64,000 bases of DNA from Companilactobacillus ginsenosidimutans (GTDB lineage: Bacteria; Bacillota; Bacilli; Lactobacillales; Lactobacillaceae), in contig NZ_CP012034.1 in assembly GCF_001050475.1 (NCBI RefSeq), positions 186,001 through 250,000 on the forward strand, written 5' to 3'. The notes under the pieces were generated by a model. That model saw only the letters and a list, made by a program, of their open reading frames with translations. It had not been told where the DNA came from and did no database searches. Shown here piece by piece: positions 1 through 64,000 of this stretch (positions are counted from its first letter, which is position 1; each line of letters begins with the position of its first letter). A program made the translations under genes and the position numbers.

Positions 1-1
1 T

Positions 2-1357
2 CCATTGAAAAATATTGAATCAATCGGGATAAGTGCCATGATGCACGGATACTTAGCCTTCGACAAATCAGATAAGCTATTGGTTCCATTCAGAACATGG
101 CGTAACAATATTACAGCTGATGCTGCTGAGCAATTAACTAAGGAATTTGATTTCAATATTCCACAGCGTTGGTGTGTTGCACATCTTTATCAAGCTATTT
201 TGAATGATGAAAAGCATGTTAAAGACATCGATTTTATTACGACACTTGCCGGATATGTTACTTGGAAATTGTCTGGTGCCAAGGTCCTTGGAATTGGCGA
301 TGCTTCTGGAGCATTCCCAATTGATCAGACAACTGGTACTTATAATGAAGAAATGCTTAACAAGTTTAGTAATTTGGATAATGTTAAAAAGTTTGATTGG
401 AATATTACTGACATTCTTCCTAAGGTTGAAAAAGCTGGTGAAATTGCCGGAACATTGACTGACGCCGGAGCAAAATTGTTAGACACAACTGGCAATTTGC
501 AAGCTGGTAGTGTCATGGCACCTCCTGAAGGGGATGCTGGAACTGGAATGGTCGGAACAAATTCCGTTAGAAAGCGTACCGGAAATATTTCCGTCGGGAC
601 ATCGGCTTTCTCAATGGTTGTTTTAGAAAAACCTTTAAAGAGTGTTCATCGTGATATAGATATCGTTATGACACCAGATGGCTCACCAGTTGCCATGGTT
701 CACGTTAATAACTGTTCATCAGATATTAACGCCTGGGCGGGGTTGTTCAACGAGTTTGCTACAAGATTGGGAGTTAACTTAACACCCGACAAATTGTATG
801 AAGCCTTATTCCTTGAAGCTACGAAATCAGATCCAGATGCTGGTGGCTTAATTAATTACAGTTACCAATCAGGTGAAAACATCACAGATATTAAAGCTGG
901 ACGTCCATTATTCGTTAGAACGCCGAATAGCAAATTCAATCTTCCAAACTTTATTTTGACTCAATTGTACGCAGCCTTTGCTCCATTGAAGATTGGTATG
1001 AATATCTTGAGTGAACAAGAACATATCAGTACTGATGTCATGATTGCTCAAGGTGGCTTGTTCAGAACTCAAGTTATGGCTCAACAAGTTTTAGCAAATG
1101 CTCTTAATATTCCTATCACTGTAATGGAAAACGCTGGTGAGGGTGGCCCTTGGGGAATGGCAGTTCTTGCCTTATATGCAAAGGATAATAAAGTTCAAAA
1201 CTTGAATGATTATCTAGATCACAACGTTTTCGAAAATCCAGAAAGCATGACTTTAAGCCCTGAACTTGAAGGTGTGAAAGGTTATGAGAAATTTACTGAG
1301 AAATATGTTGCTGGACTTCCATTTGAAGCTGAAGCCGGAAATACGATTAAAGATTAA
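2..1357 (+). CDS. araB: Ribulokinase (FGGY family), 5' end cut by window
   Basis: Phosphorylates L-ribulose to L-ribulose-5-phosphate, the second step of L-arabinose use, in the cytoplasm. The reading frame is open from the first bases of the window and roughly the first 80 residues of a family member of about 530 are missing. The visible part covers most of the FGGY kinase fold, including the C-terminal signature around GGLFRTQVMAQQVLANALN and the nucleotide-site glycines in ENAGEGGPWG. It is followed after 12 bp by araD and then araA, and this order fixes the substrate better than the sequence of a generic FGGY kinase would. The promoter and true start lie outside the window. The TTG at position 5 is internal and is not the real start. 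Confidence 0.93.
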   Translation, partial: PLKNIESIGISAMMHGYLAFDKSDKLLVPFRTWRNNITADAAEQLTKEFDFNIPQRWCVAHLYQAILNDEKHVKDIDFITTLAGYVTWKLSGAKVLGIGDASGAFPIDQTTGTYNEEMLNKFSNLDNVKKFDWNITDILPKVEKAGEIAGTLTDAGAKLLDTTGNLQAGSVMAPPEGDAGTGMVGTNSVRKRTGNISVGTSAFSMVVLEKPLKSVHRDIDIVMTPDGSPVAMVHVNNCSSDINAWAGLFNEFATRLGVNLTPDKLYEALFLEATKSDPDAGGLINYSYQSGENITDIKAGRPLFVRTPNSKFNLPNFILTQLYAAFAPLKIGMNILSEQEHISTDVMIAQGGLFRTQVMAQQVLANALNIPITVMENAGEGGPWGMAVLALYAKDNKVQNLNDYLDHNVFENPESMTLSPELEGVKGYEKFTEKYVAGLPFEAEAGNTIKD

Positions 1358-1369
1358 GAGGGTATATGT

Positions 1370-2104
1370 ATGTTAGAGAAATTAAAACAAGAAGTATATG
1401 ACGCAAATATGCGTTTACCAGAGCTAGACTTGGTCACATTTACTTGGGGAAATGTCTCAGGTATTGATCGTGATAAGGGAATGTTTGTTATCAAGCCTTC
1501 AGGTGTTGAATATGGCTCATTGAAGCCTTCAGACATGGTAGTTGTTAACCTTGACGGTGAAGTTGTTGAAGGTGAAATGAATCCATCAAGTGATACACCA
1601 ACTCATACTGTTTTGTACAACGAATTCCCAGATATTGGTGGAATCGTTCATACACATTCACCATGGGCAGTGTCATTTGCTTCAGCCAATATGGATATTC
1701 CAGCTGCAAGTACTACTCATGCCGATACTTTCTACGGAGATGTTCCCGTTTCAGATCCTTTAACCAAACAAGAAATTGAAGATGCCTACGAAGAAAATAC
1801 CGGAAAGGTCATCGTGAAAACATTTAACGAACGTAATATCGATCACGATGCTGTTCCAGCGGTCTTAGTAAGTCAACACGGACCATTTGCCTGGGGTAAG
1901 ACTCCAGACAAGGCAGTCTACAACGCCAAGGTTCTCGAAGTAGCCGCAGAAATTAGTTACCACGCATTACAATTAACTCGCGACAATATCCGAGTACCAC
2001 AATACTTGCTAGATAAGCATTACTACCGTAAACATGGTAAGAATGCATACTATGGTCAAGATAATGCCAAGTCACAAGAACATGCGGAACACGTCGAAAA
2101 TTAA
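1370..2104 (+). CDS. araD: L-ribulose-5-phosphate 4-epimerase
   Basis: Converts L-ribulose-5-phosphate to D-xylulose-5-phosphate, which enters the phosphoketolase or pentose phosphate route. The 244-residue product is a class II aldolase-fold metal enzyme. The zinc-binding HTH pair sits at residues 94-96, a further His is in SQHGPFAWG near residue 170, and SGxEYGSLKPSDMV near residues 44-57 lies in the phosphate-binding region. The ATG at 1370 has an AGAGGG site seven bases upstream. It is the middle gene of the arabinose operon, with 12 bp to araB and 27 bp to araA. The length is normal for the family. Confidence 0.95.
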   Translation: MLEKLKQEVYDANMRLPELDLVTFTWGNVSGIDRDKGMFVIKPSGVEYGSLKPSDMVVVNLDGEVVEGEMNPSSDTPTHTVLYNEFPDIGGIVHTHSPWAVSFASANMDIPAASTTHADTFYGDVPVSDPLTKQEIEDAYEENTGKVIVKTFNERNIDHDAVPAVLVSQHGPFAWGKTPDKAVYNAKVLEVAAEISYHALQLTRDNIRVPQYLLDKHYYRKHGKNAYYGQDNAKSQEHAEHVEN

Positions 2105-2131
2105 ACAGACAATTTGAGGGAGAAATTTATC

Positions 2132-3556
2132 ATGAAAAAAATGCAAGATTACGAATTTTGGTTTATTACAGGAAGTCAATTTTTATACGGACCAGAAACA
2201 TTGAAACAAGTTGAAGCAGATGCAAAAGAAATTGTTGACCAATTAAATGCATCAAATCAACTTCCATATTCTATTAAGTTCAAGTTGGTTGCCACAACAG
2301 CTGAAAACATTACAAAGGTTATGAAGGAAGTTAACTACAACGATAAAGTTGCCGGTGTAATCACATGGATGCACACATTCTCACCAGCTAAAAACTGGAT
2401 CCGTGGTACAAAATTACTTCAAAAGCCATTGCTGCATTTAGCAACTCAAAAATTGAATTACATTCCTTACGACACAATTGATCTCGACTACATGAACTTG
2501 AACCAATCAGCTCATGGTGACCGTGAATATGCCTTTATCAATGCTCGTTTACGTATGAATAACAAGATTATCTCAGGATACTGGGGTGATGGTGACATTC
2601 AAAAACAAATTGCTAAATGGATGGATGTTGCAGTTGGTTACAATGAATCATTCGATATCAAAGTTGTTTCATTTGCCGGTAAGATGCGTAATGTTGCTGT
2701 TACTGATGGTGATAAAATTGAAGCTCAAATTAAATTTGGTTGGACAGTTGATTACTGGAGTATCGGTGAATTAGCTGACGAAGTTGACGCTGTTTCTGAA
2801 TCAGATATTGACGCAAAATATGCCGAACTTCAAAAGGAATATGACTTTGTCCCAGGAGATAATGGAGACGAGAAGTTCGAACACAATACTAAATATCAAA
2901 TTCGTGAATACTTCGGAATTAAGAAATTTATGGATGATCGTGGATACACAGCATTCACAACTAACTTCGAAGATTTACGTGGACTAGAACAATTACCTGG
3001 TCTAGCCGTACAAATGTTGATGGCAGAAGGATATGGATTTGCCGGTGAAGGTGACTGGAAGACAGCTGCCTTAGACCGTTTGATGAAGATTATTGCCCAC
3101 AACAAACAAACAGGATTCATGGAAGATTACACATTAGATCTACGTAAAGGACACGAAGCAATCCTCGGCTCACACATGCTAGAAGTTGATCCAACAATCG
3201 CTTCAGATAAACCAAGAGTTGAAGTACACCCATTAGACATCGGTGGAAAAGACGATCCAGCAAGACTAGTATTCACAGGTTCAACAGGGGATGCAGTTGA
3301 CGTAACAATGGCCGATTTCGGTGACGAATTCAAACTAATGTCATACGATGTATCCGGAAATAAACCAGAAAAAGAGACACCATACCTACCAGTAGCCAAA
3401 CAACTTTGGACACCAAAACAAGGTTGGAAGAAAGGTGCTGAAGGCTGGTTAACACTCGGTGGTGGACACCATACAGTATTGTCATTTGCCGTTGATTCAG
3501 AACAACTTACAGACTTGAGTAAGATGTTTGGATTAACTTATGTAGATATTAAATAG
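2132..3556 (+). CDS. araA: L-arabinose isomerase
   Basis: Isomerises L-arabinose to L-ribulose, a manganese-dependent cytoplasmic reaction that is the first step of the pathway. The product is 474 residues, the usual size. Recognisable family blocks are [14 protein letters not shown] at the N terminus, the metal-site region [27 protein letters not shown] and the C-terminal [11 protein letters not shown]. The start chosen is the ATG at 2132, which has GAGGGAG nine bases upstream; an in-frame TTG at 2114 overlaps that ribosome site and is unlikely. This is the last gene of araBDA and is followed directly by a strong terminator. Confidence 0.96.
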
Positions 3557-3567
3557 GAAAAAGGTAA

Positions 3568-3608
3568 AAACTCACAAAATCATGGATTTGATTTTGTGAG
3601 TTTTTTTG
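3568..3608 (+). terminator. Terminator of the arabinose operon
   Basis: A 10-bp perfect stem (CTCACAAAAT / ATTTTGTGAG) with a short loop is followed by seven T on the plus strand, twelve bases after the araA stop. It also lies just past the end of the leftward surface protein gene, and the A-rich left flank could let it work for both. Confidence 0.85.
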
Positions 3609-3621
3609 TTAATTAAATGTT

Positions 3622-5735
3622 TTATAACGGAGCGTTTCCATAAGTCCAAGTAATTGTTGTGTGGTATGTATTAGTGGGAATATTTCCATCTGTGATAAAA
3701 AGTCTTAAATGTTCAAATCTTGACCATGGAATAGAATTAATTTGATCACCGTCTTTACTTGAAATGACGGTGTAATTTTCTGATAAATCTATTGGCATAT
3801 TTTCCAATAAAATTAGTTGAAAGCTTTGGACAAAGTAGGTTTCAAATTTATCATAGAATTTTGGATCAGCTTTAATAGAAATATTTACAGCGCTTTTATT
3901 TACCCTAGTGTCCTTAATATCAGCAAAATTTGAACTATTGTGTTCATCAGGTGCTATCATTGTGGGTTCAATTAAGTTTATTTTTCCAAAATGTATTTCC
4001 GACGGAGAAATTTTTAAATTTCCGTTACTAAAGATAACGCGGTTTTCCTGAAATCTTTGTGTAAAATTCGATTCAGAGTTACCTGGTGTCGGGATAATTA
4101 ATTCTGGCGAGTAATTAAATGTTGGTTGATCCGTGTTTATAACTCTTGTTTGAATTTGTATTTGCAATAATTCTTTTTTTGAAAGTTTAAGATTATTAAT
4201 TTGTAATGTTATTTTTGCCTTGTCAAAAGTGAGAGAATCGAAGTCCAATTTTGTCTTAGTGAAACCATCAATGTTATAAACATTTTCAACTTTTTCATTT
4301 TTACTTAAATAATAATACAATTTGCCAGTCCATCCGTTTTCAGGCTCATATTCATTTGAAGTTGAATTTATTACGTGAAGTTCATGCCAAAGGTGTTTTG
4401 AACCATGATAAGTAAGTTCATTTACGCCATCCGATTTTGGCTTTTCTCTTATGAAGTGATCTGTGCTTAATAATGGTGCGGATTTGTTAACGTGTAAAGT
4501 AACATGGTTTGTAACAATTTCGTGAGGTGGAATGAGATTATGTAAATGGTCATATTGTGGTTTTGGGTTAATTTCTGAAATTGTTGCGTAAATCTCTTTA
4601 CCATCATCTTCTATCTTTGTTTTTTTAATTACGTAATTTTTTAAGTCATTTCCTAATTCGCTTTGTGGAACAATTCCATTGATACCATGCCATTCTATTT
4701 TGTATTTCGATTTGTCAAAATCACCGTTCAGAGTATATTTAGCGTAGTCACCTGAATAAGTTTGCTCCGGACCTGTCAGCATATGTCCAACATTAATTAT
4801 TACTGAGCTGTGGTATTCATTATTATTTTCTGTTGGTGTTTTTGAACCTGAGTTTGATACCTTTGCCTGGATTGTGGCTTTTCCGGACTTTTTATCTTAT
4901 TTGGAAACACTTCACCTGAAAATGGATTTACAGTTGCAATATCAGGATTAAGAGATTCATACGTCACTTCGCTAGTTGAATTGTCGGGTAATGCATGGGC
5001 TTTCACAAGAGTTGATTGGTTGTTAAATTCATCATCAATGTATAAATTATGGGAATCTGTGGTAGTGTTGCTGATTCCAGTAGCTGGAATAGGATCTGGT
5101 TCAAAGTATACAGTTGCCATTTTTGAATAAATTAGGGAGTTGAACATCATAGGCCACACTTGAGCAGTTAATTGATAATTCATAGAGCCGACAGATTGTG
5201 CGGTTGATGTATAATCTGTCTGATTTGCTCCATGAATCGGGGTCCAGATTTGATTGTCTCCACTCTGATACCACTGATAACGTGTATCGATAAAACTTAA
5301 ACTATTTTTTGCAATTATTGTACGTATTTTAAATGTATCACCAATATGCACGTGATATATTTGTCTTGGCTGTAATGCGAATCCTGCTTTAAAATACCAA
5401 CCAAGCACATTGAATGGTGGAATTGAAGGTTCATGCATAGGATTGATTGTTTTGTCCTTTTGGCTGATTCCAGGCTGGTTTGGAGTAGGTTTGCTAAAAA
5501 GACCAGGTAATTCCCATGCTTTGGATAACTTAGGAGAGGAACTTTGAAAATTAATTGGTACTTTCAAACTAAGGTTGGAGTTGTTTTTTGTTCGTAAATC
5601 GGATTTTTTCAGCAATACATTTCTATTGTTTAAATTAGTTGTATTACTAACAGCATATGAAGTGTCGTTATTAAGAATAGTAACAACTAGAAGAACTCCA
5701 AAAATTGTCGTAAAAATGTTGGCTGCAATTTTCAT
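3622..5735 (-). pseudogene. WxL-like surface protein with Ig-like domain, frameshifted
   Basis: Two leftward frames join into one protein of about 704 residues. The N-terminal part (5735 down to 4800) has a signal peptide (MKIAANIFTTIFGVLLVVTI) and a Big-type Ig segment (YESLNPDIATVNPFSGEVFP). It runs out of frame at a run of five A (plus-strand T at 4889-4893). With one extra A the frame continues KKSGKATIQAKVSNSGS and joins the frame that runs to 3622. The C-terminal region (FGKINLIEPTMI, then ITWTYGNAPL at the end) resembles a divergent WxL cell-wall-binding domain. The real start is the ATG at 5735; the ATG at 4782 is internal. The break may be a true mutation, slippage in the A run, or a sequence error. 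There is no LPXTG motif. Confidence 0.72.
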
Positions 5736-5866
5736 TAAACGATTAATCCCTTCAATTCGGATTTTTTTACGTGAGATTTTTCATGTTGGCATTACTTTCT
5801 ATAGTAAATAAATCGTTTTCCTTTGAACACCACCAATTCAACATAAAAAAATATCATCCACACAAT

Positions 5867-5910
5867 CAAAAAAGCAGTTCATTCTATTATTTTAGAATGA
5901 ACTGCTTTAT
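5867..5910 (-). terminator. Terminator after the lipoprotein gene
   Basis: A 15-bp near-perfect hairpin (AAAGCAGTTCATTCT / AGAATGAACTGCTTT) lies between the lipoprotein gene and the downstream surface protein gene. Read leftward it is followed by a run of six T, so it ends the 5949-6713 transcript. The rest of 5736-5866 shows no gene. Confidence 0.8.
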
Positions 5911-5948
5911 ATTTATTAGACTAATAATTTACAAAAATATGTTACAAA

Positions 5949-6713
5949 CTATTTATTATATTTATCATTCAAGATATCGGTAAGCTTTTGTAATTTGTCA
6001 GCGATTTCTTTATTTGAGTCAGATGTTTTCTTGCCATTAAGTTCTGGATTATTTAATGAATACTTCTTTTCTCCGTCATTTTTGACCCAAATATTGTATT
6101 CTGGAACGGAGATTTTGAATGTATCAGATCCGCCAAGTTTATTAGTTTTTAAATATTTAGCATATTTTTTATCAGTCGTGTCTTGACTGCGATTGGTACG
6201 AATACCAGTAATTATTTTTGAACCAATTTCCGGGATTGGAGCGTCAACTCGATTGACGTAGACTTGTTGGGATTTGCTGTTTTCGGTTACACCGCCGGTG
6301 AACACTACTTTTATTGTGTGATCCTGGATTCCATTTCCACCACTGATTACGTTATCTACTAATATAGTAGCTTTGGTCATAGCGTTTTCGTTGTAATCTG
6401 TCATTTCATCTAAATCGATAATTGTACCTTGGATAACGTAATCATTATCTTTTTTTAATTTGTCGAGAGAAGTGGGGAATGAGGCCAAATCAGTAATGGT
6501 TGATTTGTCTTTGACTACTTTTAGAGAACTGGTACCCTTATCCCAATTGATTTTATTATTATTAATTTCCCGCTCAGAAATGTTTGTTTGAGGTTTGGAT
6601 TCAATCACCGACTCACTCTTGGACGCAGCATTTTCCGAGCTTGTCTTTTGGGTACAGGCTGAAATTGTGATTATGGTTAATAATAATGTCAGTATAAGGG
6701 GTATCTTCTTCAT
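5949..6713 (-). CDS. Predicted lipoprotein of unknown function
   Basis: The 254-residue product has a lipoprotein signal: a KK start, a hydrophobic stretch of about 14 residues, and the lipobox ITISAC with Cys20 as the expected lipidated residue. A serine- and lysine-rich linker follows, then a globular domain (about residues 65-250) with VVKDKSTITDLASFPTSLDKLKKD and several beta-type stretches such as YVIQGTIIDLDEM. I do not recognise the domain. It probably faces outward at the membrane. The gene stands alone, with its own terminator downstream and a 150-bp divergent gap upstream shared with the gene at 6866. A solute-binding or stress role is possible but nothing in the sequence fixes it. 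Confidence 0.75.
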   Translation of the reverse strand: MKKIPLILTLLLTIITISACTQKTSSENAASKSESVIESKPQTNISEREINNNKINWDKGTSSLKVVKDKSTITDLASFPTSLDKLKKDNDYVIQGTIIDLDEMTDYNENAMTKATILVDNVISGGNGIQDHTIKVVFTGGVTENSKSQQVYVNRVDAPIPEIGSKIITGIRTNRSQDTTDKKYAKYLKTNKLGGSDTFKISVPEYNIWVKNDGEKKYSLNNPELNGKKTSDSNKEIADKLQKLTDILNDKYNK

Positions 6714-6865
6714 TTATTACTCGCTTTCTTTAATAATTTTAGTTTTGCCTAATTTTTTCGTTAAGTATAGTTTATCATTTTCTGTGAAAAATTTCTATTG
6801 CATTGCTCAATAATTCTGTTATTGTTAAGAGTTTTGTTATAATTAGGCATTAGCAGAGGTGGATT

Positions 6866-7333
6866 ATGGATATTGAAAAGAGAACTATTTCATTTAATGG
6901 AGAATCATCTATTTTAAATTCCGGAAGAAGTGGTATTTCAAAGCTGTGGGAAGAAACTACTAAGTCAGGAAAACTTGACCAAATGTATGAAGCTAGTAGT
7001 GAAACTAAGCCACACTTTTTTGGAATTAGCATCATGAAACCAAACGAATTTACTTATATTATCGGAGTAGAAGGTGACAATCCCATAGACGGATTAAGCC
7101 ATTTCGAGATTGATAGTAGCGAATACTGTAAATTTTCTGGAGAAGGCAAGTTACCAACATCCATCCAAACCTTACAAGAAAATATTTGGCAAGAACATGG
7201 CAGGGAGATCGCTGATCAATCTGAAATGAGAGATGTTGCAATCAACATTGAGGAATACTACGAAATGACCCCTGATTATTCAAAATTTAATATTCTCATT
7301 CCTAAAAATAACATTCAAATAAAAGAGGTATAG
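6866..7333 (+). CDS. GyrI-like small-molecule-binding domain protein (Cass2 type)
   Basis: The 155-residue product resembles stand-alone effector-binding domains related to the AraC-type C terminus and GyrI. The pattern seen is an early LWEE helix, a central strand FTYIIGVEGD, then IDSSEYCKFSGEGKLP, a helix with IWQEHG, and a final beta strand FNILIPKN. In this family the fold binds small hydrophobic or cationic compounds. No DNA-binding segment is present. The ATG has AGAGGTGG upstream. The gene lies three bases before an M50-like membrane protein gene and both are probably translated from one mRNA. The family call comes from the pattern and is moderate. Confidence 0.6.
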   Translation: MDIEKRTISFNGESSILNSGRSGISKLWEETTKSGKLDQMYEASSETKPHFFGISIMKPNEFTYIIGVEGDNPIDGLSHFEIDSSEYCKFSGEGKLPTSIQTLQENIWQEHGREIADQSEMRDVAINIEEYYEMTPDYSKFNILIPKNNIQIKEV

Positions 7334-7336
7334 TCA

Positions 7337-8128
7337 GTGGACTTATGGAATAACTACTTCAAGTGGATAATCGGATTTATGCTAACAATGTCTGCCGTGC
7401 CTTACGTAACAGCGTTAATAGCCTCATGGTTAGGTCATGTTTCAAAGTCCATGCTCGTGTCAGATCTTGGCCCAAACAGTCAACTTGCAGTTGGTGGCCT
7501 AGGAGTAGCAATACATGAGTTTGGCCACGCATCGTTTGCATTCCTATTTGGCCACCGCGTAACACACATGCAATTATTAAATTTCCATTATGCAGAAAGT
7601 GGGACACTCGGATCAGTCGAACACACCTGGAACGACCACAACGTATATCAAAGACTAGGGAACTTTTTCATCGGACTCGCACCATATTACATGTGTTCAA
7701 TAGCCCTCTACCTTTTACAAAAAGTGTTATTGCACAATACTTTAAATTTTGCGTCAGTTTTAAAAACAACAGGTGATTTTGAATTCAACTCACTCTCAAC
7801 GATTGTGTCAGCGGTCATAAGTAATTTTACGAATGTCTTTTCAAATGCATCATGGCCGATGATTATTCTTTATTTCGTTCTCTCAGTCATGATTGCAAGT
7901 ACGGGATATGACCTGAGTAGCGAAGATCTCAGTACAGTAACTAAGGGTGTTACACCATGGATGATTGTCTTAGCAATTGTTTCCATCGTCATGGTTTTCT
8001 TAAACTTGAAAGCTCAAATGGTCTCATTAATATCTGTCGTAATAGTTTTTTCATTATTATTTTTAGTTCAAGCTTTAATTTATATACTAATATCAATGGT
8101 AGTAATTAAAATTATCGGAATTATATAG
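7337..8128 (+). CDS. Polytopic membrane protein with HEFGH zinc motif (M50-like)
   Basis: The 263-residue membrane protein carries HEFGH at residues 60-64 within GVAIHEFGHASFAFLFGH. This is the HExxH zinc-protease motif placed at a membrane segment, as in site-2-protease-like M50 enzymes. Hydrophobic segments are visible near residues 10-30, 55-72, 110-128, 175-192 and 210-260. A second metal ligand such as an NPDG motif is not evident, so it could also be an inactive relative. The start is GTG at 7337 with AGAGGT before it, three bases after the GyrI-like gene. The gatase gene follows 11 bp downstream. The substrate is unknown. Confidence 0.6.
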   Translation: MDLWNNYFKWIIGFMLTMSAVPYVTALIASWLGHVSKSMLVSDLGPNSQLAVGGLGVAIHEFGHASFAFLFGHRVTHMQLLNFHYAESGTLGSVEHTWNDHNVYQRLGNFFIGLAPYYMCSIALYLLQKVLLHNTLNFASVLKTTGDFEFNSLSTIVSAVISNFTNVFSNASWPMIILYFVLSVMIASTGYDLSSEDLSTVTKGVTPWMIVLAIVSIVMVFLNLKAQMVSLISVVIVFSLLFLVQALIYILISMVVIKIIGII

Positions 8129-8139
8129 GAGTTGAGAAT

Positions 8140-8808
8140 ATGCGTATTAATATTTTGCAACACACTCCAGATGAAGGACCTGGAGCTATTTCCGAATGGG
8201 CACATCGTGGTGGACATGAGGTTTACACGTACCATCCAAGATTTTTCAATGGCATTTTGCCAACTGCCGATGAAACTGATTTATTAATAATTCTTGGTGG
8301 GCCATGCAGTCCTAATGATGATGATCAATACGTATTAGCTGAACGTGATTTGATTCGTGAATTGATCAAGCAAAACAAACCAATTTTTGGTGCATGTTTT
8401 GGAGCACAACAAATTACGAAGGCTTTAGGGTACACAGTTGGTAAATCACCTGTAAAAGAAGTCGGTTGGGGAATAGTTACACTTGAAAGTGATGTGATTT
8501 CTGGACTTCCAAAAAGTATGAACGTGCTTCATTGGCATGAAGAGATGTTCAATCTGCCAAAGGATGCAAATCTGTTATTTTCTAGTGAAGGTTTGAAGAA
8601 TCAAGGCTTTGAATTGAATCATAAAGTCGTTGGATTACAGTTTCATCTTGAATCTTTGGAAGATAACGTGCGTGAAATGGTGGTTAACGATTATCCATAT
8701 TTGACCGATTCAGTTTTTGGACAGTCTAAAGATGATGTTCTTAATCAAAAAGTGCCACTTGAAAACAAAACTGTACTGTTCAAAATTTTGGACTACATTA
8801 CAGCCTGA
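8140..8808 (+). CDS. Class I glutamine amidotransferase domain protein
   Basis: This 222-residue protein has the class I glutamine amidotransferase fold, similar to the GATase part of GMP synthase but on its own. The oxyanion strand LLIILGGPCSP is near residue 50, the nucleophile elbow is GACFGAQQ (Cys near residue 87), and GLQFHLES holds the catalytic His and Glu near residue 168. No synthetase domain follows, so it may hydrolyse a glutamyl compound or work with an unlinked partner. The ATG at 8140 has AGGAG upstream. It is the last gene of a three-gene run and is followed by a terminator. The substrate cannot be told from sequence. Confidence 0.85.
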   Translation: MRINILQHTPDEGPGAISEWAHRGGHEVYTYHPRFFNGILPTADETDLLIILGGPCSPNDDDQYVLAERDLIRELIKQNKPIFGACFGAQQITKALGYTVGKSPVKEVGWGIVTLESDVISGLPKSMNVLHWHEEMFNLPKDANLLFSSEGLKNQGFELNHKVVGLQFHLESLEDNVREMVVNDYPYLTDSVFGQSKDDVLNQKVPLENKTVLFKILDYITA

Positions 8809-8809
8809 G

Positions 8810-8838
8810 ATAAGCTCAAATTACGAGCTTATTTTTTT
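8810..8838 (+). terminator. Terminator after the amidotransferase gene
   Basis: Stem ATAAGCTC / GAGCTTAT with a seven-base loop is followed by a T run, directly after the stop codon. Confidence 0.8.
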
Positions 8839-8847
8839 ATTTATATT

Positions 8848-8867
8848 TTAGTTGCAATTGCAACTAA
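8848..8867. promoter_or_regulatory. Perfect 20-bp palindrome, probable MarR operator
   Basis: TTAGTTGCAATTGCAACTAA is its own reverse complement. It lies 41 bp before the TTG start of the MarR-family gene. MarR proteins bind such 16-20 bp palindromes, often at their own promoters. A TATTAT-type -10 sits about ten bases to the right. The likely role is self-control of the three-gene operon 8909-10586. Confidence 0.75.
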
Positions 8868-8908
8868 CTAGAATTATTATATTGTCATTGCTTGATAGGA
8901 GTGCGAAA

Positions 8909-9361
8909 TTGAAAGATATTTTGAGACCAATAGGTGTAGTATCAAGAGCTTTAGACTCGATTGCAAATATTGAATTCAAGGAAATGGATCTCAGCCGAGG
9001 TCAGTATTTATATTTGGTAAGGATATGCGAGTCACCAGGGATTATCTTGGAACGACTAGCTAACATGCTCAAGGTGGATAAGACGACTGCGGCACGTTCG
9101 ATTCAAAAATTGGAACTAAAAGGATTGATTGAACGTAGAAGTGATCATATCAATCGTAAAATCAAGATGATATATCCAACTGAGAAGGGCGAAGCAGTTT
9201 ATCCAGTTTTGCAGCGTGAAGAAAGATATTCAAACTCAGTTGCAATGAGAGGCTTTTCCAAAGCTGAGCAGGATCAACTTTTTGAGCTAATGGAACGTGT
9301 TGCTAATAACGTTGATGACGACTGGAAATTAGTCAAAGGCGGATCAAAGAGGAATTATTAA
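8909..9361 (+). CDS. MarR-family transcriptional regulator
   Basis: The 150-residue protein has the winged-helix core of the MarR family. Helices precede the block ILERLANMLKVDKTTAARSIQKLELKG (recognition helix KTTAARSIQ), and the wing is LIERRSDHINRKIKMIYPTEKG. The TTG at 8909 is chosen because AGGAG lies eight bases before it, and because the longer frame to 8852 would run through the palindromic operator. The next gene starts two bases after the stop. The operator immediately upstream suggests autoregulation. The ligand is unknown; acetyltransferase and B3/4 partners hint at a response to amines or amino acid analogues. Confidence 0.85.
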   Translation: MKDILRPIGVVSRALDSIANIEFKEMDLSRGQYLYLVRICESPGIILERLANMLKVDKTTAARSIQKLELKGLIERRSDHINRKIKMIYPTEKGEAVYPVLQREERYSNSVAMRGFSKAEQDQLFELMERVANNVDDDWKLVKGGSKRNY

Positions 9362-9363
9362 TT

Positions 9364-9858
9364 ATGAATAAAATCGAAATTGTTGCGTGTGATAAAGATG
9401 ATTTGAAGACACTTCAACGTGTGTCACGTCAGACTTTTTCAGACACATTTGATGAGTACAATACAAAAGAGAATATGAACAAGTTTTTGGAAGATGCATA
9501 TAGTCAAGAGACTTTGTTAAAGGAACTGGATGACATTAATTCTCAATTTTATTTAGCAAAAGTTGACGGAGATATTGCGGGCTATTTAAAAGAGAATTAC
9601 AAAGATGGCGAATTTGTTCTTGAACGAATTTATGTTGAGAAAACTTTTCAGAAATATGGACTTGGAAAAATATTGTTAGATCATGCCATTTCTGCAGCAA
9701 AATTAAACCATTGTGACCACATCAATTTGGGTGTTTGGGAGCACAATGAAAATGCTAAAGCTTTCTATAAAAAGATGGGATTCGAGCGAATTAGCCAGCA
9801 TATTTTTAATTTGGGTGATGATCCGCAAACTGATTATATTTTAACGAAAAAACTTTAA
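9364..9858 (+). CDS. GNAT N-acetyltransferase, PaiA-like
   Basis: The 164-residue GNAT-fold enzyme would transfer acetyl from acetyl-CoA to an amine. The acetyl-CoA loop is YVEKTFQKYGLGKILLDHA near residues 97-115. The end of the protein (LGVWEHNENAKAFYKKMGFE, then HIFNLGDDPQTDYILTKKL) is close to the Bacillus PaiA pattern, a spermidine/spermine acetyltransferase. It sits two bases after marR and overlaps the ATG-like start region of the next gene. Expression is expected to follow the MarR operator upstream. Polyamine specificity is inferred from motif similarity only. Confidence 0.82.
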   Translation: MNKIEIVACDKDDLKTLQRVSRQTFSDTFDEYNTKENMNKFLEDAYSQETLLKELDDINSQFYLAKVDGDIAGYLKENYKDGEFVLERIYVEKTFQKYGLGKILLDHAISAAKLNHCDHINLGVWEHNENAKAFYKKMGFERISQHIFNLGDDPQTDYILTKKL

Positions 9859-9869
9859 TGGAGAAAAAC

Positions 9870-10586
9870 ATGAAAAATATTGTAATTGACAAAGAATTTT
9901 GGGACTTATTTCCACAAGGACAAATTAGTATTTTAAGGTTGGAAGGCATCGATAACCACGTTAATGAAGATGATGATCCATATTTTCAAAAGTTATTAGA
10001 CGATGCTACTGAAGAATCTAAGAAGTTTTTGACGGATGAAACATTCCGATTGAATCCGGTTATAGATCAATGGCGTGAGGCGCTTCGTAAATTTAAGACA
10101 AAGAAGGGTGCTCGTTCCTCGATTGAAGCTCTACTAAAGAGAGTTTCCCAAGGTAAAACATTTTCACCAATTAATCCGTTAGTGGACATATACAACAGTG
10201 TTTCTTTGAAATACGCTATGCCTTGCGGTGGTGAGAACGTTGATAAAATGGATGGTGATTTACATCTTGGCATGGCAAAAGGGGGCGAAGGTTTTCGTCC
10301 ACTTGGTGACGACGAGGATTCTCCAGCACTTGAAGGCGAGATTATTTATTACGATAAGACTGGCGCTGTTTGTCGCTGTATGAACTGGCGTGAGGCTCAA
10401 CGTACGATGTTAACTGAAGATACTACTAATGCAGTCATGGTAATTGAAGGAATTAATGACGAACAAGCTAAACGTGCTGATGAAGCTGTCATTGAATTAA
10501 AAAATCTATGCAAAGATTACTTCAAAGTTGATGGTGAAATTGGTAAACTTACTATAGATAATGCAACTGAAATAATTGAAAAATAA
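9870..10586 (+). CDS. B3/4 domain protein
   Basis: The 238-residue protein matches free-standing B3/B4 domains, which also occur in the phenylalanyl-tRNA synthetase beta chain and are linked to editing or binding of amino acids. Typical pieces are WREALRKFKTKKGARSSIEALLKR, INPLVDIYNSVSLKYAMPCGG and GEIIYYDKTGAVCRCMNWRE. The start taken is ATG 9870, which has TGGAGA before it; an upstream ATG at 9858 overlaps the previous stop. It ends the MarR operon and is followed by a terminator. A role in trans-editing of mischarged tRNA, or in binding an amino acid analogue, is an inference from the domain. Confidence 0.82.
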   Translation: MKNIVIDKEFWDLFPQGQISILRLEGIDNHVNEDDDPYFQKLLDDATEESKKFLTDETFRLNPVIDQWREALRKFKTKKGARSSIEALLKRVSQGKTFSPINPLVDIYNSVSLKYAMPCGGENVDKMDGDLHLGMAKGGEGFRPLGDDEDSPALEGEIIYYDKTGAVCRCMNWREAQRTMLTEDTTNAVMVIEGINDEQAKRADEAVIELKNLCKDYFKVDGEIGKLTIDNATEIIEK

Positions 10587-10603
10587 TAATAACAAATAAC
10601 GAA

Positions 10604-10638
10604 AATAACGTATCTGAACGATACGTTATTTTTTTGAG
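10604..10638 (+). terminator. Terminator of the MarR operon
   Basis: An 11-bp perfect stem AATAACGTATC / GATACGTTATT with loop TGAAC is followed by a T run. Confidence 0.88.
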
Positions 10639-10785
10639 AAGAGTTATATTCTTTTATTGCATTATGTATTTTAGACACGCTTAATAAATATATTCAAATA
10701 TAGCAAACTTTAATAGCAGAAAAATGACTAAACTAGATAGTTATCTTCCTAAGCTATTGTATAATGATTACAAGGAGATGAGGGT

Positions 10786-12159
10786 ATGAGCCAGACACCA
10801 TATACTTTTCAGGACACTGACGCATTTAAAAGCACTGAGCAATTAATTATTAAGGGGCGTTTCTTTGCCACCACTGTCTCAGATGCCTTTAATCAATTTG
10901 AGCCAAAGAAAAGAAATATCCACAAGATTTTGAACATCAAGAACAAATTATTGGTACCAGAATTGCTAGCTGTAAAAAGAGAGCGAATGTCCGGTTCTTT
11001 ATTTGCGTTCTTACGAGGAACAGTTGATGTGATGCATTATGACATGTCACGTCATGAAAATAGTGGTATCAAAGTTTTAGTTGGTGGGGATGCCCATATT
11101 GGAAACTTTGGTTTTTATGGTTCATCAGAAGGTCAATTATTATTCGACATGAATGATTTTGATGAGGCTCATCTTGGCCACTGGGAATATGATTTGAAGC
11201 GACTACTAGTCAGTGCACTTTTAGTATCAAGAGATCATGGTTTTGACGAAAGTGATATCCAGGAATTTTTGTTGGATGTCGTTGATACTTATTTCGATAC
11301 ACTAAAACACATGACAAAAATTTCCGAAATGAAACGTTTTATTTTACCAAATACGCTCCAAAATATTACCGAAATCTTTGGTAAATTAAAAGATAATGAA
11401 GAGTACTTCCAAGAGTCCTTTAATAAGGTGATTGCAAAAAGTATTAAAAAGGCTCAAAAGAGTAACTCAAAATTAGTCATTGAGAAGTATACCGAGCTTA
11501 ATGACGCCGGGGAACGTCGTTTTGTTGAGAACAAACCTGTAACACAACACATCAGTGAGAAGGACTTCAAGAATGTTGTTGATGGCTTTAAGAGTTACAA
11601 GAAGAATGCACGTAGTGATGTTAGATTATTTCTTGAGGATTTTAATATCATTGACGTTGTTCGCCACAGTGTTGGAGTAGGTAGCGTAGGTACTCTATGT
11701 TATTTGATTTTACTTCAGGATTTAGATTCAAACTACTTGGTACTTCAAGCAAAACAGGCTCTACCAATTTACAATAATGATGAGTTGTATTCTGACAAGG
11801 ACGTTAGTCAGGGACAAAATATTGTAGACAGTCAGTTGATCTTGCAAAGTGCATCTGATCCATTTTTGGGTGCCTTCGATACGAAGAAGTACAGTTTCTA
11901 CATGCGTCAATTCAAGGATATGAAGTCTTCAATTAATTTAGATAAATTGGATTTTGAATCTTTCAAAGACTATGTAAAAGTTTGTGTCATCTTGTTAGCC
12001 AGAGCACATTCACATTCACCAAACTTTCCACTAATTATTGGTTTTGGAGAAGAATATGCAGATATTGCTAATTCGCTTATGAATTTTACCAATAGTTATG
12101 TTAAACAAGTGGAATATGATTTTGAGTCTTTCGAAAAGGATCTAAGAGATGAAAAGTAA
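10786..12159 (+). CDS. DUF2252 family protein (kinase-like)
   Basis: The 457-residue protein belongs to the DUF2252 family. Diagnostic parts are RERMSGSLFAFLRGTVDVMHYDM near residue 65, GGDAHIGNFGFYGSS near residue 103 and FDMNDFDEAHLGHWEYDLKR near residue 120. The GDAHxGNFG and DMNDFDE blocks resemble the catalytic HGDxHxxN and metal DxD segments of aminoglycoside phosphotransferase-like kinases, so a phosphotransfer activity is plausible but unproven. The ATG at 10786 follows GGAGATGAGGG, and an extended -10 (TTGTATAAT) is at 10757-10765. The gene overlaps ppk by 11 bp, so the two are probably translationally coupled and act in the same process. Confidence 0.88.
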   Translation: MSQTPYTFQDTDAFKSTEQLIIKGRFFATTVSDAFNQFEPKKRNIHKILNIKNKLLVPELLAVKRERMSGSLFAFLRGTVDVMHYDMSRHENSGIKVLVGGDAHIGNFGFYGSSEGQLLFDMNDFDEAHLGHWEYDLKRLLVSALLVSRDHGFDESDIQEFLLDVVDTYFDTLKHMTKISEMKRFILPNTLQNITEIFGKLKDNEEYFQESFNKVIAKSIKKAQKSNSKLVIEKYTELNDAGERRFVENKPVTQHISEKDFKNVVDGFKSYKKNARSDVRLFLEDFNIIDVVRHSVGVGSVGTLCYLILLQDLDSNYLVLQAKQALPIYNNDELYSDKDVSQGQNIVDSQLILQSASDPFLGAFDTKKYSFYMRQFKDMKSSINLDKLDFESFKDYVKVCVILLARAHSHSPNFPLIIGFGEEYADIANSLMNFTNSYVKQVEYDFESFEKDLRDEK

Positions 12160-14146
12160 ATATTATAATAGGGATTTAAGTTGGTTATTGTTTGATAATC
12201 GAGTAATCGATCAAGCATACAATCCCAACGTACCAATCCTTGAAAAGCTAAGGTTTTTATCAATTGCGACGAACAACCTTGATGAATTTTTCCGAGTTCG
12301 TATGCACAACATCCATAGCATGATTGGTAGCAAGAAAATTGAAAAAAGAACGGGGTTAACCGGCACGGAGGTTCTGAGTTTAGTACACGAATTCAATATC
12401 CGCAATCTTACCAAACAATATGAAGCTTATTCATTATTGCTTGAAAAATGTAAAGATAAGAATATTTTTGAAGTTATGAAATTTGAAGACCTCAGTGATT
12501 TTGAGAAACAATATGTTACGGATTATTATCGCGAGAATATTGCAGATGAGTTAGTTGTTGAAAACTTTTCTAACTTACATAAATTCCGTCACAATTTAAA
12601 TATTTTGATGCAGTCACAAGGTCACACTTATACGTTCCCAATTCCAGACGAATTTGATCGACTAGTTGCTACTGGTGTCGACAATCATTATATCTTGCTT
12701 GAAGATGTGATTTTAAATGTCGCTGAAGATATTTTTCGCAAGTATGATGTTCTGAAGTGCTATGTTTTTAGAGTTACATATGACAAGAATAAGAAATATG
12801 ACTTCTTAGACGAGCAGTTAACGGATGCTGAATATTTGAAGAAAATGACTGAGTACTTAAATGCTCGTGATCCTCGTAAGATTACTCGAGTTGAGTTTAT
12901 GTGTGATGGACCACGTGGTAGAAGTTATTTTGCTCAATTATTTGAAATCAGCAAGAAAAGTGTCTACAAGATTCCTGGTCCAGTTGATCTGAAATATTTG
13001 GATGGATTATTCAAACGTTACAAGAATCGAGCTAATTTGATTTTCCCTCCATTCAGACAACGTCAGTGGAAGGACTCAAAGAATATTCTTGAATACTTGG
13101 ATAAAACTCCAATGTTGCTCGAATATCCTTATGACTCTTACAAAACTTATTTAAATTATCTGGAAACCGCGGTCAATGATCCAAAGACCACTGATATTTC
13201 TATGACGATTTACCGGACCGAGAAGAACTCTCAATTAGTCAAGTTACTTCAAAAAGCTGCAGCTAAGGGTATTAACGTTACAGCTGTCGTTGAATTGAGA
13301 GCTAGATTTGATGAAGAACATAATTTACTTGTTTCGGAACTTTTGAAGTCAGCCGGAGTTCATGTTCTCTATGGTGACCGTTTAAACAAGGTTCACTCAA
13401 AAGTTTGTCTAGTGCTTCAAGGCGCTAATGATGTTGGATATGTTCAAATTGGAACGGGTAACTATAATGGAGTGACGGCAAATATTTTCTCAGATATTGC
13501 ATACTTCACTAGTGATCCAACCTATGTTAATGATGCAGCTAACTTCTTTGAACGATTAGAAACGCATAAAGAAGTAGATTATGATTTATTCGTAACTTCA
13601 CCTAATCAATTGAAACCGATGATTTTGAATAATATCAAACGCGCTACAAAAGAATATTTGCGTGTCGGTAAGGGTGAAGTATTTATGAAGGTTAATGGCT
13701 TGACCGACATCGATATCATAAATGCAATTTATAGCGCAGCTCGATTAGGATTGCCATTTAGATTAATTGTCAGAGGTCCATGTTCATTGAAGCTTGGTCT
13801 ATGTGGTGAAAAAGAAGACATCGTTGTAAAAAGTATTGTTGGTGAATTATTGGAACACAGTCGTATTTTCAAGTTCCAATATGGCGACAGTCAGACCGAT
13901 GTTTGGATTTCTTCAGCGGATATGATGACTAGAAATCTTGATCGAAGGGTCGAAGTAGCCGTGCCAATTGTTGATAAAAAGTCTAAAGAAAAACTGCTTA
14001 AGATTATTAAAATGTACCAACGCGATACTGAAAATTCGTATTACTTAAATAGTAATGGTGAATATTTCAAGAAACGTAAGACATTTGGTATTTCAGCTCA
14101 ACAAACATGGTTGAAACGACTTAAGTGGAGCAAATATTCTAAATAG
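12149..14146 (+). CDS. ppk1: Polyphosphate kinase 1
   Basis: Reversibly makes polyphosphate from ATP. The 665-residue product has the four-part PPK1 layout: an N-terminal domain beginning YYNRDLSWLLFDNRVIDQA, a head domain, and two phospholipase-D-like catalytic halves. The autophosphorylated His corresponds to His416 in NKVHSKVCLV, and the second active-site His is His570 in GELLEHSRIF. GTGNYNGVTA and RNLDRRVEVAVPI are also typical. It starts inside the end of the DUF2252 gene and is the last gene of this two-gene unit, followed by a terminator. No ppx exopolyphosphatase is next to it. Confidence 0.95.
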   Translation: MKSKYYNRDLSWLLFDNRVIDQAYNPNVPILEKLRFLSIATNNLDEFFRVRMHNIHSMIGSKKIEKRTGLTGTEVLSLVHEFNIRNLTKQYEAYSLLLEKCKDKNIFEVMKFEDLSDFEKQYVTDYYRENIADELVVENFSNLHKFRHNLNILMQSQGHTYTFPIPDEFDRLVATGVDNHYILLEDVILNVAEDIFRKYDVLKCYVFRVTYDKNKKYDFLDEQLTDAEYLKKMTEYLNARDPRKITRVEFMCDGPRGRSYFAQLFEISKKSVYKIPGPVDLKYLDGLFKRYKNRANLIFPPFRQRQWKDSKNILEYLDKTPMLLEYPYDSYKTYLNYLETAVNDPKTTDISMTIYRTEKNSQLVKLLQKAAAKGINVTAVVELRARFDEEHNLLVSELLKSAGVHVLYGDRLNKVHSKVCLVLQGANDVGYVQIGTGNYNGVTANIFSDIAYFTSDPTYVNDAANFFERLETHKEVDYDLFVTSPNQLKPMILNNIKRATKEYLRVGKGEVFMKVNGLTDIDIINAIYSAARLGLPFRLIVRGPCSLKLGLCGEKEDIVVKSIVGELLEHSRIFKFQYGDSQTDVWISSADMMTRNLDRRVEVAVPIVDKKSKEKLLKIIKMYQRDTENSYYLNSNGEYFKKRKTFGISAQQTWLKRLKWSKYSK

Positions 14147-14156
14147 TTTTAAAAAT

Positions 14157-14189
14157 GAAGAGCCGAGAAAAATTCTCAGCTCTTTTTGT
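14157..14189 (+). terminator. Terminator after ppk1
   Basis: Hairpin AGAGCCGAGAA / TTCTCAGCTCT (one mismatch) is followed by five T, just after the ppk1 stop. Confidence 0.8.
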
Positions 14190-14257
14190 TGCTTATTATT
14201 CGCTTTATTTAGTTGAATAGAACTAATATAAAAGTATTAATGAAAGGAAGCTTACAA

Positions 14258-15211
14258 ATGAAACAGGTAAATATTGGAAACACAAATTGGAAAACTTCAG
14301 CCGTTGCTCTCGGAATCATGAGAATGGAAGCTTTGTCTGTCGAAGATGCTACAAAGTCCCTAAATACAGCATTTGATTCTGGAATTAATTATATTGATTC
14401 CGCAGATATATATGGAATGGGTAATTCAGAAAAAGTATTCGGTGAGGCATTGAAGAAATCTGATGTATCACGTGATAAATTATTTATCCAGTCTAAAGGT
14501 GGAATTGTTTTTGATCCTGAAAGAAGTCATGGAAGTTTTGTTTTTGGCAAAAGATATGATTTTGGTAAGAAACATATTCTAGAGGCAGTTGATGGTATTT
14601 TGGAAAGAATGCAAGTTGACTACCTAGACGCGTTTCTTCTTCATCGCCCAGATCCCTTAATGGAACCTGAAGAAGTGGCTGAAGCTTTTGATGAATTGCA
14701 GACTGCCGGAAAAGTAAGACACTTTGGAGTATCAAACTTTAATCCACAACAATTTGAATTTTTGCAAGAGAACCTTGACCAGAAATTGTTAATCAATCAA
14801 TTACAATTTAGTATCATGCACACTGGAATGGTTGATTCAGGAATTCATGCAAACATGACTGATGAACGTTCGATTGATCATGACGGTGGTATTCTTGAGT
14901 ATTCAAGACGTAAGGGCATCACAATTCAAACGTGGTCACCATTCCAATATGGTATGTTTGAAGGAACATTTATCGGCAATGACAAATTCCCTGAGCTTAA
15001 CAAAAAGCTAGATGAATTGGCCAATAAGTATGGTGTCAGCAAGAATGGTATTGCTGCAGCGTGGATTTTGAGACATCCAGCTAATATGCAAGTTATCATT
15101 GGTACTATGAATCCAGAGCACATCGTTGATAGCGCCAAGGGTGCTGATGTAGAACTCACAAAGCAAGAATGGTACGACGTATACTTTGCAGCAGGTAATA
15201 CATTGCCATAA
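14258..15211 (+). CDS. Aldo/keto reductase
   Basis: This NADPH-dependent oxidoreductase with a TIM barrel fold has 317 residues. The catalytic tetrad is recognisable: Asp and Tyr in YIDSADIYGMGNSE, Lys in IQSKGGIV and His in AFLLHRPDPLM. GVSNFNPQQFEFLQ and the C-terminal IIGTMNPEHI, for cofactor phosphate, are typical of the YcsN/YdhF-like branch. The start chosen is ATG 14258 with AAGGAAG eight bases before it; an upstream TTG at 14213 lacks a site. It is a single gene between two terminators. The physiological substrate is unknown. Confidence 0.9.
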   Translation: MKQVNIGNTNWKTSAVALGIMRMEALSVEDATKSLNTAFDSGINYIDSADIYGMGNSEKVFGEALKKSDVSRDKLFIQSKGGIVFDPERSHGSFVFGKRYDFGKKHILEAVDGILERMQVDYLDAFLLHRPDPLMEPEEVAEAFDELQTAGKVRHFGVSNFNPQQFEFLQENLDQKLLINQLQFSIMHTGMVDSGIHANMTDERSIDHDGGILEYSRRKGITIQTWSPFQYGMFEGTFIGNDKFPELNKKLDELANKYGVSKNGIAAAWILRHPANMQVIIGTMNPEHIVDSAKGADVELTKQEWYDVYFAAGNTLP

Positions 15212-15246
15212 CAAAAAAGATTATCCGTTTGGATAATCTTTTTTTG
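15212..15246. terminator. Bidirectional terminator between convergent genes
   Basis: The perfect stem AAAAGATTATCC / GGATAATCTTTT with loop GTTT is flanked by A on the left and T on the right, so it can end both the reductase and the leftward transporter transcript. Confidence 0.88.
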
Positions 15247-15255
15247 ACGGCGAAA

Positions 15256-15870
15256 CTATTTTTTTAATCCATTTTGCAATGATTCCCAGCCCTCAGTTGC
15301 GATAAAGTATACCAATACTAGTGCAGCTACGGAGTCGATCCGCCAAAGTCCAAATAGTGCTGTTACAATGACTCCCACCAAAACTGTGGCCGCCATGTAA
15401 GCACATGTTATATTACACATACCATCTTCAATTAATGCTTCCGAATTAATTTGTTTACCAAGGCTACGTTTTTTCAAAGTAAGAATTGGCATTAATATTA
15501 CAGAAGCGATTGCAATTAACATCCCGGGAATACTGGTGTCAGCTACTTGATGATTGATTAAGTTGTAAATTGAAACGGAAACAACATAAACTGATAATAG
15601 TAGTAATACAGAGCCGACGATTAAGGATGAAATTCGCTCGGTTTTTTCTATTTCCTCTTTGGAAGCATGATTGGCTTCTTTTCTCAGTCGCCAAATTAAT
15701 GTACTTCCGGCAATGATTTCTAAAAAGCTATCCATTCCAAATGCAATTAGCAAGATTGAACCGGCAGCTATTCCTGATGAGAATCCAACTGCAAATTCAA
15801 ATGCCATCCATGCAGTTGAAAAATATTCGATGCGCAAACTGCGACTGATAAGTGTGGGGTTATTCACCAT
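15256..15870 (-). CDS. Cation diffusion facilitator-type transporter, short form
   Basis: The 204-residue membrane protein resembles the transmembrane part of cation diffusion facilitators, which export Zn, Co, Fe or Mn by proton exchange. About six hydrophobic segments are visible. FGMDSFLEIIAGSTLIW and the late WRIDSVAALVLVYFIATEG supply the paired acidic residues in segments 2 and 5 expected to hold metal. The usual cytoplasmic domain of about 90 residues is absent. The ATG at 15870 has GAGAGG upstream and overlaps the end of the ArsR-type regulator gene by 11 bp, so it is transcribed with it. The zinc-type sensor next door supports a role in metal efflux. Confidence 0.82.
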   Translation of the reverse strand: MVNNPTLISRSLRIEYFSTAWMAFEFAVGFSSGIAAGSILLIAFGMDSFLEIIAGSTLIWRLRKEANHASKEEIEKTERISSLIVGSVLLLLSVYVVSVSIYNLINHQVADTSIPGMLIAIASVILMPILTLKKRSLGKQINSEALIEDGMCNITCAYMAATVLVGVIVTALFGLWRIDSVAALVLVYFIATEGWESLQNGLKK

Positions 15871-16186
15871 GTTTTTTACCTCTCATGACGTGATCCGCAT
15901 GCTCTAGTGTTTCATTAATAACATCTAGAATATGTGGGTCATTTAATTTATAGTAATTGGATTTACCAATTCGATTCGTACTGACTAATTGATATTCTCT
16001 CAGCATTGCCAATTGGTGAGAAACTGCTGATTGTTCCATGCCGAGTAGTTCAACCAAGTCAGTGACACTCATTTCTTGTTGTTCTAGAACGTTTAACATT
16101 TGAAATCTTGTGGGGTTGTTCAAGACCTTCATGATTTTCTGGGATTCAACCAATAAGTCCTGATTAATTAATTTAACATTGTCCAA
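15860..16186 (-). CDS. ArsR/SmtB-family metal sensor, CzrA-like
   Basis: The 108-residue winged-helix repressor has the DNA-binding segment VTDLVELLGMEQSAVSHQLAMLRE. The C-terminal helix holds the alpha-5 metal motif D-x-H-x10-H-x2-H: Asp83, His85, His96 and His99 in DPHILDVINETLEHADH. In CzrA and SmtB this site binds Zn or Co and releases the protein from DNA. The alpha-3 CxC motif for arsenic, cadmium or lead is absent. The start taken is TTG 16186, with GGAGG six bases before it. The transporter gene downstream overlaps it. An inverted-repeat operator lies 16 bp upstream of the start. Confidence 0.88.
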   Translation of the reverse strand: MDNVKLINQDLLVESQKIMKVLNNPTRFQMLNVLEQQEMSVTDLVELLGMEQSAVSHQLAMLREYQLVSTNRIGKSNYYKLNDPHILDVINETLEHADHVMRGKKHGE

Positions 16187-16201
16187 AACTAGCCTCCAGA
16201 A

Positions 16202-16239
16202 CATATGATGTAAATATCATATGAATACATTATCATATG
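16202..16239. promoter_or_regulatory. Operator with three CATATGAT half-sites
   Basis: CATATGAT at 16202-16209 and its complement ATCATATG at 16216-16223 form a perfect 8-6-8 inverted repeat. A further ATCATATG lies at 16232-16239. Such AT-rich dyads are typical ArsR/SmtB targets, and the position just before the sensor gene fits self-repression. Confidence 0.75.
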
Positions 16240-16294
16240 TTTCGAAAATTTAAAACAGTTATCGCTTAATTTTTTTTCAAAGTTGATGTAAGCT

Positions 16295-16311
16295 AATTTT
16301 ACGTTAAAATT
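16295..16311. promoter_or_regulatory. Inverted repeat before the nitroreductase gene
   Basis: AATTTTACGTTAAAATT is a perfect 7-3-7 dyad ending 18 bp before the GTG start of the nitroreductase gene. It may bind a regulator, or it may be only an AT-rich promoter element. Confidence 0.35.
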
Positions 16312-16329
16312 TTGAAATGAGGAATAGCA

Positions 16330-17067
16330 GTGAATACAACCATTCATAACATGGAACAACACGTTTCGGTTCGTGATTTTAAAGATCAGGCGTTGAGTTC
16401 TGATACAAAACAACAATTATTGAGAGCAGCTCAAAGTGGTTCTTCATCAAACTTTGTGCAAGCTTTCTCTATAATAGAAGTATCTGATAAAGAAATTAAA
16501 AATGAAATTGCTGATATCACTAATAGTGCAGCTTATGTTAAAAAAACTGGTGTGTTTTATGTATTTGTTGCTGACTTGTACCGTCAATCAATCATGCTTC
16601 AAAATGCCGGGAAATCTCTTAAGGGGATTGAAAATATGGAGGCACTAACAGTTGCAACTGTCGATGCAACCATTGCGGGAGAGGATATGGCAGTTGCTGC
16701 TGAGTCGATGGATCTTGGGATTTGTTACATCGGTGGAGTTAGGAACGATGTCGCCCGAATTGCTGAACTTTTGAATTTACCCAAATACACATTTCCTGTC
16801 TTTGGTATGACAATCGGTATTCCTAACCATAAGAATCAAGTAAAACCTAGAATGCCACTCGAAAACCAAGTCAGTGTTAATAAATACGATGTCCATAAAT
16901 TTGCCGATATAGAAGGCTATGACAAGCAAATTGAGGAATACTATGCTAATCGCGATAGCAATGCTCAAGCAGCAAACTGGACGAGTAAGAATGTCAACTT
17001 CTTTGAAGAAGTTCGCCGTCCAGAGGTTGGTGAATTTCTTAAGAGACAGGGATTCGCATTAAAATAG
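16330..17067 (+). CDS. Oxygen-insensitive NADPH nitroreductase, NfsA-like
   Basis: This 245-residue flavoprotein reduces nitro or quinone compounds with NADPH. FMN-binding features are SVRDFKDQALSSDTKQQLL at the N terminus, AAQSGSSSNFVQAFSIIEV, and the central GEDMAVAAESMDLGICYIGG. The late KPRMPLENQV is typical of the NfsA group. The start is GTG 16330 with GAGGAA upstream. A GNAT acetyltransferase gene follows after 9 bp and probably shares the transcript. An AT-rich dyad lies in the promoter region. Confidence 0.87.
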   Translation: MNTTIHNMEQHVSVRDFKDQALSSDTKQQLLRAAQSGSSSNFVQAFSIIEVSDKEIKNEIADITNSAAYVKKTGVFYVFVADLYRQSIMLQNAGKSLKGIENMEALTVATVDATIAGEDMAVAAESMDLGICYIGGVRNDVARIAELLNLPKYTFPVFGMTIGIPNHKNQVKPRMPLENQVSVNKYDVHKFADIEGYDKQIEEYYANRDSNAQAANWTSKNVNFFEEVRRPEVGEFLKRQGFALK

Positions 17068-17076
17068 AGGTAATTT

Positions 17077-17559
17077 ATGAATTTTGAACAAGTAAAAATG
17101 AGTGATCTAAGAGAAATTATGGATATCGAACGTGCTGGATTTAATAAAGCAGAGGCAGGCACAGAGGAAAGTTATTCTCAACGGATTAAACAAATTCCCG
17201 ACAGCTTTCTAGTTGCTCGACAATATGGCAAACTTGTCGGATTCATCTGTGGACCAGTAACGAATGAAAGTCTGATAGAAGATTGGATGTACGAAGATGT
17301 TCCCCAGAATCCCAAAAACGGTGGTCATCAAATGATTTTAACAATTGCCGTCTCACCAGAGTCTCGTGGCCAGGGGATTGGCAGTAAATTGTTAGATGAA
17401 TTTGAGAAAAAGACAAAGCTTGCTGGACGTGTAAGTATCGCACTGACTTGTTTGCAAGATCGAATACCGTTTTACGAAAAGAATGGCTTTGTAAATAGAG
17501 GAATTGCAGATTCAAATCATGCAAACGAGACTTGGTATAATATGGAAAAATACATTTGA
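17077..17559 (+). CDS. GNAT N-acetyltransferase, arylalkylamine type
   Basis: The 160-residue GNAT enzyme has the acetyl-CoA loop SPESRGQGIGSKLLDEFEKK near residue 93 and IPFYEKNGFVNRGIADSNHANETWYNME at its end. This layout matches the bacterial arylalkylamine acetyltransferase-like group. It is 9 bp downstream of the nitroreductase gene with its own GAGG site. A weak hairpin with a T run follows. The substrate is unknown. Pairing with a nitroreductase suggests handling of aromatic or amine compounds, which is inference. Confidence 0.8.
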   Translation: MNFEQVKMSDLREIMDIERAGFNKAEAGTEESYSQRIKQIPDSFLVARQYGKLVGFICGPVTNESLIEDWMYEDVPQNPKNGGHQMILTIAVSPESRGQGIGSKLLDEFEKKTKLAGRVSIALTCLQDRIPFYEKNGFVNRGIADSNHANETWYNMEKYI

Positions 17560-17560
17560 T

Positions 17561-17592
17561 AGGTTGGCAATCATTGTCAGCCTTTTTGTTTG
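17561..17592 (+). terminator. Probable terminator after the acetyltransferase gene
   Basis: A hairpin GGTTGGCAA / TTGTCAGCC (G-T pairs allowed) is followed by five T. Confidence 0.55.
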
Positions 17593-17741
17593 CCAATTTG
17601 TTCAATTATTTTTTGTGTCATTAGCGTAAAACTGTATTTGTTGAGAAAGTTTTAATTGTAATCGAATTCATAGATACATCAGTAACAAATAACTATATAA
17701 TGAATACATGACTTTTTAGATTTTAAGATATGGGGAAAATT

Positions 17742-18731
17742 ATGAGTAAAAAAATTGATTACGCAATTTGGGGTGTCTGCACACTTTTTCTTGTTCTAGC
17801 AATTGTTGTCGTTTCATTATTCAACGGCAAAAATGGACAAGTTGAATATAAGACTTACACAGTACAATCCCGCGAGGAACAATATTACAGTGGTATAGTT
17901 TCACCTGACGAGAAACAAAGTGTCAGCGACAAGCCATTGAGTCAAGAGACACTGACTTCACAGCCAATGAAAAATGGTCAAAAAGTTACAAAGGGACAAA
18001 CTATCTTTACATTTAACAAAGATATGTCAGCTCAAATCAGTGCTGTTAATGCTGAAATTCAACAACTAACAGCAACAAACGCATCACTTCAAAGTGCTAG
18101 TTCAACTAGCTCAATGAGTTCTAGTTCACTTAGTTCTGATGGTTTAACTGACTCAACTGATACAACTCCAATGCCTGTAAGTACTGGCACAGATAACAGT
18201 GCACAAATTGCTTCAAACAACTCTCAAATCAGTAGTGATCAAAGTAAATTGGCTGAATTGAATGCTGAAGCTAACCGTACAGTTACAGCTCCAATTTCTG
18301 GTACCTTAATTAAAGATTCACAAGGCAACTACGCCGTCTATGGCAAACCAGTTATTTTGGGTAACGTTAATGAATTTGAATTGACATCAGTCAAAAACAA
18401 TGACGATGTCCAAGTATTCAAGAATAACGGTAGCAAGATGTATGGAACAGTTACAGGTGTTGATAAAGCACCATATACTTCTACCTCATCAGTTTCCTAC
18501 TATCACTTTGAAGTTACATCTGATCAAAACCTAACATTTGGTATGCACGTTCAAATTAAGGGTACTTCAAAGGGATATAAGATTCCTAAGGATGCCGTAC
18601 ATGACGAAGATTATGTTTTAGTATTGAATGGCGATGTTAGAAAGAAAGTTTATCTCGATTTGAATAAGAGTGGAGATTTCTATTACACACATTCTGGTAT
18701 TAAAGCCGGACAGAAACTCGTCTTAAGATAG
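17742..18731 (+). CDS. MacA/HlyD-like adaptor subunit of an ABC exporter
   Basis: The 329-residue protein has one N-terminal membrane segment (YAIWGVCTLFLVLAIVVVSL) and an extracytoplasmic part. A lipoyl-like half (QPMKNGQKVTKGQTIFTF) is separated from its partner half (NRTVTAPISGTLIKD) by a helical, serine-rich insertion of about 100 residues. A beta-barrel region follows, with HVQIKGTSKGYKIPKDAV. This is the membrane-fusion-protein layout. The start at 17742 has GGGGA upstream. The ABC ATPase and permease genes follow at once, so it acts as the adaptor of a tripartite-like exporter. The cargo may be a peptide or a drug. A TATAAT at 17696-17701 is a candidate -10. Confidence 0.88.
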   Translation: MSKKIDYAIWGVCTLFLVLAIVVVSLFNGKNGQVEYKTYTVQSREEQYYSGIVSPDEKQSVSDKPLSQETLTSQPMKNGQKVTKGQTIFTFNKDMSAQISAVNAEIQQLTATNASLQSASSTSSMSSSSLSSDGLTDSTDTTPMPVSTGTDNSAQIASNNSQISSDQSKLAELNAEANRTVTAPISGTLIKDSQGNYAVYGKPVILGNVNEFELTSVKNNDDVQVFKNNGSKMYGTVTGVDKAPYTSTSSVSYYHFEVTSDQNLTFGMHVQIKGTSKGYKIPKDAVHDEDYVLVLNGDVRKKVYLDLNKSGDFYYTHSGIKAGQKLVLR

Positions 18732-18747
18732 AAGTGGGGGAGAATCT

Positions 18748-19431
18748 ATGCTTAGAGTTAAGAATGTAGGTAAAACCTACGCCAACAATTTTCAAGCCCT
18801 AACCGATGTTAATTTAGATGTTGCCGATGGTGAGTTTTTAGCAATCATGGGTCCATCTGGATCTGGTAAATCTACTTTGATAAATATTTTAGGATTGCTA
18901 GATAATGATTATTCTGGTGACTATTTCCTCTCCAATGAAAACTATAAGAACAAAGATGACGATACGTTGTCTCAAGTTCGTGGGGATGAAATTGGTTTCG
19001 TATTTCAAAATTTCAAGTTGTTAAAATCGTATACAGTATACGAAAATATTGAGATTCCATTGATTTATAGTAAGAATAAGACTATTACCGATCGTAAGAA
19101 TGTTATCAATGAAGTCATAGAACAAGTCGGACTTCAGGGAAAAGAAAATAGTTTGCCATCTGAGTTATCTGGTGGTCAACAACAAAGAGTCGCAATTGCG
19201 CGTGCCATCGTTAATAATCCAAGTATTATTATTGCTGACGAACCAACTGGTGCTCTGGACTCGAAAACAAGCTTAGAAATAATGAAAATATTTACGCATT
19301 TAAATGAAACGTTTGATACTACAATTATTATGGTTACTCATGATAAGGATGTCGCTAATTTTGCGATGCGCACCGTCCATATAAATGATGGTCACTTGTA
19401 CAATGACGGGGAAGACGTGGTGCATAGCTAA
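18748..19431 (+). CDS. ABC transporter ATP-binding protein, MacB/LolD type
   Basis: The 227-residue ATPase has Walker A GPSGSGKST near residue 36, a Q-loop VFQNFKLLKSYTVYENIEIPL, the signature LSGGQQQRVAIARA, Walker B IIIADEPTGALDSKT and the H-loop His in MVTHDKDV. It powers the exporter encoded by its neighbours. The start has GTGGGGGAG upstream. Its stop codon overlaps the ATG of the permease gene by one base, so the two are translationally coupled. Confidence 0.95.
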   Translation: MLRVKNVGKTYANNFQALTDVNLDVADGEFLAIMGPSGSGKSTLINILGLLDNDYSGDYFLSNENYKNKDDDTLSQVRGDEIGFVFQNFKLLKSYTVYENIEIPLIYSKNKTITDRKNVINEVIEQVGLQGKENSLPSELSGGQQQRVAIARAIVNNPSIIIADEPTGALDSKTSLEIMKIFTHLNETFDTTIIMVTHDKDVANFAMRTVHINDGHLYNDGEDVVHS

Positions 19432-20585
19432 TGGAAAACCTAACTATTGCTTTACGTTCAATTAGGAAAAACAAGAATCGTAATTTACTGACTATGTTAG
19501 GAATTATCATTGGTATCGCCAGTGTTATTTGTATTCTAGCTGTTGGTGATGGATTCACTCAAAGTATTACGAAGAGTCTAGGTAAGGATAATGCTTCAAA
19601 CAAAGTTACACTTTCATATACAAGTTCATCTGATGATGCAAATAGTAAAGATGGATTTACGCAAGGGGATGCATCTTTATTACAAGATGTTCCTGGTGTG
19701 ACTAGCGTTAAGCTTTCTAGCTATAGTGATTCAACTACCGGAAAGCTAACTTATCGAAACAAGAAAGCATCAACTGAGATTACTTCGATTAAGGATAAAA
19801 CTAAAGTTTCATCTTCAAAGAAGAATGCGCTAATTTCAGATACTAATTCCACAAACATTTTGCTATCAAATAGAATGGCGAAAAAGTTGTTCGGCGGCGA
19901 TTCGGCAATTAATAAACCAGTTACCATCGGTCAAGATGTTTATACTGTTTCTGGGACATTTGGTGCGGATGAGTATGATGCTAATGTTTATATGTCCAAG
20001 GGTACATACAACCGAATTTTCAACTCTCAAAATAGTAAGAATCTAGCTAAGTTGACGCTCGAAAATGGTCAAAACAAGAAAAAAGTTGGCAAGGCTGCTT
20101 TGAAGAAAATCAAGGCCAACGGTGAATTCAAGCATCAAGGTAAGTATGGAATTGTTGATCCTACTAAGAGTATGAAAGAATTCTCGAAAGTGTTGAACAG
20201 TATCACTTACTTTGTCGCTCTTGTTGCTGGTATTTCATTATTGATTGCTGGTATTGGTGTTATGAATGTTATGTATATCACTGTTTCTGAACGTCGTAAT
20301 GAAATTGGTATTAGACGTGCGTTTGGTGCAACTTGTAATAATATTAGAAATCAATTTTTAACTGAAAGTATTGTTTTATGTGTAATTGGTGGGATTCTTG
20401 GAATCATCATTGGTTACTTGGCAGTACTGGTCATTAATGCATTCTTGCCATTTAAGGCCGTGATAACAATTTATTCAATTTTATTAGCGTTAATAGTTTC
20501 AAGTGCAGTTGGGTTGTTGTTTGGATTTATTCCATCAAATAAGGCTGCTAAATCACCGCTAGTTGGATTATTAAAAGAGGAGTAA
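19431..20585 (+). CDS. ABC transporter permease, MacB family
   Basis: The 384-residue permease has a first membrane segment near residues 17-40 (NLLTMLGIIIGIASVICILAV). A large extracytoplasmic domain (about residues 45-255) follows, then three membrane segments at the C terminus with the FtsX-type block SERRNEIGIRRAFGATCNNI. This is the MacB arrangement used for mechanotransmission rather than classical transport. The gene is fused in translation to the ATPase gene and followed six bases later by a small membrane protein gene. It may export peptides or antibiotics, or sense envelope stress. Confidence 0.92.
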   Translation: MENLTIALRSIRKNKNRNLLTMLGIIIGIASVICILAVGDGFTQSITKSLGKDNASNKVTLSYTSSSDDANSKDGFTQGDASLLQDVPGVTSVKLSSYSDSTTGKLTYRNKKASTEITSIKDKTKVSSSKKNALISDTNSTNILLSNRMAKKLFGGDSAINKPVTIGQDVYTVSGTFGADEYDANVYMSKGTYNRIFNSQNSKNLAKLTLENGQNKKKVGKAALKKIKANGEFKHQGKYGIVDPTKSMKEFSKVLNSITYFVALVAGISLLIAGIGVMNVMYITVSERRNEIGIRRAFGATCNNIRNQFLTESIVLCVIGGILGIIIGYLAVLVINAFLPFKAVITIYSILLALIVSSAVGLLFGFIPSNKAAKSPLVGLLKEE

Positions 20586-20591
20586 CCACAT

Positions 20592-21050
20592 ATGGGAATT
20601 TTATATAAAGTTAAGAGAAGCTCATTAATTGGCGTTATCTTGATTGCATTGATTACACAATTTACTGCGGTATATTGTAACTTAGTGCTTTCAACTGGAT
20701 TTGAAAAGATGAACAAGTTCTTGGTAATCTTTTTAGCATTAGTTGCTGCAGCAATTTATTTGGCAATTGTGTATTATGTATACAAGTTGATTCTGAAAAA
20801 AGAAACGGTTGATTACAATCAAACTTTGATTGTTAATATTGCAATCACTTTTGCAATTGGAACAATCTTACAAACAATCGTTATGTTATCAACACAAGCT
20901 GTTACAAATACATTGGCTAATGTATTAATCGGTGTAATTCAATTTGGATTAATAGGTTGGATCAACTGGACTTCATTAGAAATCAGTCGTCAATCAAAAA
21001 TAAATATTAGTGTTTGGACAGTTATCTTATTTGTACTTGCACTATTTTAA
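20592..21050 (+). CDS. Small polytopic membrane protein of unknown function
   Basis: The 152-residue, very hydrophobic protein has four or five membrane segments (near residues 12-30, 42-66, 80-100, 108-128 and 138-152). Between them is the short charged loop KLILKKETVDYNQ. I do not recognise the family. It is the last gene of the MacAB-like operon, six bases after the permease gene, and a terminator follows, so it may be an accessory or immunity partner of the exporter. Confidence 0.7.
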   Translation: MGILYKVKRSSLIGVILIALITQFTAVYCNLVLSTGFEKMNKFLVIFLALVAAAIYLAIVYYVYKLILKKETVDYNQTLIVNIAITFAIGTILQTIVMLSTQAVTNTLANVLIGVIQFGLIGWINWTSLEISRQSKINISVWTVILFVLALF

Positions 21051-21090
21051 AAAAACATCCTACGGAAAAATTTCCGTGGGGTGTTTTTAA
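21050..21090 (+). terminator. Terminator of the exporter operon
   Basis: A long hairpin, AAACATCCTACGGAAA paired with TTTCCGTGGGGTGTTT, is followed by a T run. Confidence 0.85.
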
Positions 21091-21131
21091 TTGGATAACT
21101 TGTATAATATGTGTGAAAAGAGGTAGACAAC

Positions 21132-21554
21132 ATGAAGATATATTTTGCAGCGTCGATTCGTGGTGGTAGAGATGAAGACAAGACCTACAAAAAAATCATT
21201 AAGTTCTTAAAGAAGGACAATGATGTATTGACCGAACATGTCGGAAATACAGATTTGACTGCCGAAGGTGAGACAAAATTAAGCGACAAGGAAATTCGTG
21301 ATCGAGACATAGCTTGGCTTGAAGAGGCAGATGTCATGGTTGCTGATACAACAAATCCAAGTCTCGGAGTAGGTTATGAATTGGCGTATGCTGAGAAGCT
21401 ACACAAACCAGTAGTGATTTTGCATAATGATGACAAGAGTCATTTGTCTGCCATGATTTCCGGATCGGATTATTTCTTGGATATTAATAATTATTCAACT
21501 TATCATGATGCCATTCAAATACTTGATTCTAAGTTCTCTGGAAAGAAATATTAA
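21132..21554 (+). CDS. Nucleoside 2-deoxyribosyltransferase-like protein
   Basis: The 140-residue protein has the deoxyribosyltransferase fold. The N-terminal strand is KIYFAASIRGG, the later IRDRDIAWLEEADVMVADTTNPS carries the acidic residue near the active site, and LGVGYELAYAEKLHKPVVIL holds the catalytic Glu (VGYELA). The pattern is closest to the DNPH1/Rcl group, which hydrolyses deoxynucleoside 5'-monophosphates. It is a single gene with AAGAGG upstream. The likely role is nucleotide salvage or clean-up. The exact reaction cannot be told from the sequence. Confidence 0.8.
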   Translation: MKIYFAASIRGGRDEDKTYKKIIKFLKKDNDVLTEHVGNTDLTAEGETKLSDKEIRDRDIAWLEEADVMVADTTNPSLGVGYELAYAEKLHKPVVILHNDDKSHLSAMISGSDYFLDINNYSTYHDAIQILDSKFSGKKY

Positions 21555-21642
21555 TTAATTTGAAATTATCACTTGCTATAAAACCCGTTTCATACAATAC
21601 ACTGATGTTGTTAAGAAATAAGGGAAAAGGAAAGTGATTATT

Positions 21643-21927
21643 ATGTTCTCATACATTCAAATTATTGATGAAAATGACAAACTAATTAACGGATATGCAT
21701 CATACAAATTCAGCGATGGTGTTTTGTCGTTGTCATTTATGAATGGTTGGCACAAAACTATTCGTGAGGAAATTCCGTTGTCGGAAGTCTCACATTTATC
21801 TCAAGGTGGAGCATTTGATAGTCGGATTAGTTTTGATTTTGCTGGGAAGCATTTTGTGTTTTTGGATAGCGGTTTTGGTGAGGCTCAGTTTTTTAAGGAT
21901 GGTGTTATTGAAGCTGTCAGGGCTTAG
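21643..21927 (+). CDS. Small hypothetical protein
   Basis: The 94-residue protein is predicted to be mostly beta strands. It begins MFSYIQIIDENDKLINGYASYKF and has hydrophobic strands VLSLSFMNGWHKTI and KHFVFLDSGFGEAQFF. I do not recognise the family. The start is ATG 21643, with AAGGAAAG upstream; an in-frame GTG at 21634 is too close to that site. It stands alone before a tandem repeat region. Confidence 0.6.
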   Translation: MFSYIQIIDENDKLINGYASYKFSDGVLSLSFMNGWHKTIREEIPLSEVSHLSQGGAFDSRISFDFAGKHFVFLDSGFGEAQFFKDGVIEAVRA

Positions 21928-21988
21928 GTAGAGTGGTTCACTGCCACACTTCGTGTTGGATCCAATCATTAATCTGATCCTACAAATA

Positions 21989-22072
21989 ATTTTATCTAAC
22001 ATTTTTGTAACCTCTTTCATTTTTATTATAATTTTATCTAACATTTTTGTAACCTCTTTCATTTTTATTATA
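21989..22072. repeat. Two identical 42-bp tandem copies
   Basis: Positions 21989-22030 and 22031-22072 are identical. On the minus strand each copy contains a purine-rich AAAGAGG followed by an ATG, so a ribosome site and start codon were duplicated. The minus frame from here reads antisense into the gene at 21643 and does not look like a real protein. Confidence 0.9.
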
Positions 22073-22134
22073 TTTTTACCTATGAAAGTGATACACTACC
22101 ATTAATAAATAAGTTGTGAGGTGGGGTGTTTTTA

Positions 22135-22371
22135 TTGAAAGCTAAATGTTTTGATTTGAAAAAAGAATTATTGAATTATGTTAACGACAATATTCTCAAC
22201 ATTTTGTTGAGTTTTAGTATCGCGATGATTTTTGTGATTGCCAATAGTCAGGTTTTAATTAACGCCGCTCTTTACGGTAGCTGGTTCTTGGCATTCTTCT
22301 CACTATTTATTTGTGGGTTCACTCTGTCATATATTTTGATATCGTTTATCTTTAAATTAATTAAAAAATAA
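22135..22371 (+). CDS. Small membrane protein of unknown function
   Basis: The product is 78 residues from the TTG at 22135, chosen because GAGGTGGGG ends nine bases before it. It has a basic, cytosolic N terminus and two membrane segments (ILLSFSIAMIFVIANSQVLI and YGSWFLAFFSLFICGFTLSY), with a KLIKK tail. No family is recognised. A short hairpin with a T run follows. Confidence 0.55.
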   Translation: MKAKCFDLKKELLNYVNDNILNILLSFSIAMIFVIANSQVLINAALYGSWFLAFFSLFICGFTLSYILISFIFKLIKK

Positions 22372-22372
22372 A

Positions 22373-22402
22373 GACTTTTACCTCACGGTAGAAGCCTTTT
22401 TG
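22373..22402 (+). terminator. Probable terminator
   Basis: Stem CTTTTACC / GGTAGAAG with a four-base loop precedes a run of five T. Confidence 0.6.
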
Positions 22403-22418
22403 ATTGAGGGGAATTATT

Positions 22419-23027
22419 ATTAGATCTCAGAAAGAAAAGATGCTTGCTGGTGATTTGTATATTGCTGCTGATGCTCAGCTGGATGCTGACTCTAAGCGGG
22501 CCCGTAAGCTGAATCGTTTGTTTAATGCTACTACGGAAGATGGATTGGATGTTCGGGATAAAATTTTGCGTGAGCTAATTGGTGAGGTTGGTAAAAATGT
22601 TTATATTGAGCCACCATTTCATGCTGATTATGGACTAAATACTTCGATTGGTGATAACTTTTACGCAAACTTTGATGCGATATTTGTTGACGATTGTCCG
22701 GTGAAAATTGGAGACAATGTGATGTTTGGACCTCGTGTTAGTATTTACACTGCTGGTCATCCGATTGATGCCACGGTACGAAATGAACAACTTGAATACA
22801 GCCAACCGATAACTATTGGAAATAATGTTTGGATCGGTGGAAATGCAGTTATTAATCCTGGAGTAACTATTGGTGATAATGTTGTCATTGGATCAGGATC
22901 AATTATCACACACAGTATTCCTGATAATGTTGTTGCTGTCGGTAACCCTTGCCATGTGCTTCGTGAGATAAATGAAGAAGACAAGGCATATTGGGAGAAT
23001 AAGAAGAAACAATATTTTGAAAATTAA
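22419..23027 (+). CDS. Maltose/sugar O-acetyltransferase
   Basis: This hexapeptide-repeat (left-handed beta helix) acetyltransferase of about 203 residues has the N-terminal MAC motif EKMLAGDLYIAADAQLDADS, then GDNFYANFDAIFVDDCPVKIG and ITIGNNVWIGGNAVINPGVT. The catalytic His is in YTAGHPIDA. The likely action is O-acetylation of maltose, glucose or a related sugar. The start is unclear: no ATG, GTG or TTG is spaced correctly from the only good site, GAGGGG at 22406-22411. An ATT codon at 22419 is at the right distance and gives the usual family N terminus. A TTG at 22404 is possible but lies in the preceding terminator. Confidence 0.85.
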   Translation: MRSQKEKMLAGDLYIAADAQLDADSKRARKLNRLFNATTEDGLDVRDKILRELIGEVGKNVYIEPPFHADYGLNTSIGDNFYANFDAIFVDDCPVKIGDNVMFGPRVSIYTAGHPIDATVRNEQLEYSQPITIGNNVWIGGNAVINPGVTIGDNVVIGSGSIITHSIPDNVVAVGNPCHVLREINEEDKAYWENKKKQYFEN

Positions 23028-23066
23028 AATGGTGTCATCTCATTATTGAGGTGACACCATATTTTT
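23028..23066. terminator. Bidirectional terminator
   Basis: A perfect 14-bp stem ATGGTGTCATCTCA / TGAGGTGACACCAT (one wobble pair) with a TTAT loop is followed by a T run. It separates the convergent acetyltransferase and phosphatase genes. Confidence 0.85.
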
Positions 23067-23877
23067 ATAGTGCGAATTTTTCAATGGCGTTTCCTACGCC
23101 ATCATGATTGTTGTCGGTTGTTACATGGTCGGCAACTGCTTTGACGCCGGGTTGGGCGTTTGCCATAGCGACACCTTTTCCAGCTACTTTAAGCATTGGA
23201 ATATCGTTATCACGATCTCCCATCGCCATAATCTCATCTAGGCTAATATTTAAAATGCTTGCAAGATGTTTAACGGCATTTCCTTTATTGACATCCTTTG
23301 GAAAGATTTCAAGGAAGCCAACACCTGTTCTCACAACGAAATATTCATCATCAAAAGTTTCATGAACTAGGGGAGAAATGTTATCAAGCTCTGCTTCATT
23401 GCCATTAATGATAGCTTTAACAATTTCAAAATCATTGGGTAGCTGATCAGGTTCGCGGATGTAGAGACCACCGTCATTTTCGAATGCTTGGGTAATCGTA
23501 TATTTATCAAACCATTCTTCAGGACTTGTGTATGTTTTAGCTTGATTGTCGACTACATTGTAATGAAGATGATGTTCCTTAACGAAAGAAACGAATCGAC
23601 GGTAGAAAGCATTACTCAATGAATTTTCAAATAAAATTTCTTGATCCATATTTTCTATAATTGCTCCACCATTAGTAATCATATATTGATCTTTGCCGGT
23701 AATCCCGAGTTGATTCGTATAATCGATAACAGCATTGTGTGTTCTTCCGGAACATAGAACCACTTTAATTCCTCTAGCCAGAGCTTGTTTAATCATTTGC
23801 TTGTTTTTATCTGAAATTGATTTCTGAGTAGTAAGTAAAGTATCATCCATGTCCAGTGCAATCAGCTTATAAGTCAT
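23065..23877 (-). CDS. Cof-type HAD hydrolase
   Basis: This 270-residue HAD-superfamily phosphatase of the Cof/YidA group dephosphorylates sugar phosphates or flavin mononucleotide in relatives. Motif I is DMDDTLLTT with nucleophile and acid Asp near residues 8 and 10, motif II is VLCSGRT, and motif IV is MAMGDRDNDIPMLKVAGKGVAMANA. The C2b cap lies between. The start is ATG 23877 with GGAGG before it, because the longer frame carries a hydrophobic stretch unlike the family. It ends at the shared terminator with the acetyltransferase gene. Confidence 0.9.
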   Translation of the reverse strand: MTYKLIALDMDDTLLTTQKSISDKNKQMIKQALARGIKVVLCSGRTHNAVIDYTNQLGITGKDQYMITNGGAIIENMDQEILFENSLSNAFYRRFVSFVKEHHLHYNVVDNQAKTYTSPEEWFDKYTITQAFENDGGLYIREPDQLPNDFEIVKAIINGNEAELDNISPLVHETFDDEYFVVRTGVGFLEIFPKDVNKGNAVKHLASILNISLDEIMAMGDRDNDIPMLKVAGKGVAMANAQPGVKAVADHVTTDNNHDGVGNAIEKFAL

Positions 23878-24117
23878 AAGTTCCTCCAAAATATACTTTA
23901 TAAAATAGTGTAATCCATACAAAATGATATGTCTCAAAAAACATAGTTATTATTGAAAAAATGTTTTGCTAAAATTTGATAGCATGCTGTATAATTTGAC
24001 TACAAACTATCAAAAGAGGCAATATTCACAAATATATTAATTGGTATATGATATATTATTTTATTGAATGAGCGATAGTTTGATGATTTATAGTACCCAC
24101 CGAAAGGATATGAGATC

Positions 24118-24234
24118 ATGAAACTCATCGCGATGATTAGAAATATATTCAAACCAGCAGTAAAGGAAATCGACGTAAAACAGAAGATAGTCCTGGCTGA
24201 ACTACAATCAGAGAATACAATTTACTCCCGGTAG
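24118..24234 (+). CDS. 38-residue small protein
   Basis: A short frame starts at ATG 24118 with AAAGGA about ten bases before it and ends 38 codons later. The product begins with an amphipathic, basic segment (MKLIAMIRNIFKPAVKEIDV) and is then polar. A promoter-like TTGCTA...TATAAT pair lies at 23966-23995, and a strong terminator follows the stop. This gives a tight, complete small transcript. No family is recognised. The leader holds a 9-bp inverted repeat (CAAACTATC at 24003, GATAGTTTG at 24074). It might alternatively be the coding part of a dual-function RNA. Confidence 0.5.
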   Translation: MKLIAMIRNIFKPAVKEIDVKQKIVLAELQSENTIYSR

Positions 24235-24238
24235 TTAC

Positions 24239-24275
24239 AAAAAAGCCCTTCGATATACGAGGGGCTTTTTGTGTA
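24239..24275 (+). terminator. Terminator of the small-protein transcript
   Basis: AAAAAGCCCTTCG is paired with CGAGGGGCTTTTT around a short loop (one wobble pair), followed by T. Confidence 0.85.
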
Positions 24276-24370
24276 GAAGAAGCACAAAATGTAATCGTTT
24301 ACAAATAAATCATTTTATATGCGATATTTATGGTATAATTTATTTAAATTTTAACCATGGAGGATTAAAT

Positions 24371-24493
24371 ATGAATAATAACGGAGCAACAATTTCAAGT
24401 GAAACAGGCGCACCATTTAATTCAATTTCAATTACAAACCCACTATACTTTGTAGAATCATTACTAGGTTCAGTAGCTGGAGTGTTCCTATAA
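24371..24493 (+). CDS. 40-residue peptide with hydrophobic tail
   Basis: The ATG at 24371 has GGAGGA nine bases upstream and an extended -10 TGGTATAAT at 24331-24339. The 40-residue product is polar and Asn/Ser/Thr-rich in the first half (MNNNGATISSETGAPFNS) and hydrophobic in the second (LYFVESLLGSVAGVFL). It carries almost no positive charge. A terminator follows at 24513. The signals are strong enough that it should be expressed. It could be a signalling or leaderless secreted peptide or a small membrane peptide. No family is recognised. Confidence 0.55.
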   Translation: MNNNGATISSETGAPFNSISITNPLYFVESLLGSVAGVFL

Positions 24494-24512
24494 AATATAA
24501 TTAGATAAATTT

Positions 24513-24543
24513 GGTCACTGATCGATTCGGTGGCTTTTTTATT
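24513..24543 (+). terminator. Terminator after the 40-residue peptide gene
   Basis: Hairpin GGTCACTGA / TTCGGTGGC (wobble pairs allowed) with loop TCGA, followed by six T. Confidence 0.75.
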
Positions 24544-24551
24544 TTGCGTAA

Positions 24552-24588
24552 ATAAAAAAAACCACTGATAAACTTATCAGTGGTTAAA
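24552..24588 (-). terminator. Terminator downstream of tRNA-Gln
   Basis: An 11-bp stem AACCACTGATAA / TTATCAGTGGTT is followed, reading leftward, by seven T. It ends the leftward tRNA transcript. Confidence 0.82.
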
Positions 24589-24611
24589 TTCATTTTTTTC
24601 ATCATATTAAT

Positions 24612-24683
24612 TGGGCAAGTAGGGTTCGAACCTACAAATTGCGGATTCAGAGTCCGCTGCCTTACCGTTTGGCGATTGCCCAT
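24612..24683 (-). tRNA. tRNA-Gln, anticodon CTG
   Basis: A full cloverleaf is visible on the minus strand. The acceptor TGGGCAA pairs with TTGCCCA. The D arm is GCC/GGC around AAACGGTAA. The anticodon arm GCGGA/TCCGC has loop CTCTGAA, giving anticodon CTG for codon CAG. The T arm has loop TTCGAAC. The discriminator base is A and CCA is not encoded. A leftward terminator follows. Confidence 0.95.
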
Positions 24684-24817
24684 TAATGAATAATACTTAA
24701 AAATTGTATTCAAAATAAAAGGCCATGTCAAGCTTAAATAACTTTAATCAATGACTTTATGCGTTTTCAGTGTGGTATGTTATTTACTGGAGTTATTAAC
24801 TATTATGAGGTGATGTC

Positions 24818-25144
24818 GTGGATGAGAATAAAATTTTAGTTTCTACTACTGAAAATATACCGGGTAGAGATTATGAAATTATTGGCGAAGTATTTGGATT
24901 AACTACGCAATCTAAAAATGTAGTTAGAAATATTGGCGCTAGTTTTAAGAACATTGTCGGTGGCGAGATCAAGGCGTACACGGAGCTACTTACAGAGGCT
25001 AGGGATATTGCCATTAGTCGGTTGCGTGAAAATGCTGAGAAAATGGGTGCTGATGCTGTTGTCATGATGAGATTTGATTCAGATTCTATTAGTCAAGATA
25101 TGGAAACAGTTGCTGCATATGGTACCGCTGTAAAATTTAAGTAA
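24818..25144 (+). CDS. YbjQ/UPF0145 family protein
   Basis: The 108-residue protein of the YbjQ family forms pentameric beta-alpha rings in solved relatives. Typical parts are [21 protein letters not shown] at the N terminus, then [38 protein letters not shown], and a glycine-rich end [10 protein letters not shown]. The function of the family is unknown, though it is often noted as a heavy-metal-binding-like domain. The start is GTG 24818 with GAGGTG upstream. The dipeptidase gene begins nine bases after the stop and is probably cotranscribed. Confidence 0.88.
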
Positions 25145-25153
25145 GGTGAAAAT

Positions 25154-26584
25154 ATGACATTAGAATATAACAAGAATTCATTATCTGCTTGTACGAGTAT
25201 TTTAGTTGGTAAAAAGGCCTCTATTGGTGGATCAACAATGATTGGCCGCAATGAAGATGCGAAGCCATCTTGGCCAAAGCACTTTGTTGTCCATGAATTT
25301 GAAAAGTTTACTGAACATCAAAAATTTGTTTCAAAAGATAATGGATTTGAAATGAAGCTTCCTGACGTTAGATATAAGTACACTGCTACTCCTGAGTGGA
25401 CCGATGAGGAAGGATTATTTGAAGAGGACGGATATAACGAATATGGAGTTGGAATGAGTGCAACTGAGAGTGCATATTCCAATCAGACTGTTCTTGGAGT
25501 TGATCCTTTAGTTGAGAATGGGGTTAGTGAAGAGGCAATGTTGACTGTGGTGTTGCCATACGTTAAGACTGCACGTGAGGGTGTTAAGCGTTTAGGCGAA
25601 ATTGTTGAAAAACATGGTACTTCGGAAACAAACGGTGTTTTGTTCTCTGATCAAAATGAAGTTTGGTATTTTGAAAATGGCTCTGGCCATTATTGGGTTG
25701 CTCAACGAATTCCTGACGACTGCTATGCTGTTGTCGCAAATCAATTGGCGATTCAAGAAATAGATTTTTCTGATACAGATAATTTCATGTTCAAAAGTGA
25801 TATTCAGGAATTTGTTAATGATTATAATTTGAATCCAAATCCGGAAGGATTTAACTTTAGAAAAATATTTGGAACAAGTGATATGTCGGATGCTATTTAT
25901 AGCACACCACGAGTTTGGTGGGGGCAACAAGAATTTTCAGGGAAGACTGACGAAAGTCCTGAGAGCCAAGAGCTTTCATTTATCAAGAAACCTAATCGAT
26001 TGTTGAGTATTGATGATGTCCAATATTATCTGAGTTCGCATTTTCAAGGTACTGAATTTGATCCATTGAATAAGTCTGAGAATAATAAACGTTATCGTCC
26101 AATTAGCCTTGCAAAAACTCAAGAATCGCATGTTTTACAAACCAGACCTGATTTGAAACCAGAGATTGCATGTATCCAGTGGCTTTCTATGGGCGTTTCT
26201 TCTCAAAGTATTTATGTGCCATTTTATATGGGAATAAATGATACTCCTGAAGAGTACAAAATCGGTGGACTTCCATATGATGACAAATCAGCTTATTGGA
26301 CATACAAATTAGCTGGTATATTGCTGGATGGCCATTATCAAGAACTAGGTAAGATGTATCAAGATACACAAAAGAATATTAATATCACATTACGTCAAAT
26401 GTTGCGTGATTTTGATATTAAGGCATTAGGTCAAGATGAAGAACAACTACCACAGTTTTTAACTGATGCTTCTAATAAAATGGCAGAAACTGCATTAACT
26501 TCATATAAGGAGTTAATCGCCAAACTGATTACTAGCTCAACCGATTTTTCATCATTGAATTTTAAAACGGATATGAATTTATAA
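25154..26584 (+). CDS. pepD: C69-family dipeptidase
   Basis: This 476-residue N-terminal-nucleophile hydrolase cleaves a wide range of dipeptides, like PepD of lactobacilli. The expected nucleophile is Cys13 in SLSACTSILVGKKAS, exposed after removal of a short propeptide. GGSTMIGRNEDAKPSWPKHF and YNEYGVGMSATESAYSN are family blocks. The size is normal for the family. It lies 9 bp after the YbjQ-type gene and 32 bp before an amino acid transporter gene, which together suggest peptide and amino acid use. Confidence 0.92.
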   Translation: MTLEYNKNSLSACTSILVGKKASIGGSTMIGRNEDAKPSWPKHFVVHEFEKFTEHQKFVSKDNGFEMKLPDVRYKYTATPEWTDEEGLFEEDGYNEYGVGMSATESAYSNQTVLGVDPLVENGVSEEAMLTVVLPYVKTAREGVKRLGEIVEKHGTSETNGVLFSDQNEVWYFENGSGHYWVAQRIPDDCYAVVANQLAIQEIDFSDTDNFMFKSDIQEFVNDYNLNPNPEGFNFRKIFGTSDMSDAIYSTPRVWWGQQEFSGKTDESPESQELSFIKKPNRLLSIDDVQYYLSSHFQGTEFDPLNKSENNKRYRPISLAKTQESHVLQTRPDLKPEIACIQWLSMGVSSQSIYVPFYMGINDTPEEYKIGGLPYDDKSAYWTYKLAGILLDGHYQELGKMYQDTQKNINITLRQMLRDFDIKALGQDEEQLPQFLTDASNKMAETALTSYKELIAKLITSSTDFSSLNFKTDMNL

Positions 26585-26616
26585 TATTGTAAGAGGGAAT
26601 AGGGGAATTTTGAATT

Positions 26617-28131
26617 ATGAATGACAGTAATTCGACGAAAAAAACCATCACAATGGTCGGTCTGATCATGATGATTTTTACGTCAGTATTTGGTTTTGCT
26701 AACACTACAGTTGCTTATGAGCAAATGGGATTAGCAAGTATTATTTGGTATTTATTTGCGGCAGTGTTCTTCTTCCTGCCAGTTGGATTTATGATGGCAG
26801 AATATGGTTCTGCGTTTAATGAAGCTAAGGGTGGTATTTACTCTTGGATCGAAGGTGCCGTTGGCGCAAGATTAGCTTTCACAGGGACATTCATTTGGTT
26901 AGCTTCATGGGAAGTTTGGTTAGTTTCAACCGCTTCAAAAGTTTGGATTCCAATGTCTACATTTTTTGCTGGACATGATACGACACAGAGCTGGCATTTA
27001 GGTAGCTTGACATCAACTCAAACTATCGGTTTACTTGCTGTTTTGTGGATTATCTTTGTTACATTTACTGCATCACTAGGTATGGATAAGATTTCTAAAA
27101 TTTCATCACTTGGTGGAACAATGATGATTATTTTAAATGTTATTTTCTTTGGACTTAGTATTGCCATGATTTTCTTATCAGGTTTTCACATGGCAGAACC
27201 TGTTCATGGTATTAGCACTTTTGTTCAATCAGCTAATCCAGAGTTTTCGTCACCAATAGGAATGGTTTCATTTATCGTTTATGCAATCTTTGCATATGGT
27301 GGTATGGAATCCATGGGTGGTGTCACGGATAGTATGAAGAATCCTAAACGTGATTTTCCACGTGGTATTTTAATTTCCGCCGGAATTATTGCTGTCTTGT
27401 ATTCTTTGACAATTTTATTCTGGGGAATTAGTGCTAACTGGCACGACGTAATCGGTAAGAGCGGTGTTAACTTAGGTAATATTACTTATGTTATGATGAG
27501 TAATCTTGGTTATACATTCGGAACACACATCGGTATGAGTGCTTCAGCAGCTACTGTATTGGGTGCCTGGTTAGCAAGATTTACTGCGTTAGATATGTTT
27601 ATTCTATACATGGGTGCCTTCTTTGTATTAATTTATTCACCACTCAAATCATTTATTCTGGGAACTCCTAAGGATTTTTGGCCTAAGCGTGTTACTAAAT
27701 TAAATGACAAGGGAATGCCAGCAAATGCTATGTGGATGCAAGCTATTTTTGTTATCGTGATCATTTTAGCTGTTGATTTTCTTGGTGGCCGTAATGCTAA
27801 GAACTTGTATGGTATTTTGACCTTGATGGCTAATGTTGCCACAAGTGTTCCATATTTATTCTTAGTTGGTGCATTTCCATTCTTTAGTATTAACGATGAT
27901 ATTGAAAAACCATATCAATTCTTTAAAAATAAAAAGTTTATGTGGGCAACTTCAATCTTGGTATTCCTAGTAGTATTGTTTGCAATTATCTTTACGCTAT
28001 TAGAACCAATTATTGAACATCAATATATGGATGCTTTCTGGACAATTCTTGGACCAGTAGCATTCGGTGCAATTGCTTTAATTCTTTATGGGGCATATGC
28101 ACGAAAACAACGTAATAAGAATTTGAATTAG
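26617..28131 (+). CDS. APC-superfamily amino acid transporter, YjeM-like
   Basis: The 504-residue protein has about twelve membrane segments. The first repeat block is MIFTSVFGFANTTVAYEQMG, with PVGFMMAEYGSAFNEAKGGIYSWIEGAVG next, typical of the glutamate/GABA-antiporter branch of the APC superfamily and of YjeM. The block YAIFAYGGMESMGGVTDSMKNPKRDFPRGI is in the sixth-segment region. It imports or exchanges an amino acid at the cell membrane. It follows the dipeptidase gene by 32 bp and could take part in the same amino acid supply. The substrate is not shown. Confidence 0.87.
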   Translation: MNDSNSTKKTITMVGLIMMIFTSVFGFANTTVAYEQMGLASIIWYLFAAVFFFLPVGFMMAEYGSAFNEAKGGIYSWIEGAVGARLAFTGTFIWLASWEVWLVSTASKVWIPMSTFFAGHDTTQSWHLGSLTSTQTIGLLAVLWIIFVTFTASLGMDKISKISSLGGTMMIILNVIFFGLSIAMIFLSGFHMAEPVHGISTFVQSANPEFSSPIGMVSFIVYAIFAYGGMESMGGVTDSMKNPKRDFPRGILISAGIIAVLYSLTILFWGISANWHDVIGKSGVNLGNITYVMMSNLGYTFGTHIGMSASAATVLGAWLARFTALDMFILYMGAFFVLIYSPLKSFILGTPKDFWPKRVTKLNDKGMPANAMWMQAIFVIVIILAVDFLGGRNAKNLYGILTLMANVATSVPYLFLVGAFPFFSINDDIEKPYQFFKNKKFMWATSILVFLVVLFAIIFTLLEPIIEHQYMDAFWTILGPVAFGAIALILYGAYARKQRNKNLN

Positions 28132-28172
28132 AAAAAAGCCTTCAATCCGTTTTGGATTGAAGGCTTTTTGAT
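28132..28172. terminator. Bidirectional terminator between transporter and glyA
   Basis: A perfect stem AAAAGCCTTCAATCC / GGATTGAAGGCTTTT is flanked by A and T runs. Confidence 0.9.
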
Positions 28173-28180
28173 TAGAGTGA

Positions 28181-29410
28181 TTAGTTAATTGGATGTTTAT
28201 CTGTTAGAGCTTTTGTACGATCGTCAAGTTCTTTAAGCTTATCAGCATCATCATGATACTTAATAGCTTCGACAATGATGCTAGCTACTTCTCTAGAGTC
28301 ATCTTCATCAAAACCACGTGAAGTAATTGCAGGTGTACCTAAACGTAAACCAGATGTGTATTTTGGTGGCAATGGGTCATTAGGAATTGCTTCTTTGTTA
28401 GTAGTGATATGAATCGAGTCAAGAAGATTTTGAACTTCCATACCATTCATATCTGTTTCAGTAAGAACAACATTTAACAAGTGATTATCTGTACCGCCAG
28501 TTAGTACTGAAAGGTCATCAGCGTTGTTGATAACTTCAGACATTGCTGCAGCATTTTTCTTTACTTGCTCCATGTATGTCTTGTATTCGGGTTGTAAATC
28601 TTCACCAAAGGCAACTGCTTTAGCAGCAATAACATGTTCCAATGGTCCACCTTGTGTACCAGGGAAGATGGCAGAATTAATCTTCTTACCAAGTTCTGGT
28701 TTAGCAAAAATCATACCACCACGAGGTCCACGTAGAGTTTTGTGAGTAGTCGTAGTAACAATATCAGCAACACCAATTGGAGTTGGGTGTAGACCAACAG
28801 CAACAAGTCCAGCAATATGAGCCATATCGACCATAAGTAAAGCATCTACTGAATCTGCAATTTTACGGAACTTATCGAAATCGATAATTCTACTGTAAGC
28901 TGAAGCGCCAGCAACGATAAGCTTTGGCTTAACTTCTTCAGCAATTTTTTGGACATCATCGTAATCGATGAATCCTTCATCGTTAACTCCGTATGAATGG
29001 AAATCGTACATTTTACCTGAGAAGTTAACTCGTGATCCGTGAGTTAAGTGACCACCGGCATTTAAATCCATACCTAATACTGTGTCACCGGGCTTTAAAA
29101 CAGCTTGGTAAGCAGCGGCATTAGCTTGTGAACCTGAGTGGGGTTGAACGTTAACATATTCAGCATTGAATAGTTTTTTGGCACGGTCAATCGCAATTTG
29201 TTCGATTTGGTCGATGTATTCACATCCACCATAATAACGGTGTCCAGGATAACCTTCAGCATATTTGTTAGTTAAGACGGAACCTTGAGCTTTTCTTACA
29301 TTGTCAGAAACAATGTTTTCAGATGCAATAAGTTCGATGTTACGGTTTTGACGATTCTCTTCCTTTTGGATTAGATCAAAAACTTCTTTATCACCATTAC
29401 TGTATTTCAT
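28181..29410 (-). CDS. glyA: Serine hydroxymethyltransferase
   Basis: This 409-residue PLP enzyme interconverts serine and glycine with transfer of a one-carbon unit to tetrahydrofolate. Family blocks are [32 protein letters not shown], and [17 protein letters not shown] with the PLP-binding Lys. It also has [18 protein letters not shown]. The length is normal. The ATG at 29410 has AGGAGT upstream. The secreted nuclease gene lies 11 bp upstream in the same direction, so the two may share a transcript although their functions are unrelated. Confidence 0.96.
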
Positions 29411-29421
29411 TGAATCACTCC

Positions 29422-30222
29422 TTAATTATTATTTACAACACTTGTACCATCAGCATAGTTTATATTGACGCCTTTCTCAACATTGAAAATGTATACATTA
29501 AAATATATTTGTTTATCCACGTTACCATTTGTATCCATAGATTCCCCCATCATCTGAACACCTCGGGCTAAAAGTTCGTTTCCTCGATAAATAGGTTGAA
29601 CTCGATAACGAATAAAATTACTTGGATTTTGTTTCAAATAATATGCTATATCATCTTCATGCTTGAGCATTTCCGGAGCGTTTAATGAACGTGTTCCAGT
29701 CATCAAATTCTTCGGATTGTTGTTTTGACCGGTAAGTTGATAACCAATCAAATGAGAACGATTATAAAGCCATCCACCATGAATCTTCTTGTTATGCCAG
29801 CCAGTTGGATTGACATACAGTGGCTCTCTTTTAGCAGTTGGCATCAAGCTTTTATTCAACAGTGCATCAGCTCGGATCGCACGATTATAGTTATCCAAAT
29901 TTTCAAAGCTTTGCCAGGCGCCTTTTTGAACACTGAGGTCCTGTTGTGAGAATGTTGGTTGATTATTATTTACTTCTACCTCTTGTGTTCCATTGTATTT
30001 TAAATCAGCAAGCTGGGAGTTTGATTTAACATTGGAAGAGGTAGCTTGTTGTTGATCACTGTTTGACTTATTTTGGTATGATTCATAAGTTCCAGAACCT
30101 CCAACAACCACCAATAAAATTCCGAGTGTGAATAATTTTTTACGTTGACGCTTTTTTGGTTTTGTCATAAAAGTGGCAAGTAAAATAATAATACCTAAAA
30201 CGATTAACGCTAACATATACAT
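29422..30222 (-). CDS. DNA/RNA non-specific endonuclease, membrane-anchored
   Basis: The 266-residue protein has an N-terminal membrane segment ([17 protein letters not shown]), a second hydrophobic stretch near residues 31-45, a Gln/Ser/Asn-rich linker, and a nuclease domain of the EndA/NucA type. The active-site block is [20 protein letters not shown], with the catalytic His in RSHLIG, followed by [11 protein letters not shown]. EndA-type enzymes degrade DNA at the cell surface, for nutrition or during DNA uptake. The ATG at 30222 has GAGGGAG upstream. It lies just upstream of glyA. Confidence 0.88.
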
Positions 30223-30404
30223 GTGATACTTCTCCCTCTGTTATTTTACCAAGATTGTCATGTGAATACCTCATATATGCTTGATATCCACATGTTTAAC
30301 AAAAACAATTTTATCACATTACGACCATACGTTCGCATTCAACTTGCTTGAAATAATATATTTTTAAAGTTATGATTGAATTATAAATACGAGGAGGTTT
30401 CAAT

Positions 30405-31760
30405 ATGAAAGTTATTGTAGTAGGTTCATCTCACGGTGGGTACGAAACGGTCGAAGGACTTCTCAAAAAAAATCCCGATACAGAAATTCAGTGGTATGAG
30501 AAAGGTGACTTCTTGTCATTCTTATCTTGTGGTATGCAATTGTATCTAGAGGGTAAAGTTAAAAAGGTGAATAGTGTTAGTTATGCTACACCAGAAGAAA
30601 TGGAAAAGAAGGGTGTTTCAGTATTCTTGCAACAAGAGATCACTGAAATAGATCCAGATAAACACGAAGTAACGGTTGTTAACCAAATTGACAATTCTTC
30701 ACGTACAGAAAAATATGACAAATTAGTATTGAGTGCTGGTGCAGTGCCAACTCAGATTCCAGTTGAAGGTAGCGACTTGCAAAATATTTATGCCATGCGT
30801 GGTCGCGATTGGGCAATTAGATTAAAGGCTAGAACCGTTGATCCAACAATCAATAATGTTGTCGTAATTGGTTCTGGATATATTGGTAACGAAGCTACCG
30901 AAGTATTTGCAAAAGCAGGTATGAATGTAACTGTTATTGATATTTTGCCTAGAGTATTGGGCACTTATCTTGATCCAGAATTTACTGATATTCTTGCCAA
31001 GAATATGCAAGATCATGGAGTTAATTTAGCAGTCGGTGAAAGTGTTAAGAAGTTTATTGGTAAAGATGGCAAAGTTGCACAAGTTGAAACAGATAAGGGT
31101 ACTTATGATGCTGACTTAGTTGTTGAAGCAGCCGGTATTCGTCCAAATACAAAGTGGTTGCGCGGAATTCTTCAATTAAATGACGATGGCACTATTTCAA
31201 CTGACGATTATATGCAAACAAGTCAAAAAGATATTTTTGCTGTTGGTGATGCCACTCATATTAAATTCTTACCTACTGATGGGGAAGCTCATATTTCATT
31301 AGCAACGAACGCACGTAGACAAGGTCGCATCGCTGCGTTAAATATCGAAAAGCCAACGAGAAAATTCCCCGGAATTTCTGGTTCATCAGCTTTAACTGTA
31401 TTTGATTATAAATTTGCGTCAACTGGAATTAAAGATGCAACTGCAGAAGCTTATAAAGCTAATGTGAAATCAGTTTTCGTTACTGATTTATATAGACCTA
31501 AATTCGTTCCAGAAGCCGAGAATACGACTGTTTACTTCAAATTGACTTATAATGCTGAAAATCATCAAATTGTTGGTGCTCAAATTATGTCAAAAGCCGA
31601 TGTAACAGCTAATATCAATGCTATTTCCGTAGCTATTCAAGCTAAATTGACAATCGAAGATCTCGAATATGCCGATTTCTTCTTCCAACCAGGATTTGAT
31701 CGTCCATGGAATATTATTAATGTTGCTGCACAAAAAGCAGTCGAAGAAGAAAATAAATAA
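30405..31760 (+). CDS. npr: NADH peroxidase
   Basis: This 451-residue FAD enzyme reduces hydrogen peroxide to water with NADH. It follows the Enterococcus enzyme closely. The N-terminal FAD fold is [12 protein letters not shown] with active-site His10. The redox cysteine, a sulfenic acid in the known enzyme, is Cys42 in [15 protein letters not shown]. The NAD-binding segment is [31 protein letters not shown] follows, and the C-terminal interface is [19 protein letters not shown]. The start has GAGGAGG upstream. It is a single gene with its own terminator, and its likely role is defence against peroxide from aerobic growth. Confidence 0.93.
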
Positions 31761-31836
31761 TTATCGAATTTATTTAATTGATAAATGAATCTCATATGAC
31801 TTAAATGACTCGATAAGGCCTTACATGATAGGAAGT

Positions 31837-31874
31837 TCAGAAGTTGAAAATATATTTTCAACTTCTTTTTTTAT
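31837..31874 (+). terminator. Terminator after npr
   Basis: A perfect stem AGAAGTTGAAAA / TTTTCAACTTCT with loop TATA precedes a T run. Confidence 0.85.
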
Positions 31875-31968
31875 GCTTAATTATAAATTTAACGAGTGAA
31901 TGCACTTTCACAATAGGGATTACTCTAGTAAAATAAGTTTATTAGTTATTTTAAGAGGGATAAATATT

Positions 31969-32733
31969 ATGAATAAAAAGGGACTGCTATCTGCATTGTT
32001 GGCAGCGTCACTTATTTTTATCAGCAGTCTAGTTTTTGTTGGAAGGGCTGATGCGGTGTCACTACAATATCAAGTTTTACAGCCTAATGGACAGACTAGC
32101 CATGCTGACCAGTATATGGATAAGCCAGCTAATGTAATAATTCAAGATGGAAAATATTATGTTTCAATGTCATCATCCGTTCCGGCTTGGATTGGATCAC
32201 ATCCGGTGACATATACTAGTATCAATAATGGGGATGGGCAAATTGTTAATAATGCTCATGGTGCCAGTTTTAAATTTTCTACCACAAATTTGAGTAAATT
32301 AATACCAGTTACAATGCACCTGGATGTAAAGGTAGCTAACGTTAATATGGATGCATTAGTTTATCTGAAGTTTCTAAATGTTCCTGCATTAGATAGCGGG
32401 CAAGGTGCTAACCAGCCTAATGCTGATGCAAACAATGTTGGAAATGCTTCTGCTGATGGGAATCAACCGGCTGATAACAAAGATGCTGGAGATGCAACAA
32501 AGGCAGATGCTGATGAGAAGAAGGTTACTATTAAGAAACCAGTTAAACTAAATAAGAAAGATTCACCGAAGAAAGAGAAAGATTCCAACGCAGGTTCTTC
32601 GGTTATCTATCCAGATAAGGCTAAAAAGAAATCGAATAACAAAGCACATTACATTGAAATTGCTTCAGGTGTTGTAGTTCTTGTAGTTGCGATTGCTGCA
32701 GTTGTTTATTATCGTTCACGAAATAAAGCATAA
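31969..32733 (+). CDS. NEAT-like cell-surface protein with C-terminal membrane anchor
   Basis: The 254-residue protein has a signal peptide (LLSALLAASLIFISSLVFVG), a domain of about 115 residues and a long Ala/Asn/Asp/Lys-rich spacer. It ends with a membrane segment (IEIASGVVVLVVAIAAVVYY) and a basic tail. The domain (YQVLQPNGQTSHADQYMDKP, DGKYYVSMSSS, PVTYTSINNGDG) resembles a NEAT domain, which in relatives binds haem or its iron-carrying forms at the surface. There is no LPXTG sorting signal. The start is ATG 31969 with AGAGGGA upstream. It stands alone between terminators. No haem transporter gene is nearby, so binding is unproven. Confidence 0.62.
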   Translation: MNKKGLLSALLAASLIFISSLVFVGRADAVSLQYQVLQPNGQTSHADQYMDKPANVIIQDGKYYVSMSSSVPAWIGSHPVTYTSINNGDGQIVNNAHGASFKFSTTNLSKLIPVTMHLDVKVANVNMDALVYLKFLNVPALDSGQGANQPNADANNVGNASADGNQPADNKDAGDATKADADEKKVTIKKPVKLNKKDSPKKEKDSNAGSSVIYPDKAKKKSNNKAHYIEIASGVVVLVVAIAAVVYYRSRNKA

Positions 32734-32780
32734 AAAAAGTTTCTGTCTCTTATAATTGAGGGACAGAAACTTATTTTTTT
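32733..32780. terminator. Bidirectional terminator between convergent genes
   Basis: A perfect stem AAGTTTCTGTC / GACAGAAACTT extended by wobble pairs is flanked by A and T runs. Confidence 0.88.
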
Positions 32781-33687
32781 ACTCAAAAGCTTTTTTCAAT
32801 CTGGCGATTCGTTTATCCAAAGGTGGATGGGTATCGAACCAGTCGGCAAAATCTTTCTTCTTTTTTGGATCATTGAAGTATAAAGCTGCACTGGCATCGT
32901 CTACCTTTTTCATAGGTTGGTCGTAATATTTTAATTTTGTCAGTGCGTCAATTAATCCTTGCGGATTCTGAGTTAAGTTGGCACCGGATACGTCTGCAAG
33001 GTATTCTCGGTTTCTAGAAATGGCTAATTGCACCAAATTGGCAATGATAGGTCCAATTATCATGAAGACCAATCCAACCAACCAGAGGACCAATCGAATT
33101 GCTACCCAGCTACTTCCACGGTCTCGGTCGTCAGTAAATGGGAGAACAAAACGATAGGCATTACCAACCAATGTACAAATTAAAATGATTGCAGATGAAA
33201 GTGCAACAGAAATGGTTGAAACTCTGATATCAAAATTTTTAACGTGAGAAATTTCATGTGCCATTACACCTTCAAGTTCTTCACGATCCATCATATTGTA
33301 TAATCCACGAGTAACTGCCACCGCGGCATGCTGAGGGTCACGTCCAGTTGCAAATGCATTTGGACTGTCATCTTCAATAATATAAATATCGGGTAAAGGG
33401 ATGTCCGCAACCATCGACATATCTTCGACAATATGCCAAAGTTTTGGAGCTTCATCTGCGGAATTAATTTTTCTAGCATTGTTCATCGACATGACAATAC
33501 TTGTCGATTGAAAATAGGTGACTAAAGCATAAATCAACGCAACTACTAAGGAAAAAATAATCCCGTACCAAATATTGTCAACAAAGAAATACCCAATGAA
33601 ACTACCTAATGCAGCAAGGACTACGAAGAAAATTGCAAAGATGAAAAATGTTTTTCGTTTATTGCTATCAATTTGCTGGTAGAGCAT
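32779..33687 (-). CDS. htpX: HtpX-type membrane zinc protease
   Basis: This 302-residue M48-family protease acts in membrane-protein quality control. Two N-terminal membrane segments (residues 13-35 and 42-60) are followed by the zinc motif HEISH at residues 144-148. Two further hydrophobic segments and the third-ligand region NREYLADVSGANLT come next. The end DWFDTHPPLDKRIARLKK is typical of the family. The gene is 13 bp downstream of lemA in the same operon, a common pairing in lactic acid bacteria. Confidence 0.94.
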   Translation of the reverse strand: MLYQQIDSNKRKTFFIFAIFFVVLAALGSFIGYFFVDNIWYGIIFSLVVALIYALVTYFQSTSIVMSMNNARKINSADEAPKLWHIVEDMSMVADIPLPDIYIIEDDSPNAFATGRDPQHAAVAVTRGLYNMMDREELEGVMAHEISHVKNFDIRVSTISVALSSAIILICTLVGNAYRFVLPFTDDRDRGSSWVAIRLVLWLVGLVFMIIGPIIANLVQLAISRNREYLADVSGANLTQNPQGLIDALTKLKYYDQPMKKVDDASAALYFNDPKKKKDFADWFDTHPPLDKRIARLKKAFE

Positions 33688-33700
33688 GGTTTTCTCCTAC

Positions 33701-34252
33701 TTAAAACTTAACTTTTGGAGCTTCTTTTTCAGTTTCAGGAACTGAAATGAAGTCGATTGCTTGGAACTTGTGAATTCCAGCAACGATGTTACGTGGGAAA
33801 GTTTCAATTGCTGTGTCATATTGTTGAACTTGACTATTATAAGCTTGACGAGCATATGAAATCTTGTTCTCTGTGTTAGATAATTCTTCCATCAAACTTT
33901 GGAATTCTTGGTTAGCCTTCAAATCAGGATAACTTTCAGATAGGGCAAAAACTTGTCTCAAAGCACCAGTTAATGCGTTGTCTGCAGCAGCTTTTTCTTG
34001 TTGTGAGTTGGCGCTGACAACTTGGTTTCTTGATTGAACAACTTTATTCAATGTATCTTTTTCATGAGCTGCATAACCTTTGACAGTTTCGACAAGGTTA
34101 GGAATCAAGTCAGTACGACGTTTGAGTTGTACATCAATCTGTGAACTGAATTCTTTGGCACGGTTACGATATCTAACCAAACCGTTGTACATTGATACAT
34201 AGGCGATGATTAGTAAAACTAATATAACAATAATTATTATTGTTGCGGTCAT
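33701..34252 (-). CDS. lemA: LemA family protein
   Basis: The 183-residue protein has one N-terminal membrane segment (TIIIIVILVLLIIAYVSMYN) and a helical cytoplasmic or surface domain. The family block is KRRTDLIPNLVETVKGYAAHE, followed by LNKVVQSRNQVVSA and the late YNSQVQQYDTAIETFPRNIVAG. The exact role is not known; it is often cotranscribed with htpX and linked to envelope stress. The start is ATG 34252 with AAAGGAG before it, giving the normal family N terminus. The longer frame to 34345 is not supported. Confidence 0.93.
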   Translation of the reverse strand: MTATIIIIVILVLLIIAYVSMYNGLVRYRNRAKEFSSQIDVQLKRRTDLIPNLVETVKGYAAHEKDTLNKVVQSRNQVVSANSQQEKAAADNALTGALRQVFALSESYPDLKANQEFQSLMEELSNTENKISYARQAYNSQVQQYDTAIETFPRNIVAGIHKFQAIDFISVPETEKEAPKVKF

Positions 34253-34519
34253 TGTATTCTCCTTTGAATTTGTTGCATTCATTTTACCATATAACCTAAA
34301 TTTAATATCAAAACTGTCTTGAGCAGTTAAAAAATAATTTCCCATTTTTAGTTATAAATATTTTGTTTTATTTTATGATGAAAAAACTATCGAAAATTAA
34401 TTCAAATAAAATTTCCAAGCAAGATACAATCTAATCAAAGAGGATAGTTATAGTATGATTTTTATTCAAGTATCATTATTATTTGACACGAGAAAATTTT
34501 ATAGCTAAGGGTGTTGGTT

Positions 34520-35632
34520 ATGAAAAAAAGTATAAGAGTTACTTCAGTATTAGTGAGTGTATTAATCGTATTAATGCCATTTATAGTTCAACAAAATGTT
34601 TTGGCAGACTCGTCTACTGAACTGTCTGGACAACCAGAGATTGTCGACAATGATCAAGTTGATTTTGATAGTGAGATTGATGGAATGCTCCAGAAGAATA
34701 ACTTTTGCGGATCAATTTTTGTAGTCAAAGGTGGAAAGACCATTTATTCGAAAAATGTCGGTGATGCTAATTATAAAGAACAGCTAAAGAACCGTCAGAA
34801 TAAGGCATATGAAATTGATTCCATTCAGAAAAGCTTAACCGCAGGACTAATTATGAAATTAGTTCAAGAACATAAATTAAGCTTGGATGATAAACTATCA
34901 AAATTTTTACCTGAAGTACCTGGTAGTAACCAAATAACTTTGAGAATGATGTTGGATATGACGTCTGGATTGGTCTTACCAAATGATGGACCATCAAGTG
35001 TAATGCCTGATGACCGTTTGGTCGATTTTGATACACATGAGGTTACTTTTTCAAAATCGATGTTGAACAAGTGGCAATATTCACCAATCAACTTCGTATT
35101 TTTGGCCAGAATTGTCGAAATGGTTACACATAAGACTTATAAACACGTATTCACTAAGGAATATATTGATAAGCTTCATTTAAAACACACAGTATTTGCA
35201 TTCGGACCTAGTCACGGAGTTGAAAAAGCTCAAGGGTATACAAATCGCGATCCACTTTCACCAAGACTAAATTACAACAATCCTTATATGACTCAACCTT
35301 GGGAGACTAGAGACGAAATGGGTACTGGTCAAGTATTTATGTCACCAGAAGATTTATACAAGGCTGAAAAATATTTGGTATCAGGAAAATTCTTAACAAA
35401 GGAATCACGTGATGTGCTCTTCACCCCCGGTAGTATCAGTACTTACGGTGGTGGATTTTATAATAATCATAACAGTCACCAATCAAATGGATGGGGTTAT
35501 GGATATCAATCGGTAATTCATATTTCAGATGATGGAAAGACTGCGGTTGTAGTGATGAGCAACTATCAGCGACTTGCAAATAATATCAAACCAATGGCAA
35601 GACAGATTTATTCAATGGTCTTAACTGATTAA
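34520..35632 (+). CDS. Serine beta-lactamase-like hydrolase, secreted
   Basis: The 370-residue protein has a signal peptide (residues about 1-30, ending near VLADS) and a class C beta-lactamase/penicillin-binding fold. The nucleophile motif SxxK is SIQKSLTAG, after AYEID. The second motif is YSPINFVFLARIVEM (Y-x-N type with Pro-Ile spacing). The third-motif region is NGWGYGYQSVIHI. Such enzymes in lactobacilli may be carboxypeptidases or esterases rather than antibiotic resistance factors. The start ATG 34520 follows AAGGGTG. It is a single gene. Confidence 0.82.
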   Translation: MKKSIRVTSVLVSVLIVLMPFIVQQNVLADSSTELSGQPEIVDNDQVDFDSEIDGMLQKNNFCGSIFVVKGGKTIYSKNVGDANYKEQLKNRQNKAYEIDSIQKSLTAGLIMKLVQEHKLSLDDKLSKFLPEVPGSNQITLRMMLDMTSGLVLPNDGPSSVMPDDRLVDFDTHEVTFSKSMLNKWQYSPINFVFLARIVEMVTHKTYKHVFTKEYIDKLHLKHTVFAFGPSHGVEKAQGYTNRDPLSPRLNYNNPYMTQPWETRDEMGTGQVFMSPEDLYKAEKYLVSGKFLTKESRDVLFTPGSISTYGGGFYNNHNSHQSNGWGYGYQSVIHISDDGKTAVVVMSNYQRLANNIKPMARQIYSMVLTD

Positions 35633-35745
35633 AAAATTGAATTTACATTTGAAGATTTCTTGAGTATCATTTTAAGTAATGTTCGATTTTTGTTTGATTA
35701 AGCAAACGTATGTTCGTATAATAATTTTTGATAGGGGTGTTATTT

Positions 35746-36036
35746 ATGAACAAGGTGATACTTAACGATTTTATTTCTGAATTCAAAAAAGGCTACGATG
35801 CGACTACTTTTAATAGTCTGGAAGTAGTAAATAACGATTCTTTGGATCAATCTTCAATATTTATTAAACAAAATGGCGGAATTCATAACGAATTCAAAAA
35901 GATTTATTCTATTTCACCAATGAACACAAACACGGTGGATGGGATTTTGAGTGAAGCTTCTAAAAAATTGCCGTTCGATGGATATTACATTCGCGAAAAA
36001 TCAAGTGAACTTGACACAAATTATGTAAAATTTTGA
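35746..36036 (+). CDS. Small hypothetical protein, distant relative of the one at 43428
   Basis: The 96-residue protein begins MNKVILNDFISEFKKGYDA. It shares a spaced pattern with the 89-residue product at 43428: F-x-K-x-Y near the start, then F-x-x-L-x-V-V-x-N, then a strand ending I-x-Q, a Lys-rich turn, and L-P before the C terminus. It appears to be an alpha/beta protein without a signal or membrane segment. The ATG at 35746 has AGGGGTG upstream. It lies at the left edge of the glycosyltransferase block. The function is unknown. Confidence 0.55.
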   Translation: MNKVILNDFISEFKKGYDATTFNSLEVVNNDSLDQSSIFIKQNGGIHNEFKKIYSISPMNTNTVDGILSEASKKLPFDGYYIREKSSELDTNYVKF

Positions 36037-36249
36037 ATAAAATAGCGTTATCATTCCCGCTATAATAAGGTTTATAACATTGTTTATATTTTTTGTTACG
36101 TTTTCATTATATTTAAATTATTTTATTTAAAAGTAGGCTAAAAATGTAGACATATATTTCTAAAATAGCGATAATGGTTATAGATAAATGAGATTCATTT
36201 ATCAAAGAATCATAGTTTTAGGTAGTACAGGTTATACCTTTTTACCAAC

Positions 36250-36293
36250 ACAAAAACTCCCCTATTCATGTACATGGACAGGGGAGTTTTTGT
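36250..36293. terminator. Strong terminator, bidirectional
   Basis: AAAAACTCCCCT is paired with AGGGGAGTTTTT around a loop that itself contains CATGTACATG. It is the main feature of the 348-bp gap 36037-36384. The gap also has a hairpin ATAAATGA / TCATTTAT near 36184-36202, which might be part of a small RNA; otherwise nothing is seen. Confidence 0.85.
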
Positions 36294-36384
36294 ATAATCA
36301 ATTAATTCTGCAATTCAATATATCTACGAAGTTTCCATGAGAAAATGAATTATCCTAAAAGAGCGCAATTGCGTATTATTCACA

Positions 36385-38127
36385 CTAAATCGTTAAGTTT
36401 AAGTTCAGCTTATGACCTCGTTCGGTAAGCAGCTTGATTCCTAATCCCAAAATCAAAACTAGTGGAAGATATAAGATTGTGTGGTATCGACCTTGGACTT
36501 CAAAAATCATTGATCCAATAATAAATCCGTCTAGCAATAATGAGAGGTAGAACAATTTGTTTTGCATTGCTACCGAATCTGGGATAATTGGCGCAAACAA
36601 TAAGATAAAACTCATAGTTATTATGCAAAGTACTAGTATGAATTCAAAGAAAATAACTGAAAGGGTTACTAGTGACTGTTTCATTGAATAGAAATTGCCT
36701 GTATGTTTATTCCCTTTGGCAGTATTGTACAAAAGCCAATTATAGCCGTAGTTTTCAGCTGAGAAAGCCGTGTATTTTTGATCTAAGAAAATTCCCCAAT
36801 GACCACTATGATTCAGGGTACTAACATTTTGATTGATTTGACGATTCAAATCTGCGTTGATATGGGTTTCCATCTGATGTGGATCAGGGTATTTTTTATA
36901 ATTCTTTTCCATGATTCCGTATATTTCTTTATTGTACGCACCATCGGTTGAAGGAGAGGTTCCCGTCGCCAAACTGTACTTATTCAAGTTATTGTTAGAA
37001 CCAATTTGCATTCCATAAAGTCCTGAATAGACATTTGCTGATAGTGAGCTAAAAATAAAGAAAACGGCCATGAATCCTAAGAAAAATGAATATCTCTTTA
37101 GACGCAAAGTCGGTGACACTCTTCTTGTATCTCGTCTAAATAGCAAGAAGAGTAATCCTGCAACGAGCCAAATTGCGATTGTAGGTCGTACCATGTATGC
37201 CAGTATCGCTAAGATAAACATTGTTAATGTATTGGTCAGCCATCTTTGATTAGTCGTGTACTCATCGCGTTTCATGAAAGTGTCAAACGAAACAAGCAGG
37301 CCTAGTACGAAGGTTAGAAACATTGGTTCTGCACCATTCAGGATACTGTACATAAAATAGGCAGGTATCAATGAGAAAATTAAAGCAGAAAAGATTCCTG
37401 CTTGTTTATTAATTATTGACGCGGACAATTTATAAATAAGTAGTGCGTCAAAAAAGGTAAAAGCGATGTTGATTAATTGTGAGGTTACAAAGTTAGTCCC
37501 AATTAATGAATAAGGAATTGAATATAGGAAGGCGATATTTAGAACGTGTGGCCAAGATGAATTAATTCCCACTAAATGCCGAGTCCAAGGTATTCCTGAA
37601 GCTCTGGCGTAAGCTAAATAATGATAATTCCAATAATCAGAAGTTGGTCCAATTTGATAGGTTAGAACAATGAAAACTTTTACCAATTCTATTGCTAAAA
37701 GAACTAAAACTAAAAAGACAAATGATTTGTTGCTCATGTAAGATGCTGTTAAATATGAAAATCCAAATAATAAGACACTGACTAAGGTCATTGTGAAAAT
37801 AGGTAGTCCTAAATGGCCTGTCATATCAGAACCTTTCCAACTAGCAACTACCATAAATATTAACAAGAAGATTGAAACCAAAATAGCAACGTACTGTCCT
37901 ATTTTTTTAATTTGATCCCTGGTTGCATCTTCAAAAAAGTGGATATGCAGACTTTCCCTGGTTGGGGCGGAATTGCTTTGGTGTTTACCACTGCGGGTAT
38001 TAATTCCAAAACCTGGTGATAATGCAGCACTTACTGAACTGTTTCTTTGATGACGATAATGTTTTCTAGAACTCTCGCGAGTGAGTTGGCGGTTAGTACG
38101 TGAGTATTGATTGAACTGGTTGTTCAT
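36385..38127 (-). CDS. Polytopic membrane glycosyltransferase-like protein (GT39/ArnT-like), copy 1
   Basis: The protein has about 580 residues, with a basic, Gln/Arg-rich cytoplasmic N terminus of about 85 residues and then about eleven membrane segments. A first extracytoplasmic loop carries the Asp in TYQIGPTSDYWNYHYLAYAR, as in lipid-linked-sugar-dependent C-type glycosyltransferases. The block LIFSLIPAYFMYSILNGAEPMFLTF follows. A large loop (NLNKYSLATGTSPSTDGAYN) precedes the last segments. It likely adds a sugar outside the membrane to a surface polymer. It is paralogous to the product at 39583 over its whole length. The start is ATG 38127 with AGGGGG upstream, 21 bp after the GT2 gene. 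Confidence 0.75.
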   Translation of the reverse strand: MNNQFNQYSRTNRQLTRESSRKHYRHQRNSSVSAALSPGFGINTRSGKHQSNSAPTRESLHIHFFEDATRDQIKKIGQYVAILVSIFLLIFMVVASWKGSDMTGHLGLPIFTMTLVSVLLFGFSYLTASYMSNKSFVFLVLVLLAIELVKVFIVLTYQIGPTSDYWNYHYLAYARASGIPWTRHLVGINSSWPHVLNIAFLYSIPYSLIGTNFVTSQLINIAFTFFDALLIYKLSASIINKQAGIFSALIFSLIPAYFMYSILNGAEPMFLTFVLGLLVSFDTFMKRDEYTTNQRWLTNTLTMFILAILAYMVRPTIAIWLVAGLLFLLFRRDTRRVSPTLRLKRYSFFLGFMAVFFIFSSLSANVYSGLYGMQIGSNNNLNKYSLATGTSPSTDGAYNKEIYGIMEKNYKKYPDPHQMETHINADLNRQINQNVSTLNHSGHWGIFLDQKYTAFSAENYGYNWLLYNTAKGNKHTGNFYSMKQSLVTLSVIFFEFILVLCIITMSFILLFAPIIPDSVAMQNKLFYLSLLLDGFIIGSMIFEVQGRYHTILYLPLVLILGLGIKLLTERGHKLNLNLTI

Positions 38128-38148
38128 AAATCTCACCCCCTGTGGCAG

Positions 38149-39408
38149 TTATTGACCATGGACTGTTTTTACCCATGAATTCTTTCCAGTAATCATGTAA
38201 GCAAAAGCAACGTATGGAATAAAAGATAAAATGATGTTGTATAAAATACATTGCCATGCACGAAAAATACAGCGAGTTAGCGACAGGCCATGTGAATTTT
38301 GATAGTACTCAACAGCCATTATTAACCAGATAATGAGAGTGAAGACAATAACGATTGAAAAAACAATCATAACTGGAACTGATTTTCTCAAAAACACGTT
38401 TCCAAGTTGGACTGCGATTGATGAGATGTTGGCGAAGTTAAGTAGCATACTAAAAAATGGTAGTATCAAGAATAATGACAAGTCGATTTTTACACCAGTA
38501 TTTATGTTGGGTGCATGTATGATACGGCTCAAGTATTTGACAAAGCATTGCATAGATCCTTGACACCATCTAATTCTTTGTCGGAGCAGTGGTTTAAAAC
38601 TATTTACCGCTTCCTGATAAACAATTGCAGATGGCAAAAATATTGCTCGGTAGTCTTTGAATAATCCTCTAACCGTAAACTCAAAGTCCTCAAGTAACGA
38701 GTTTCCCCAACGGACAGACTGTGCCATTTCTAAAGTTAAAAATTGGCCATTACCACTGGCAATGGCTTGACCCAAACGATTTCTACTTTCTTGCATGAAA
38801 GAGTTGGCACCTAAAAATTCGGTGTCTTGCATTTTTGACCACCAGTTATATTCGCGTCTATTCATTCCGACAGCGCTTTGAACCATGGCCACATCGTTGT
38901 TTTCAAAAGTACCAATAATATCGGTCATATCTTTGGCTGACATAAACCCGTCAGCGTCGATAATTCCAATGATGGTGTGTTGTTCATCCATCTGGTTTGG
39001 TAGATTTGAAATATAATCTAAACCGTAGTTTAGTGAAGCACCTTTACCTTGTTGTGCATTTGGAAACTGTCTTGCTAAGACGTAAACGTTTGTGCGAATG
39101 CCCATGGTCGCTTCACGGATGGTGTGAAGGTTGCCCAAGGTATTATCTGTAGATGCATCGTCAATTAAAACGATGTTTGGTGTGATAGTTTGATCGATGT
39201 TGTTCAACTCATTAATTAAATTGTTGACGTAGGAAAATATGGTGTTTTCTTCATTCAATAATGGAACCATTATGAACAAATTATATCGAGTCTCACGTTT
39301 AGTACTATTTACATTCCTGACTCTTTCAAAGTTAAAAATGAAAAACCATAATAGGTAACAAACAAATGTCGTTAAGGAGAGGATGAGTAGAACATTTGTA
39401 AAGATCAC
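38149..39408 (-). CDS. GT2-family membrane glycosyltransferase, copy 1
   Basis: The 419-residue processive-type GT2 enzyme has an N-terminal membrane segment (residues 4-26) and a catalytic domain with NIVLIDDASTDNTL, the metal site GIIDADGFMS, and the acid in WGNSLLEDFEFTVRG. The Q-x-x-R-W motif is RQRIRWCQGSMQCF. Three or four membrane segments follow at the C terminus. It resembles synthases of the BcsA/HasA kind or enzymes that charge a lipid carrier. The start is GTG with GGGGG somewhat far upstream. It pairs with the polytopic partner gene downstream, and both have paralogs in the next module. Confidence 0.85.
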   Translation of the reverse strand: MIFTNVLLILSLTTFVCYLLWFFIFNFERVRNVNSTKRETRYNLFIMVPLLNEENTIFSYVNNLINELNNIDQTITPNIVLIDDASTDNTLGNLHTIREATMGIRTNVYVLARQFPNAQQGKGASLNYGLDYISNLPNQMDEQHTIIGIIDADGFMSAKDMTDIIGTFENNDVAMVQSAVGMNRREYNWWSKMQDTEFLGANSFMQESRNRLGQAIASGNGQFLTLEMAQSVRWGNSLLEDFEFTVRGLFKDYRAIFLPSAIVYQEAVNSFKPLLRQRIRWCQGSMQCFVKYLSRIIHAPNINTGVKIDLSLFLILPFFSMLLNFANISSIAVQLGNVFLRKSVPVMIVFSIVIVFTLIIWLIMAVEYYQNSHGLSLTRCIFRAWQCILYNIILSFIPYVAFAYMITGKNSWVKTVHGQ

Positions 39409-39538
39409 TATTATTTTTACCCCCTTAAAAATTGATATATCACATGATAATTCATCGTTATTATTTTACTCTTAGAGTGAAGAATTAACTATACCTTTTT
39501 ACAAAATAAATTGTTATTATATACAAAAAAATTACAGT

Positions 39539-39585
39539 AAAAAAATGCTTCGATTTGATTTTCTCAAATCGAAGCATTTTTATTA
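39539..39585 (-). terminator. Terminator between the two glycosyltransferase modules
   Basis: A perfect 17-bp stem (AAAATGCTTCGATTTGA and its complement) around TTTTC lies just past the stop of the gene at 39583. The A run on its left gives a T run when read leftward. Module 1 (38149-39408) must therefore have its own promoter in 39409-39540. Confidence 0.85.
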
Positions 39586-41319
39586 TAGTAAAACTGTTAA
39601 TTTCTTTCTACGTTCGCCCAGAATTTTGGCTCCAGCACCTAGGATGAGTACCAGAGGTATGTAAAGAATTACATGGTATCTACCTTGGACTTCGAATAAC
39701 ATTGATCCCAGGATAAATCCATCTAATAGAAGGGACAAGTAGAAAATATGATTGATAGTCTGCATACGATTTTCAATTTTCCTTCTGAAGAATAAAATCA
39801 AACTCATAATTACTATGCTTATGATAATCATAAATTCTAAGAAAATAGATGAGAATGCAACTAAAGCATTTCTGCTCGACATATAGGCTTTTTTATATGG
39901 ATTCTTATTCCAAGTATTGAATAAGATCCAATTGTAGCCGTAGTTCTCATTTGAAAATGCAGCATATTTATCGCTTAAAAATGGCAACCATCCGTTAGAC
40001 TTATTTAACTGAGTCACGTTGGCTTTAACTTGCTTGTTCATATCGGTGGTTGCTTTTTTATTTAGTTCAGCTGTGGAGGTTGATTCCTTCAAATCATTAC
40101 TTAACTTGTTGTAATACTTTCCATTATATTGGCCGTGGGTTGAAACTGAAGTTCCCGTTGCTAAACTGTATCTGTCATTAACTGAATTGTTCAAGAAAGG
40201 CAGTTTGTACATTTGTGAGAATAAGCTAGTTGAAAAGATACTGAACAACATAAATACTGCTGCAAATCCCACGAAGTAGGCGAGTCGTTTGAATTTAAAT
40301 TTTCTATCCAATTTGTAGGGATATCTAATGAAGAATAAGTAAATCAATCCTGCGACTATCCAAATTCCAATTGTCGGACGTATCATGTAAGTGATAATTG
40401 AGAGAATTGCTAAGTTACGAAAACTTGCTACCCATTCACCTGTCGTAGTGCCGTTGTCGTGCTGTATGAAGGTGATGAATGCACACATCATACCTAGGAA
40501 TGCGGTGATAAACATTGGTTCGGCGCCATTTAAGGTTGAATATAGGAAGTAAGCAGGTATTAGAGAAAAGATTAATCCCGCAAAAATTCCAGCTTGCTGA
40601 TTGAAAATTTTTGTTCCTAATTTGTAAATTAGAATTGCATCAAACAAGGTTAAGACAATATTTAAAATTTGTGATGTTACAAAGTTCGTTCCTACGATGG
40701 AGTAGGGGATTGAAAAGAGCATTGCAATGTTTAAAACATGTGGGAAATATAAGTTAGTCCCAATCAATTTCTTAGACCAATCTAGTCCTGAGGCTTTGAC
40801 GAATGCAAAATAGTGATAATTAAAGAAATCTGAAGTGGGATGTAATGCATACATACTAATAAATACTATTTTTAGTAACGCAATAATTAGTAATACACTT
40901 ACAAATATAACAAAGGATTGTTTTCGGATACGGTTAGAAAGTAGATATGATCCTACGAATAATCCCAGTGTGATAAGTACAAAGGAAACGATGACCCAGT
41001 AATTTTTAGTTATATAAGTATTCGTTGACCAAACTGCAATTGACATCAAAATCAACAGTGCAATAGATGAAATGATACTAATTGATTGCGCAATTAATTT
41101 CAGAGATTGAACCAAACTATTGCTACGAACCAATGGAATTGACTGTTCTTTTGTTTGTGTTCTACTCTTCTTATTTGTTCCTGGAATATTTATTGTAGTT
41201 CGTTTTTGTGGTATTCCTAAGGGACTTATTAATCTGTTGCGGACGGTCCGTTTACGAAAACGATAACGTTTGTATCTTGAATTTACATTATGTGGATAGT
41301 GAGCTTCTGGACGGTTCAT
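39583..41319 (-). CDS. Polytopic membrane glycosyltransferase-like protein, copy 2
   Basis: The 578-residue paralog of the 36385-38127 product has the same plan: a basic N-terminal tail, about eleven membrane segments, the acidic loop ALHPTSDFFNYHYFAFVKASGL, and SLIPAYFLYSTLNGAEPMFI. A long loop holds DRYSLATGTSVSTHGQYNG. GYNWILFNTWNKNPYKKAYM and LFEVQGRYHVILYIPLVLILG near the end are also shared with copy 1. The start ATG 41319 has GGAGG upstream. It follows its GT2 partner by 16 bp. The pair is a likely unit that builds and transfers a surface sugar. Confidence 0.75.
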   Translation of the reverse strand: MNRPEAHYPHNVNSRYKRYRFRKRTVRNRLISPLGIPQKRTTINIPGTNKKSRTQTKEQSIPLVRSNSLVQSLKLIAQSISIISSIALLILMSIAVWSTNTYITKNYWVIVSFVLITLGLFVGSYLLSNRIRKQSFVIFVSVLLIIALLKIVFISMYALHPTSDFFNYHYFAFVKASGLDWSKKLIGTNLYFPHVLNIAMLFSIPYSIVGTNFVTSQILNIVLTLFDAILIYKLGTKIFNQQAGIFAGLIFSLIPAYFLYSTLNGAEPMFITAFLGMMCAFITFIQHDNGTTTGEWVASFRNLAILSIITYMIRPTIGIWIVAGLIYLFFIRYPYKLDRKFKFKRLAYFVGFAAVFMLFSIFSTSLFSQMYKLPFLNNSVNDRYSLATGTSVSTHGQYNGKYYNKLSNDLKESTSTAELNKKATTDMNKQVKANVTQLNKSNGWLPFLSDKYAAFSNENYGYNWILFNTWNKNPYKKAYMSSRNALVAFSSIFLEFMIIISIVIMSLILFFRRKIENRMQTINHIFYLSLLLDGFILGSMLFEVQGRYHVILYIPLVLILGAGAKILGERRKKLTVLL

Positions 41320-41335
41320 AAATTCTACCTCCAGT

Positions 41336-42622
41336 CTAATTTGATGCTTTTACGGTCTGACCATGAGAAGTTTTGTCCCACTTTACTCTACCCATCATTA
41401 GGTATGTGAATGCGAAGTAGGGAATGAATGAAAGAATGTAATTGTAAATAATACATTCCCAGGATCTGATTACGCACCGAAAGAGTGAGAACCGGTCAGT
41501 ATTTTGGTGATATTCCAATGCCATAAGTAACCAGACAAAAAGTGTAAATAATAAAACGGTTAGAAATACGATTACCACAGGCAATGGTTTTTGATTGAAT
41601 ATATTGTTGAATTGTAGAATTGCAGAAAAACTGTTTGCGACATTTAGAACCATACTGAAAAATGGAAGAGTTAAGAATAATAACATGTCCATTTTGATAG
41701 TATTTTTTATAAATGGTGATTTTAAAATTTTTCCAGAATATTTGATCCAACATTGCATTGAGCCTTGGCACCAGCGGATACGTTGTTTGAATAAGGGATG
41801 TGCTTTTCTAACAGCTTCCTGATAAACAATCGCTTGTGAGATAAAAATTGTTTTGAATCCTTTGAGTAGTCCTCTAATTGTAAATTCGAAATCCTCAAGT
41901 AGAGAATTACCCCAACGAACTGAGTCTGCCATTTTTAGTGTTGTGAATTGTCCATTCCCACAAGCAATCGCTTGACCTAATTTGTTACGACTTTCTTGCA
42001 TGAACGAATTGGCTCCAAGAAATTCCATGTCTTGCATCTTGGATAACCAATTGTGAGAAGTGTTGTTCATCGAAACGGCTGTTTGAACCATTCCAACGTG
42101 ATTATTTTGGAATGCTCCAATAACCATCTTCATATGCTCTGCCGAAATGAATCCATCAGCGTCGACAATTCCGACAATTGTATGCTGTGAGTCATAACTG
42201 GAAGGCAACTTAGTGATGAAGTCGATTCCATAATTTAATGCACTGCCTTTACCTTCACGTGCATGAGGAAGTTCACGGTTGAGTACATAAACCTTAGTAT
42301 TTGGACTATAAACATCTTGTTGCACTTTATGAAGTCTGTTCAAAGTATCATCAGTCGAACCATCGTTTATGAGGACAATGTTCGTACTAATGTTGTCTTG
42401 AAGTTTATTTAATTCAAGAATCATAGTTTTAACGTAACTTGGAACGGTATCTTCTTCGTCTAGTAGAGGAATCATGATGAATAAGTCATATGGTGTTTGA
42501 TCAACATCACATTTGACGTTTTTAACACGTTCGAGGTAGAAGACTGAGAACCATAACAAGTAAGACAAGAAAGTAACTAGTGAAACCAATAAAAGAATTT
42601 TAGTAAAAAGTATGATTTTCAT
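41336..42622 (-). CDS. GT2-family membrane glycosyltransferase, copy 2
   Basis: The 428-residue paralog of the 38149-39408 enzyme has the same motifs: NIVLINDGSTDDTL, GIVDADGFISAEHM, WGNSLLEDFEFTIRG and KQRIRWCQGSMQCWIKY. It has one N-terminal and three or four C-terminal membrane segments. One difference is Asn for Asp in the first acidic motif (NDGS in place of DDAS). The start is ATG 42622 with GAGGGTG upstream. It is the first gene of module 2; its promoter must lie in the 0.8-kb gap to its right. Confidence 0.85.
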   Translation of the reverse strand: MKIILFTKILLLVSLVTFLSYLLWFSVFYLERVKNVKCDVDQTPYDLFIMIPLLDEEDTVPSYVKTMILELNKLQDNISTNIVLINDGSTDDTLNRLHKVQQDVYSPNTKVYVLNRELPHAREGKGSALNYGIDFITKLPSSYDSQHTIVGIVDADGFISAEHMKMVIGAFQNNHVGMVQTAVSMNNTSHNWLSKMQDMEFLGANSFMQESRNKLGQAIACGNGQFTTLKMADSVRWGNSLLEDFEFTIRGLLKGFKTIFISQAIVYQEAVRKAHPLFKQRIRWCQGSMQCWIKYSGKILKSPFIKNTIKMDMLLFLTLPFFSMVLNVANSFSAILQFNNIFNQKPLPVVIVFLTVLLFTLFVWLLMALEYHQNTDRFSLFRCVIRSWECIIYNYILSFIPYFAFTYLMMGRVKWDKTSHGQTVKASN

Positions 42623-43427
42623 CACCCTCAGTATTATATGTATAAGATTTTTATTTAATCCTAATTCAAATTTTTTATACAGAACTTAGGATTGAACTCA
42701 TTCTATATTCGATTGAAGGTAAAAAAGTTTTGAAATTAATAAGTTGGGTTTATTAAAAATGAATATTATTGTAAGTTTATTTTTGTTAATTGATTATATT
42801 TGTATTTGGGGTGGTTATGTTTTAATATTGCTTTGATTTTGACCGTTATTTCGAGGATGTTCACTGCAGATGTCGAAGGAAAATTAATTTCCATCCGCAA
42901 TTAATTGTTTGTAAGGTTATGGGTGCTTATTTTGTTAATTTACCGATATGAAGTTTAGAGAAAAAATTTCCAATAAAAAATGCCCTCTTTGATAAGAGGA
43001 CTAGAAAATGTATTTTGGGGAGAAACACATGAAATAATATTTTGAAATTACAAACAAATTCTTAATAATGCTCTCAGTATGGATCAAACTTGAAAAAGTG
43101 TTGTTTTGAGAAAGGGAATTTCCTGATCTTCCTGAGAACACCTTGAATAATAGTCGTTATTGATTGAATGAGATTACTATTTTTGGTTAATACTTTTTAC
43201 TGGGAATGATAAATTGGTGTTTATTAATGAGATTTGAGATTTTGAAACTGAATATACGCCATGATTTAAATTCACGATTTTATACAAGTTATTTTTACGA
43301 AAAATGAATAAAATAAATCTTATAGATATCATATTATTAGAGTGTAAATAAATTTAATAATATTATTTACTTAGGTGAAAGAAAACAATAATTTCAAACC
43401 GAAAACTTTGGATAAAGGAGTAGGACG
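42623..43427. other. AT-rich 0.8-kb gap without a gene
   Basis: No convincing frame with a ribosome site is seen on either strand. A short stem CCTCTT/AAGAGG near 42982-42998 with a T run when read leftward could be a weak terminator. The right end holds the promoter and AAAGGAG site of the gene at 43428, and the left end the promoter of the leftward glycosyltransferase genes. Confidence 0.5.
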
Positions 43428-43697
43428 ATGATGATGAGAGAATCTGATCAATTCGTGAAAGCATTTACGAAAAACTATAACCAAGATAAATTCTTGAGGC
43501 TTCAAGTGGTTAGAAATACTGATAGATCCACTGTGACAATGTATATCGAGCAAAGTTCCGGCAAGATGATTTGTTGTAAGAAGTCACACAAAATATTTGT
43601 TATGAACTTATTGAGTGATCAAGAATTGAAAAGGTTTATGCATACTTGCATGAATAATTTACCAATTGCCACATATGATATGGATAATGTTGGCTAA
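43428..43697 (+). CDS. Small hypothetical protein, distant relative of the one at 35746
   Basis: The 89-residue protein starts at the first of three ATG codons, seven bases after AAAGGAG. The sequence begins MMMRESDQFVKAFTKNYNQD and has a strand LRLQVVRNTD, then VTMYIEQSSGKM with CCKK after it, and a C-terminal helix. The spacing of conserved positions resembles the 96-residue product at 35746. It has no signal peptide. The function is unknown. A terminator follows. Confidence 0.6.
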   Translation: MMMRESDQFVKAFTKNYNQDKFLRLQVVRNTDRSTVTMYIEQSSGKMICCKKSHKIFVMNLLSDQELKRFMHTCMNNLPIATYDMDNVG

Positions 43698-43719
43698 TTG
43701 ATTATTAATATGATAATAA

Positions 43720-43751
43720 TTCAGCGTACACTTTCGTGTGCGCTTTTTTAG
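43720..43751 (+). terminator. Terminator
   Basis: Stem AGCGTACAC / GTGTGCGCT (one wobble pair) with loop TTTC is followed by seven T. Confidence 0.85.
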
Positions 43752-43790
43752 TTATATGATTAAACATATCGTTAGAAGGGGGGCCGACTG

Positions 43791-44444
43791 ATGACAAAAT
43801 CAAAAAAACTAAGAATCATTATTGGAATTATCTTAGCAATTTTGGTACTTATTATTTGTGTGAGAGAATTCAAAACAATTCGGTCGGCCATGACGGCTTT
43901 TAACAGATTAGATTTTTTGAATGAATTAAGAGAACAAACTCCAACTGATGCCATATTATTGACGATTGTTCTAGCTGGGTTTTCCATAATACCAGGAGTT
44001 CCCGTATCCGTCGTCGAAATTTTAACAGGAGTAGTTTTTGGAGGGATAATCGGATCAATCATTAATTCAGTGGGGATTGTCCTGGGAAATTTGATAGCGC
44101 AAAGAATTTTTACCTATCTTCATGAAAAAGTTGATGCTAAGAATACTCCTAGAATTGTCAAAATGATTCGTCGAATTAAGTATCCTATGCTAGGTGTGAT
44201 TATAGGTTATATGATTCCCATGATTCCTACCTCAGTTATCAGCTTAACGGCTACCGATATGAAACTAAAGAAGCATGAATTATTGACTGCAACTATACTC
44301 GGCAGTATTCCTATGGCAATTATTTATTCCTATGGTGGTAATGCACTGATTGAAAGTCATTTTACGATACTGGCACTATTGGTTATTGTAATTGCTGTCA
44401 TGTTAGCAATAGTGTATTTTGTTACTAAAAAAATTAGTGATTAA
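43791..44444 (+). CDS. TVP38/TMEM64 (VTT domain) membrane protein
   Basis: The 217-residue membrane protein of the DedA-related VTT group has a membrane segment at residues 7-25. The hallmark GFSIIPGVPVSVVEILTGVVFGGIIGS follows, a re-entrant-loop region, then GNLIAQRIF and YMIPMIPTSVISLTATDMKL. Relatives act as lipid scramblases or proton-coupled transporters for membrane lipids. The ATG has AAGGGGGG upstream. It is the last host gene before the prophage and its terminator lies at the junction. Confidence 0.87.
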   Translation: MTKSKKLRIIIGIILAILVLIICVREFKTIRSAMTAFNRLDFLNELREQTPTDAILLTIVLAGFSIIPGVPVSVVEILTGVVFGGIIGSIINSVGIVLGNLIAQRIFTYLHEKVDAKNTPRIVKMIRRIKYPMLGVIIGYMIPMIPTSVISLTATDMKLKKHELLTATILGSIPMAIIYSYGGNALIESHFTILALLVIVIAVMLAIVYFVTKKISD

Positions 44445-44484
44445 AAAAAGCACCGTAAACTCAATGTTTACGGCGCTTTTTAGT
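44443..44484. terminator. Terminator at the prophage left border
   Basis: AGCACCGTAAAC is paired with GTTTACGGCGCT (one mismatch) around TCAAT, with A and T runs on both sides. It ends the VTT-domain gene and could also end leftward prophage transcription from the integrase gene. The phage left attachment site is expected in about 44,440-44,590, but without the right end the core cannot be defined. Confidence 0.85.
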
Positions 44485-44591
44485 TAATTGATTTGATACT
44501 TATCACCCGTATGGGAATGTTAAGGGGGCTGTAAATACTGATATTACGGTATTTCTAATCAGCTTGTGTGACATTTGTGTGACGTTATACA

Positions 44592-45728
44592 TTACCCCAA
44601 ATTTTCCGTTAATACATTAAGTGCTTTTTCTTCTTGTTGTAATTTTGCTTTTTGAAGTAAGTGAGAATAGGTGTTAAGCGTGATTGCTATATTCTTGTGT
44701 CCTAATCTTTGTGATACATAAGACACATCAACACCGTGTGAAATCAAAATTGAAGCATGTGTGTGCCTTAATCCATGAAAAGTAATGATATTGTCAGCAT
44801 TAACATCAGGACTGCTTAGCTTGCCTCTAAGAGCTTTATTAGCTGCGTTATCTGAAATTATTTTGTGATTACTATTTAGGAATACTAAATTACGCTCATC
44901 TCGATATCCTTGTTTAATGAAAAGCTCCTGCTGTTGCTTTTTTAATTTTTTAAGTATAGAAATCAATTCTGTGGATATTTTAATTTCTCGCTCTGAGGTT
45001 TCTGTTTTTGTTTTTTTAAATGTTTGAGTTTGATCGTAGTTGAAGCCATGCTCAATGAATACCGTTTGCTTACGAAAGTGAACATTGTCCCAGGTCAATC
45101 CAGATACTTCACCAATACGACAACCAGTTAGCAGCGCAAATATGATTTCGTAATTGACAATTGCATGCATGTTTAAATTTTTCATGCAATTTTCTTTTAA
45201 TCGTTTGGCTTCATCTTCGTTGATGTATTTTGCATCAGGTTTTTTACTTTTAATCTGTGAACTTATACTAACATTGTACGTAAAGTCACTGTATATTATT
45301 CGCTCTTCTACGGCGTCCTTTACCATTGCACGAATTATACTATTAAGTTTTGATACGCTTTCGCGAACATGATCCTTTCCATACTCGTTAAGCATGGTTT
45401 GATAATTCATTTTTGAAATATCTTTTAGTTTTGTTTCATGAAATGTCTTATTGATTAATTTAGGTATTTGACTATAAATATAATAACTGTGGGGTGTTAT
45501 ATGATCTTTCTTGTAGATCTTGATCCAGTGCCAAGCATAATCGGAAAAAGTAACATTTTCTTTTGATGTTATACCAGATTGTAACCCTTTAAGTTCAATT
45601 TCCTCGCCTGCTTTTTGGGCTTCTTTTTTTGTACCGAATCCACTTTTTGATGTTGAATGCTTTTTACCATTCTCATCCCGATACCAAACCCGATAAGACC
45701 ATTTTGCTTTTCGTTTATATAGTTGCAT
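44592..45728 (-). CDS. int: Prophage tyrosine integrase
   Basis: This 378-residue site-specific recombinase has an AP2-like arm-binding domain at the N terminus (KWSYRVWYRDENGKKHS), a SAM-like core-binding domain, and a catalytic domain. The catalytic residues are Arg in LTGCRIGEVSGLTW, His-x-x-Arg in FHGLRHTHAS, His/Trp-position LGHKNIAITL and the nucleophile Tyr in NTYSHLL. The start is ATG 45728 with TAGGAGGTG upstream. It lies at the left edge of the prophage and points outward, as usual for lactobacillus temperate siphoviruses. Confidence 0.95.
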   Translation of the reverse strand: MQLYKRKAKWSYRVWYRDENGKKHSTSKSGFGTKKEAQKAGEEIELKGLQSGITSKENVTFSDYAWHWIKIYKKDHITPHSYYIYSQIPKLINKTFHETKLKDISKMNYQTMLNEYGKDHVRESVSKLNSIIRAMVKDAVEERIIYSDFTYNVSISSQIKSKKPDAKYINEDEAKRLKENCMKNLNMHAIVNYEIIFALLTGCRIGEVSGLTWDNVHFRKQTVFIEHGFNYDQTQTFKKTKTETSEREIKISTELISILKKLKKQQQELFIKQGYRDERNLVFLNSNHKIISDNAANKALRGKLSSPDVNADNIITFHGLRHTHASILISHGVDVSYVSQRLGHKNIAITLNTYSHLLQKAKLQQEEKALNVLTENLG

Positions 45729-45798
45729 AATCACACCTCCTAATTTTGGTAAAAATAAATAAGCCTACGGTGAGACTTGGATTCACTTTTGTAATTAA

Positions 45799-46959
45799 TT
45801 AATCGTTTAAATGCTGGATTGCATAGTCAGCCTGCTCTTGAGTAAATTCTTCACCATATTGAGATGTTAATTGTTCTTGAATATCGTTAGGTGACATGCT
45901 CATTTTGTCTTGATAATCTTTAGCTTTTTTTAAAGCATTTTCATCCCAATTAACCTTTACATTATCAACCGCATATTGTGCAGCTTCAGCTGAAAAACCA
46001 TCACCGAACTGTGAAGTAAGCTGGTCATAAATTCCTTGTTGTGACATATTCATAACTTTAGCATATCTATTAGCACGGCGTAGTGCTAACTTGTATTCTG
46101 TAGGAACTTTACCATTTGATGAAGATGAATCATTTGTTTCAGAATCTGAACTTTTTGCTGTATTAGATTTAATGTCTTTCTTCTTTTCATGATTAGGATT
46201 TTCAATAAAAATAGAGTCATCATTTTTAGTAGCTCTATTTTTCACTCTTGCAGAAAAATCATATTCCTTTTCTTTTTTATCATTTTCCCCTGTACCAGGC
46301 CCATTTAAAGTAGTAGCCCATTTACCATCAGATTTTACATGTAAAGTTTTAACTACAGAATAGTTCATATCAGGATCAGTAATTTTAATAGTTGAATGTG
46401 GTGAGGCAGTTCCACTCACTGAAACAGTATTATCATTACCATTATTTAAAGTAAGTGTTCCCACATCGTTAGCATTTTTTATATGGAACTTTGTATACGC
46501 AGAATCAGGTATATCACTTACCGAAACTTTTACTGAATTTGACTTTTTACCATTTTTTGAAGATACAATTTTATAATCAGTATTATTGTCTAAATTTTTA
46601 GCTGTAAAATTACCCTTATTATCTGCTTTTACGTTTATATTCTTATCGACTCCGTAAGTATCCTTTAGCGTGACCATTGCATTCGAAAGTGTTTTGCCGG
46701 TTAATATTCCTTTTTGACTAGTTCCGGTCAATTTTATATGTTTAGTATCTACAGATAAGAATGGCTTTGGATTAATAATCTCTTCTGCATTGGCTGTAAT
46801 TCCTTTGAACAACGGGACAATCAAGATGATTGAAATAATTACTAAAGCAACAAACGGTATTTTATTGTTGTTTAATCCTTTGTAAAATTTTAAAAGTGCA
46901 TAAGCAAGAATAGCAATGATAGCAACATCAAGTATCATTCCAAATATATTTAAACTCAT
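45799..46959 (-). CDS. Ltp-type superinfection-exclusion protein, membrane-anchored
   Basis: The 386-residue protein has two N-terminal membrane segments (near residues 5-22 and 33-50) and Ig-like or carboxypeptidase-regulatory-like beta domains (residues about 65-235). A Ser/Asn/Lys linker follows. At the C terminus are two Ltp repeats of about 47 residues: one with ANRYAKVMNMSQQGIYDQL, the other with AKDYQDKMSMSPNDIQEQL. Both share QLTSQ(F/Y)G and A-x-x-A(V/I). In phage TP-J34 the Ltp lipoprotein with such repeats blocks DNA injection by related phages. Here the anchor is a membrane helix and there is no lipobox. The position between int and the repressor fits a prophage-expressed exclusion gene. 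The start ATG 46959 has GGAGG upstream. Confidence 0.75.
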   Translation of the reverse strand: MSLNIFGMILDVAIIAILAYALLKFYKGLNNNKIPFVALVIISIILIVPLFKGITANAEEIINPKPFLSVDTKHIKLTGTSQKGILTGKTLSNAMVTLKDTYGVDKNINVKADNKGNFTAKNLDNNTDYKIVSSKNGKKSNSVKVSVSDIPDSAYTKFHIKNANDVGTLTLNNGNDNTVSVSGTASPHSTIKITDPDMNYSVVKTLHVKSDGKWATTLNGPGTGENDKKEKEYDFSARVKNRATKNDDSIFIENPNHEKKKDIKSNTAKSSDSETNDSSSSNGKVPTEYKLALRRANRYAKVMNMSQQGIYDQLTSQFGDGFSAEAAQYAVDNVKVNWDENALKKAKDYQDKMSMSPNDIQEQLTSQYGEEFTQEQADYAIQHLND

Positions 46960-47020
46960 AATTTCCTCCATAAATATATATTTAATCAGTATAAGCGTAT
47001 CAGAAGGGATGTATTAAAAG

Positions 47021-47419
47021 CTAATTCATTACCATTTTCTTCTTTACTATATATTCATATCTTAGAGGAATACAGAATTGCTGTAGAAACATAATATAGC
47101 TATTGAAGTGGATATCATAATCTTTACAATATTGTAGTAGTAAATCTATGGCTACTTTATTAGCAGCACTTTCAGCATTAATTTTCCCCACACCAGACTT
47201 GTCATACATATAGCAAGAATCACCATTAAGCATATGACCAATCTCATGAGCTACCACCATTGGTAGTTCCTCTTGCTTGTACCAATTCGTATTAATAAAC
47301 ATCATGTTACGTTCTGGTATAGCTAAGGAAGGCCAATCAGAATCTATTCCATTAAGTAATTCGAATCCTATGTGATTATCTAGTGCGTAATTCAGTAAGT
47401 AAGTTGTAACATCACTCAT
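47021..47419 (-). CDS. ImmA/IrrE-family metallopeptidase
   Basis: The 132-residue protein has the zinc motif HEIGH at residues 58-62 (MVVAHEIGHMLNGDS) and a later helix with NAESAANKVAIDLLL that supplies the third ligand. ImmA proteins cut phage-type repressors and cause induction. It lies four bases downstream of the CI-like repressor gene, its likely target. Confidence 0.9.
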   Translation of the reverse strand: MSDVTTYLLNYALDNHIGFELLNGIDSDWPSLAIPERNMMFINTNWYKQEELPMVVAHEIGHMLNGDSCYMYDKSGVGKINAESAANKVAIDLLLQYCKDYDIHFNSYIMFLQQFCIPLRYEYIVKKKMVMN

Positions 47420-47422
47420 ATA

Positions 47423-47758
47423 TTATTTTCCCCCATCTAAGATACGTCTAATCATTTCTAATTCCTCCGGTGGTATTTCTCTACCACCATAGCTCATGAT
47501 AGTGTAGTCATCTTGCATAGCATCTTTAATATCTACTTTTTTAGATTTAGCGTTAATATCCGGATCATCCGTTTTACCCAATAGGTAGTCTACAGATACG
47601 TGTAAAACATTAGCAACCTTAGATAGGCTTTCAGTACTAGGCGTTTTAGTTTTCCAATGATATATGGAATTTGTGCCTAAGCCAGCTTTGTCATTTAGTT
47701 TTGTTAGGGAATACCCCTGTTCTTTTGAAACTTTTTTAATTCGTTCAAACGTTGTCAT
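47423..47758 (-). CDS. CI-like prophage repressor (XRE family)
   Basis: The 111-residue protein has an HTH domain at residues 4-58. The recognition region is LTKLNDKAGLGTNSIYHWKT, followed by LSKVANVLHVSVDYLLGKTDD. A short C-terminal part follows and no peptidase domain is present, so control is expected through the ImmA protease next door. The start is ATG 47758 with ACGGAG upstream. Three related 18-bp operators lie in front of it. It should hold the prophage silent by binding these sites. Confidence 0.88.
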   Translation of the reverse strand: MTTFERIKKVSKEQGYSLTKLNDKAGLGTNSIYHWKTKTPSTESLSKVANVLHVSVDYLLGKTDDPDINAKSKKVDIKDAMQDDYTIMSYGGREIPPEELEMIRRILDGGK

Positions 47759-47789
47759 AACAATGTTCTCCGTAAGTTTGACGAATTTA

Positions 47790-47968
47790 ATTAGCACAAA
47801 TGCGTAAATACACTTGTAAAATTAGCATTTGTGCGCAATAATTAATTCATCAAGTAATTGAGCAACAAAAACAGACAACCACCGATACAATACTTTGGCG
47901 AGAATTGCGGTAGTAGTAGGTCTTTCATTGCTTATTTAGTATGTCTTCATATTAGCACCTGTGCTAAT
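47790..47968. promoter_or_regulatory. Lysis-lysogeny switch with three 18-bp operators
   Basis: Three similar dyads lie between the leftward repressor gene and the rightward early genes: ATTAGCACAAATGCGTAA at 47790-47807, ATTAGCATTTGTGCGCAA at 47821-47838, and the best one, ATTAGCACCTGTGCTAAT, at 47951-47968. The common form is ATTAGCAC-NN-GTGCTAAT. They are the probable binding sites of the CI-like and Cro-like proteins. Confidence 0.82.
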
Positions 47969-48015
47969 TAAGGTCAACAACTTGATGAACAAATAACAAA
48001 GAGGAGGTGAAAGAT

Positions 48016-48195
48016 ATGAATGATGAAGAATTTACTTTAGAAAGTTCCATATATGGAAGAGCATCAATGGAAATTGCTTTACAAAATGGAAACGAATTTA
48101 TGGATCTAATAAAAAAAGCTCAGCAAGATTCTGCTGAACTTCAAAAAGATTTAGAAAGACTACAACATCTGAATCCTATTTTTAAAACTAAATAA
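48016..48195 (+). CDS. Small early phage protein
   Basis: The 59-residue acidic, helical protein (MNDEEFTLESSIYGRASMEI, then KKAQQDSAELQKDLERLQHL) has no recognised domain and may form a coiled coil. It has a very strong AGGAGGTG site. It is the first gene on the rightward side of the switch, where Cro often sits, but no HTH is seen in it. It overlaps the convergent gene at 48188 by eight bases. Confidence 0.6.
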   Translation: MNDEEFTLESSIYGRASMEIALQNGNEFMDLIKKAQQDSAELQKDLERLQHLNPIFKTK

Positions 48196-48628
48196 TTCCA
48201 ACCGGACGCATAGTGCCGAGATAATCATAAAACTTGAAAACGGTTTTAGGCATATCAAGGAATTCAATATTTGTCACAAAAGGATCGATTGAAGGGTCGT
48301 CTAATGTTTTTACCAAATTGTTTAACTTCTCAAAGACAACTGGATAATTCGCGGAAACATCATTAAAACCAAACGGATCAAAACTTTCCTTAAAGGACCT
48401 ATTCAGTTCTGGAAAGTTACTGCTGTTAATATTTTTAATCCAATCTGCAACAAAAAGTTTTCCTTTAGTTTCATTCACTGCTTTTGAGTTTTCTCGATTC
48501 TCAAAGCCTTCTGAACAAAAGACAATTTTTCTCTGATCGAATTCTATATCGGATTTGGAATTTTTCTGAATCCATGAAAGACCATATATAAAAATCTGAG
48601 ACTGTTTCTCAGTTAATATCTTATCCAT
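48188..48628 (-). CDS. Reverse-oriented prophage cargo gene, unknown function
   Basis: The 146-residue soluble protein has no signal or membrane segment. It begins MDKILTEKQSQIFIYGLSWI and ends FKFYDYLGTMRPVGII. No family is recognised. It is transcribed against its neighbours and lies head to head with an HTH gene at 48692, with a 63-bp divergent promoter region between them. The same arrangement recurs at 49894/50350 with a different cargo. The AGAGGTGAAAT ribosome site before its ATG is nearly the same as that of the second cargo gene. It may be a lysogenic-conversion or defence gene expressed from the prophage. Confidence 0.6.
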   Translation of the reverse strand: MDKILTEKQSQIFIYGLSWIQKNSKSDIEFDQRKIVFCSEGFENRENSKAVNETKGKLFVADWIKNINSSNFPELNRSFKESFDPFGFNDVSANYPVVFEKLNNLVKTLDDPSIDPFVTNIEFLDMPKTVFKFYDYLGTMRPVGII

Positions 48629-48691
48629 ATTATTTCACCTCTAATATTTTGGGATAACTAAAGTATAACAACAGAAAGGAGATGTTTTTTT

Positions 48692-48895
48692 ATGCCAGAA
48701 GAACAATTCGCAAAGGTAGCATATGACATTGAACGATCAATCAAAGTTGAATTATTGAATCGAGATATGACTCAAAAAGAATTAGCCGAACTAATTCATG
48801 CTAATCCACAACAATTGAATAGAGCTATTAAAGGCGACATGACACCCAAGTCACGTGAGTTACGTGAGCAAATTGAAAAAGTCCTCGGTATATAG
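48692..48895 (+). CDS. Cro-like HTH protein, copy 1
   Basis: The 67-residue protein is a single XRE-type HTH (MTQKELAELIHANPQQLNRA, recognition helix PQQLNRAIKG). Residues 37-58 are identical to the second copy at 50350, and about 48 of 67 positions match overall. It is divergent from the cargo gene at 48188 and upstream of the antirepressor gene. It may act as Cro at the switch, or control the divergent promoter beside it. Confidence 0.82.
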   Translation: MPEEQFAKVAYDIERSIKVELLNRDMTQKELAELIHANPQQLNRAIKGDMTPKSRELREQIEKVLGI

Positions 48896-48928
48896 GCAGT
48901 ACGAATATAAAAAAAGGAGATGAATGAA

Positions 48929-49660
48929 ATGAACAACTTAGTAATTATGAAAGATCAGCAAGCAGTGACTAGCAGTTTACAAGTTGCGGAAACGTTTGAT
49001 AAAAGCCACAAGCATGTATTAAAGGCGATCGACAACTTAAAAGAGGGGGTGGCCGAAAATTGGGCAGACCTATTTTATGAAGATACATATATTCATCCTC
49101 AAAATAGACAACCATACCGCGTAATTTACATGAGCCGAGATGGTTTTACATTGCTAGCAATGGGATTCACAGGCAAGAAAGCTCTTAAATTCAAAATGCG
49201 ATATATTGAAGCTTTTAACAAGATGGAGGATCAAATAAAAACTGGCGGTTTTAAAGTTCCGTCAACAATGGCCGAAGCTTTACGGTTAGCAGCCGACCAA
49301 CAAGAACAGCTTGAACTAATGAAACCCAAAGCGATATTTGCAGATTCGGTAGCAACATCACATACCACTATCTTAGTTGGTGATCTTGCCAAAATCATCA
49401 AAGGAAATGGCGTTGATACAGGTGCAAGACGTTTATTCCAATGGATGAGAGATAACGGGTACTTAATCAAGCGTAAAGGCGCAGATTATAATTCTCCAAC
49501 TCAAAAATCGATGGAAATGGGATTGTTCAAGATCAAGGAATCGAGCCACGTTAACGGTGATGGGGTAACTGTCGTTACTAAAACACCTAAGGTTACCGGT
49601 AAAGGACAACAATACTTCGTAAATAAATTTCTTGCAGATCAGCAGTTAAAAATCTTATAG
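48929..49660 (+). CDS. Phage antirepressor, Rha plus KilAC domains
   Basis: The 243-residue protein has a Rha-type N-terminal domain at about residues 1-105 (VAETFDKSHKHVLKAIDNLK, then YRVIYMSRDGFTLLAMGFTG and KALKFKMRYIEAFNKME). A KilAC/ANT-type domain follows at residues 120-243 (LVGDLAKIIKGNGVDTGARR, WMRDNGYLIKRKGADYNSPT). Such proteins interfere with the repressor or with host control after infection. The start is ATG 48929, nine bases after AAGGAG; an ATG at 48920 abuts that site. Confidence 0.9.
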   Translation: MNNLVIMKDQQAVTSSLQVAETFDKSHKHVLKAIDNLKEGVAENWADLFYEDTYIHPQNRQPYRVIYMSRDGFTLLAMGFTGKKALKFKMRYIEAFNKMEDQIKTGGFKVPSTMAEALRLAADQQEQLELMKPKAIFADSVATSHTTILVGDLAKIIKGNGVDTGARRLFQWMRDNGYLIKRKGADYNSPTQKSMEMGLFKIKESSHVNGDGVTVVTKTPKVTGKGQQYFVNKFLADQQLKIL

Positions 49661-49703
49661 ACGTTTGATGAACAAATTAATGGATGGAGCAGGTGACCTA
49701 TCA

Positions 49704-49934
49704 GTGAAAAGATACGATTTCATTTACTTTTATAAAAATTTTTTCAACCAATGGATACCGCTGAGCGTCGGTCATACTAACGACTTGTCTTTGGTTTTAT
49801 GGAAGAAGAACAACGTAAAAGAAGACCTACAACGAGCGGGATGTAAGCCTTCAAAAAAAGTATTCATATATATAGACGGTCGGGTGTTTCTAGTTAAGGA
49901 TTACCCATTTGATTCAAAATCATCTCGGCAATAA
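49704..49934 (+). CDS. Small early phage protein
   Basis: The product is 76 residues if started at GTG 49704, which has AGGTGA eight bases before it. It contains RYDFIYFYKNFFNQWIPLSV and ends with KVFIYIDGRVFLVKDYPF. No family is recognised. Its end overlaps the convergent cargo gene at 49894 by 41 bp, an unusually large overlap that may mark an insertion junction. Confidence 0.5.
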   Translation: MKRYDFIYFYKNFFNQWIPLSVGHTNDLSLVLWKKNNVKEDLQRAGCKPSKKVFIYIDGRVFLVKDYPFDSKSSRQ

Positions 49935-50286
49935 CTTTTGATCCTATGTTTTCAATCAAAGAAATAGAAACAGACGCGAAATCTTTGGTGATGGATTTAG
50001 TTTTACTCCATACCTTATTATCACGAATTGTGTCTAAAAATTTATGACCATTCCAAGTAATCATGCCAGTACTAAATGAATAAATGTCACCGTTCACCCA
50101 TTGAATAGATGACTTTAAGTAATTGGTTTCGTCTAACTTAGCAAGAACATATTTAATTGTATCCTTCTCGTAGTTGGATAATTCACTTGCTTCTAGAAAT
50201 TCGTCTAGGAACAAGAATTTTCCAAAAACAGCTTTATCTTCAATATAAAGCATAACGTCACGAACACAATCCTGGTTTAAACGCAT
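49894..50286 (-). CDS. DUF2513-like protein, second reverse-oriented cargo gene
   Basis: The 130-residue protein begins MRLNQDCVRDVMLYIEDKAV, the typical start of DUF2513 phage proteins. It continues with a winged-helix-like region (LSNYEKDTIKYVLAKLDETN, then FSTGMITWNGHKFLDTIRD) and an amphipathic C-terminal helix. The function is unknown. It lies head to head with the HTH gene at 50350, repeating the layout at 48188/48692. It has the same type of ribosome site, CGAGGTGAAAT. It may be expressed in the lysogen. Confidence 0.75.
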   Translation of the reverse strand: MRLNQDCVRDVMLYIEDKAVFGKFLFLDEFLEASELSNYEKDTIKYVLAKLDETNYLKSSIQWVNGDIYSFSTGMITWNGHKFLDTIRDNKVWSKTKSITKDFASVSISLIENIGSKVIAEMILNQMGNP

Positions 50287-50349
50287 TATAATTTCACCTC
50301 GAATATATATGGATTGATTAAATTATATCAATAGAAAGGAGTTGATCGT

Positions 50350-50553
50350 ATGCCAGAAGAAAAAATTGCAGAAGTTGCGTATGAATTAGAAAGTTCAATC
50401 AAGATTGCACTTATTAAAAATCATATTACACAACGAGAACTTGCAGAACAAATTAATGCTAATCCTCAACAACTCAATAGAGCAATCAAAGGTGACATGA
50501 CACCTAAATCTAGAGAATTACGAAAGCAAATTGAAAAAATTCTTGGAATGTAG
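50350..50553 (+). CDS. Cro-like HTH protein, copy 2
   Basis: The 67-residue paralog of the product at 48692 (about 72% identical) has an identical block over residues 37-58. The differences cluster in the first 36 residues, including the scaffold helices before the recognition helix. The strong AAAGGAG site and the divergent spacing to the cargo gene are also shared. The two copies could bind the same DNA and regulate both divergent promoters. Confidence 0.82.
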   Translation: MPEEKIAEVAYELESSIKIALIKNHITQRELAEQINANPQQLNRAIKGDMTPKSRELRKQIEKILGM

Positions 50554-50564
50554 GAGGTATGAAC

Positions 50565-50906
50565 ATGCAAAAAATAACGGCAACTGTAGTAATGGAAATA
50601 CCAGAAGATAAAGTGATCATCAGTAAAGCTGATTTCGAAGAATATCAAGCACTCAAAGATGACGATTACTGGTGGACTCCAAAAGATTTAAAGGACCATT
50701 ACCACCACGATATCAATTGGTTCAAAGAGAAAGTTTTGTTTGTTCCTAGATATAAAAAAGAGCTTTCAACTGAATTCGGAGGCTGTGTTCATTATTCATC
50801 GAACGATCCTGTGGACGGTGAGAAATACAACGGTCGTTATTGGAGTTTTGAACCTGGTAGATTTAGAAAATTCATGAAGGAACACTTTGCTGAAATAAAT
50901 CAATAG
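50565..50906 (+). CDS. DUF771 family phage protein
   Basis: The 113-residue protein contains ISKADFEEYQALKDDDYWWT, an excisionase-like winged helix region, then PKDLKDHYHHDINWFKEKVL and YNGRYWSFEPGRFRKFMKEH. This is the DUF771 pattern seen in early regions of Gram-positive phages. It is a likely DNA-binding protein; a role in excision is possible. The start is ATG 50565 after AGGAGGT. Confidence 0.8.
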   Translation: MQKITATVVMEIPEDKVIISKADFEEYQALKDDDYWWTPKDLKDHYHHDINWFKEKVLFVPRYKKELSTEFGGCVHYSSNDPVDGEKYNGRYWSFEPGRFRKFMKEHFAEINQ

Positions 50907-50918
50907 GAGGACAAAGTA

Positions 50919-51044
50919 ATGATTTCTATACCAATAATCGTGTGGTTACCAGTTTTTACTGGAGTATTGACTGGTCTGATCACGTACTTATTTACTAAAT
51001 ACAAAACGTGGGAAAACATTAAGAAACATATTTTTGGATTCTAG
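50919..51044 (+). CDS. 41-residue single-pass membrane peptide
   Basis: A short frame follows TAGGAGG with ATG at 50919. The product has a hydrophobic segment (IPIIVWLPVFTGVLTGLITY) and a basic C-terminal tail. It lies 12 bp after the DUF771 gene and 11 bp before the next gene, both with good ribosome sites, so it is probably real. The function is unknown. Confidence 0.6.
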   Translation: MISIPIIVWLPVFTGVLTGLITYLFTKYKTWENIKKHIFGF

Positions 51045-51055
51045 GAGGTGAAAAC

Positions 51056-51361
51056 ATGAATTCTGAAGATGAAATTAAAGAATTAAAAAAGAAAGTTAGA
51101 CATCTAGAAATGATGTTGACTTTTAGTCCAGAGATTATTGAATGTGGGGAATATCGCGATTGGGAACTAGTAAAAAAACACGGTGAACCAGTCAGCATGC
51201 CACATGAATATTCAGTAATTTTGTTAAAAAATAAACACCTAAAAATTATACCAAAGGATGTGATTATTATGCCAGGTTTTGATGAATGGCTACAAGATGA
51301 AACACGATACGGTTCACTAACTAGACCAGAGAGAGGTGATGGTAATGAACAACAGGATTAA
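51056..51361 (+). CDS. Small phage protein, coiled-coil start
   Basis: The 101-residue protein has an N-terminal charged helix (EDEIKELKKKVRHLEMML) that may be a coiled coil, followed by a beta-rich part with SVILLKNKHLKIIPKDVIIM. No family is recognised. The site AGGAGGTG lies before the ATG. It overlaps the following HTH gene by 17 bp. Confidence 0.65.
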   Translation: MNSEDEIKELKKKVRHLEMMLTFSPEIIECGEYRDWELVKKHGEPVSMPHEYSVILLKNKHLKIIPKDVIIMPGFDEWLQDETRYGSLTRPERGDGNEQQD

Positions 51362-51551
51362 AGAACTAAGAAGAGAACAATCTATAAAGCAGAAACAATT
51401 AGCTGAATATTTTCATGTCAGTCCTTCCACAATTCATGGCTGGGAGCGTGGAGATGTACCAATGTTGATTGATGACTTCCACACGCTTGCAATGATTTTT
51501 GATGTATCAATGGAATATTTAGGAGGTTATAGAGATGAACGCAATAGATAA
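51345..51551 (+). CDS. XRE-family HTH regulator
   Basis: The 68-residue HTH protein contains IKELRREQSIKQKQLAEYFH, then VSPSTIHGWERGDVPML and LAMIFDVSMEYLGGY. The start is ATG 51345 after GAGAGGTG. It differs from the two Cro-like copies. Its end overlaps the next small frame by 17 bp. It may control the early genes or host genes. Confidence 0.82.
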   Translation: MNNRIKELRREQSIKQKQLAEYFHVSPSTIHGWERGDVPMLIDDFHTLAMIFDVSMEYLGGYRDERNR

Positions 51552-51711
51552 GTTGACGGATGCCTATTATGCAAAATGTCAATGGGAAGAATTTAGGGAC
51601 AGGATCGTTAAGAAAAAACTAACATACGGTACTGTTGTCCACGATTATTTCAAACTTGTGGACGAGATGAACCGTACTAAGGAGGAGTTAAAGCAATGGA
51701 ACATGAATTAG
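51535..51711 (+). CDS. 58-residue phage protein
   Basis: A frame from ATG 51535, with AGGAGGT upstream, gives MNAIDKLTDAYYAKCQWEEF and then a basic stretch DRIVKKKLTYGTVVHDY. It overlaps genes on both sides by about 16 bp, as is common in packed phage early regions. No family is recognised. Confidence 0.55.
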   Translation: MNAIDKLTDAYYAKCQWEEFRDRIVKKKLTYGTVVHDYFKLVDEMNRTKEELKQWNMN

Positions 51712-51908
51712 ATGTATTGATCGATAAAGCTATTGAATTCTACAAAGCTAGACACGCTTATAACTGGATGCCTACGAAGCGGAACAAAGCAGAGTACATT
51801 CAACAAGCTAACGAGTTGCACCAAATAAAAAAGTCCATCACCACGGCAATGGGGACGGACACAAATAAAATAAATATACATTCACAGTATAACACGGAGG
51901 AACGTTAA
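51696..51908 (+). CDS. Small phage protein
   Basis: The 70-residue basic helical protein (LDVLIDKAIEFYKARHAYNW, then NKAEYIQQANELHQIKKSI) has an AAGGAGGAG site upstream. No recognised domain. It is part of a run of overlapping small genes. Confidence 0.6.
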   Translation: MEHELDVLIDKAIEFYKARHAYNWMPTKRNKAEYIQQANELHQIKKSITTAMGTDTNKINIHSQYNTEER

Positions 51909-51910
51909 AT

Positions 51911-52102
51911 ATGAAGGAAGAAAAATTAGTATTAGAAAAACAACCAAAGGCACAAGAAAATTATTCAAAACCGGTATTTATTGATAGTGATCTCTATAAA
52001 AAAATTGTTGAATTGAAGGCCGAAACGGGTATGCCAATTCGGCAAATTATTAATCGATTTGTTGAATATTCAATCGAACATGTTGAAATCAAGGAGAGAT
52101 AA
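51911..52102 (+). CDS. Small protein, ribbon-helix-helix-like
   Basis: The 63-residue protein has a strand KPVFIDSDLYKKIVELKAET followed by GMPIRQIINRFVEYSIEHV, the strand-helix-helix layout of Arc/MetJ-type DNA-binding proteins. It is two bases from its neighbours on each side. It may regulate the replication genes downstream. The family call is from pattern only. Confidence 0.55.
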   Translation: MKEEKLVLEKQPKAQENYSKPVFIDSDLYKKIVELKAETGMPIRQIINRFVEYSIEHVEIKER

Positions 52103-52104
52103 AA

Positions 52105-52584
52105 ATGGCCACATTATATGAATTAACTGGTAATTATAAAAAATTACTAGAGTATGCAGAGGATTCAGATCCAACACTGTATCACGACACAATGGACAGT
52201 ATCACTGATGCCATTGAAGACAAAGCTGTCGGATACGCAAAGGTAGATAAGGAACTGGCAAAGGACGAAGTTGCACTAAAAGAAGAAGCACAACGCCTTA
52301 ATGCACGGGCTCATGTCATTGCAAACAATCGCAAGCGACTAAAGGAGAACTTGCAAATTGCTATGGAAGAAACTTCCACGCCTAAGATCAAAACTCCAGA
52401 GTTTACTATCTACATTCAGAAAAACAATCCTTCAGTAAGCATTGTGGATGAGCATGACATTCCCGCTTATCTATTTGAAACCAAACAGGTTATGGATAAG
52501 AAAAGAATTTCGTCACTTTTAAAGGAAGGGAAAGACGTGCCAGGTGCTGAATTGAAAACTAGCTCGTCTGTAAGGATTAGATAA
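52105..52584 (+). CDS. Siphovirus Gp157 family protein
   Basis: The 159-residue protein has the Gp157 features: MATLYELTGNYKKLLEYAED at the start, a central coiled coil (ELAKDEVALKEEAQRLNARA), then RLKENLQIAMEETSTPKIKT and a C-terminal strand region ending SSSVRIR. In Streptococcus phage Sfi the homolog has been linked to phage resistance when expressed by the host. The gene opens the phage replication and recombination block. Confidence 0.85.
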   Translation: MATLYELTGNYKKLLEYAEDSDPTLYHDTMDSITDAIEDKAVGYAKVDKELAKDEVALKEEAQRLNARAHVIANNRKRLKENLQIAMEETSTPKIKTPEFTIYIQKNNPSVSIVDEHDIPAYLFETKQVMDKKRISSLLKEGKDVPGAELKTSSSVRIR

Positions 52585-52587
52585 ATA

Positions 52588-53958
52588 TTGTTTGAGTTAA
52601 GACCGTACCAGCTCAAAACGATAAGCAATATTTATAAGTCTTTCGACCGTGGTAATCGTTCCATAATCGTTCAGCAACCGCCAAGAACGGGTAAAACGGT
52701 AATCATGGCTGAAATCGCTCGCCGTGCAACAGACAAGGGTAACCGTATTTTGTTTGTTGTCCACCGTAAAGAGATCGTTGACCAAGTGATATCTACATTC
52801 AAACAACAAGGCGTGAACATGCCATTGGCGAAAATTGGAATGGTACAAACCATAACAAGACACGTAGACAAGTTAAAACCACCATCAATAATTTTTGTTG
52901 ATGAAGGGCACCACGTTAAAGCTAAAAGCTACATGAGAATACTTGATACGTTTCCTAATGCATTGAAATTACTTTTTACTGCCACGCCTTACCGTTTGGA
53001 TGGTAGCGGGTTTGATGATGTGGCTGACGATTTGATACTTGGCAATACCATTAAAGACTTGATCAGTGATGGTTTCCTGGCACCAGTCGATTATTATGCA
53101 CCAAAACAATTGGATGTTGATCAGCTGAAAGTAAAGCGCAACGGTGAATTTGATGAAAAATCTATCGCTAAGGCGTTCAAACCTAAGGTGTATGGAAACG
53201 CCGTGAAGACATTTCAGAAACTAGCAGGCGACAAACAGGCTATTGCATATGCCTACAACGTGGCTAGTGCTGAACGATTAGCGAAAGAATTAAATAATCA
53301 TGGGATAACAGCCCGTTCAGTCAGTGGTAAAACACCAAAGGACGAGCGAGACCAGATAATTCAAGATTATCGAAACGGAAAGATACAGGTTGTAACCAAT
53401 GCTGAATTATTTACCGAAGGGCTTGACCTTCCAAACGTGGATTGTGTAATTATGCTACGTCCCACACAGTCACTATCGTTGTACCTGCAATTCGCTATGC
53501 GGTGCATGAATCCACGTGAAGGCAAGACAGCTATCATTATCGACCACGTTGGCAATGTGAATAGGTTTGGACTTCCTACGGAAAACCGTGAATGGAAACT
53601 TGAGGGTTCAAAAAAAACGAACCGTAGCAATGACCGCAGTGATGTTAAATCAGTGACGGTATGTCCAAAGTGTTTCATGACGTTTTACCGCAAGGGTGAT
53701 AAATGTCCTTTCTGTGGTGCTGAATTGACCGAGGAAAAGGAATTAGAAGTAGTAGAAGATGCCAAACTTGAAAAAGTTAAAGAGGAACGGTTAAGAAAAG
53801 CCCATATGATCATGAACAACAATCTAGCTGCCAAAGTAGCAGATAAGACGCCAAACCAATTGAAGAATATGGCAGAGATAAAAGCATTTGCTGAATTCAA
53901 GAATTACAAAAAAGGATGGATTTATTACTACGGAAAGAAAAGAGGATTTATCAAATGA
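52588..53958 (+). CDS. Phage DEAD/DEAH-box helicase with C-terminal zinc ribbon
   Basis: This 456-residue superfamily 2 helicase has LRPYQLKTISNIYKSF near the Q motif, Walker A PPRTGKT at residues 31-37, the DEGH box at residues 105-108, and motif III LLFTATPYRLDG. The C-terminal RecA domain has NAELFTEGLDLPNVDCVIML and LQFAMRCMNPREGK. A four-cysteine zinc ribbon follows (CPKCFMTFYRKGDKCPFC). It probably unwinds DNA at the phage origin or in recombination. It starts with TTG, three bases after gp157. Confidence 0.92.
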   Translation: MFELRPYQLKTISNIYKSFDRGNRSIIVQQPPRTGKTVIMAEIARRATDKGNRILFVVHRKEIVDQVISTFKQQGVNMPLAKIGMVQTITRHVDKLKPPSIIFVDEGHHVKAKSYMRILDTFPNALKLLFTATPYRLDGSGFDDVADDLILGNTIKDLISDGFLAPVDYYAPKQLDVDQLKVKRNGEFDEKSIAKAFKPKVYGNAVKTFQKLAGDKQAIAYAYNVASAERLAKELNNHGITARSVSGKTPKDERDQIIQDYRNGKIQVVTNAELFTEGLDLPNVDCVIMLRPTQSLSLYLQFAMRCMNPREGKTAIIIDHVGNVNRFGLPTENREWKLEGSKKTNRSNDRSDVKSVTVCPKCFMTFYRKGDKCPFCGAELTEEKELEVVEDAKLEKVKEERLRKAHMIMNNNLAAKVADKTPNQLKNMAEIKAFAEFKNYKKGWIYYYGKKRGFIK

Positions 53959-54200
53959 TGCGTAGTACAGAAGCGTTAATTGAGAATATAGAAAACCTTG
54001 GGTACAGGACCGAATATGGAACAAGTAATACGGAAAGACCAAATCAACAATTGTGGGTTTACAAAGGTCATTCGCCACTTCCAATTGCAAAGGTTTCGTT
54101 AATGCTTAATTGCCGTATAAATACGATGTTTAACGGCGTTGGAAGAGATGAAAAAGAACTCTTGAAATTACTATATGAATATTCAATTAGGAGGAAATAA
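53955..54200 (+). CDS. Small phage protein
   Basis: The 81-residue protein starts at ATG 53955, overlapping the helicase stop by four bases. It has a helix (STEALIENIENLGYRTEYGT) and strands (LWVYKGHSPLPIAKVSLML). No family is recognised. It lies inside the helicase-ATPase operon with translational coupling on both sides. Confidence 0.6.
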   Translation: MMRSTEALIENIENLGYRTEYGTSNTERPNQQLWVYKGHSPLPIAKVSLMLNCRINTMFNGVGRDEKELLKLLYEYSIRRK

Positions 54201-54935
54201 ATGACTATACTACCAAAGAACGAACCGCACCAACCACACAACACGCCTAGAAATTTCTTTATCTGGGGTGCAACCATGTCTGGTAAGAGTTACCTAGCTT
54301 CATACTTTCCAGACTCTATCGTATTTAGTACTGACGGTAATGAAAAGAATTCTGGTACTCGTCCTACTATTGCATTGCAAAACAAAGTTAACGCACAAGG
54401 AAAGATCACAGAATCAGTCATTGATATTTTAGATAAATATATTTTAGCTTTGCGGACGGAACAGCATTCATTCAAGACAGTAGTCATTGATGTTATTGAA
54501 GATGTGACTGTATTGATTGAGCAAGCAATATGCATGGAGAACAATGTTAAATCGTTGTCTGATATTCCGTACGGTAAAGGCTATTCAATGTTTAACTCAA
54601 TGCTTCAAGAATTGGTTATCGATCTAAAGGCATTAAAAATGAACGTTGTTTATATCAGCCGTGAAGTAATGAGAACCGACTCGAACGATAACCCAGTACC
54701 CGCACCAGCGTTGAAAGATAAGTATTACAACGTGGTAAATGGTAACTGTGACATTGTTATTCGTACTCAACACTTAGGTACTCGATACATTCAAACAGTT
54801 ACTGATATAAGACGCAAGTACAAACAATCTGAAATTGATGATCCACAGATTTTAAGAATTTTATCAGCAATACCAGGAGCATTAGTCAAAGACATGCCCG
54901 CACAAACACAAACAAATAATAAGGATGGTAAATAA
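54201..54935 (+). CDS. Phage AAA/RecA-like ATPase (Sak4-type)
   Basis: This 244-residue P-loop ATPase has Walker A GATMSGKS at residues 23-30 and a Walker B-like VVIDVIEDVTVLIEQ. It has a sensor region NVVYISREVM and a RecA-like C terminus. It matches the short phage ATPases annotated as AAA or Sak4, thought to aid single-strand annealing recombination. It is directly upstream of the SSB-like gene, a usual pair. Confidence 0.85.
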   Translation: MTILPKNEPHQPHNTPRNFFIWGATMSGKSYLASYFPDSIVFSTDGNEKNSGTRPTIALQNKVNAQGKITESVIDILDKYILALRTEQHSFKTVVIDVIEDVTVLIEQAICMENNVKSLSDIPYGKGYSMFNSMLQELVIDLKALKMNVVYISREVMRTDSNDNPVPAPALKDKYYNVVNGNCDIVIRTQHLGTRYIQTVTDIRRKYKQSEIDDPQILRILSAIPGALVKDMPAQTQTNNKDGK

Positions 54936-54937
54936 AT

Positions 54938-55513
54938 ATGAGTTTAAGAGATAGAAAGAACGCACTAGAAGCACAAGGATTTGACCCAAAGAATGACAAA
55001 ATCAATGGATACGAAGGACTACCAGCAGGCAAGTATCACATGCTAACAGAAGCAATTTCACCTTCTAAATTTGGTCAATTATCAGTTAGAGCACAAGTAA
55101 TTGAAGGGGAACACAGTGGGCAAAATGAATTTATCAACGTTAGTTTAGATGAAACAAAGAGAAATGGTGAACCTTTACCAGATTTCATTATTGATAGAAA
55201 TATTAAAACAATTGCGAGTTTGGCAGCAGTGCTAGGCGTAGCACTATCGGACGAAGCATGGGATGACATTCAAGAAATGGTTAACGAGTTCCAAAAAGGT
55301 GAAGGCAAACAATTCAATATGGATCTAACTCTTAAAGAAAACAAGAACAATCCTGCATATCCATACAAGACTTATGAATTTGAAGAAGTTAAAGAAGACC
55401 CATTTGAAGAGACGGCTCCTGAAATTAAAGATGAAGATTTACCATTTGGAAATGCACCAGCTCCAACAGATGCAGATGCACCCATCGATAAGAATGGCGA
55501 ACGTCCATTCTAG
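54938..55513 (+). CDS. DUF669 protein, probable single-strand DNA-binding protein
   Basis: The 191-residue DUF669 family protein begins MSLRDRKNALEAQGFDPKND, has a central beta-rich part (AQVIEGEHSGQNEFINVSLD), and an acidic C-terminal tail ending DKNGERPF. Acidic tails ending in Pro-Phe are how SSB proteins contact their partners. It lies two bases after the ATPase gene. The SSB role is inferred from the tail and the context. Confidence 0.8.
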   Translation: MSLRDRKNALEAQGFDPKNDKINGYEGLPAGKYHMLTEAISPSKFGQLSVRAQVIEGEHSGQNEFINVSLDETKRNGEPLPDFIIDRNIKTIASLAAVLGVALSDEAWDDIQEMVNEFQKGEGKQFNMDLTLKENKNNPAYPYKTYEFEEVKEDPFEETAPEIKDEDLPFGNAPAPTDADAPIDKNGERPF

Positions 55514-55578
55514 CAGTTAATCAGTGCAGTATCACTTAAACATGCCAAATGGGTGGAATGCCCAAGCGGGGATGAAAC

Positions 55579-56391
55579 ATGAAAAATTTAGTTAATTATG
55601 CAGTGGCTTATGCTCACAAGGGTTTGAGCGTACTCCCTATGTTAAACAAAAAACCATTGATAAAGTTCGCTGATCAACCTGCATTGACTGAACCAGAGAT
55701 TCGAGAGCTGTGGAAGAAATACCCGTTTGCACAGATTGCGATACGAACAACTGATTTTTTCGTTATCGATATCGATACAGCTGATGCACACGGTCATGAC
55801 GGTTTTAAGTCTATTGATGAATACGAACACAAAGATTTGTTAATACCAACGTTAGAGCAGAGAACAGCAAGCGGTGGCAGGCAGTTGATTTATTTCAAAC
55901 GTAACGATATTGAAGTATCTCAAAACATAGGCTGGTTACCAGGCGTTGACGTCAAGGCACATGTTAATAACTACATTGTTATAGCTCCAAGCGTTCACAA
56001 GGGCAAGCAATACGAATGGTTGAACCATAACCCAATTGTGACGCCTAGCCGTGAATTAATTGAATTAATTAATTGCAAGCCAGCAGGCAAGCAACGGTAC
56101 AACGGACAAACGTATTCAACAGATAAAACCGCAACATCTGAATTGTTTGAAGAGATCGTAAACGGACTTGGCGAAACGGGCGGCAGGAACAACGCCCTAG
56201 CAAGTTTCATAGGTGGCCTGCTGTATCGGAATGTAGAAGTAGAAACAGCCCACCAGCTTGCGTTATTGGCTAATGACAATACTGAAAAATCATTATCGCC
56301 CAACGAGTTTGAAAGAACATTCGAGTCAATGGTAAAAAAAGAAATCAGAAGAAGGGAGGACGTACACAACATTGAGCAACAATTTAAGTGA
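55579..56391 (+). CDS. Bifunctional DNA primase/polymerase (Prim-Pol)
   Basis: The 270-residue protein is a Prim-Pol domain on its own. It has the N-terminal block YAVAYAHKGLSVLPMLNKKP, the metal-binding FFVIDIDTADAHGHDG, the SGG-type RTASGGRQLIYFKR, and GVDVKAHVNNYIVIAPSVH. It should make primers for phage replication. The VapE-like helicase gene overlaps its end by 20 bp. Confidence 0.9.
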   Translation: MKNLVNYAVAYAHKGLSVLPMLNKKPLIKFADQPALTEPEIRELWKKYPFAQIAIRTTDFFVIDIDTADAHGHDGFKSIDEYEHKDLLIPTLEQRTASGGRQLIYFKRNDIEVSQNIGWLPGVDVKAHVNNYIVIAPSVHKGKQYEWLNHNPIVTPSRELIELINCKPAGKQRYNGQTYSTDKTATSELFEEIVNGLGETGGRNNALASFIGGLLYRNVEVETAHQLALLANDNTEKSLSPNEFERTFESMVKKEIRRREDVHNIEQQFK

Positions 56392-57622
56392 GAACGCAAA
56401 AAAACTGCAGGAAATGCAGAGAAGTCAAAAAGTCGTTGAGATGCCATTAAATTTTTCATTGAACAAAGATGGAAAAATCAAGACTAACAGTCTCAAAAAC
56501 ATTGGTTTGATACTAGAACACGATAAGACGTTAAGAGCATTGTTTGCATTCAATGACTTCACTCATGAAATCGGAGTAGTTAAAGACGTCCCAGAACTTA
56601 GCATTGATAAAGGTCAAATGCTTGATGACTACGATCCATCAGTTCTTAGGTACATTGAGGACAAGTACGATTTATTTTTCAATCGCAATCTTCTACAGAT
56701 GGCCATCACGAACGACGCCCGTAAAAGGCGATACAATCCTGTACGTGATTATTTCGACTTCGTATATACGGAGTGGGATGGAAAAGAACGTGTAGCCGAT
56801 TTACTCCCAGATTTTCTGGGAGTTGAAAAATCAGACGTTACAACATTGATTACTAAGATTTTTTTCACTGGTGCCGTATCAAAAGTATACGAACCTGAAA
56901 CGAAATTCGATTTCGTGCTTGATTTAGTAGGTGGACAGGGAGCAGGAAAAACAACCTTTTTGAAGAAGATGGCCCGCGAATGGTACACAGACCAGTTCAC
57001 CGATTTTAAGGACAAGGATAATTTCAGTGTCATGTTACGTTCATTGATCGCTAACGATGATGAAATGACTGCCACGAATAGCAGTAGTTTCGAAGCACTG
57101 AAAAAATTTGTATCAGCACAAGAATTAGAATACAGACCGCCATACGGTCACGAGTCAATTCGATATGACAAGAACTTTGTTCTAGCAAGAACTACCAATG
57201 AAATGACATATCTGAAAGATCGAACAGGTGAGCGTAGATTTCTTCCTGTCAAAGTTAATGCAAGTAGACAAAAAAAGACCCCGTTCGATGATTTGAACGA
57301 TGATCTTATCAATCAATTATGGGGCGAATTTGTTTCATATTATCAGCATGGATTTACATTTGGATTAACTAAGACACAAGAAGCTATCCTGTCTAAGCAC
57401 CGTAAAGAATTTATGTATGTGGATGAAGTAGAAGCACAGATTGAAGAATTTTTGGAGAGCTATCCCGAAAAATTCGTAAGTAGCAAACAAATCGGTAAAT
57501 ATTTAGGTGAAGACAATCTTGTCAAGAATCGTAGATTATCTAAAAAGATAAAGTACGTGATGGATAACAAAGAGGGATGGAAGTACATAACATCTCCAAA
57601 AAGGGGTTACCGCAAAAATTAA
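56372..57622 (+). CDS. VapE-family phage replicative helicase
   Basis: This 416-residue P-loop protein of the virulence-associated E family has Walker A GGQGAGKT at residues 187-194 and IANDDEMTATNSSSFEALKK as Walker B and sensor. An arginine-finger region KDRTGERRFLPVKVN follows. The C terminus has a winged-helix-like part (SSKQIGKYLGEDNLVKNRRL). It is the likely replicative helicase working with the overlapping Prim-Pol. The start is taken as TTG 56372. The iteron cluster begins at its stop codon. Confidence 0.9.
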   Translation: MSNNLSENAKKLQEMQRSQKVVEMPLNFSLNKDGKIKTNSLKNIGLILEHDKTLRALFAFNDFTHEIGVVKDVPELSIDKGQMLDDYDPSVLRYIEDKYDLFFNRNLLQMAITNDARKRRYNPVRDYFDFVYTEWDGKERVADLLPDFLGVEKSDVTTLITKIFFTGAVSKVYEPETKFDFVLDLVGGQGAGKTTFLKKMAREWYTDQFTDFKDKDNFSVMLRSLIANDDEMTATNSSSFEALKKFVSAQELEYRPPYGHESIRYDKNFVLARTTNEMTYLKDRTGERRFLPVKVNASRQKKTPFDDLNDDLINQLWGEFVSYYQHGFTFGLTKTQEAILSKHRKEFMYVDEVEAQIEEFLESYPEKFVSSKQIGKYLGEDNLVKNRRLSKKIKYVMDNKEGWKYITSPKRGYRKN

Positions 57623-57879
57623 GCACTAAAAAGCACTAACTAAGCACTAAAAAACGTCTTAGTGCTAAGTCCAAACCCCTACAGTACCAAGCTATATAGA
57701 GAACATTAAGCACTACAAGCACTAATTATTATTATTATTATTTAGGGTACCCTATATATACCCTATACAGGGGTAGGAAATTTTTAGTGCTTAGTGCTTA
57801 AAAACGAGGTTAATCCCTTGGGGCAGTAAAGAAAGTTAGTGCTTAATTTAGTGCTAAGTTAGTGCTTAATTAAGCACTA
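57622..57879. other. Candidate phage replication origin with twelve heptamer iterons
   Basis: The heptamer AGCACTA occurs six times on the plus strand (57622, 57632, 57643, 57709, 57718, 57873). Its complement TAGTGCT also occurs six times (57660, 57785, 57792, 57837, 57849, 57860). Between the two clusters are a TTA-repeat tract (57725-57743) and AT-rich palindromic TACCCTATATATACCC, which could be the unwinding element. The region holds no gene and follows Prim-Pol and VapE, the usual place for a phage origin. Confidence 0.75.
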
Positions 57880-57895
57880 AAGAAAAGGAACATTA

Positions 57896-58234
57896 ATGAC
57901 TAAATCAGAAGCAGCGATTCAAAATGATATCCGTGTAGCTGTGGGCGCTCATGATTGTATGATTTTTAGAACAAACGTGGGTAAGGTCAGAACTGACACG
58001 GGTAGGTATTTTGATACGGGACTGCCACAAGGGCACCCCGATTTATATGGATTTAAATTTAACAACGGCGAAGTATTTTACATAGAAGTTAAAAATAAAA
58101 ACGGACGGGCTCGTGAAGATCAAAAGCAGTTTCATTACATGCTAACCAATCACGGTATTATTCACGGCATAGCTCGAAGTCCAGAAGATGCATTAAAAAT
58201 TATTGATGAGGAGTTGGTGGGGTATGGGTATTAA
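57896..58234 (+). CDS. VRR-NUC domain nuclease
   Basis: The 112-residue stand-alone VRR-NUC nuclease of the PD-(D/E)xK superfamily has ESEAAIQ-like TKSEAAIQNDIRVAVGAHDC at the start. The active-site region is GLPQGHPDLYGFKFNNGEVF (catalytic Asp in HPDLYG), YIEVKNKNGRAREDQKQFHY follows, with the E-x-K pair. These act on branched DNA, such as Holliday junctions, in phage replication. Confidence 0.92.
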   Translation: MTKSEAAIQNDIRVAVGAHDCMIFRTNVGKVRTDTGRYFDTGLPQGHPDLYGFKFNNGEVFYIEVKNKNGRAREDQKQFHYMLTNHGIIHGIARSPEDALKIIDEELVGYGY

Positions 58235-58304
58235 CAGAAGTAATTTTATATATTTAATAACTATCGTTGTACTTGGTGCAATTATTGGCTATTTATGTAC
58301 TTAG
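58224..58304 (+). CDS. 26-residue hydrophobic peptide
   Basis: A frame begins at ATG 58224, inside the end of the VRR-NUC gene, after GAGGAGTTGGTGGGG. The product has one membrane segment (FIYLITIVVLGAIIGYL). Its start sequence is copied almost exactly at 58764-58780 before the next rightward gene, so it may be a by-product of an insertion. It overlaps the convergent gene by four bases. Confidence 0.4.
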   Translation: MGINRSNFIYLITIVVLGAIIGYLCT

Positions 58305-58708
58305 AATAAAGGGCGAACTAACCAGCCGATTATAATACCGATGATAGTAGAAATGATGCTGTTGATTATAGGATGAAGAACCATTTGCCTTAATGTCTTT
58401 ATTGCAAGATATTTTCTTTCTTCGGCAATTTGTTGACCTTCTAATGTCAATATTATGTGGTGCTTTTCGCTTGAGATGTTAGTAGTTTTATTATTTTTAT
58501 CGTCATCAACTTTACCGACCTCATACATTGGTGTTCCATCATCAAATTCAATATAACCGTCATTTTTCATATCTTTTAATATCGAATTTAACTGGTCAAT
58601 GTTAAGTGTTTTAAATTTATTTAATACTTTGATTGAAGAGACTGATTTCTCAGGTTGAAGATATACGTATGACAATATTCTTTTAACGTAAAATTTTGAG
58701 TTTTCCAT
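58301..58708 (-). CDS. Reverse-oriented cargo gene: winged-helix-like protein with C-terminal membrane anchor
   Basis: The 135-residue protein starts at ATG 58708 with CAGAGG upstream. Residues about 8-55 (VKRILSYVYLQPEKSVSSIK, then LNSILKDMKNDGYIEFDDGT) look like a winged-helix domain. A linker leads to HHIILTLEGQQIAEERKYL and a membrane helix at the C terminus (INSIISTIIGIIIGWLVRPL). The plan, winged helix plus LTLEGQQ or ITWNGHKF strand and amphipathic tail, resembles the DUF2513-like cargo protein. It is the third gene in the prophage early region to run against its neighbours. It is a possible exclusion or conversion gene. Confidence 0.6.
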   Translation of the reverse strand: MENSKFYVKRILSYVYLQPEKSVSSIKVLNKFKTLNIDQLNSILKDMKNDGYIEFDDGTPMYEVGKVDDDKNNKTTNISSEKHHIILTLEGQQIAEERKYLAIKTLRQMVLHPIINSIISTIIGIIIGWLVRPLF

Positions 58709-58776
58709 TTTTACCTCTGATAAGTTTTTAGACTTATTATACATGACACAAAAAATAAAAAGAGAGTTGGTGGGAT

Positions 58777-58983
58777 ATGGTTTCAGTGAATGATAAACAA
58801 GTCTACAAAAACTATATGCAATACATGTTTGAATGCCATGGCTGTTCAATTGAGAGCACGATTGTGTGGATGAGCAAACATTACGGAGAGACACCACAAA
58901 TATTTAAAGCTGCCAAAAGAGAACTAACGGCAGAACAACGTAACGAAATTATACGGGAAATTTTAGGGGGTAGCGAATGTTAA
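58777..58983 (+). CDS. Small phage protein
   Basis: The 68-residue helical protein (VNDKQVYKNYMQYMFECHGC, then LTAEQRNEIIREILGG) has no recognised domain. It starts within a near-copy of the sequence at 58211. It overlaps the methylase-like gene by seven bases. Confidence 0.6.
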   Translation: MVSVNDKQVYKNYMQYMFECHGCSIESTIVWMSKHYGETPQIFKAAKRELTAEQRNEIIREILGGSEC

Positions 58984-59672
58984 AAACGGACACTATCAAC
59001 GAACTAATAGGCGTTGATGATTCGTGGAAAGCACCAGAAAAATTTTTGTCTATTATGCTGGACAAGACTAAACGTACCGAGCTGTTTAAATCATTTTTAG
59101 CTTATGAAACTGATATGAGCTTTGATTGGTTTCATATGTACTTCCAAGATGAGGCAGCAGACCGCAAGAAAAAGAAACAGGATTTTACACCACAAAGTAT
59201 TTCTAAGCTAATAAACAAACTAACTGACAATGATGATTCTGATATGTATTTCGAACCAGCTGCAGGAACTGGCGGTATTGTTATTGATCACTATTATCAG
59301 ATGTGTACCAAACAATTGCCATGGGATTACAAGCCCAGCGAACACTACCATACGTTAGAAGAATTATCAGATAGAGCCATTCCATTTCTATTATTCAATA
59401 TGGCGATTCGAGGAATGAACGCCACGGTGATTCAAATAGATAGCCTATCCAGAGAAAATTGTAAGGGAGTTTTCTTTATCCAAAACATTAAAGATGATGC
59501 ACTGGCTTTCAGTGATATCAATATCATGCCGTATTCTGACATGGTCAAAAATGAATTCAAAATAAATAGTTGGAGTGATGAACGATACCCAGAACATATC
59601 GAGAACACCCTAGAGGAGGTATTTGATGAAAGAACTATCAAGTCAATTAAGCAACGATCATCTTTCAAATAA
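58977..59672 (+). CDS. N6-adenine methylase-like phage protein, catalytic motif not seen
   Basis: The 231-residue protein has the HsdM-like order: KQDFTPQSISKLINKLTDND and then the S-adenosylmethionine loop EPAAGTGG at residues 93-100. The usual catalytic motif (N/D)PP(Y/F) is not visible after it. The nearest thing is NIMPYSD near residue 183. Lactobacillus and enterococcal phages carry similar short proteins. It may be a methyltransferase with a divergent motif or an inactive DNA- or cofactor-binding relative. Confidence 0.78.
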   Translation: MLKTDTINELIGVDDSWKAPEKFLSIMLDKTKRTELFKSFLAYETDMSFDWFHMYFQDEAADRKKKKQDFTPQSISKLINKLTDNDDSDMYFEPAAGTGGIVIDHYYQMCTKQLPWDYKPSEHYHTLEELSDRAIPFLLFNMAIRGMNATVIQIDSLSRENCKGVFFIQNIKDDALAFSDINIMPYSDMVKNEFKINSWSDERYPEHIENTLEEVFDERTIKSIKQRSSFK

Positions 59673-59683
59673 TAAGGAGAATA

Positions 59684-59788
59684 ATGATGAACGAACCAAT
59701 GATAATTAGAGTTACAGCTATTGACCCAAGATTTTTGCCATTTATGGAAGACGTAGAAGACGATAAAGTGGAGGAAGAAAATGAATAA
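59684..59788 (+). CDS. Small acidic phage ORF
   Basis: A 34-codon frame follows AAGGAG and overlaps the next gene by eight bases. The product is acidic at its end (EDVEDDKVEEENE). No family is recognised. It may mainly couple translation of the downstream membrane protein. Confidence 0.45.
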   Translation: MMNEPMIIRVTAIDPRFLPFMEDVEDDKVEEENE

Positions 59789-60503
59789 TTTTAGACTATC
59801 AAATGCAAGTCACGTATTAAAACCAAGTTGGTATAAACAGCAAATGAGTGGTTGGAGTAAGCCGAGTTATATCCTTTTAATTATTGGGTGGATCTTCTTA
59901 ATCACAGTAGGTTTTATGGGTGGAGTAAATGAATTAGCCATTACTTCAACTGTTGCTGGTGTTATCGGATTTACATGTACAGTTGCAATTACAAACGGCA
60001 AACCTATCAACGGCATTCTCGGGTTCGTATCGGCTATCATGTTAATCTATGTAGCGTCCGTAACGGGTAACTATTCCGATATTATTATGCAAGCATTTTA
60101 TGTTATGCTTTTAGATTTGCCTATTATGTTCTCATTCAGTTGGAATAAGACAGAATTTCAACCGCGTAAGATGAAACGACATGATCTGCTGTTGACAAGT
60201 TTAATCTTTTTAGCCTTCTTACTTATAACCTATGGAATTGACACACTATTACAATCACCACAAGCCGTATTAGATGCAATCGCAGCTACAATTGGTTTAA
60301 CAGGTGCAGTATTGACTCTTAAGAAGTTTAGAGCTACATATTATTTCTGGTTAGCCCAAGGATTAATGTCAATAGCTCTTTGGATTCAAACGGCTCTCCA
60401 TGGTCATGCAGTCTGGGTATTGATGTTTACTTATATTCTATACTTGCTAAATGATTTGGTCGCATTTACAAGTTCAAAATGGTTCCATGAGAGAAAGGCT
60501 TAA
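59781..60503 (+). CDS. pnuC: PnuC-like nicotinamide riboside/mononucleotide transporter
   Basis: The 240-residue membrane protein has about seven or eight segments and the PnuC order. A charged N terminus ends in GWSKPSYILLIIGWIFLITV, then ITNGKPINGILGFVSAIMLI and NYSDIIMQAFYVMLLDLPIM. The binding-site end is TYYFWLAQGLMSIALWIQTA. It should import nicotinamide riboside, a precursor of NAD. It overlaps a kinase-like fragment by one base. A phage-borne copy could support NAD supply during infection. Confidence 0.85.
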   Translation: MNNFRLSNASHVLKPSWYKQQMSGWSKPSYILLIIGWIFLITVGFMGGVNELAITSTVAGVIGFTCTVAITNGKPINGILGFVSAIMLIYVASVTGNYSDIIMQAFYVMLLDLPIMFSFSWNKTEFQPRKMKRHDLLLTSLIFLAFLLITYGIDTLLQSPQAVLDAIAATIGLTGAVLTLKKFRATYYFWLAQGLMSIALWIQTALHGHAVWVLMFTYILYLLNDLVAFTSSKWFHERKA

Positions 60504-60694
60504 TGCCCGTGATAGCGTTAGCAGGGGTGATTGGTTCAGGAAAATCCTCATTGACAAAGAGTATTGCTGAACATTTAAACACGGGTTATACATTAGTTGG
60601 TAGACCAATCGAATTAACCGAGGATTGTATACGCCCAGAATTTTGGTTACATATCCTGACACTAGATGGATTGGAGGATAACAATGAAATATAA
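60503..60694 (+). pseudogene. Truncated P-loop kinase (deoxynucleoside kinase-like N terminus)
   Basis: The first 30 residues (MPVIALAGVIGSGKSSLTKS, then IAEHLNTG) form the P-loop of deoxynucleoside kinase-like proteins. The frame then continues into an unrelated stretch of about 33 residues and stops. Full enzymes have about 210 residues. It looks like the remains of an internal deletion that joined two genes. It overlaps pnuC by one base. Confidence 0.6.
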
Positions 60695-61088
60695 ATTAAA
60701 GCTAGATTACACGGCAGAAGAACTAAAAGAATTAAAAGAACTTAGGGTGTATTATTTTAGTCCAATGAATGCAATACGGGATATGTTAAACGTAGGAACT
60801 GGTAACGGTTAATTCGAAAACTTGTGGGCAAAATATATCATAATTGAACATGAAGACGAATTTGATTTCATGGCAGATATTAATAACGCGGTAATGGGAA
60901 CTGCTATTTTTCCAGAGAATAAATATGTTGTCCATGATAAAGCTGCAGGCCAGTATATTTATTGCACTGCATTACAGGACAATTTACGCTGGGGAGACCT
61001 TAAGTCATCTGCAGAGAAAAAGACCAAAGAGGAGTGGTTAGAAATTAATCCGGCATACGAACCAATGCTAGAAAGGGTAGAAGACTAA
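60684..61088 (+). pseudogene. Small phage gene interrupted by a stop codon
   Basis: A frame begins at ATG 60684 after GGAGG. It ends at TAA 60810-60812 and stays open in the same frame from there to 61088. The second part has no ribosome site and no normal start codon, so one gene of about 134 codons with an in-frame nonsense codon is more likely than two genes. The second part reads VMGTAIFPENKYVVHDKAAG and ends in an acidic LERVED. No family is recognised. Confidence 0.55.
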
Positions 61089-61157
61089 TGAATGAAAGCA
61101 AAATAATTGGTCTTTCCAAGCAGATTAAGTGAAATTCGAGCGTTAATAATAGGAAGG

Positions 61158-61592
61158 GTGAGCATCATTAGATCAGGAACGAAGAAACGAATTGAAGAAA
61201 TTTTACGTGACTATCCTAAGATGGATAGATATATCCATGATAGAAGAGAAGAATTAATGTTTCCAACCAAGTCAGAAGATGAAAATGTAGGCGGTGGCAA
61301 GTCATCTAAGATTTCTAAGCCACAAGAACAGATGCTTATTACTATTGACGAGGACAAGCAACTAAAAGCCTTGGAACGTGAGCAAGAAGCAGTAGAAATC
61401 AGCTTAGCTGATAGCGATGCCGACACTAATGTCATTGCTGAAGAATTATATTTCAAGGAACATCCAAAGTATCAAATGGATGGATTGATTGAAGACGAGC
61501 TAATATATTGCGGACGTACTCAAGCATTCCAAAAGAAGTCTAAATTGATTAGAAGAATTGCAAAAGAAATGGGACTATATGATCCCTATTAA
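61158..61592 (+). CDS. RinA-like (DUF722) late transcription activator
   Basis: The protein is about 144 residues, of the RinA/DUF722 group that switches on phage packaging genes. The family order is visible: KKRIEEILRDYPKMDRYIHD, REELMFPTKSEDENVGGGKS, a coiled region TIDEDKQLKALEREQEAVEI, and an HTH-like end (AFQKKSKLIRRIAKEMGL). The start is unsure: GTG 61158 lies too close to AGGAAGG, and an ATT at 61167 would be better spaced. It is the last early gene before the packaging region. Confidence 0.82.
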   Translation: MSIIRSGTKKRIEEILRDYPKMDRYIHDRREELMFPTKSEDENVGGGKSSKISKPQEQMLITIDEDKQLKALEREQEAVEISLADSDADTNVIAEELYFKEHPKYQMDGLIEDELIYCGRTQAFQKKSKLIRRIAKEMGLYDPY

Positions 61593-61914
61593 ACCGTACT
61601 AATTGCGTACGCACAGACCCTATTTAAGAGTTAAATTAGTAGTATAGAAAGTTAGCGAAATACTGGCTTTCTTCTCATATATATTAACTACGACGATTCA
61701 ATAAAGGCATGCAGAATGTTAATCAGTAGAGAGTCGAAGAAACAGATCTAGACAAGGATAGTCTATAAAACCAAAATAAAAAATAAAATATTTAACACAA
61801 AGACAGCCTGTCTCTAACTGCAGAACGATCTTTAAAAAAACGACAACGTGAGTAAACACGTAATAATCTAGCTCAACGCTATTAATGCCTGCTTATGATA
61901 ACGGCGTGGCATTG

Positions 61915-61959
61915 TGGGGATACTGGCGTACGACAGTGGTTCGATTCCACTGATCCTCA
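61915..61959 (+). other. tRNA-like minihelix (acceptor plus T arm)
   Basis: GGGGAT pairs with ATCCTC (one wobble pair) around a perfect T arm AGTGG-TTCGATT-CCACT with the standard T loop. Only 12-13 bases stand where the D and anticodon arms should be. It is probably a tRNA remnant. Confidence 0.4.
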
Positions 61960-62013
61960 TTGGATATACATACCGGGAGTGTATCCATCCCTTAATCATA
62001 GAATCCTCCTCGG

Positions 62014-62083
62014 TGGGATGTATCCAGTGGTGTGGATATACTATACGCTAGCAAGTATGCAGGCTCGATTCCTGCCATCCCAA
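62014..62083 (+). other. tRNA-like cloverleaf with abnormal anticodon arm
   Basis: The element is 70 bases. The acceptor TGGGATG pairs with CATCCCA, the D arm is TCCA/TGGA, and the T arm is GCAGG/CCTGC with loop CTCGATT; the end base is A. The anticodon arm does not form a 5-bp stem with a 7-base loop; ATACT and AGTAT would leave an 11-base loop. It is either a decayed tRNA or a special tRNA-like RNA. Confidence 0.4.
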
Positions 62084-62088
62084 TATTA

Positions 62089-62150
62089 ACCGTGGTGGTG
62101 GTAGCCACGGTATTAACTAAGTCACTCTTAACGGGGGTGGCTTTTTATTT
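62089..62150 (+). terminator. Hairpins and probable terminator
   Basis: A first hairpin ACCGTGG / CCACGGT is followed by a second, AGTCAC / GTGGCT, with a run of five T. They lie right after the tRNA-like element. The rest of 61593-62215, apart from the tRNA-like parts, shows no gene. Confidence 0.55.
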
Positions 62151-62215
62151 ACCCTATGATATTAATACCCAAATTACTTGATTAATTTATTGCTTTACTA
62201 CATAATAATGTTGTA

Positions 62216-62252
62216 AATAAAAAGCCAACACCTAGTGGAATAGGTATTGGCT
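62216..62252 (-). terminator. Terminator of the leftward toxin-like RNA
   Basis: AAGCCAACACCTA pairs with TAGGTATTGGCT (one wobble pair) around GTGGAA. Read leftward it is followed by TTTTTATTT. It fits the shared terminator of Fst/holin-like type I toxin loci. Confidence 0.7.
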
Positions 62253-62288
62253 GGTAGCCCGTTAAAGACGGTGACTTAGGTATAACTA

Positions 62289-62336
62289 AAAATAACTGTT
62301 TAACCTGTCAAAGTTAAGAGACGGTTATTTTTTTTG
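62289..62336 (+). terminator. Terminator of a rightward RNA, possible antitoxin RNA
   Basis: AATAACTGT pairs with ACGGTTATT (one wobble pair), with a further TTAAC / GTTAA inside, followed by eight T. A rightward RNA ending here would overlap the leftward toxin mRNA. Confidence 0.6.
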
Positions 62337-62337
62337 A

Positions 62338-62409
62338 TTAAATTTTAGTATGATAACTGTTAATGTTGAAAATGAAATCATCAACATTAAAGCTTGATAC
62401 ACGCTCATA
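62338..62409 (-). CDS. Putative holin-like type I toxin peptide
   Basis: A 23-residue frame, MSVYQALMLMISFSTLTVII plus LKF, starts at ATG 62409 with AAAGG upstream. It matches the short hydrophobic 'putative holin-like toxin' peptides of lactobacilli (MSV-x-x-ALMLMISF). These kill by membrane damage and are held off by an antisense RNA. Typical members end in a basic tail. Here one extra T in a TTTT run would cut off a tail NQKK, so the copy may be weakened. It lies opposite to the phage genes. Confidence 0.65.
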   Translation of the reverse strand, partial: YERVSSFNVDDFIFNINSYHTKI

Positions 62410-62590
62410 TTAACCTTTCTCAAGGTAACACTCACTATTAATCATAGGCATCACCTCATTTTTATATGAAGATTAGCCACCATCTTAACTTGCTACAGCG
62501 AAATTATATCATAGAGCATTACTTTAACCGGTAGTGCTTTTTATTTTGCATCGCTAATTATAGCGGTGCTTTTTTATTGGAGGAAACAGT

Positions 62591-62785
62591 ATGGATAGTA
62601 AAAAATTTTTTATAATGGCAGTAATATGCTCGGCTCTTTCTTTGTTAATGATTCTTATGTTTTATCTAACTACAGATAGCATAATTGGGAAGATCTTATT
62701 TATTTTGATTGCTGTTGTTTCATCAATCTTTTATACATATCAGGGAATCACATATTATAAACAATTTGTAAAGGACAGAAAATAA
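62591..62785 (+). CDS. Small membrane protein
   Basis: The 64-residue protein has two membrane segments (FFIMAVICSALSLLMILMFY and GKILFILIAVVSSIFYTY) and a basic tail. It has GGAGG upstream. It sits between the toxin-like locus and the HNH gene. No family is recognised. Confidence 0.6.
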   Translation: MDSKKFFIMAVICSALSLLMILMFYLTTDSIIGKILFILIAVVSSIFYTYQGITYYKQFVKDRK

Positions 62786-62786
62786 T

Positions 62787-62969
62787 ATGAATAATAACAA
62801 TACATCGCACATAGGTTTTTTAGAACTACTCACTCTCATCTTTGTGGTTGCTAAGCTGCTATCATTCATCACGTGGTCATGGTGGTTAGTCTTCTTACCA
62901 ATCATACTTAAAGTAGTGTTAAGTCTTATTGTTGGTGTCATCAATGGTATTGCCAATGTTGATGAGTAG
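62787..62969 (+). CDS. Small membrane protein
   Basis: The 60-residue protein has two membrane segments (FLELLTLIFVVAKLLSFITW and FLPIILKVVLSLIVGVINGI). It resembles short membrane proteins often found before the packaging genes of Lactobacillus phages. It starts one base after the previous stop and its end overlaps the HNH gene. Confidence 0.65.
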   Translation: MNNNNTSHIGFLELLTLIFVVAKLLSFITWSWWLVFLPIILKVVLSLIVGVINGIANVDE

Positions 62970-63465
62970 ATGTAAACATCTTGGTTGCCATACATTAGTA
63001 CCACGTGAACAAGTATTCTGTGATGCCCATAAGAGCGATATACAACTCTATGAGCAACGTAAGGAAGAACAACGTAAACATATCAAGAGACATACCAAGT
63101 CTTATAACAAGCAAGTACGTAGTCAATCAGAAGAACGAAGACAACGTGAGTCGTTCTATCATTCAAAGCAATGGAAGAAGATACGTGAGTATGTATTAAC
63201 GAGGGACAATTACTTATGCCAGTATTGCCTAAGGTTCGGCATCATTAGACCAAGCAAGACGGTAGATCACATTGTTCCTGGTCAAGTTGCTCCAGATTTG
63301 ATAACGGATGTGGATAATCTGTCAACGATTTGTTATTCATGCCATAGACGAAAGACGGAATGGGAACAAGGATTTTATAAGACTGGTTATAGAAATGATA
63401 AGCAAAAAGTTAAAAAAGATATTTTATTGAAAAATATTTCTGACTTACCCAATTTTTCAAAATAG
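62962..63465 (+). CDS. Phage HNH endonuclease
   Basis: The protein is about 167 residues. An N-terminal zinc-binding part (CKHLGCHTLVPREQVFCDAH) and a basic, Arg/Gln-rich linker precede the HNH core. In the core, LTRDNYLCQYCLRFG gives the first Cys pair, TVDHIVPG the catalytic Asp-His, and LSTICYSCHRRKTEWE the second Cys pair and last His. In cos phages an HNH protein next to the terminase is needed for genome cutting during packaging. The start is ATG 62962, overlapping the previous stop. Confidence 0.9.
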   Translation: MSRCKHLGCHTLVPREQVFCDAHKSDIQLYEQRKEEQRKHIKRHTKSYNKQVRSQSEERRQRESFYHSKQWKKIREYVLTRDNYLCQYCLRFGIIRPSKTVDHIVPGQVAPDLITDVDNLSTICYSCHRRKTEWEQGFYKTGYRNDKQKVKKDILLKNISDLPNFSK

Positions 63466-63530
63466 CCCCCGGCCTACTGTCGCAAGGGAGACAGCTCGCA
63501 CAGTGGGCATGAGCTAAAAAAATAACCCCA
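63466..63530. other. GC-rich hairpin region, candidate cos site
   Basis: The 50-base stretch after the HNH stop is far richer in G and C than its surroundings. It holds CTGTC / GACAG and CTACTGT / ACAGTGG inverted repeats. Its place between HNH and terminase small subunit genes is where cos lies in many phages of this type. Confidence 0.4.
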
Positions 63531-63562
63531 AAATCAAAAGTTTTTACCTAGGAGGTGATGAT

Positions 63563-64000
63563 ATGAAGCAACCAAATGCAGGGCGGAAGCGCAATTTAGC
63601 AGTAGTAGATCCAAAGCATCCAGAGCAGAACAAGAATAAAGAGGCCCTAATAGAGGCAAATAAGAAATTAAATGAGCTTGATGAAAAACCACCTGCACAC
63701 TTGCCGAAATATGCAAAACAATTATGGAAAGAGTTGGCTCCTGAATTAAATAAGGTAGGTATGGTTACATCCTTAGACAGTACTAACTTTGAATTGTTTT
63801 GTATGCAATATCAAGAACATCGTGATGCAGTTAATGCTATAAAGAAATATGGAAGTGTATATGAGGATTCAAATGGGAATTTGAAAAAGAATCCAGCCGT
63901 TAACGTTGCTGATACAGCTACAAAAAATTTAAGATCACTAGGCATGATTTTAGGTATCGATTATAATTCACGTTCACAGAACGCTAATACGGAATCGGAT
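63563..64000 (+). CDS. terS: Terminase small subunit (P27 family), cut by window end
   Basis: The frame runs from ATG 63563, after a strong GGAGGTGATG site, to the window edge without a stop (146 codons). The start is KQPNAGRKRNLAVVDPKHPE, then KPPAHLPKYAKQLWKELAPE and LRSLGMILGIDYNSRSQ, the usual course of P27-type terminase small subunits. It recognises the packaging site on phage DNA. The large subunit, portal and structural genes are expected to the right. Confidence 0.9.
   Translation, partial: MKQPNAGRKRNLAVVDPKHPEQNKNKEALIEANKKLNELDEKPPAHLPKYAKQLWKELAPELNKVGMVTSLDSTNFELFCMQYQEHRDAVNAIKKYGSVYEDSNGNLKKNPAVNVADTATKNLRSLGMILGIDYNSRSQNANTESD

Follow-up and report, generated by a model that had tools for sequence, protein, structure and literature searches.

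The window, a stretch of 64,000 nucleotides from the 2.59-Mb genome of the food bacterium Companilactobacillus ginsenosidimutans, contains the early part of a prophage (Table 1). The genes are arranged in the order CI-type repressor, 59-residue gene, cargo 1 (reversed), HTH 1 and antirepressor (with Rha and KilAC domains). After the antirepressor come a 76-residue phrog_845-type gene, cargo 2 (a DUF2513 gene, reversed), HTH 2 and a DUF771 gene. The antirepressor flank is common to many of the loci compared. Both cargo genes are located on the opposite strand amid rightward early genes, which is the layout of a noncontiguous operon. The reading frames of the two head-to-head pairs, and the 63-bp gaps between them, are where an earlier sequence-only reading of this DNA had placed them.

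Table 1. Features of the prophage early region, in positions of the window. Genes come from a simple, unpublished in-house caller.
Feature	Position	Strand	Remarks
Integrase	44592-45734		
CI-type repressor, 111 residues	47423..47758	-	HTH_3, 27.6 bits (cut-off 23); phrog_8 transcriptional regulator
Small gene, 59 residues	48016..48195	+	Convergent with cargo 1, 8-bp overlap
Terminator-like hairpin, leftward, for cargo 1	48115..48142	-	Within the 59-residue gene
Cargo 1, 146 residues	48188..48628	-	
Divergent element 1 (gap 1), 63 bp	48629..48691		
HTH 1, 67 residues	48692..48895	+	HTH_3, 23.6 bits (cut-off 23); phrog_1468 transcriptional repressor
Antirepressor (Phage_pRha + KilAC)	48920..49660	+	
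Small phrog_845-type gene, 76 residues	49704..49934	+	Convergent with cargo 2, 41-bp overlap
Cargo 2, DUF2513, 130 residues	49894..50286	-	
Divergent element 2 (gap 2), 63 bp	50287..50349		
HTH 2, 67 residues	50350..50553	+	Duplicate of HTH 1

The gap has been duplicated together with the HTH gene. In a DNA alignment, gap 1 with HTH 1 and gap 2 with HTH 2 are 75% identical over 292 columns (E 2e-50), from the start codon of the cargo gene to 20 bp beyond the HTH stop codon. This agrees with the duplication that had been proposed, and HTH 2 is, by this alignment, a duplicate of HTH 1. The two HTH proteins are 72% identical, and residues 37-58, already noted as identical in the pair, are also invariant in 12 of 12 aligned relatives.

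The two cargo proteins are unrelated to each other (best E 8.0), as had been claimed. Cargo 1 has no Pfam match at an E value of 1, and its distant relatives are found at three of the compared loci (L167, L168 and L092). The DUF2513-like character given to cargo 2 is borne out by a score of 86.9 bits against the PF10711 profile (curated cut-off 29.6), and its structure model, with a pLDDT of 94.9, suggests a winged helix. Neither protein has a convincing match in a defence library. With cargo 2 assigned to DUF2513 and cargo 1 giving no Pfam match, neither was identified as a HEPN protein of the Tha kind.

The two gaps have the same organization. From the cargo side, each contains the Shine-Dalgarno site of the cargo gene, a leftward extended -10 box and the Shine-Dalgarno site of the HTH gene, so that the two ribosome-binding sites stand back-to-back. 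The near-identical site that had been noticed at the start of both gaps is the sequence GAGGTGAAAT, present exactly at complement(48632-48641) and complement(50291-50300), and by its position it is the predicted Shine-Dalgarno site of the leftward cargo gene. The extended -10 box is TGTTATACT in gap 1, at complement(48662-48670), and TGATATAAT in gap 2, at complement(50322-50330). The HTH Shine-Dalgarno sites are at 48674-48681 and 50334-50341, respectively. Neither proposed box has a good -35, and a general sigma-70 scan of positions 47400-50700 found no excess of promoters (8 sites, compared with a shuffle mean of 13.1).

The HTH family was surveyed in other genomes. A query of the genome collection with the HTH protein found 12 loci, every one in Companilactobacillus, and a profile built from 12 relatives has matches in 18 of 36 genomes of the genus at 1e-3 and in 71 of 397 genomes of the family at 1e-6. 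Eighty fetched regions, together with the window, provide 83 HTH sites, including the two of the window; ten places with weak profile matches were left out (G014, G347, G075, G358, G406, G143, G295, G337, G087 and the second one in G119). At 56 of the 83 sites a CI-like leftward gene lies 149-411 bp (median 258) from the start of the HTH gene, and no cargo was called in the interval. At 20 sites a leftward gene starts 20-130 bp from the HTH gene, and the remaining 7 are neither CI-adjacent nor cargo-facing. The homologues at the 56 sites are divergent from CI and first in the rightward operon, the position of Cro, and the HTH copies of the window score above the HTH_3 cut-off. In the window itself, the 59-residue gene and cargo 1 separate CI from HTH 1. 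Judged by the position of its homologues, HTH 1 is the Cro protein of this prophage. The CI-adjacent and cargo-facing sites together indicate that the cassette sits either between CI and cro or further in, at a duplicated copy of cro.

The cargo is exchangeable. The 23 cargo proteins that face the HTH family of the window (a set that includes the added loci L010, L214 and L215) fall into 14 clusters (blastp, E 0.01). In pairs among L079, L082, L083, L086, L091 and L010, the gap and the HTH gene are 83-92% identical, beginning 55-98 bp before the HTH gene, and the upstream cargo differs, with the cargos of L082 and L083 belonging to one family. The clearest case of exchange is the comparison of L214 and L215. 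These are 95.6% identical across nearly all of a phrog_845-type gene and then become unrelated, one carrying a DUF2513 gene and the other a gene for a 113-residue protein, each with its own gap; 95% identity resumes 19 bp before the HTH gene and continues onward. In L084, cargo 1 is absent and HTH 1 adjoins CI; cargo 2 and HTH 2 are present. The genome has another prophage, L085, which matches the window at 99.2% identity over 2913 bp and then diverges over cargo 2, HTH 2 and the DUF771 gene, where it carries a remnant of an HTH gene interrupted by two stops; from near position 50928 the two are again 92% identical. These comparisons give good support to an exchange of cargo around a conserved divergent promoter, and that part of the proposed platform stands.

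The other part, in which the HTH gene is a necessary half of the platform, is not supported. A 61-base query of gap sequence has matches at 21 places in 14 of 36 genomes of the genus. Ten adjoin an intact HTH gene of the family of the window and two adjoin its remnant; the one in L240 lies in an unrelated region and is due to chance. Eight are away from this HTH family, with 79-98% identity over 38-62 bases (seven of these were viewed; the eighth is G024:C39). Gap 1 is not among the 21 matches, and its kinship with gap 2 rests on the pairwise DNA alignment. The element faces a DUF771-like gene in L242 and L239, an 86-residue gene in L238, a 69-residue gene in L243 and a 64-residue gene in L237. 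In the G034 prophage, three leftward genes each have a copy of it, facing a 30-residue open reading frame, the HTH gene and an 86-residue gene. Moreover, a unit made up of a 76-residue small gene, a 66-residue cargo and the gap faces the HTH gene in L079 and the 86-residue gene in L231. The constant part of the cassette is, on these matches, the gap of about 60 bp, not the HTH gene. DUF2513 likewise rarely faces the HTH family: it does so at 3 of 28 Lactobacillaceae loci (from 30, two lacking the central gene) and at 2 of the 30 distinct viral loci that were left when near-identical proteins had been taken out of the best 80 of 381, the copy of the window or its twin being included in both counts.

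These observations bear on a second reading, that the HTH gene and the divergent promoter form a self-regulated pair in which the HTH protein directly represses the promoter of the facing cargo. The duplication of gap and HTH gene as a single unit is consistent with it, as are the invariance of residues 37-58, which likely include the recognition helix, and the position of the -10 box, which immediately precedes the ribosome-binding site of the HTH gene and so could be open to a repressor. However, the element is conserved where no HTH gene of this family adjoins it, L242 and L239 have a different protein in the Cro position beside CI, and DUF2513 usually lies opposite other genes. Nor did a comparison reveal a shared operator: the core of the element scores no better than shuffles in eight of nine CI-cro regions that lack cargo, and L080, the ninth, is a platform copy in its own right. 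We consider direct repression by the facing HTH protein to be unlikely.

The promoter and terminator signals recur. A perfect leftward TGnTATAAT is present in 9 of 16 distinct cargo-HTH gaps and in none in the rightward direction, compared with no more than 2 in any one of 500 dinucleotide shuffles. With at least 7 of 8 positions matching, there are 13 leftward and no rightward boxes (at most 5 in 500 dinucleotide shuffles). The 16 gaps are not independent, because many are homologous. Among 55 cargo-less upstream stretches, only L080 has the perfect motif, while at the 7-of-8 threshold 7 of the 55 have a match, above all 500 shuffles (maximum 6). As the gaps show no rightward box of this type, the HTH genes are most likely expressed by read-through that starts near CI and crosses the cargo. 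A broader survey took either strand as lytic and includes some rows that are not true early-operon cases. Within it, 63 distinct gaps of reverse genes embedded in the phage regions that were fetched contain 14 perfect leftward and no rightward motifs, compared with a mononucleotide shuffle mean of 0.23 (maximum 1); at a looser -10 threshold, the counts are 57 leftward and 16 rightward, with a shuffle mean of 34.6. A leftward terminator-like hairpin follows 22 of 79 distinct embedded genes, taken on the same terms, whereas the opposite strand has one at 2 of 79 and the 137 control pieces have none. Such a hairpin follows cargo 1 (Table 1); none was found for cargo 2.

The recurrence of promoter, ribosome-binding and terminator signals makes it improbable that the reverse genes are simply debris of phage mosaicism, passengers of recombination at a hotspot with neither coordinated regulation nor benefit. 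The element does join many unrelated genes on both sides, and L080 has it with nothing but a 30-residue rightward open reading frame between CI and HTH, as would be expected of such passengers. However, the cargo frames are open in relatives of several genera, and phages of Staphylococcus and Lactococcus share this anatomy.

The 3′ ends of the cargo genes meet small convergent genes. The 59-residue gene has a nearly identical copy in L092 and a 60-residue relative in L168, each convergent with a relative of cargo 1. The prophage relatives of cargo 1 (window, L085, L092 and L168) retain a partner of 59-60 residues, and the facing gene varies: it is the HTH gene, the antirepressor in L092 or a 101-residue gene in L168. 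By eye, this last gene resembles Tad2. The cargo-1 relative in L167 lacks such a partner. L167 lies near a pair that resembles, by eye, a toxin-antitoxin system. The 3′ end of DUF2513 meets a convergent phrog_845-type gene at 14 of the 30 distinct viral loci and a gene of another small family at 2. Genes of the phrog_845 type were found at 23 places in 21 of 369 genomes; the places were not dereplicated, and L207, L209 and L210 are near-identical. DUF2513 is convergent with them at 14 of the 23 and another leftward gene at 5; at 1 the leftward gene lies beyond one more small gene, and at 3 there is none.

The small genes could be antidotes of the cargo, as Ith is for Tha, in which case the convergent pair would be the unit and the HTH gene a bystander. 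The frequent pairing of phrog_845-type genes with DUF2513, the persistence of the 59-60-residue partner when the facing gene changes, and, in the published example, the overlap of the small ith gene with the 3′ end of tha are all consistent with this. On the other hand, phrog_845-type genes occur without DUF2513 at 9 of the 23 places and also as 80alpha gp09 and phi13_08, Ith of 80alpha does not match the phrog_845 profile, and L167 has no partner. On balance an antidote role appears somewhat unlikely.

The two units are probably accessory cassettes of the noncontiguous-operon type, situated in the early region of this Companilactobacillus prophage, with cargo expressed in the lysogen and turned down on induction. 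This reading draws on the duplicated DNA, the 14 cargo clusters, the swap between L214 and L215, the leftward boxes and the hairpins, as well as on the same anatomy at 80alpha orf11 and orf19, with their published switch, and on the phi13 gene beside ant. The sigma-70 scan, the missing -35 boxes, the homology among the gaps, the 7 of 55 cargo-less stretches, the lack of a hairpin for cargo 2 and the case of 80alpha orf72 (see below) count against it. In the mechanism that we infer, each cargo gene would be a leftward unit within the rightward early operon, and the compact divergent element would supply its extended -10 promoter and ribosome-binding site and would also provide the rightward gene that follows with a ribosome-binding site. 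In the lysogen, CI would hold rightward transcription off, leaving the cargo promoter free. Upon induction, early transcription would run across the cargo on the opposite strand and make Cro, and the cargo would be turned down by polymerase collision, perhaps with the help of Cro. Recombination may swap the cassettes, with one joint in the small convergent gene and the other in the element or in the ribosome-binding site that comes next.

If this is correct, candidate lysogen-expressed accessory genes of prophages could be found from sequence alone by a simple rule: a reverse gene in an early operon, a TGnTATAAT box immediately beyond the neighbor's ribosome-binding site, and a convergent small gene. 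Many genes found in this way would belong to families without described function, and DUF2513 and its phrog_845 neighbor would become directly testable. The opposing-transcription switch of prophage immunity in S. aureus and E. coli would extend to Lactobacillaceae, where one reused promoter element would link many unlike genes. A bolder proposal is that the element of about 60 bp is a docking joint of Firmicutes temperate phages for swapped, lysogen-expressed immune genes with convergent antidotes, and that DUF2513/phrog_845, a convergent pair found from Lactobacillaceae to Staphylococcus phages, is a widespread and undescribed immunity pair, the modelled winged-helix protein being its sensor or effector. 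This is speculative, and we think it distinctly unlikely.

Several known systems can be compared with the cassettes. The moron genes of lambdoid phages are autonomously transcribed inserts, defined by their own promoter and terminator and by absence from close relatives. Cargo 1 has a -10 box and a hairpin and is absent from L084, and cargo 2 has a -10 box, no hairpin that could be found, and is absent from L085. The boundary (linker) sequences of lambdoid phages are short conserved joints between exchangeable genes. Unlike these, the joint in the window is itself a predicted promoter with two back-to-back ribosome-binding sites.

In layout the cassettes are comparable to taiEcA/atiEcA of phi80, and in logic to tha/ith of S. 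aureus. In the published description of phi80, the late operon includes a counter-defence gene, and the corresponding immune gene, taiEcA, is transcribed in the direction opposite to that operon; the authors call the arrangement a noncontiguous operon (PMC11364771). As in that pair, a gene of the window would be transcribed against a lytic operon. However, the phi80 operon is a late one under Q and its functions were tested, whereas the window has an early operon and a duplicated promoter element. In 80alpha, tha is described as on in lysogeny and its product as inhibited after induction by that of the small overlapping gene ith (PMC11087260). Here too a convergent small gene overlaps the 3′ end of a leftward, putatively lysogenic gene, and opposing transcription would switch with the life cycle, as we infer for the window. 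In the same account, the cI promoter drives tha and a separate promoter serves ith (PMC11087260), whereas the cargo of the window has its own predicted promoter and the small gene is part of the early operon.

A further likeness is to reverse genes in the early region of staphylococcal phages. In 80alpha, gp11 is reversed and lies past an antirepressor, gp09 (phrog_845-type) and gp10, which it overlaps by 26 bp; between it and the facing gp12 is a gap of 58 bp that has TATAAT in the cargo direction. The gp19 gene (orf19) faces the next gene across 64 bp and has TGCTATAAT, with TATAAT in the cargo direction. Direct RNA-seq showed a clear transcription switch upon induction for the embedded orf11 and orf19, and for the embedded orf72 the authors of that account saw no negative-sense transcript (PMC11087260). 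PVL, 3A and phi13 have the same plan with other cargo. In phi13, a gene beside ant is described as transcribed in the lysogenic direction within the lytic region (PMC9694928); this gene is presumably phi13_06. Unlike these embedded genes, as far as the published accounts describe them, the cassettes of the window have other cargo proteins and a duplicated HTH platform. A similar layout in 80alpha, PVL, 3A, phi13 and phi80 therefore makes the anatomy one of a known kind, to which the present analysis adds a promoter element that is duplicated and reused, a record of cargo exchange and a distribution through Lactobacillaceae.

Besides cargos 1 and 2, a third gene of the window runs leftward among the rightward genes; by eye, its protein resembles a winged helix followed by a C-terminal membrane segment. 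It is separated by 68 bp from the 68-residue gene that it faces, and a TATAAT box is located in this gap. The facing gene is outside the family of HTH genes opposite cargos 1 and 2. A cargo type with a small winged-helix-like domain and a hydrophobic segment at the C-terminus was seen repeatedly by eye among the leftward (cargo) genes. Clustering of the cargo proteins places those of L109 and L215 together, and the L109 protein matches phrog_12206 and phrog_4278.

Coordinates of the features (L-numbers, compared phage or prophage loci; G000, the genome of the window)
Feature	Location	Strand	Remark
Third leftward gene	window 58301-58708	-	135 aa; winged-helix-like, by eye
TATAAT box	complement(58736-58741)	-	
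Facing gene	from 58777	+	68 aa
Winged-helix-like cargo	L109			by eye
Winged-helix-like cargo	L215			by eye
Winged-helix-like cargo	L217			by eye
Winged-helix-like cargo	L079, +1107 to +1463 from HTH		by eye
Second prophage (L085)	G000:C1 about 863500-871500		carries cassette 1
Tad2-like gene	L027:4384-4602	+	

Cassette 1 is common to the window and the second prophage of the genome; across 2913 bp the two are 99.2% identical. Recombination or cross-immunity could occur between prophages that share a cassette and a host cell in this way.

DUF2513, the family of cargo 2, is also found in other settings. In Listeria phage LP-P111 (L160), the reversed DUF2513 gene, with TGATATAAT in the cargo direction, is flanked by the terminase and portal genes, so DUF2513 is not confined to early genes. 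In Lactobacillus phage vB_Lga_AB1 (L156), it is part of the operon of CI and ImmA and is oriented in the lysogenic direction; its 3′ end is met by a convergent small gene. It is a natural example of co-transcription with the repressor.

Four loci (L174, L176, L185 and L135) have a gap of another type than usual, with a conserved inverted repeat. This repeat, TTACTRGC-N5-TGCCTAGTAA with 0 to 3 mismatches, lies directly past the -10 box and could be an operator. Three of these loci have the gap ahead of DUF2513, and the fourth has it ahead of a different cargo.

The small rightward protein of L027 (the same locus as L083) resembles the Thoeris anti-defence protein Tad2 (PF11195, E 5.5e-11), as do, by eye, those of L082, L168 and L159; the cargo is convergent with these Tad2-like genes or faced by them.
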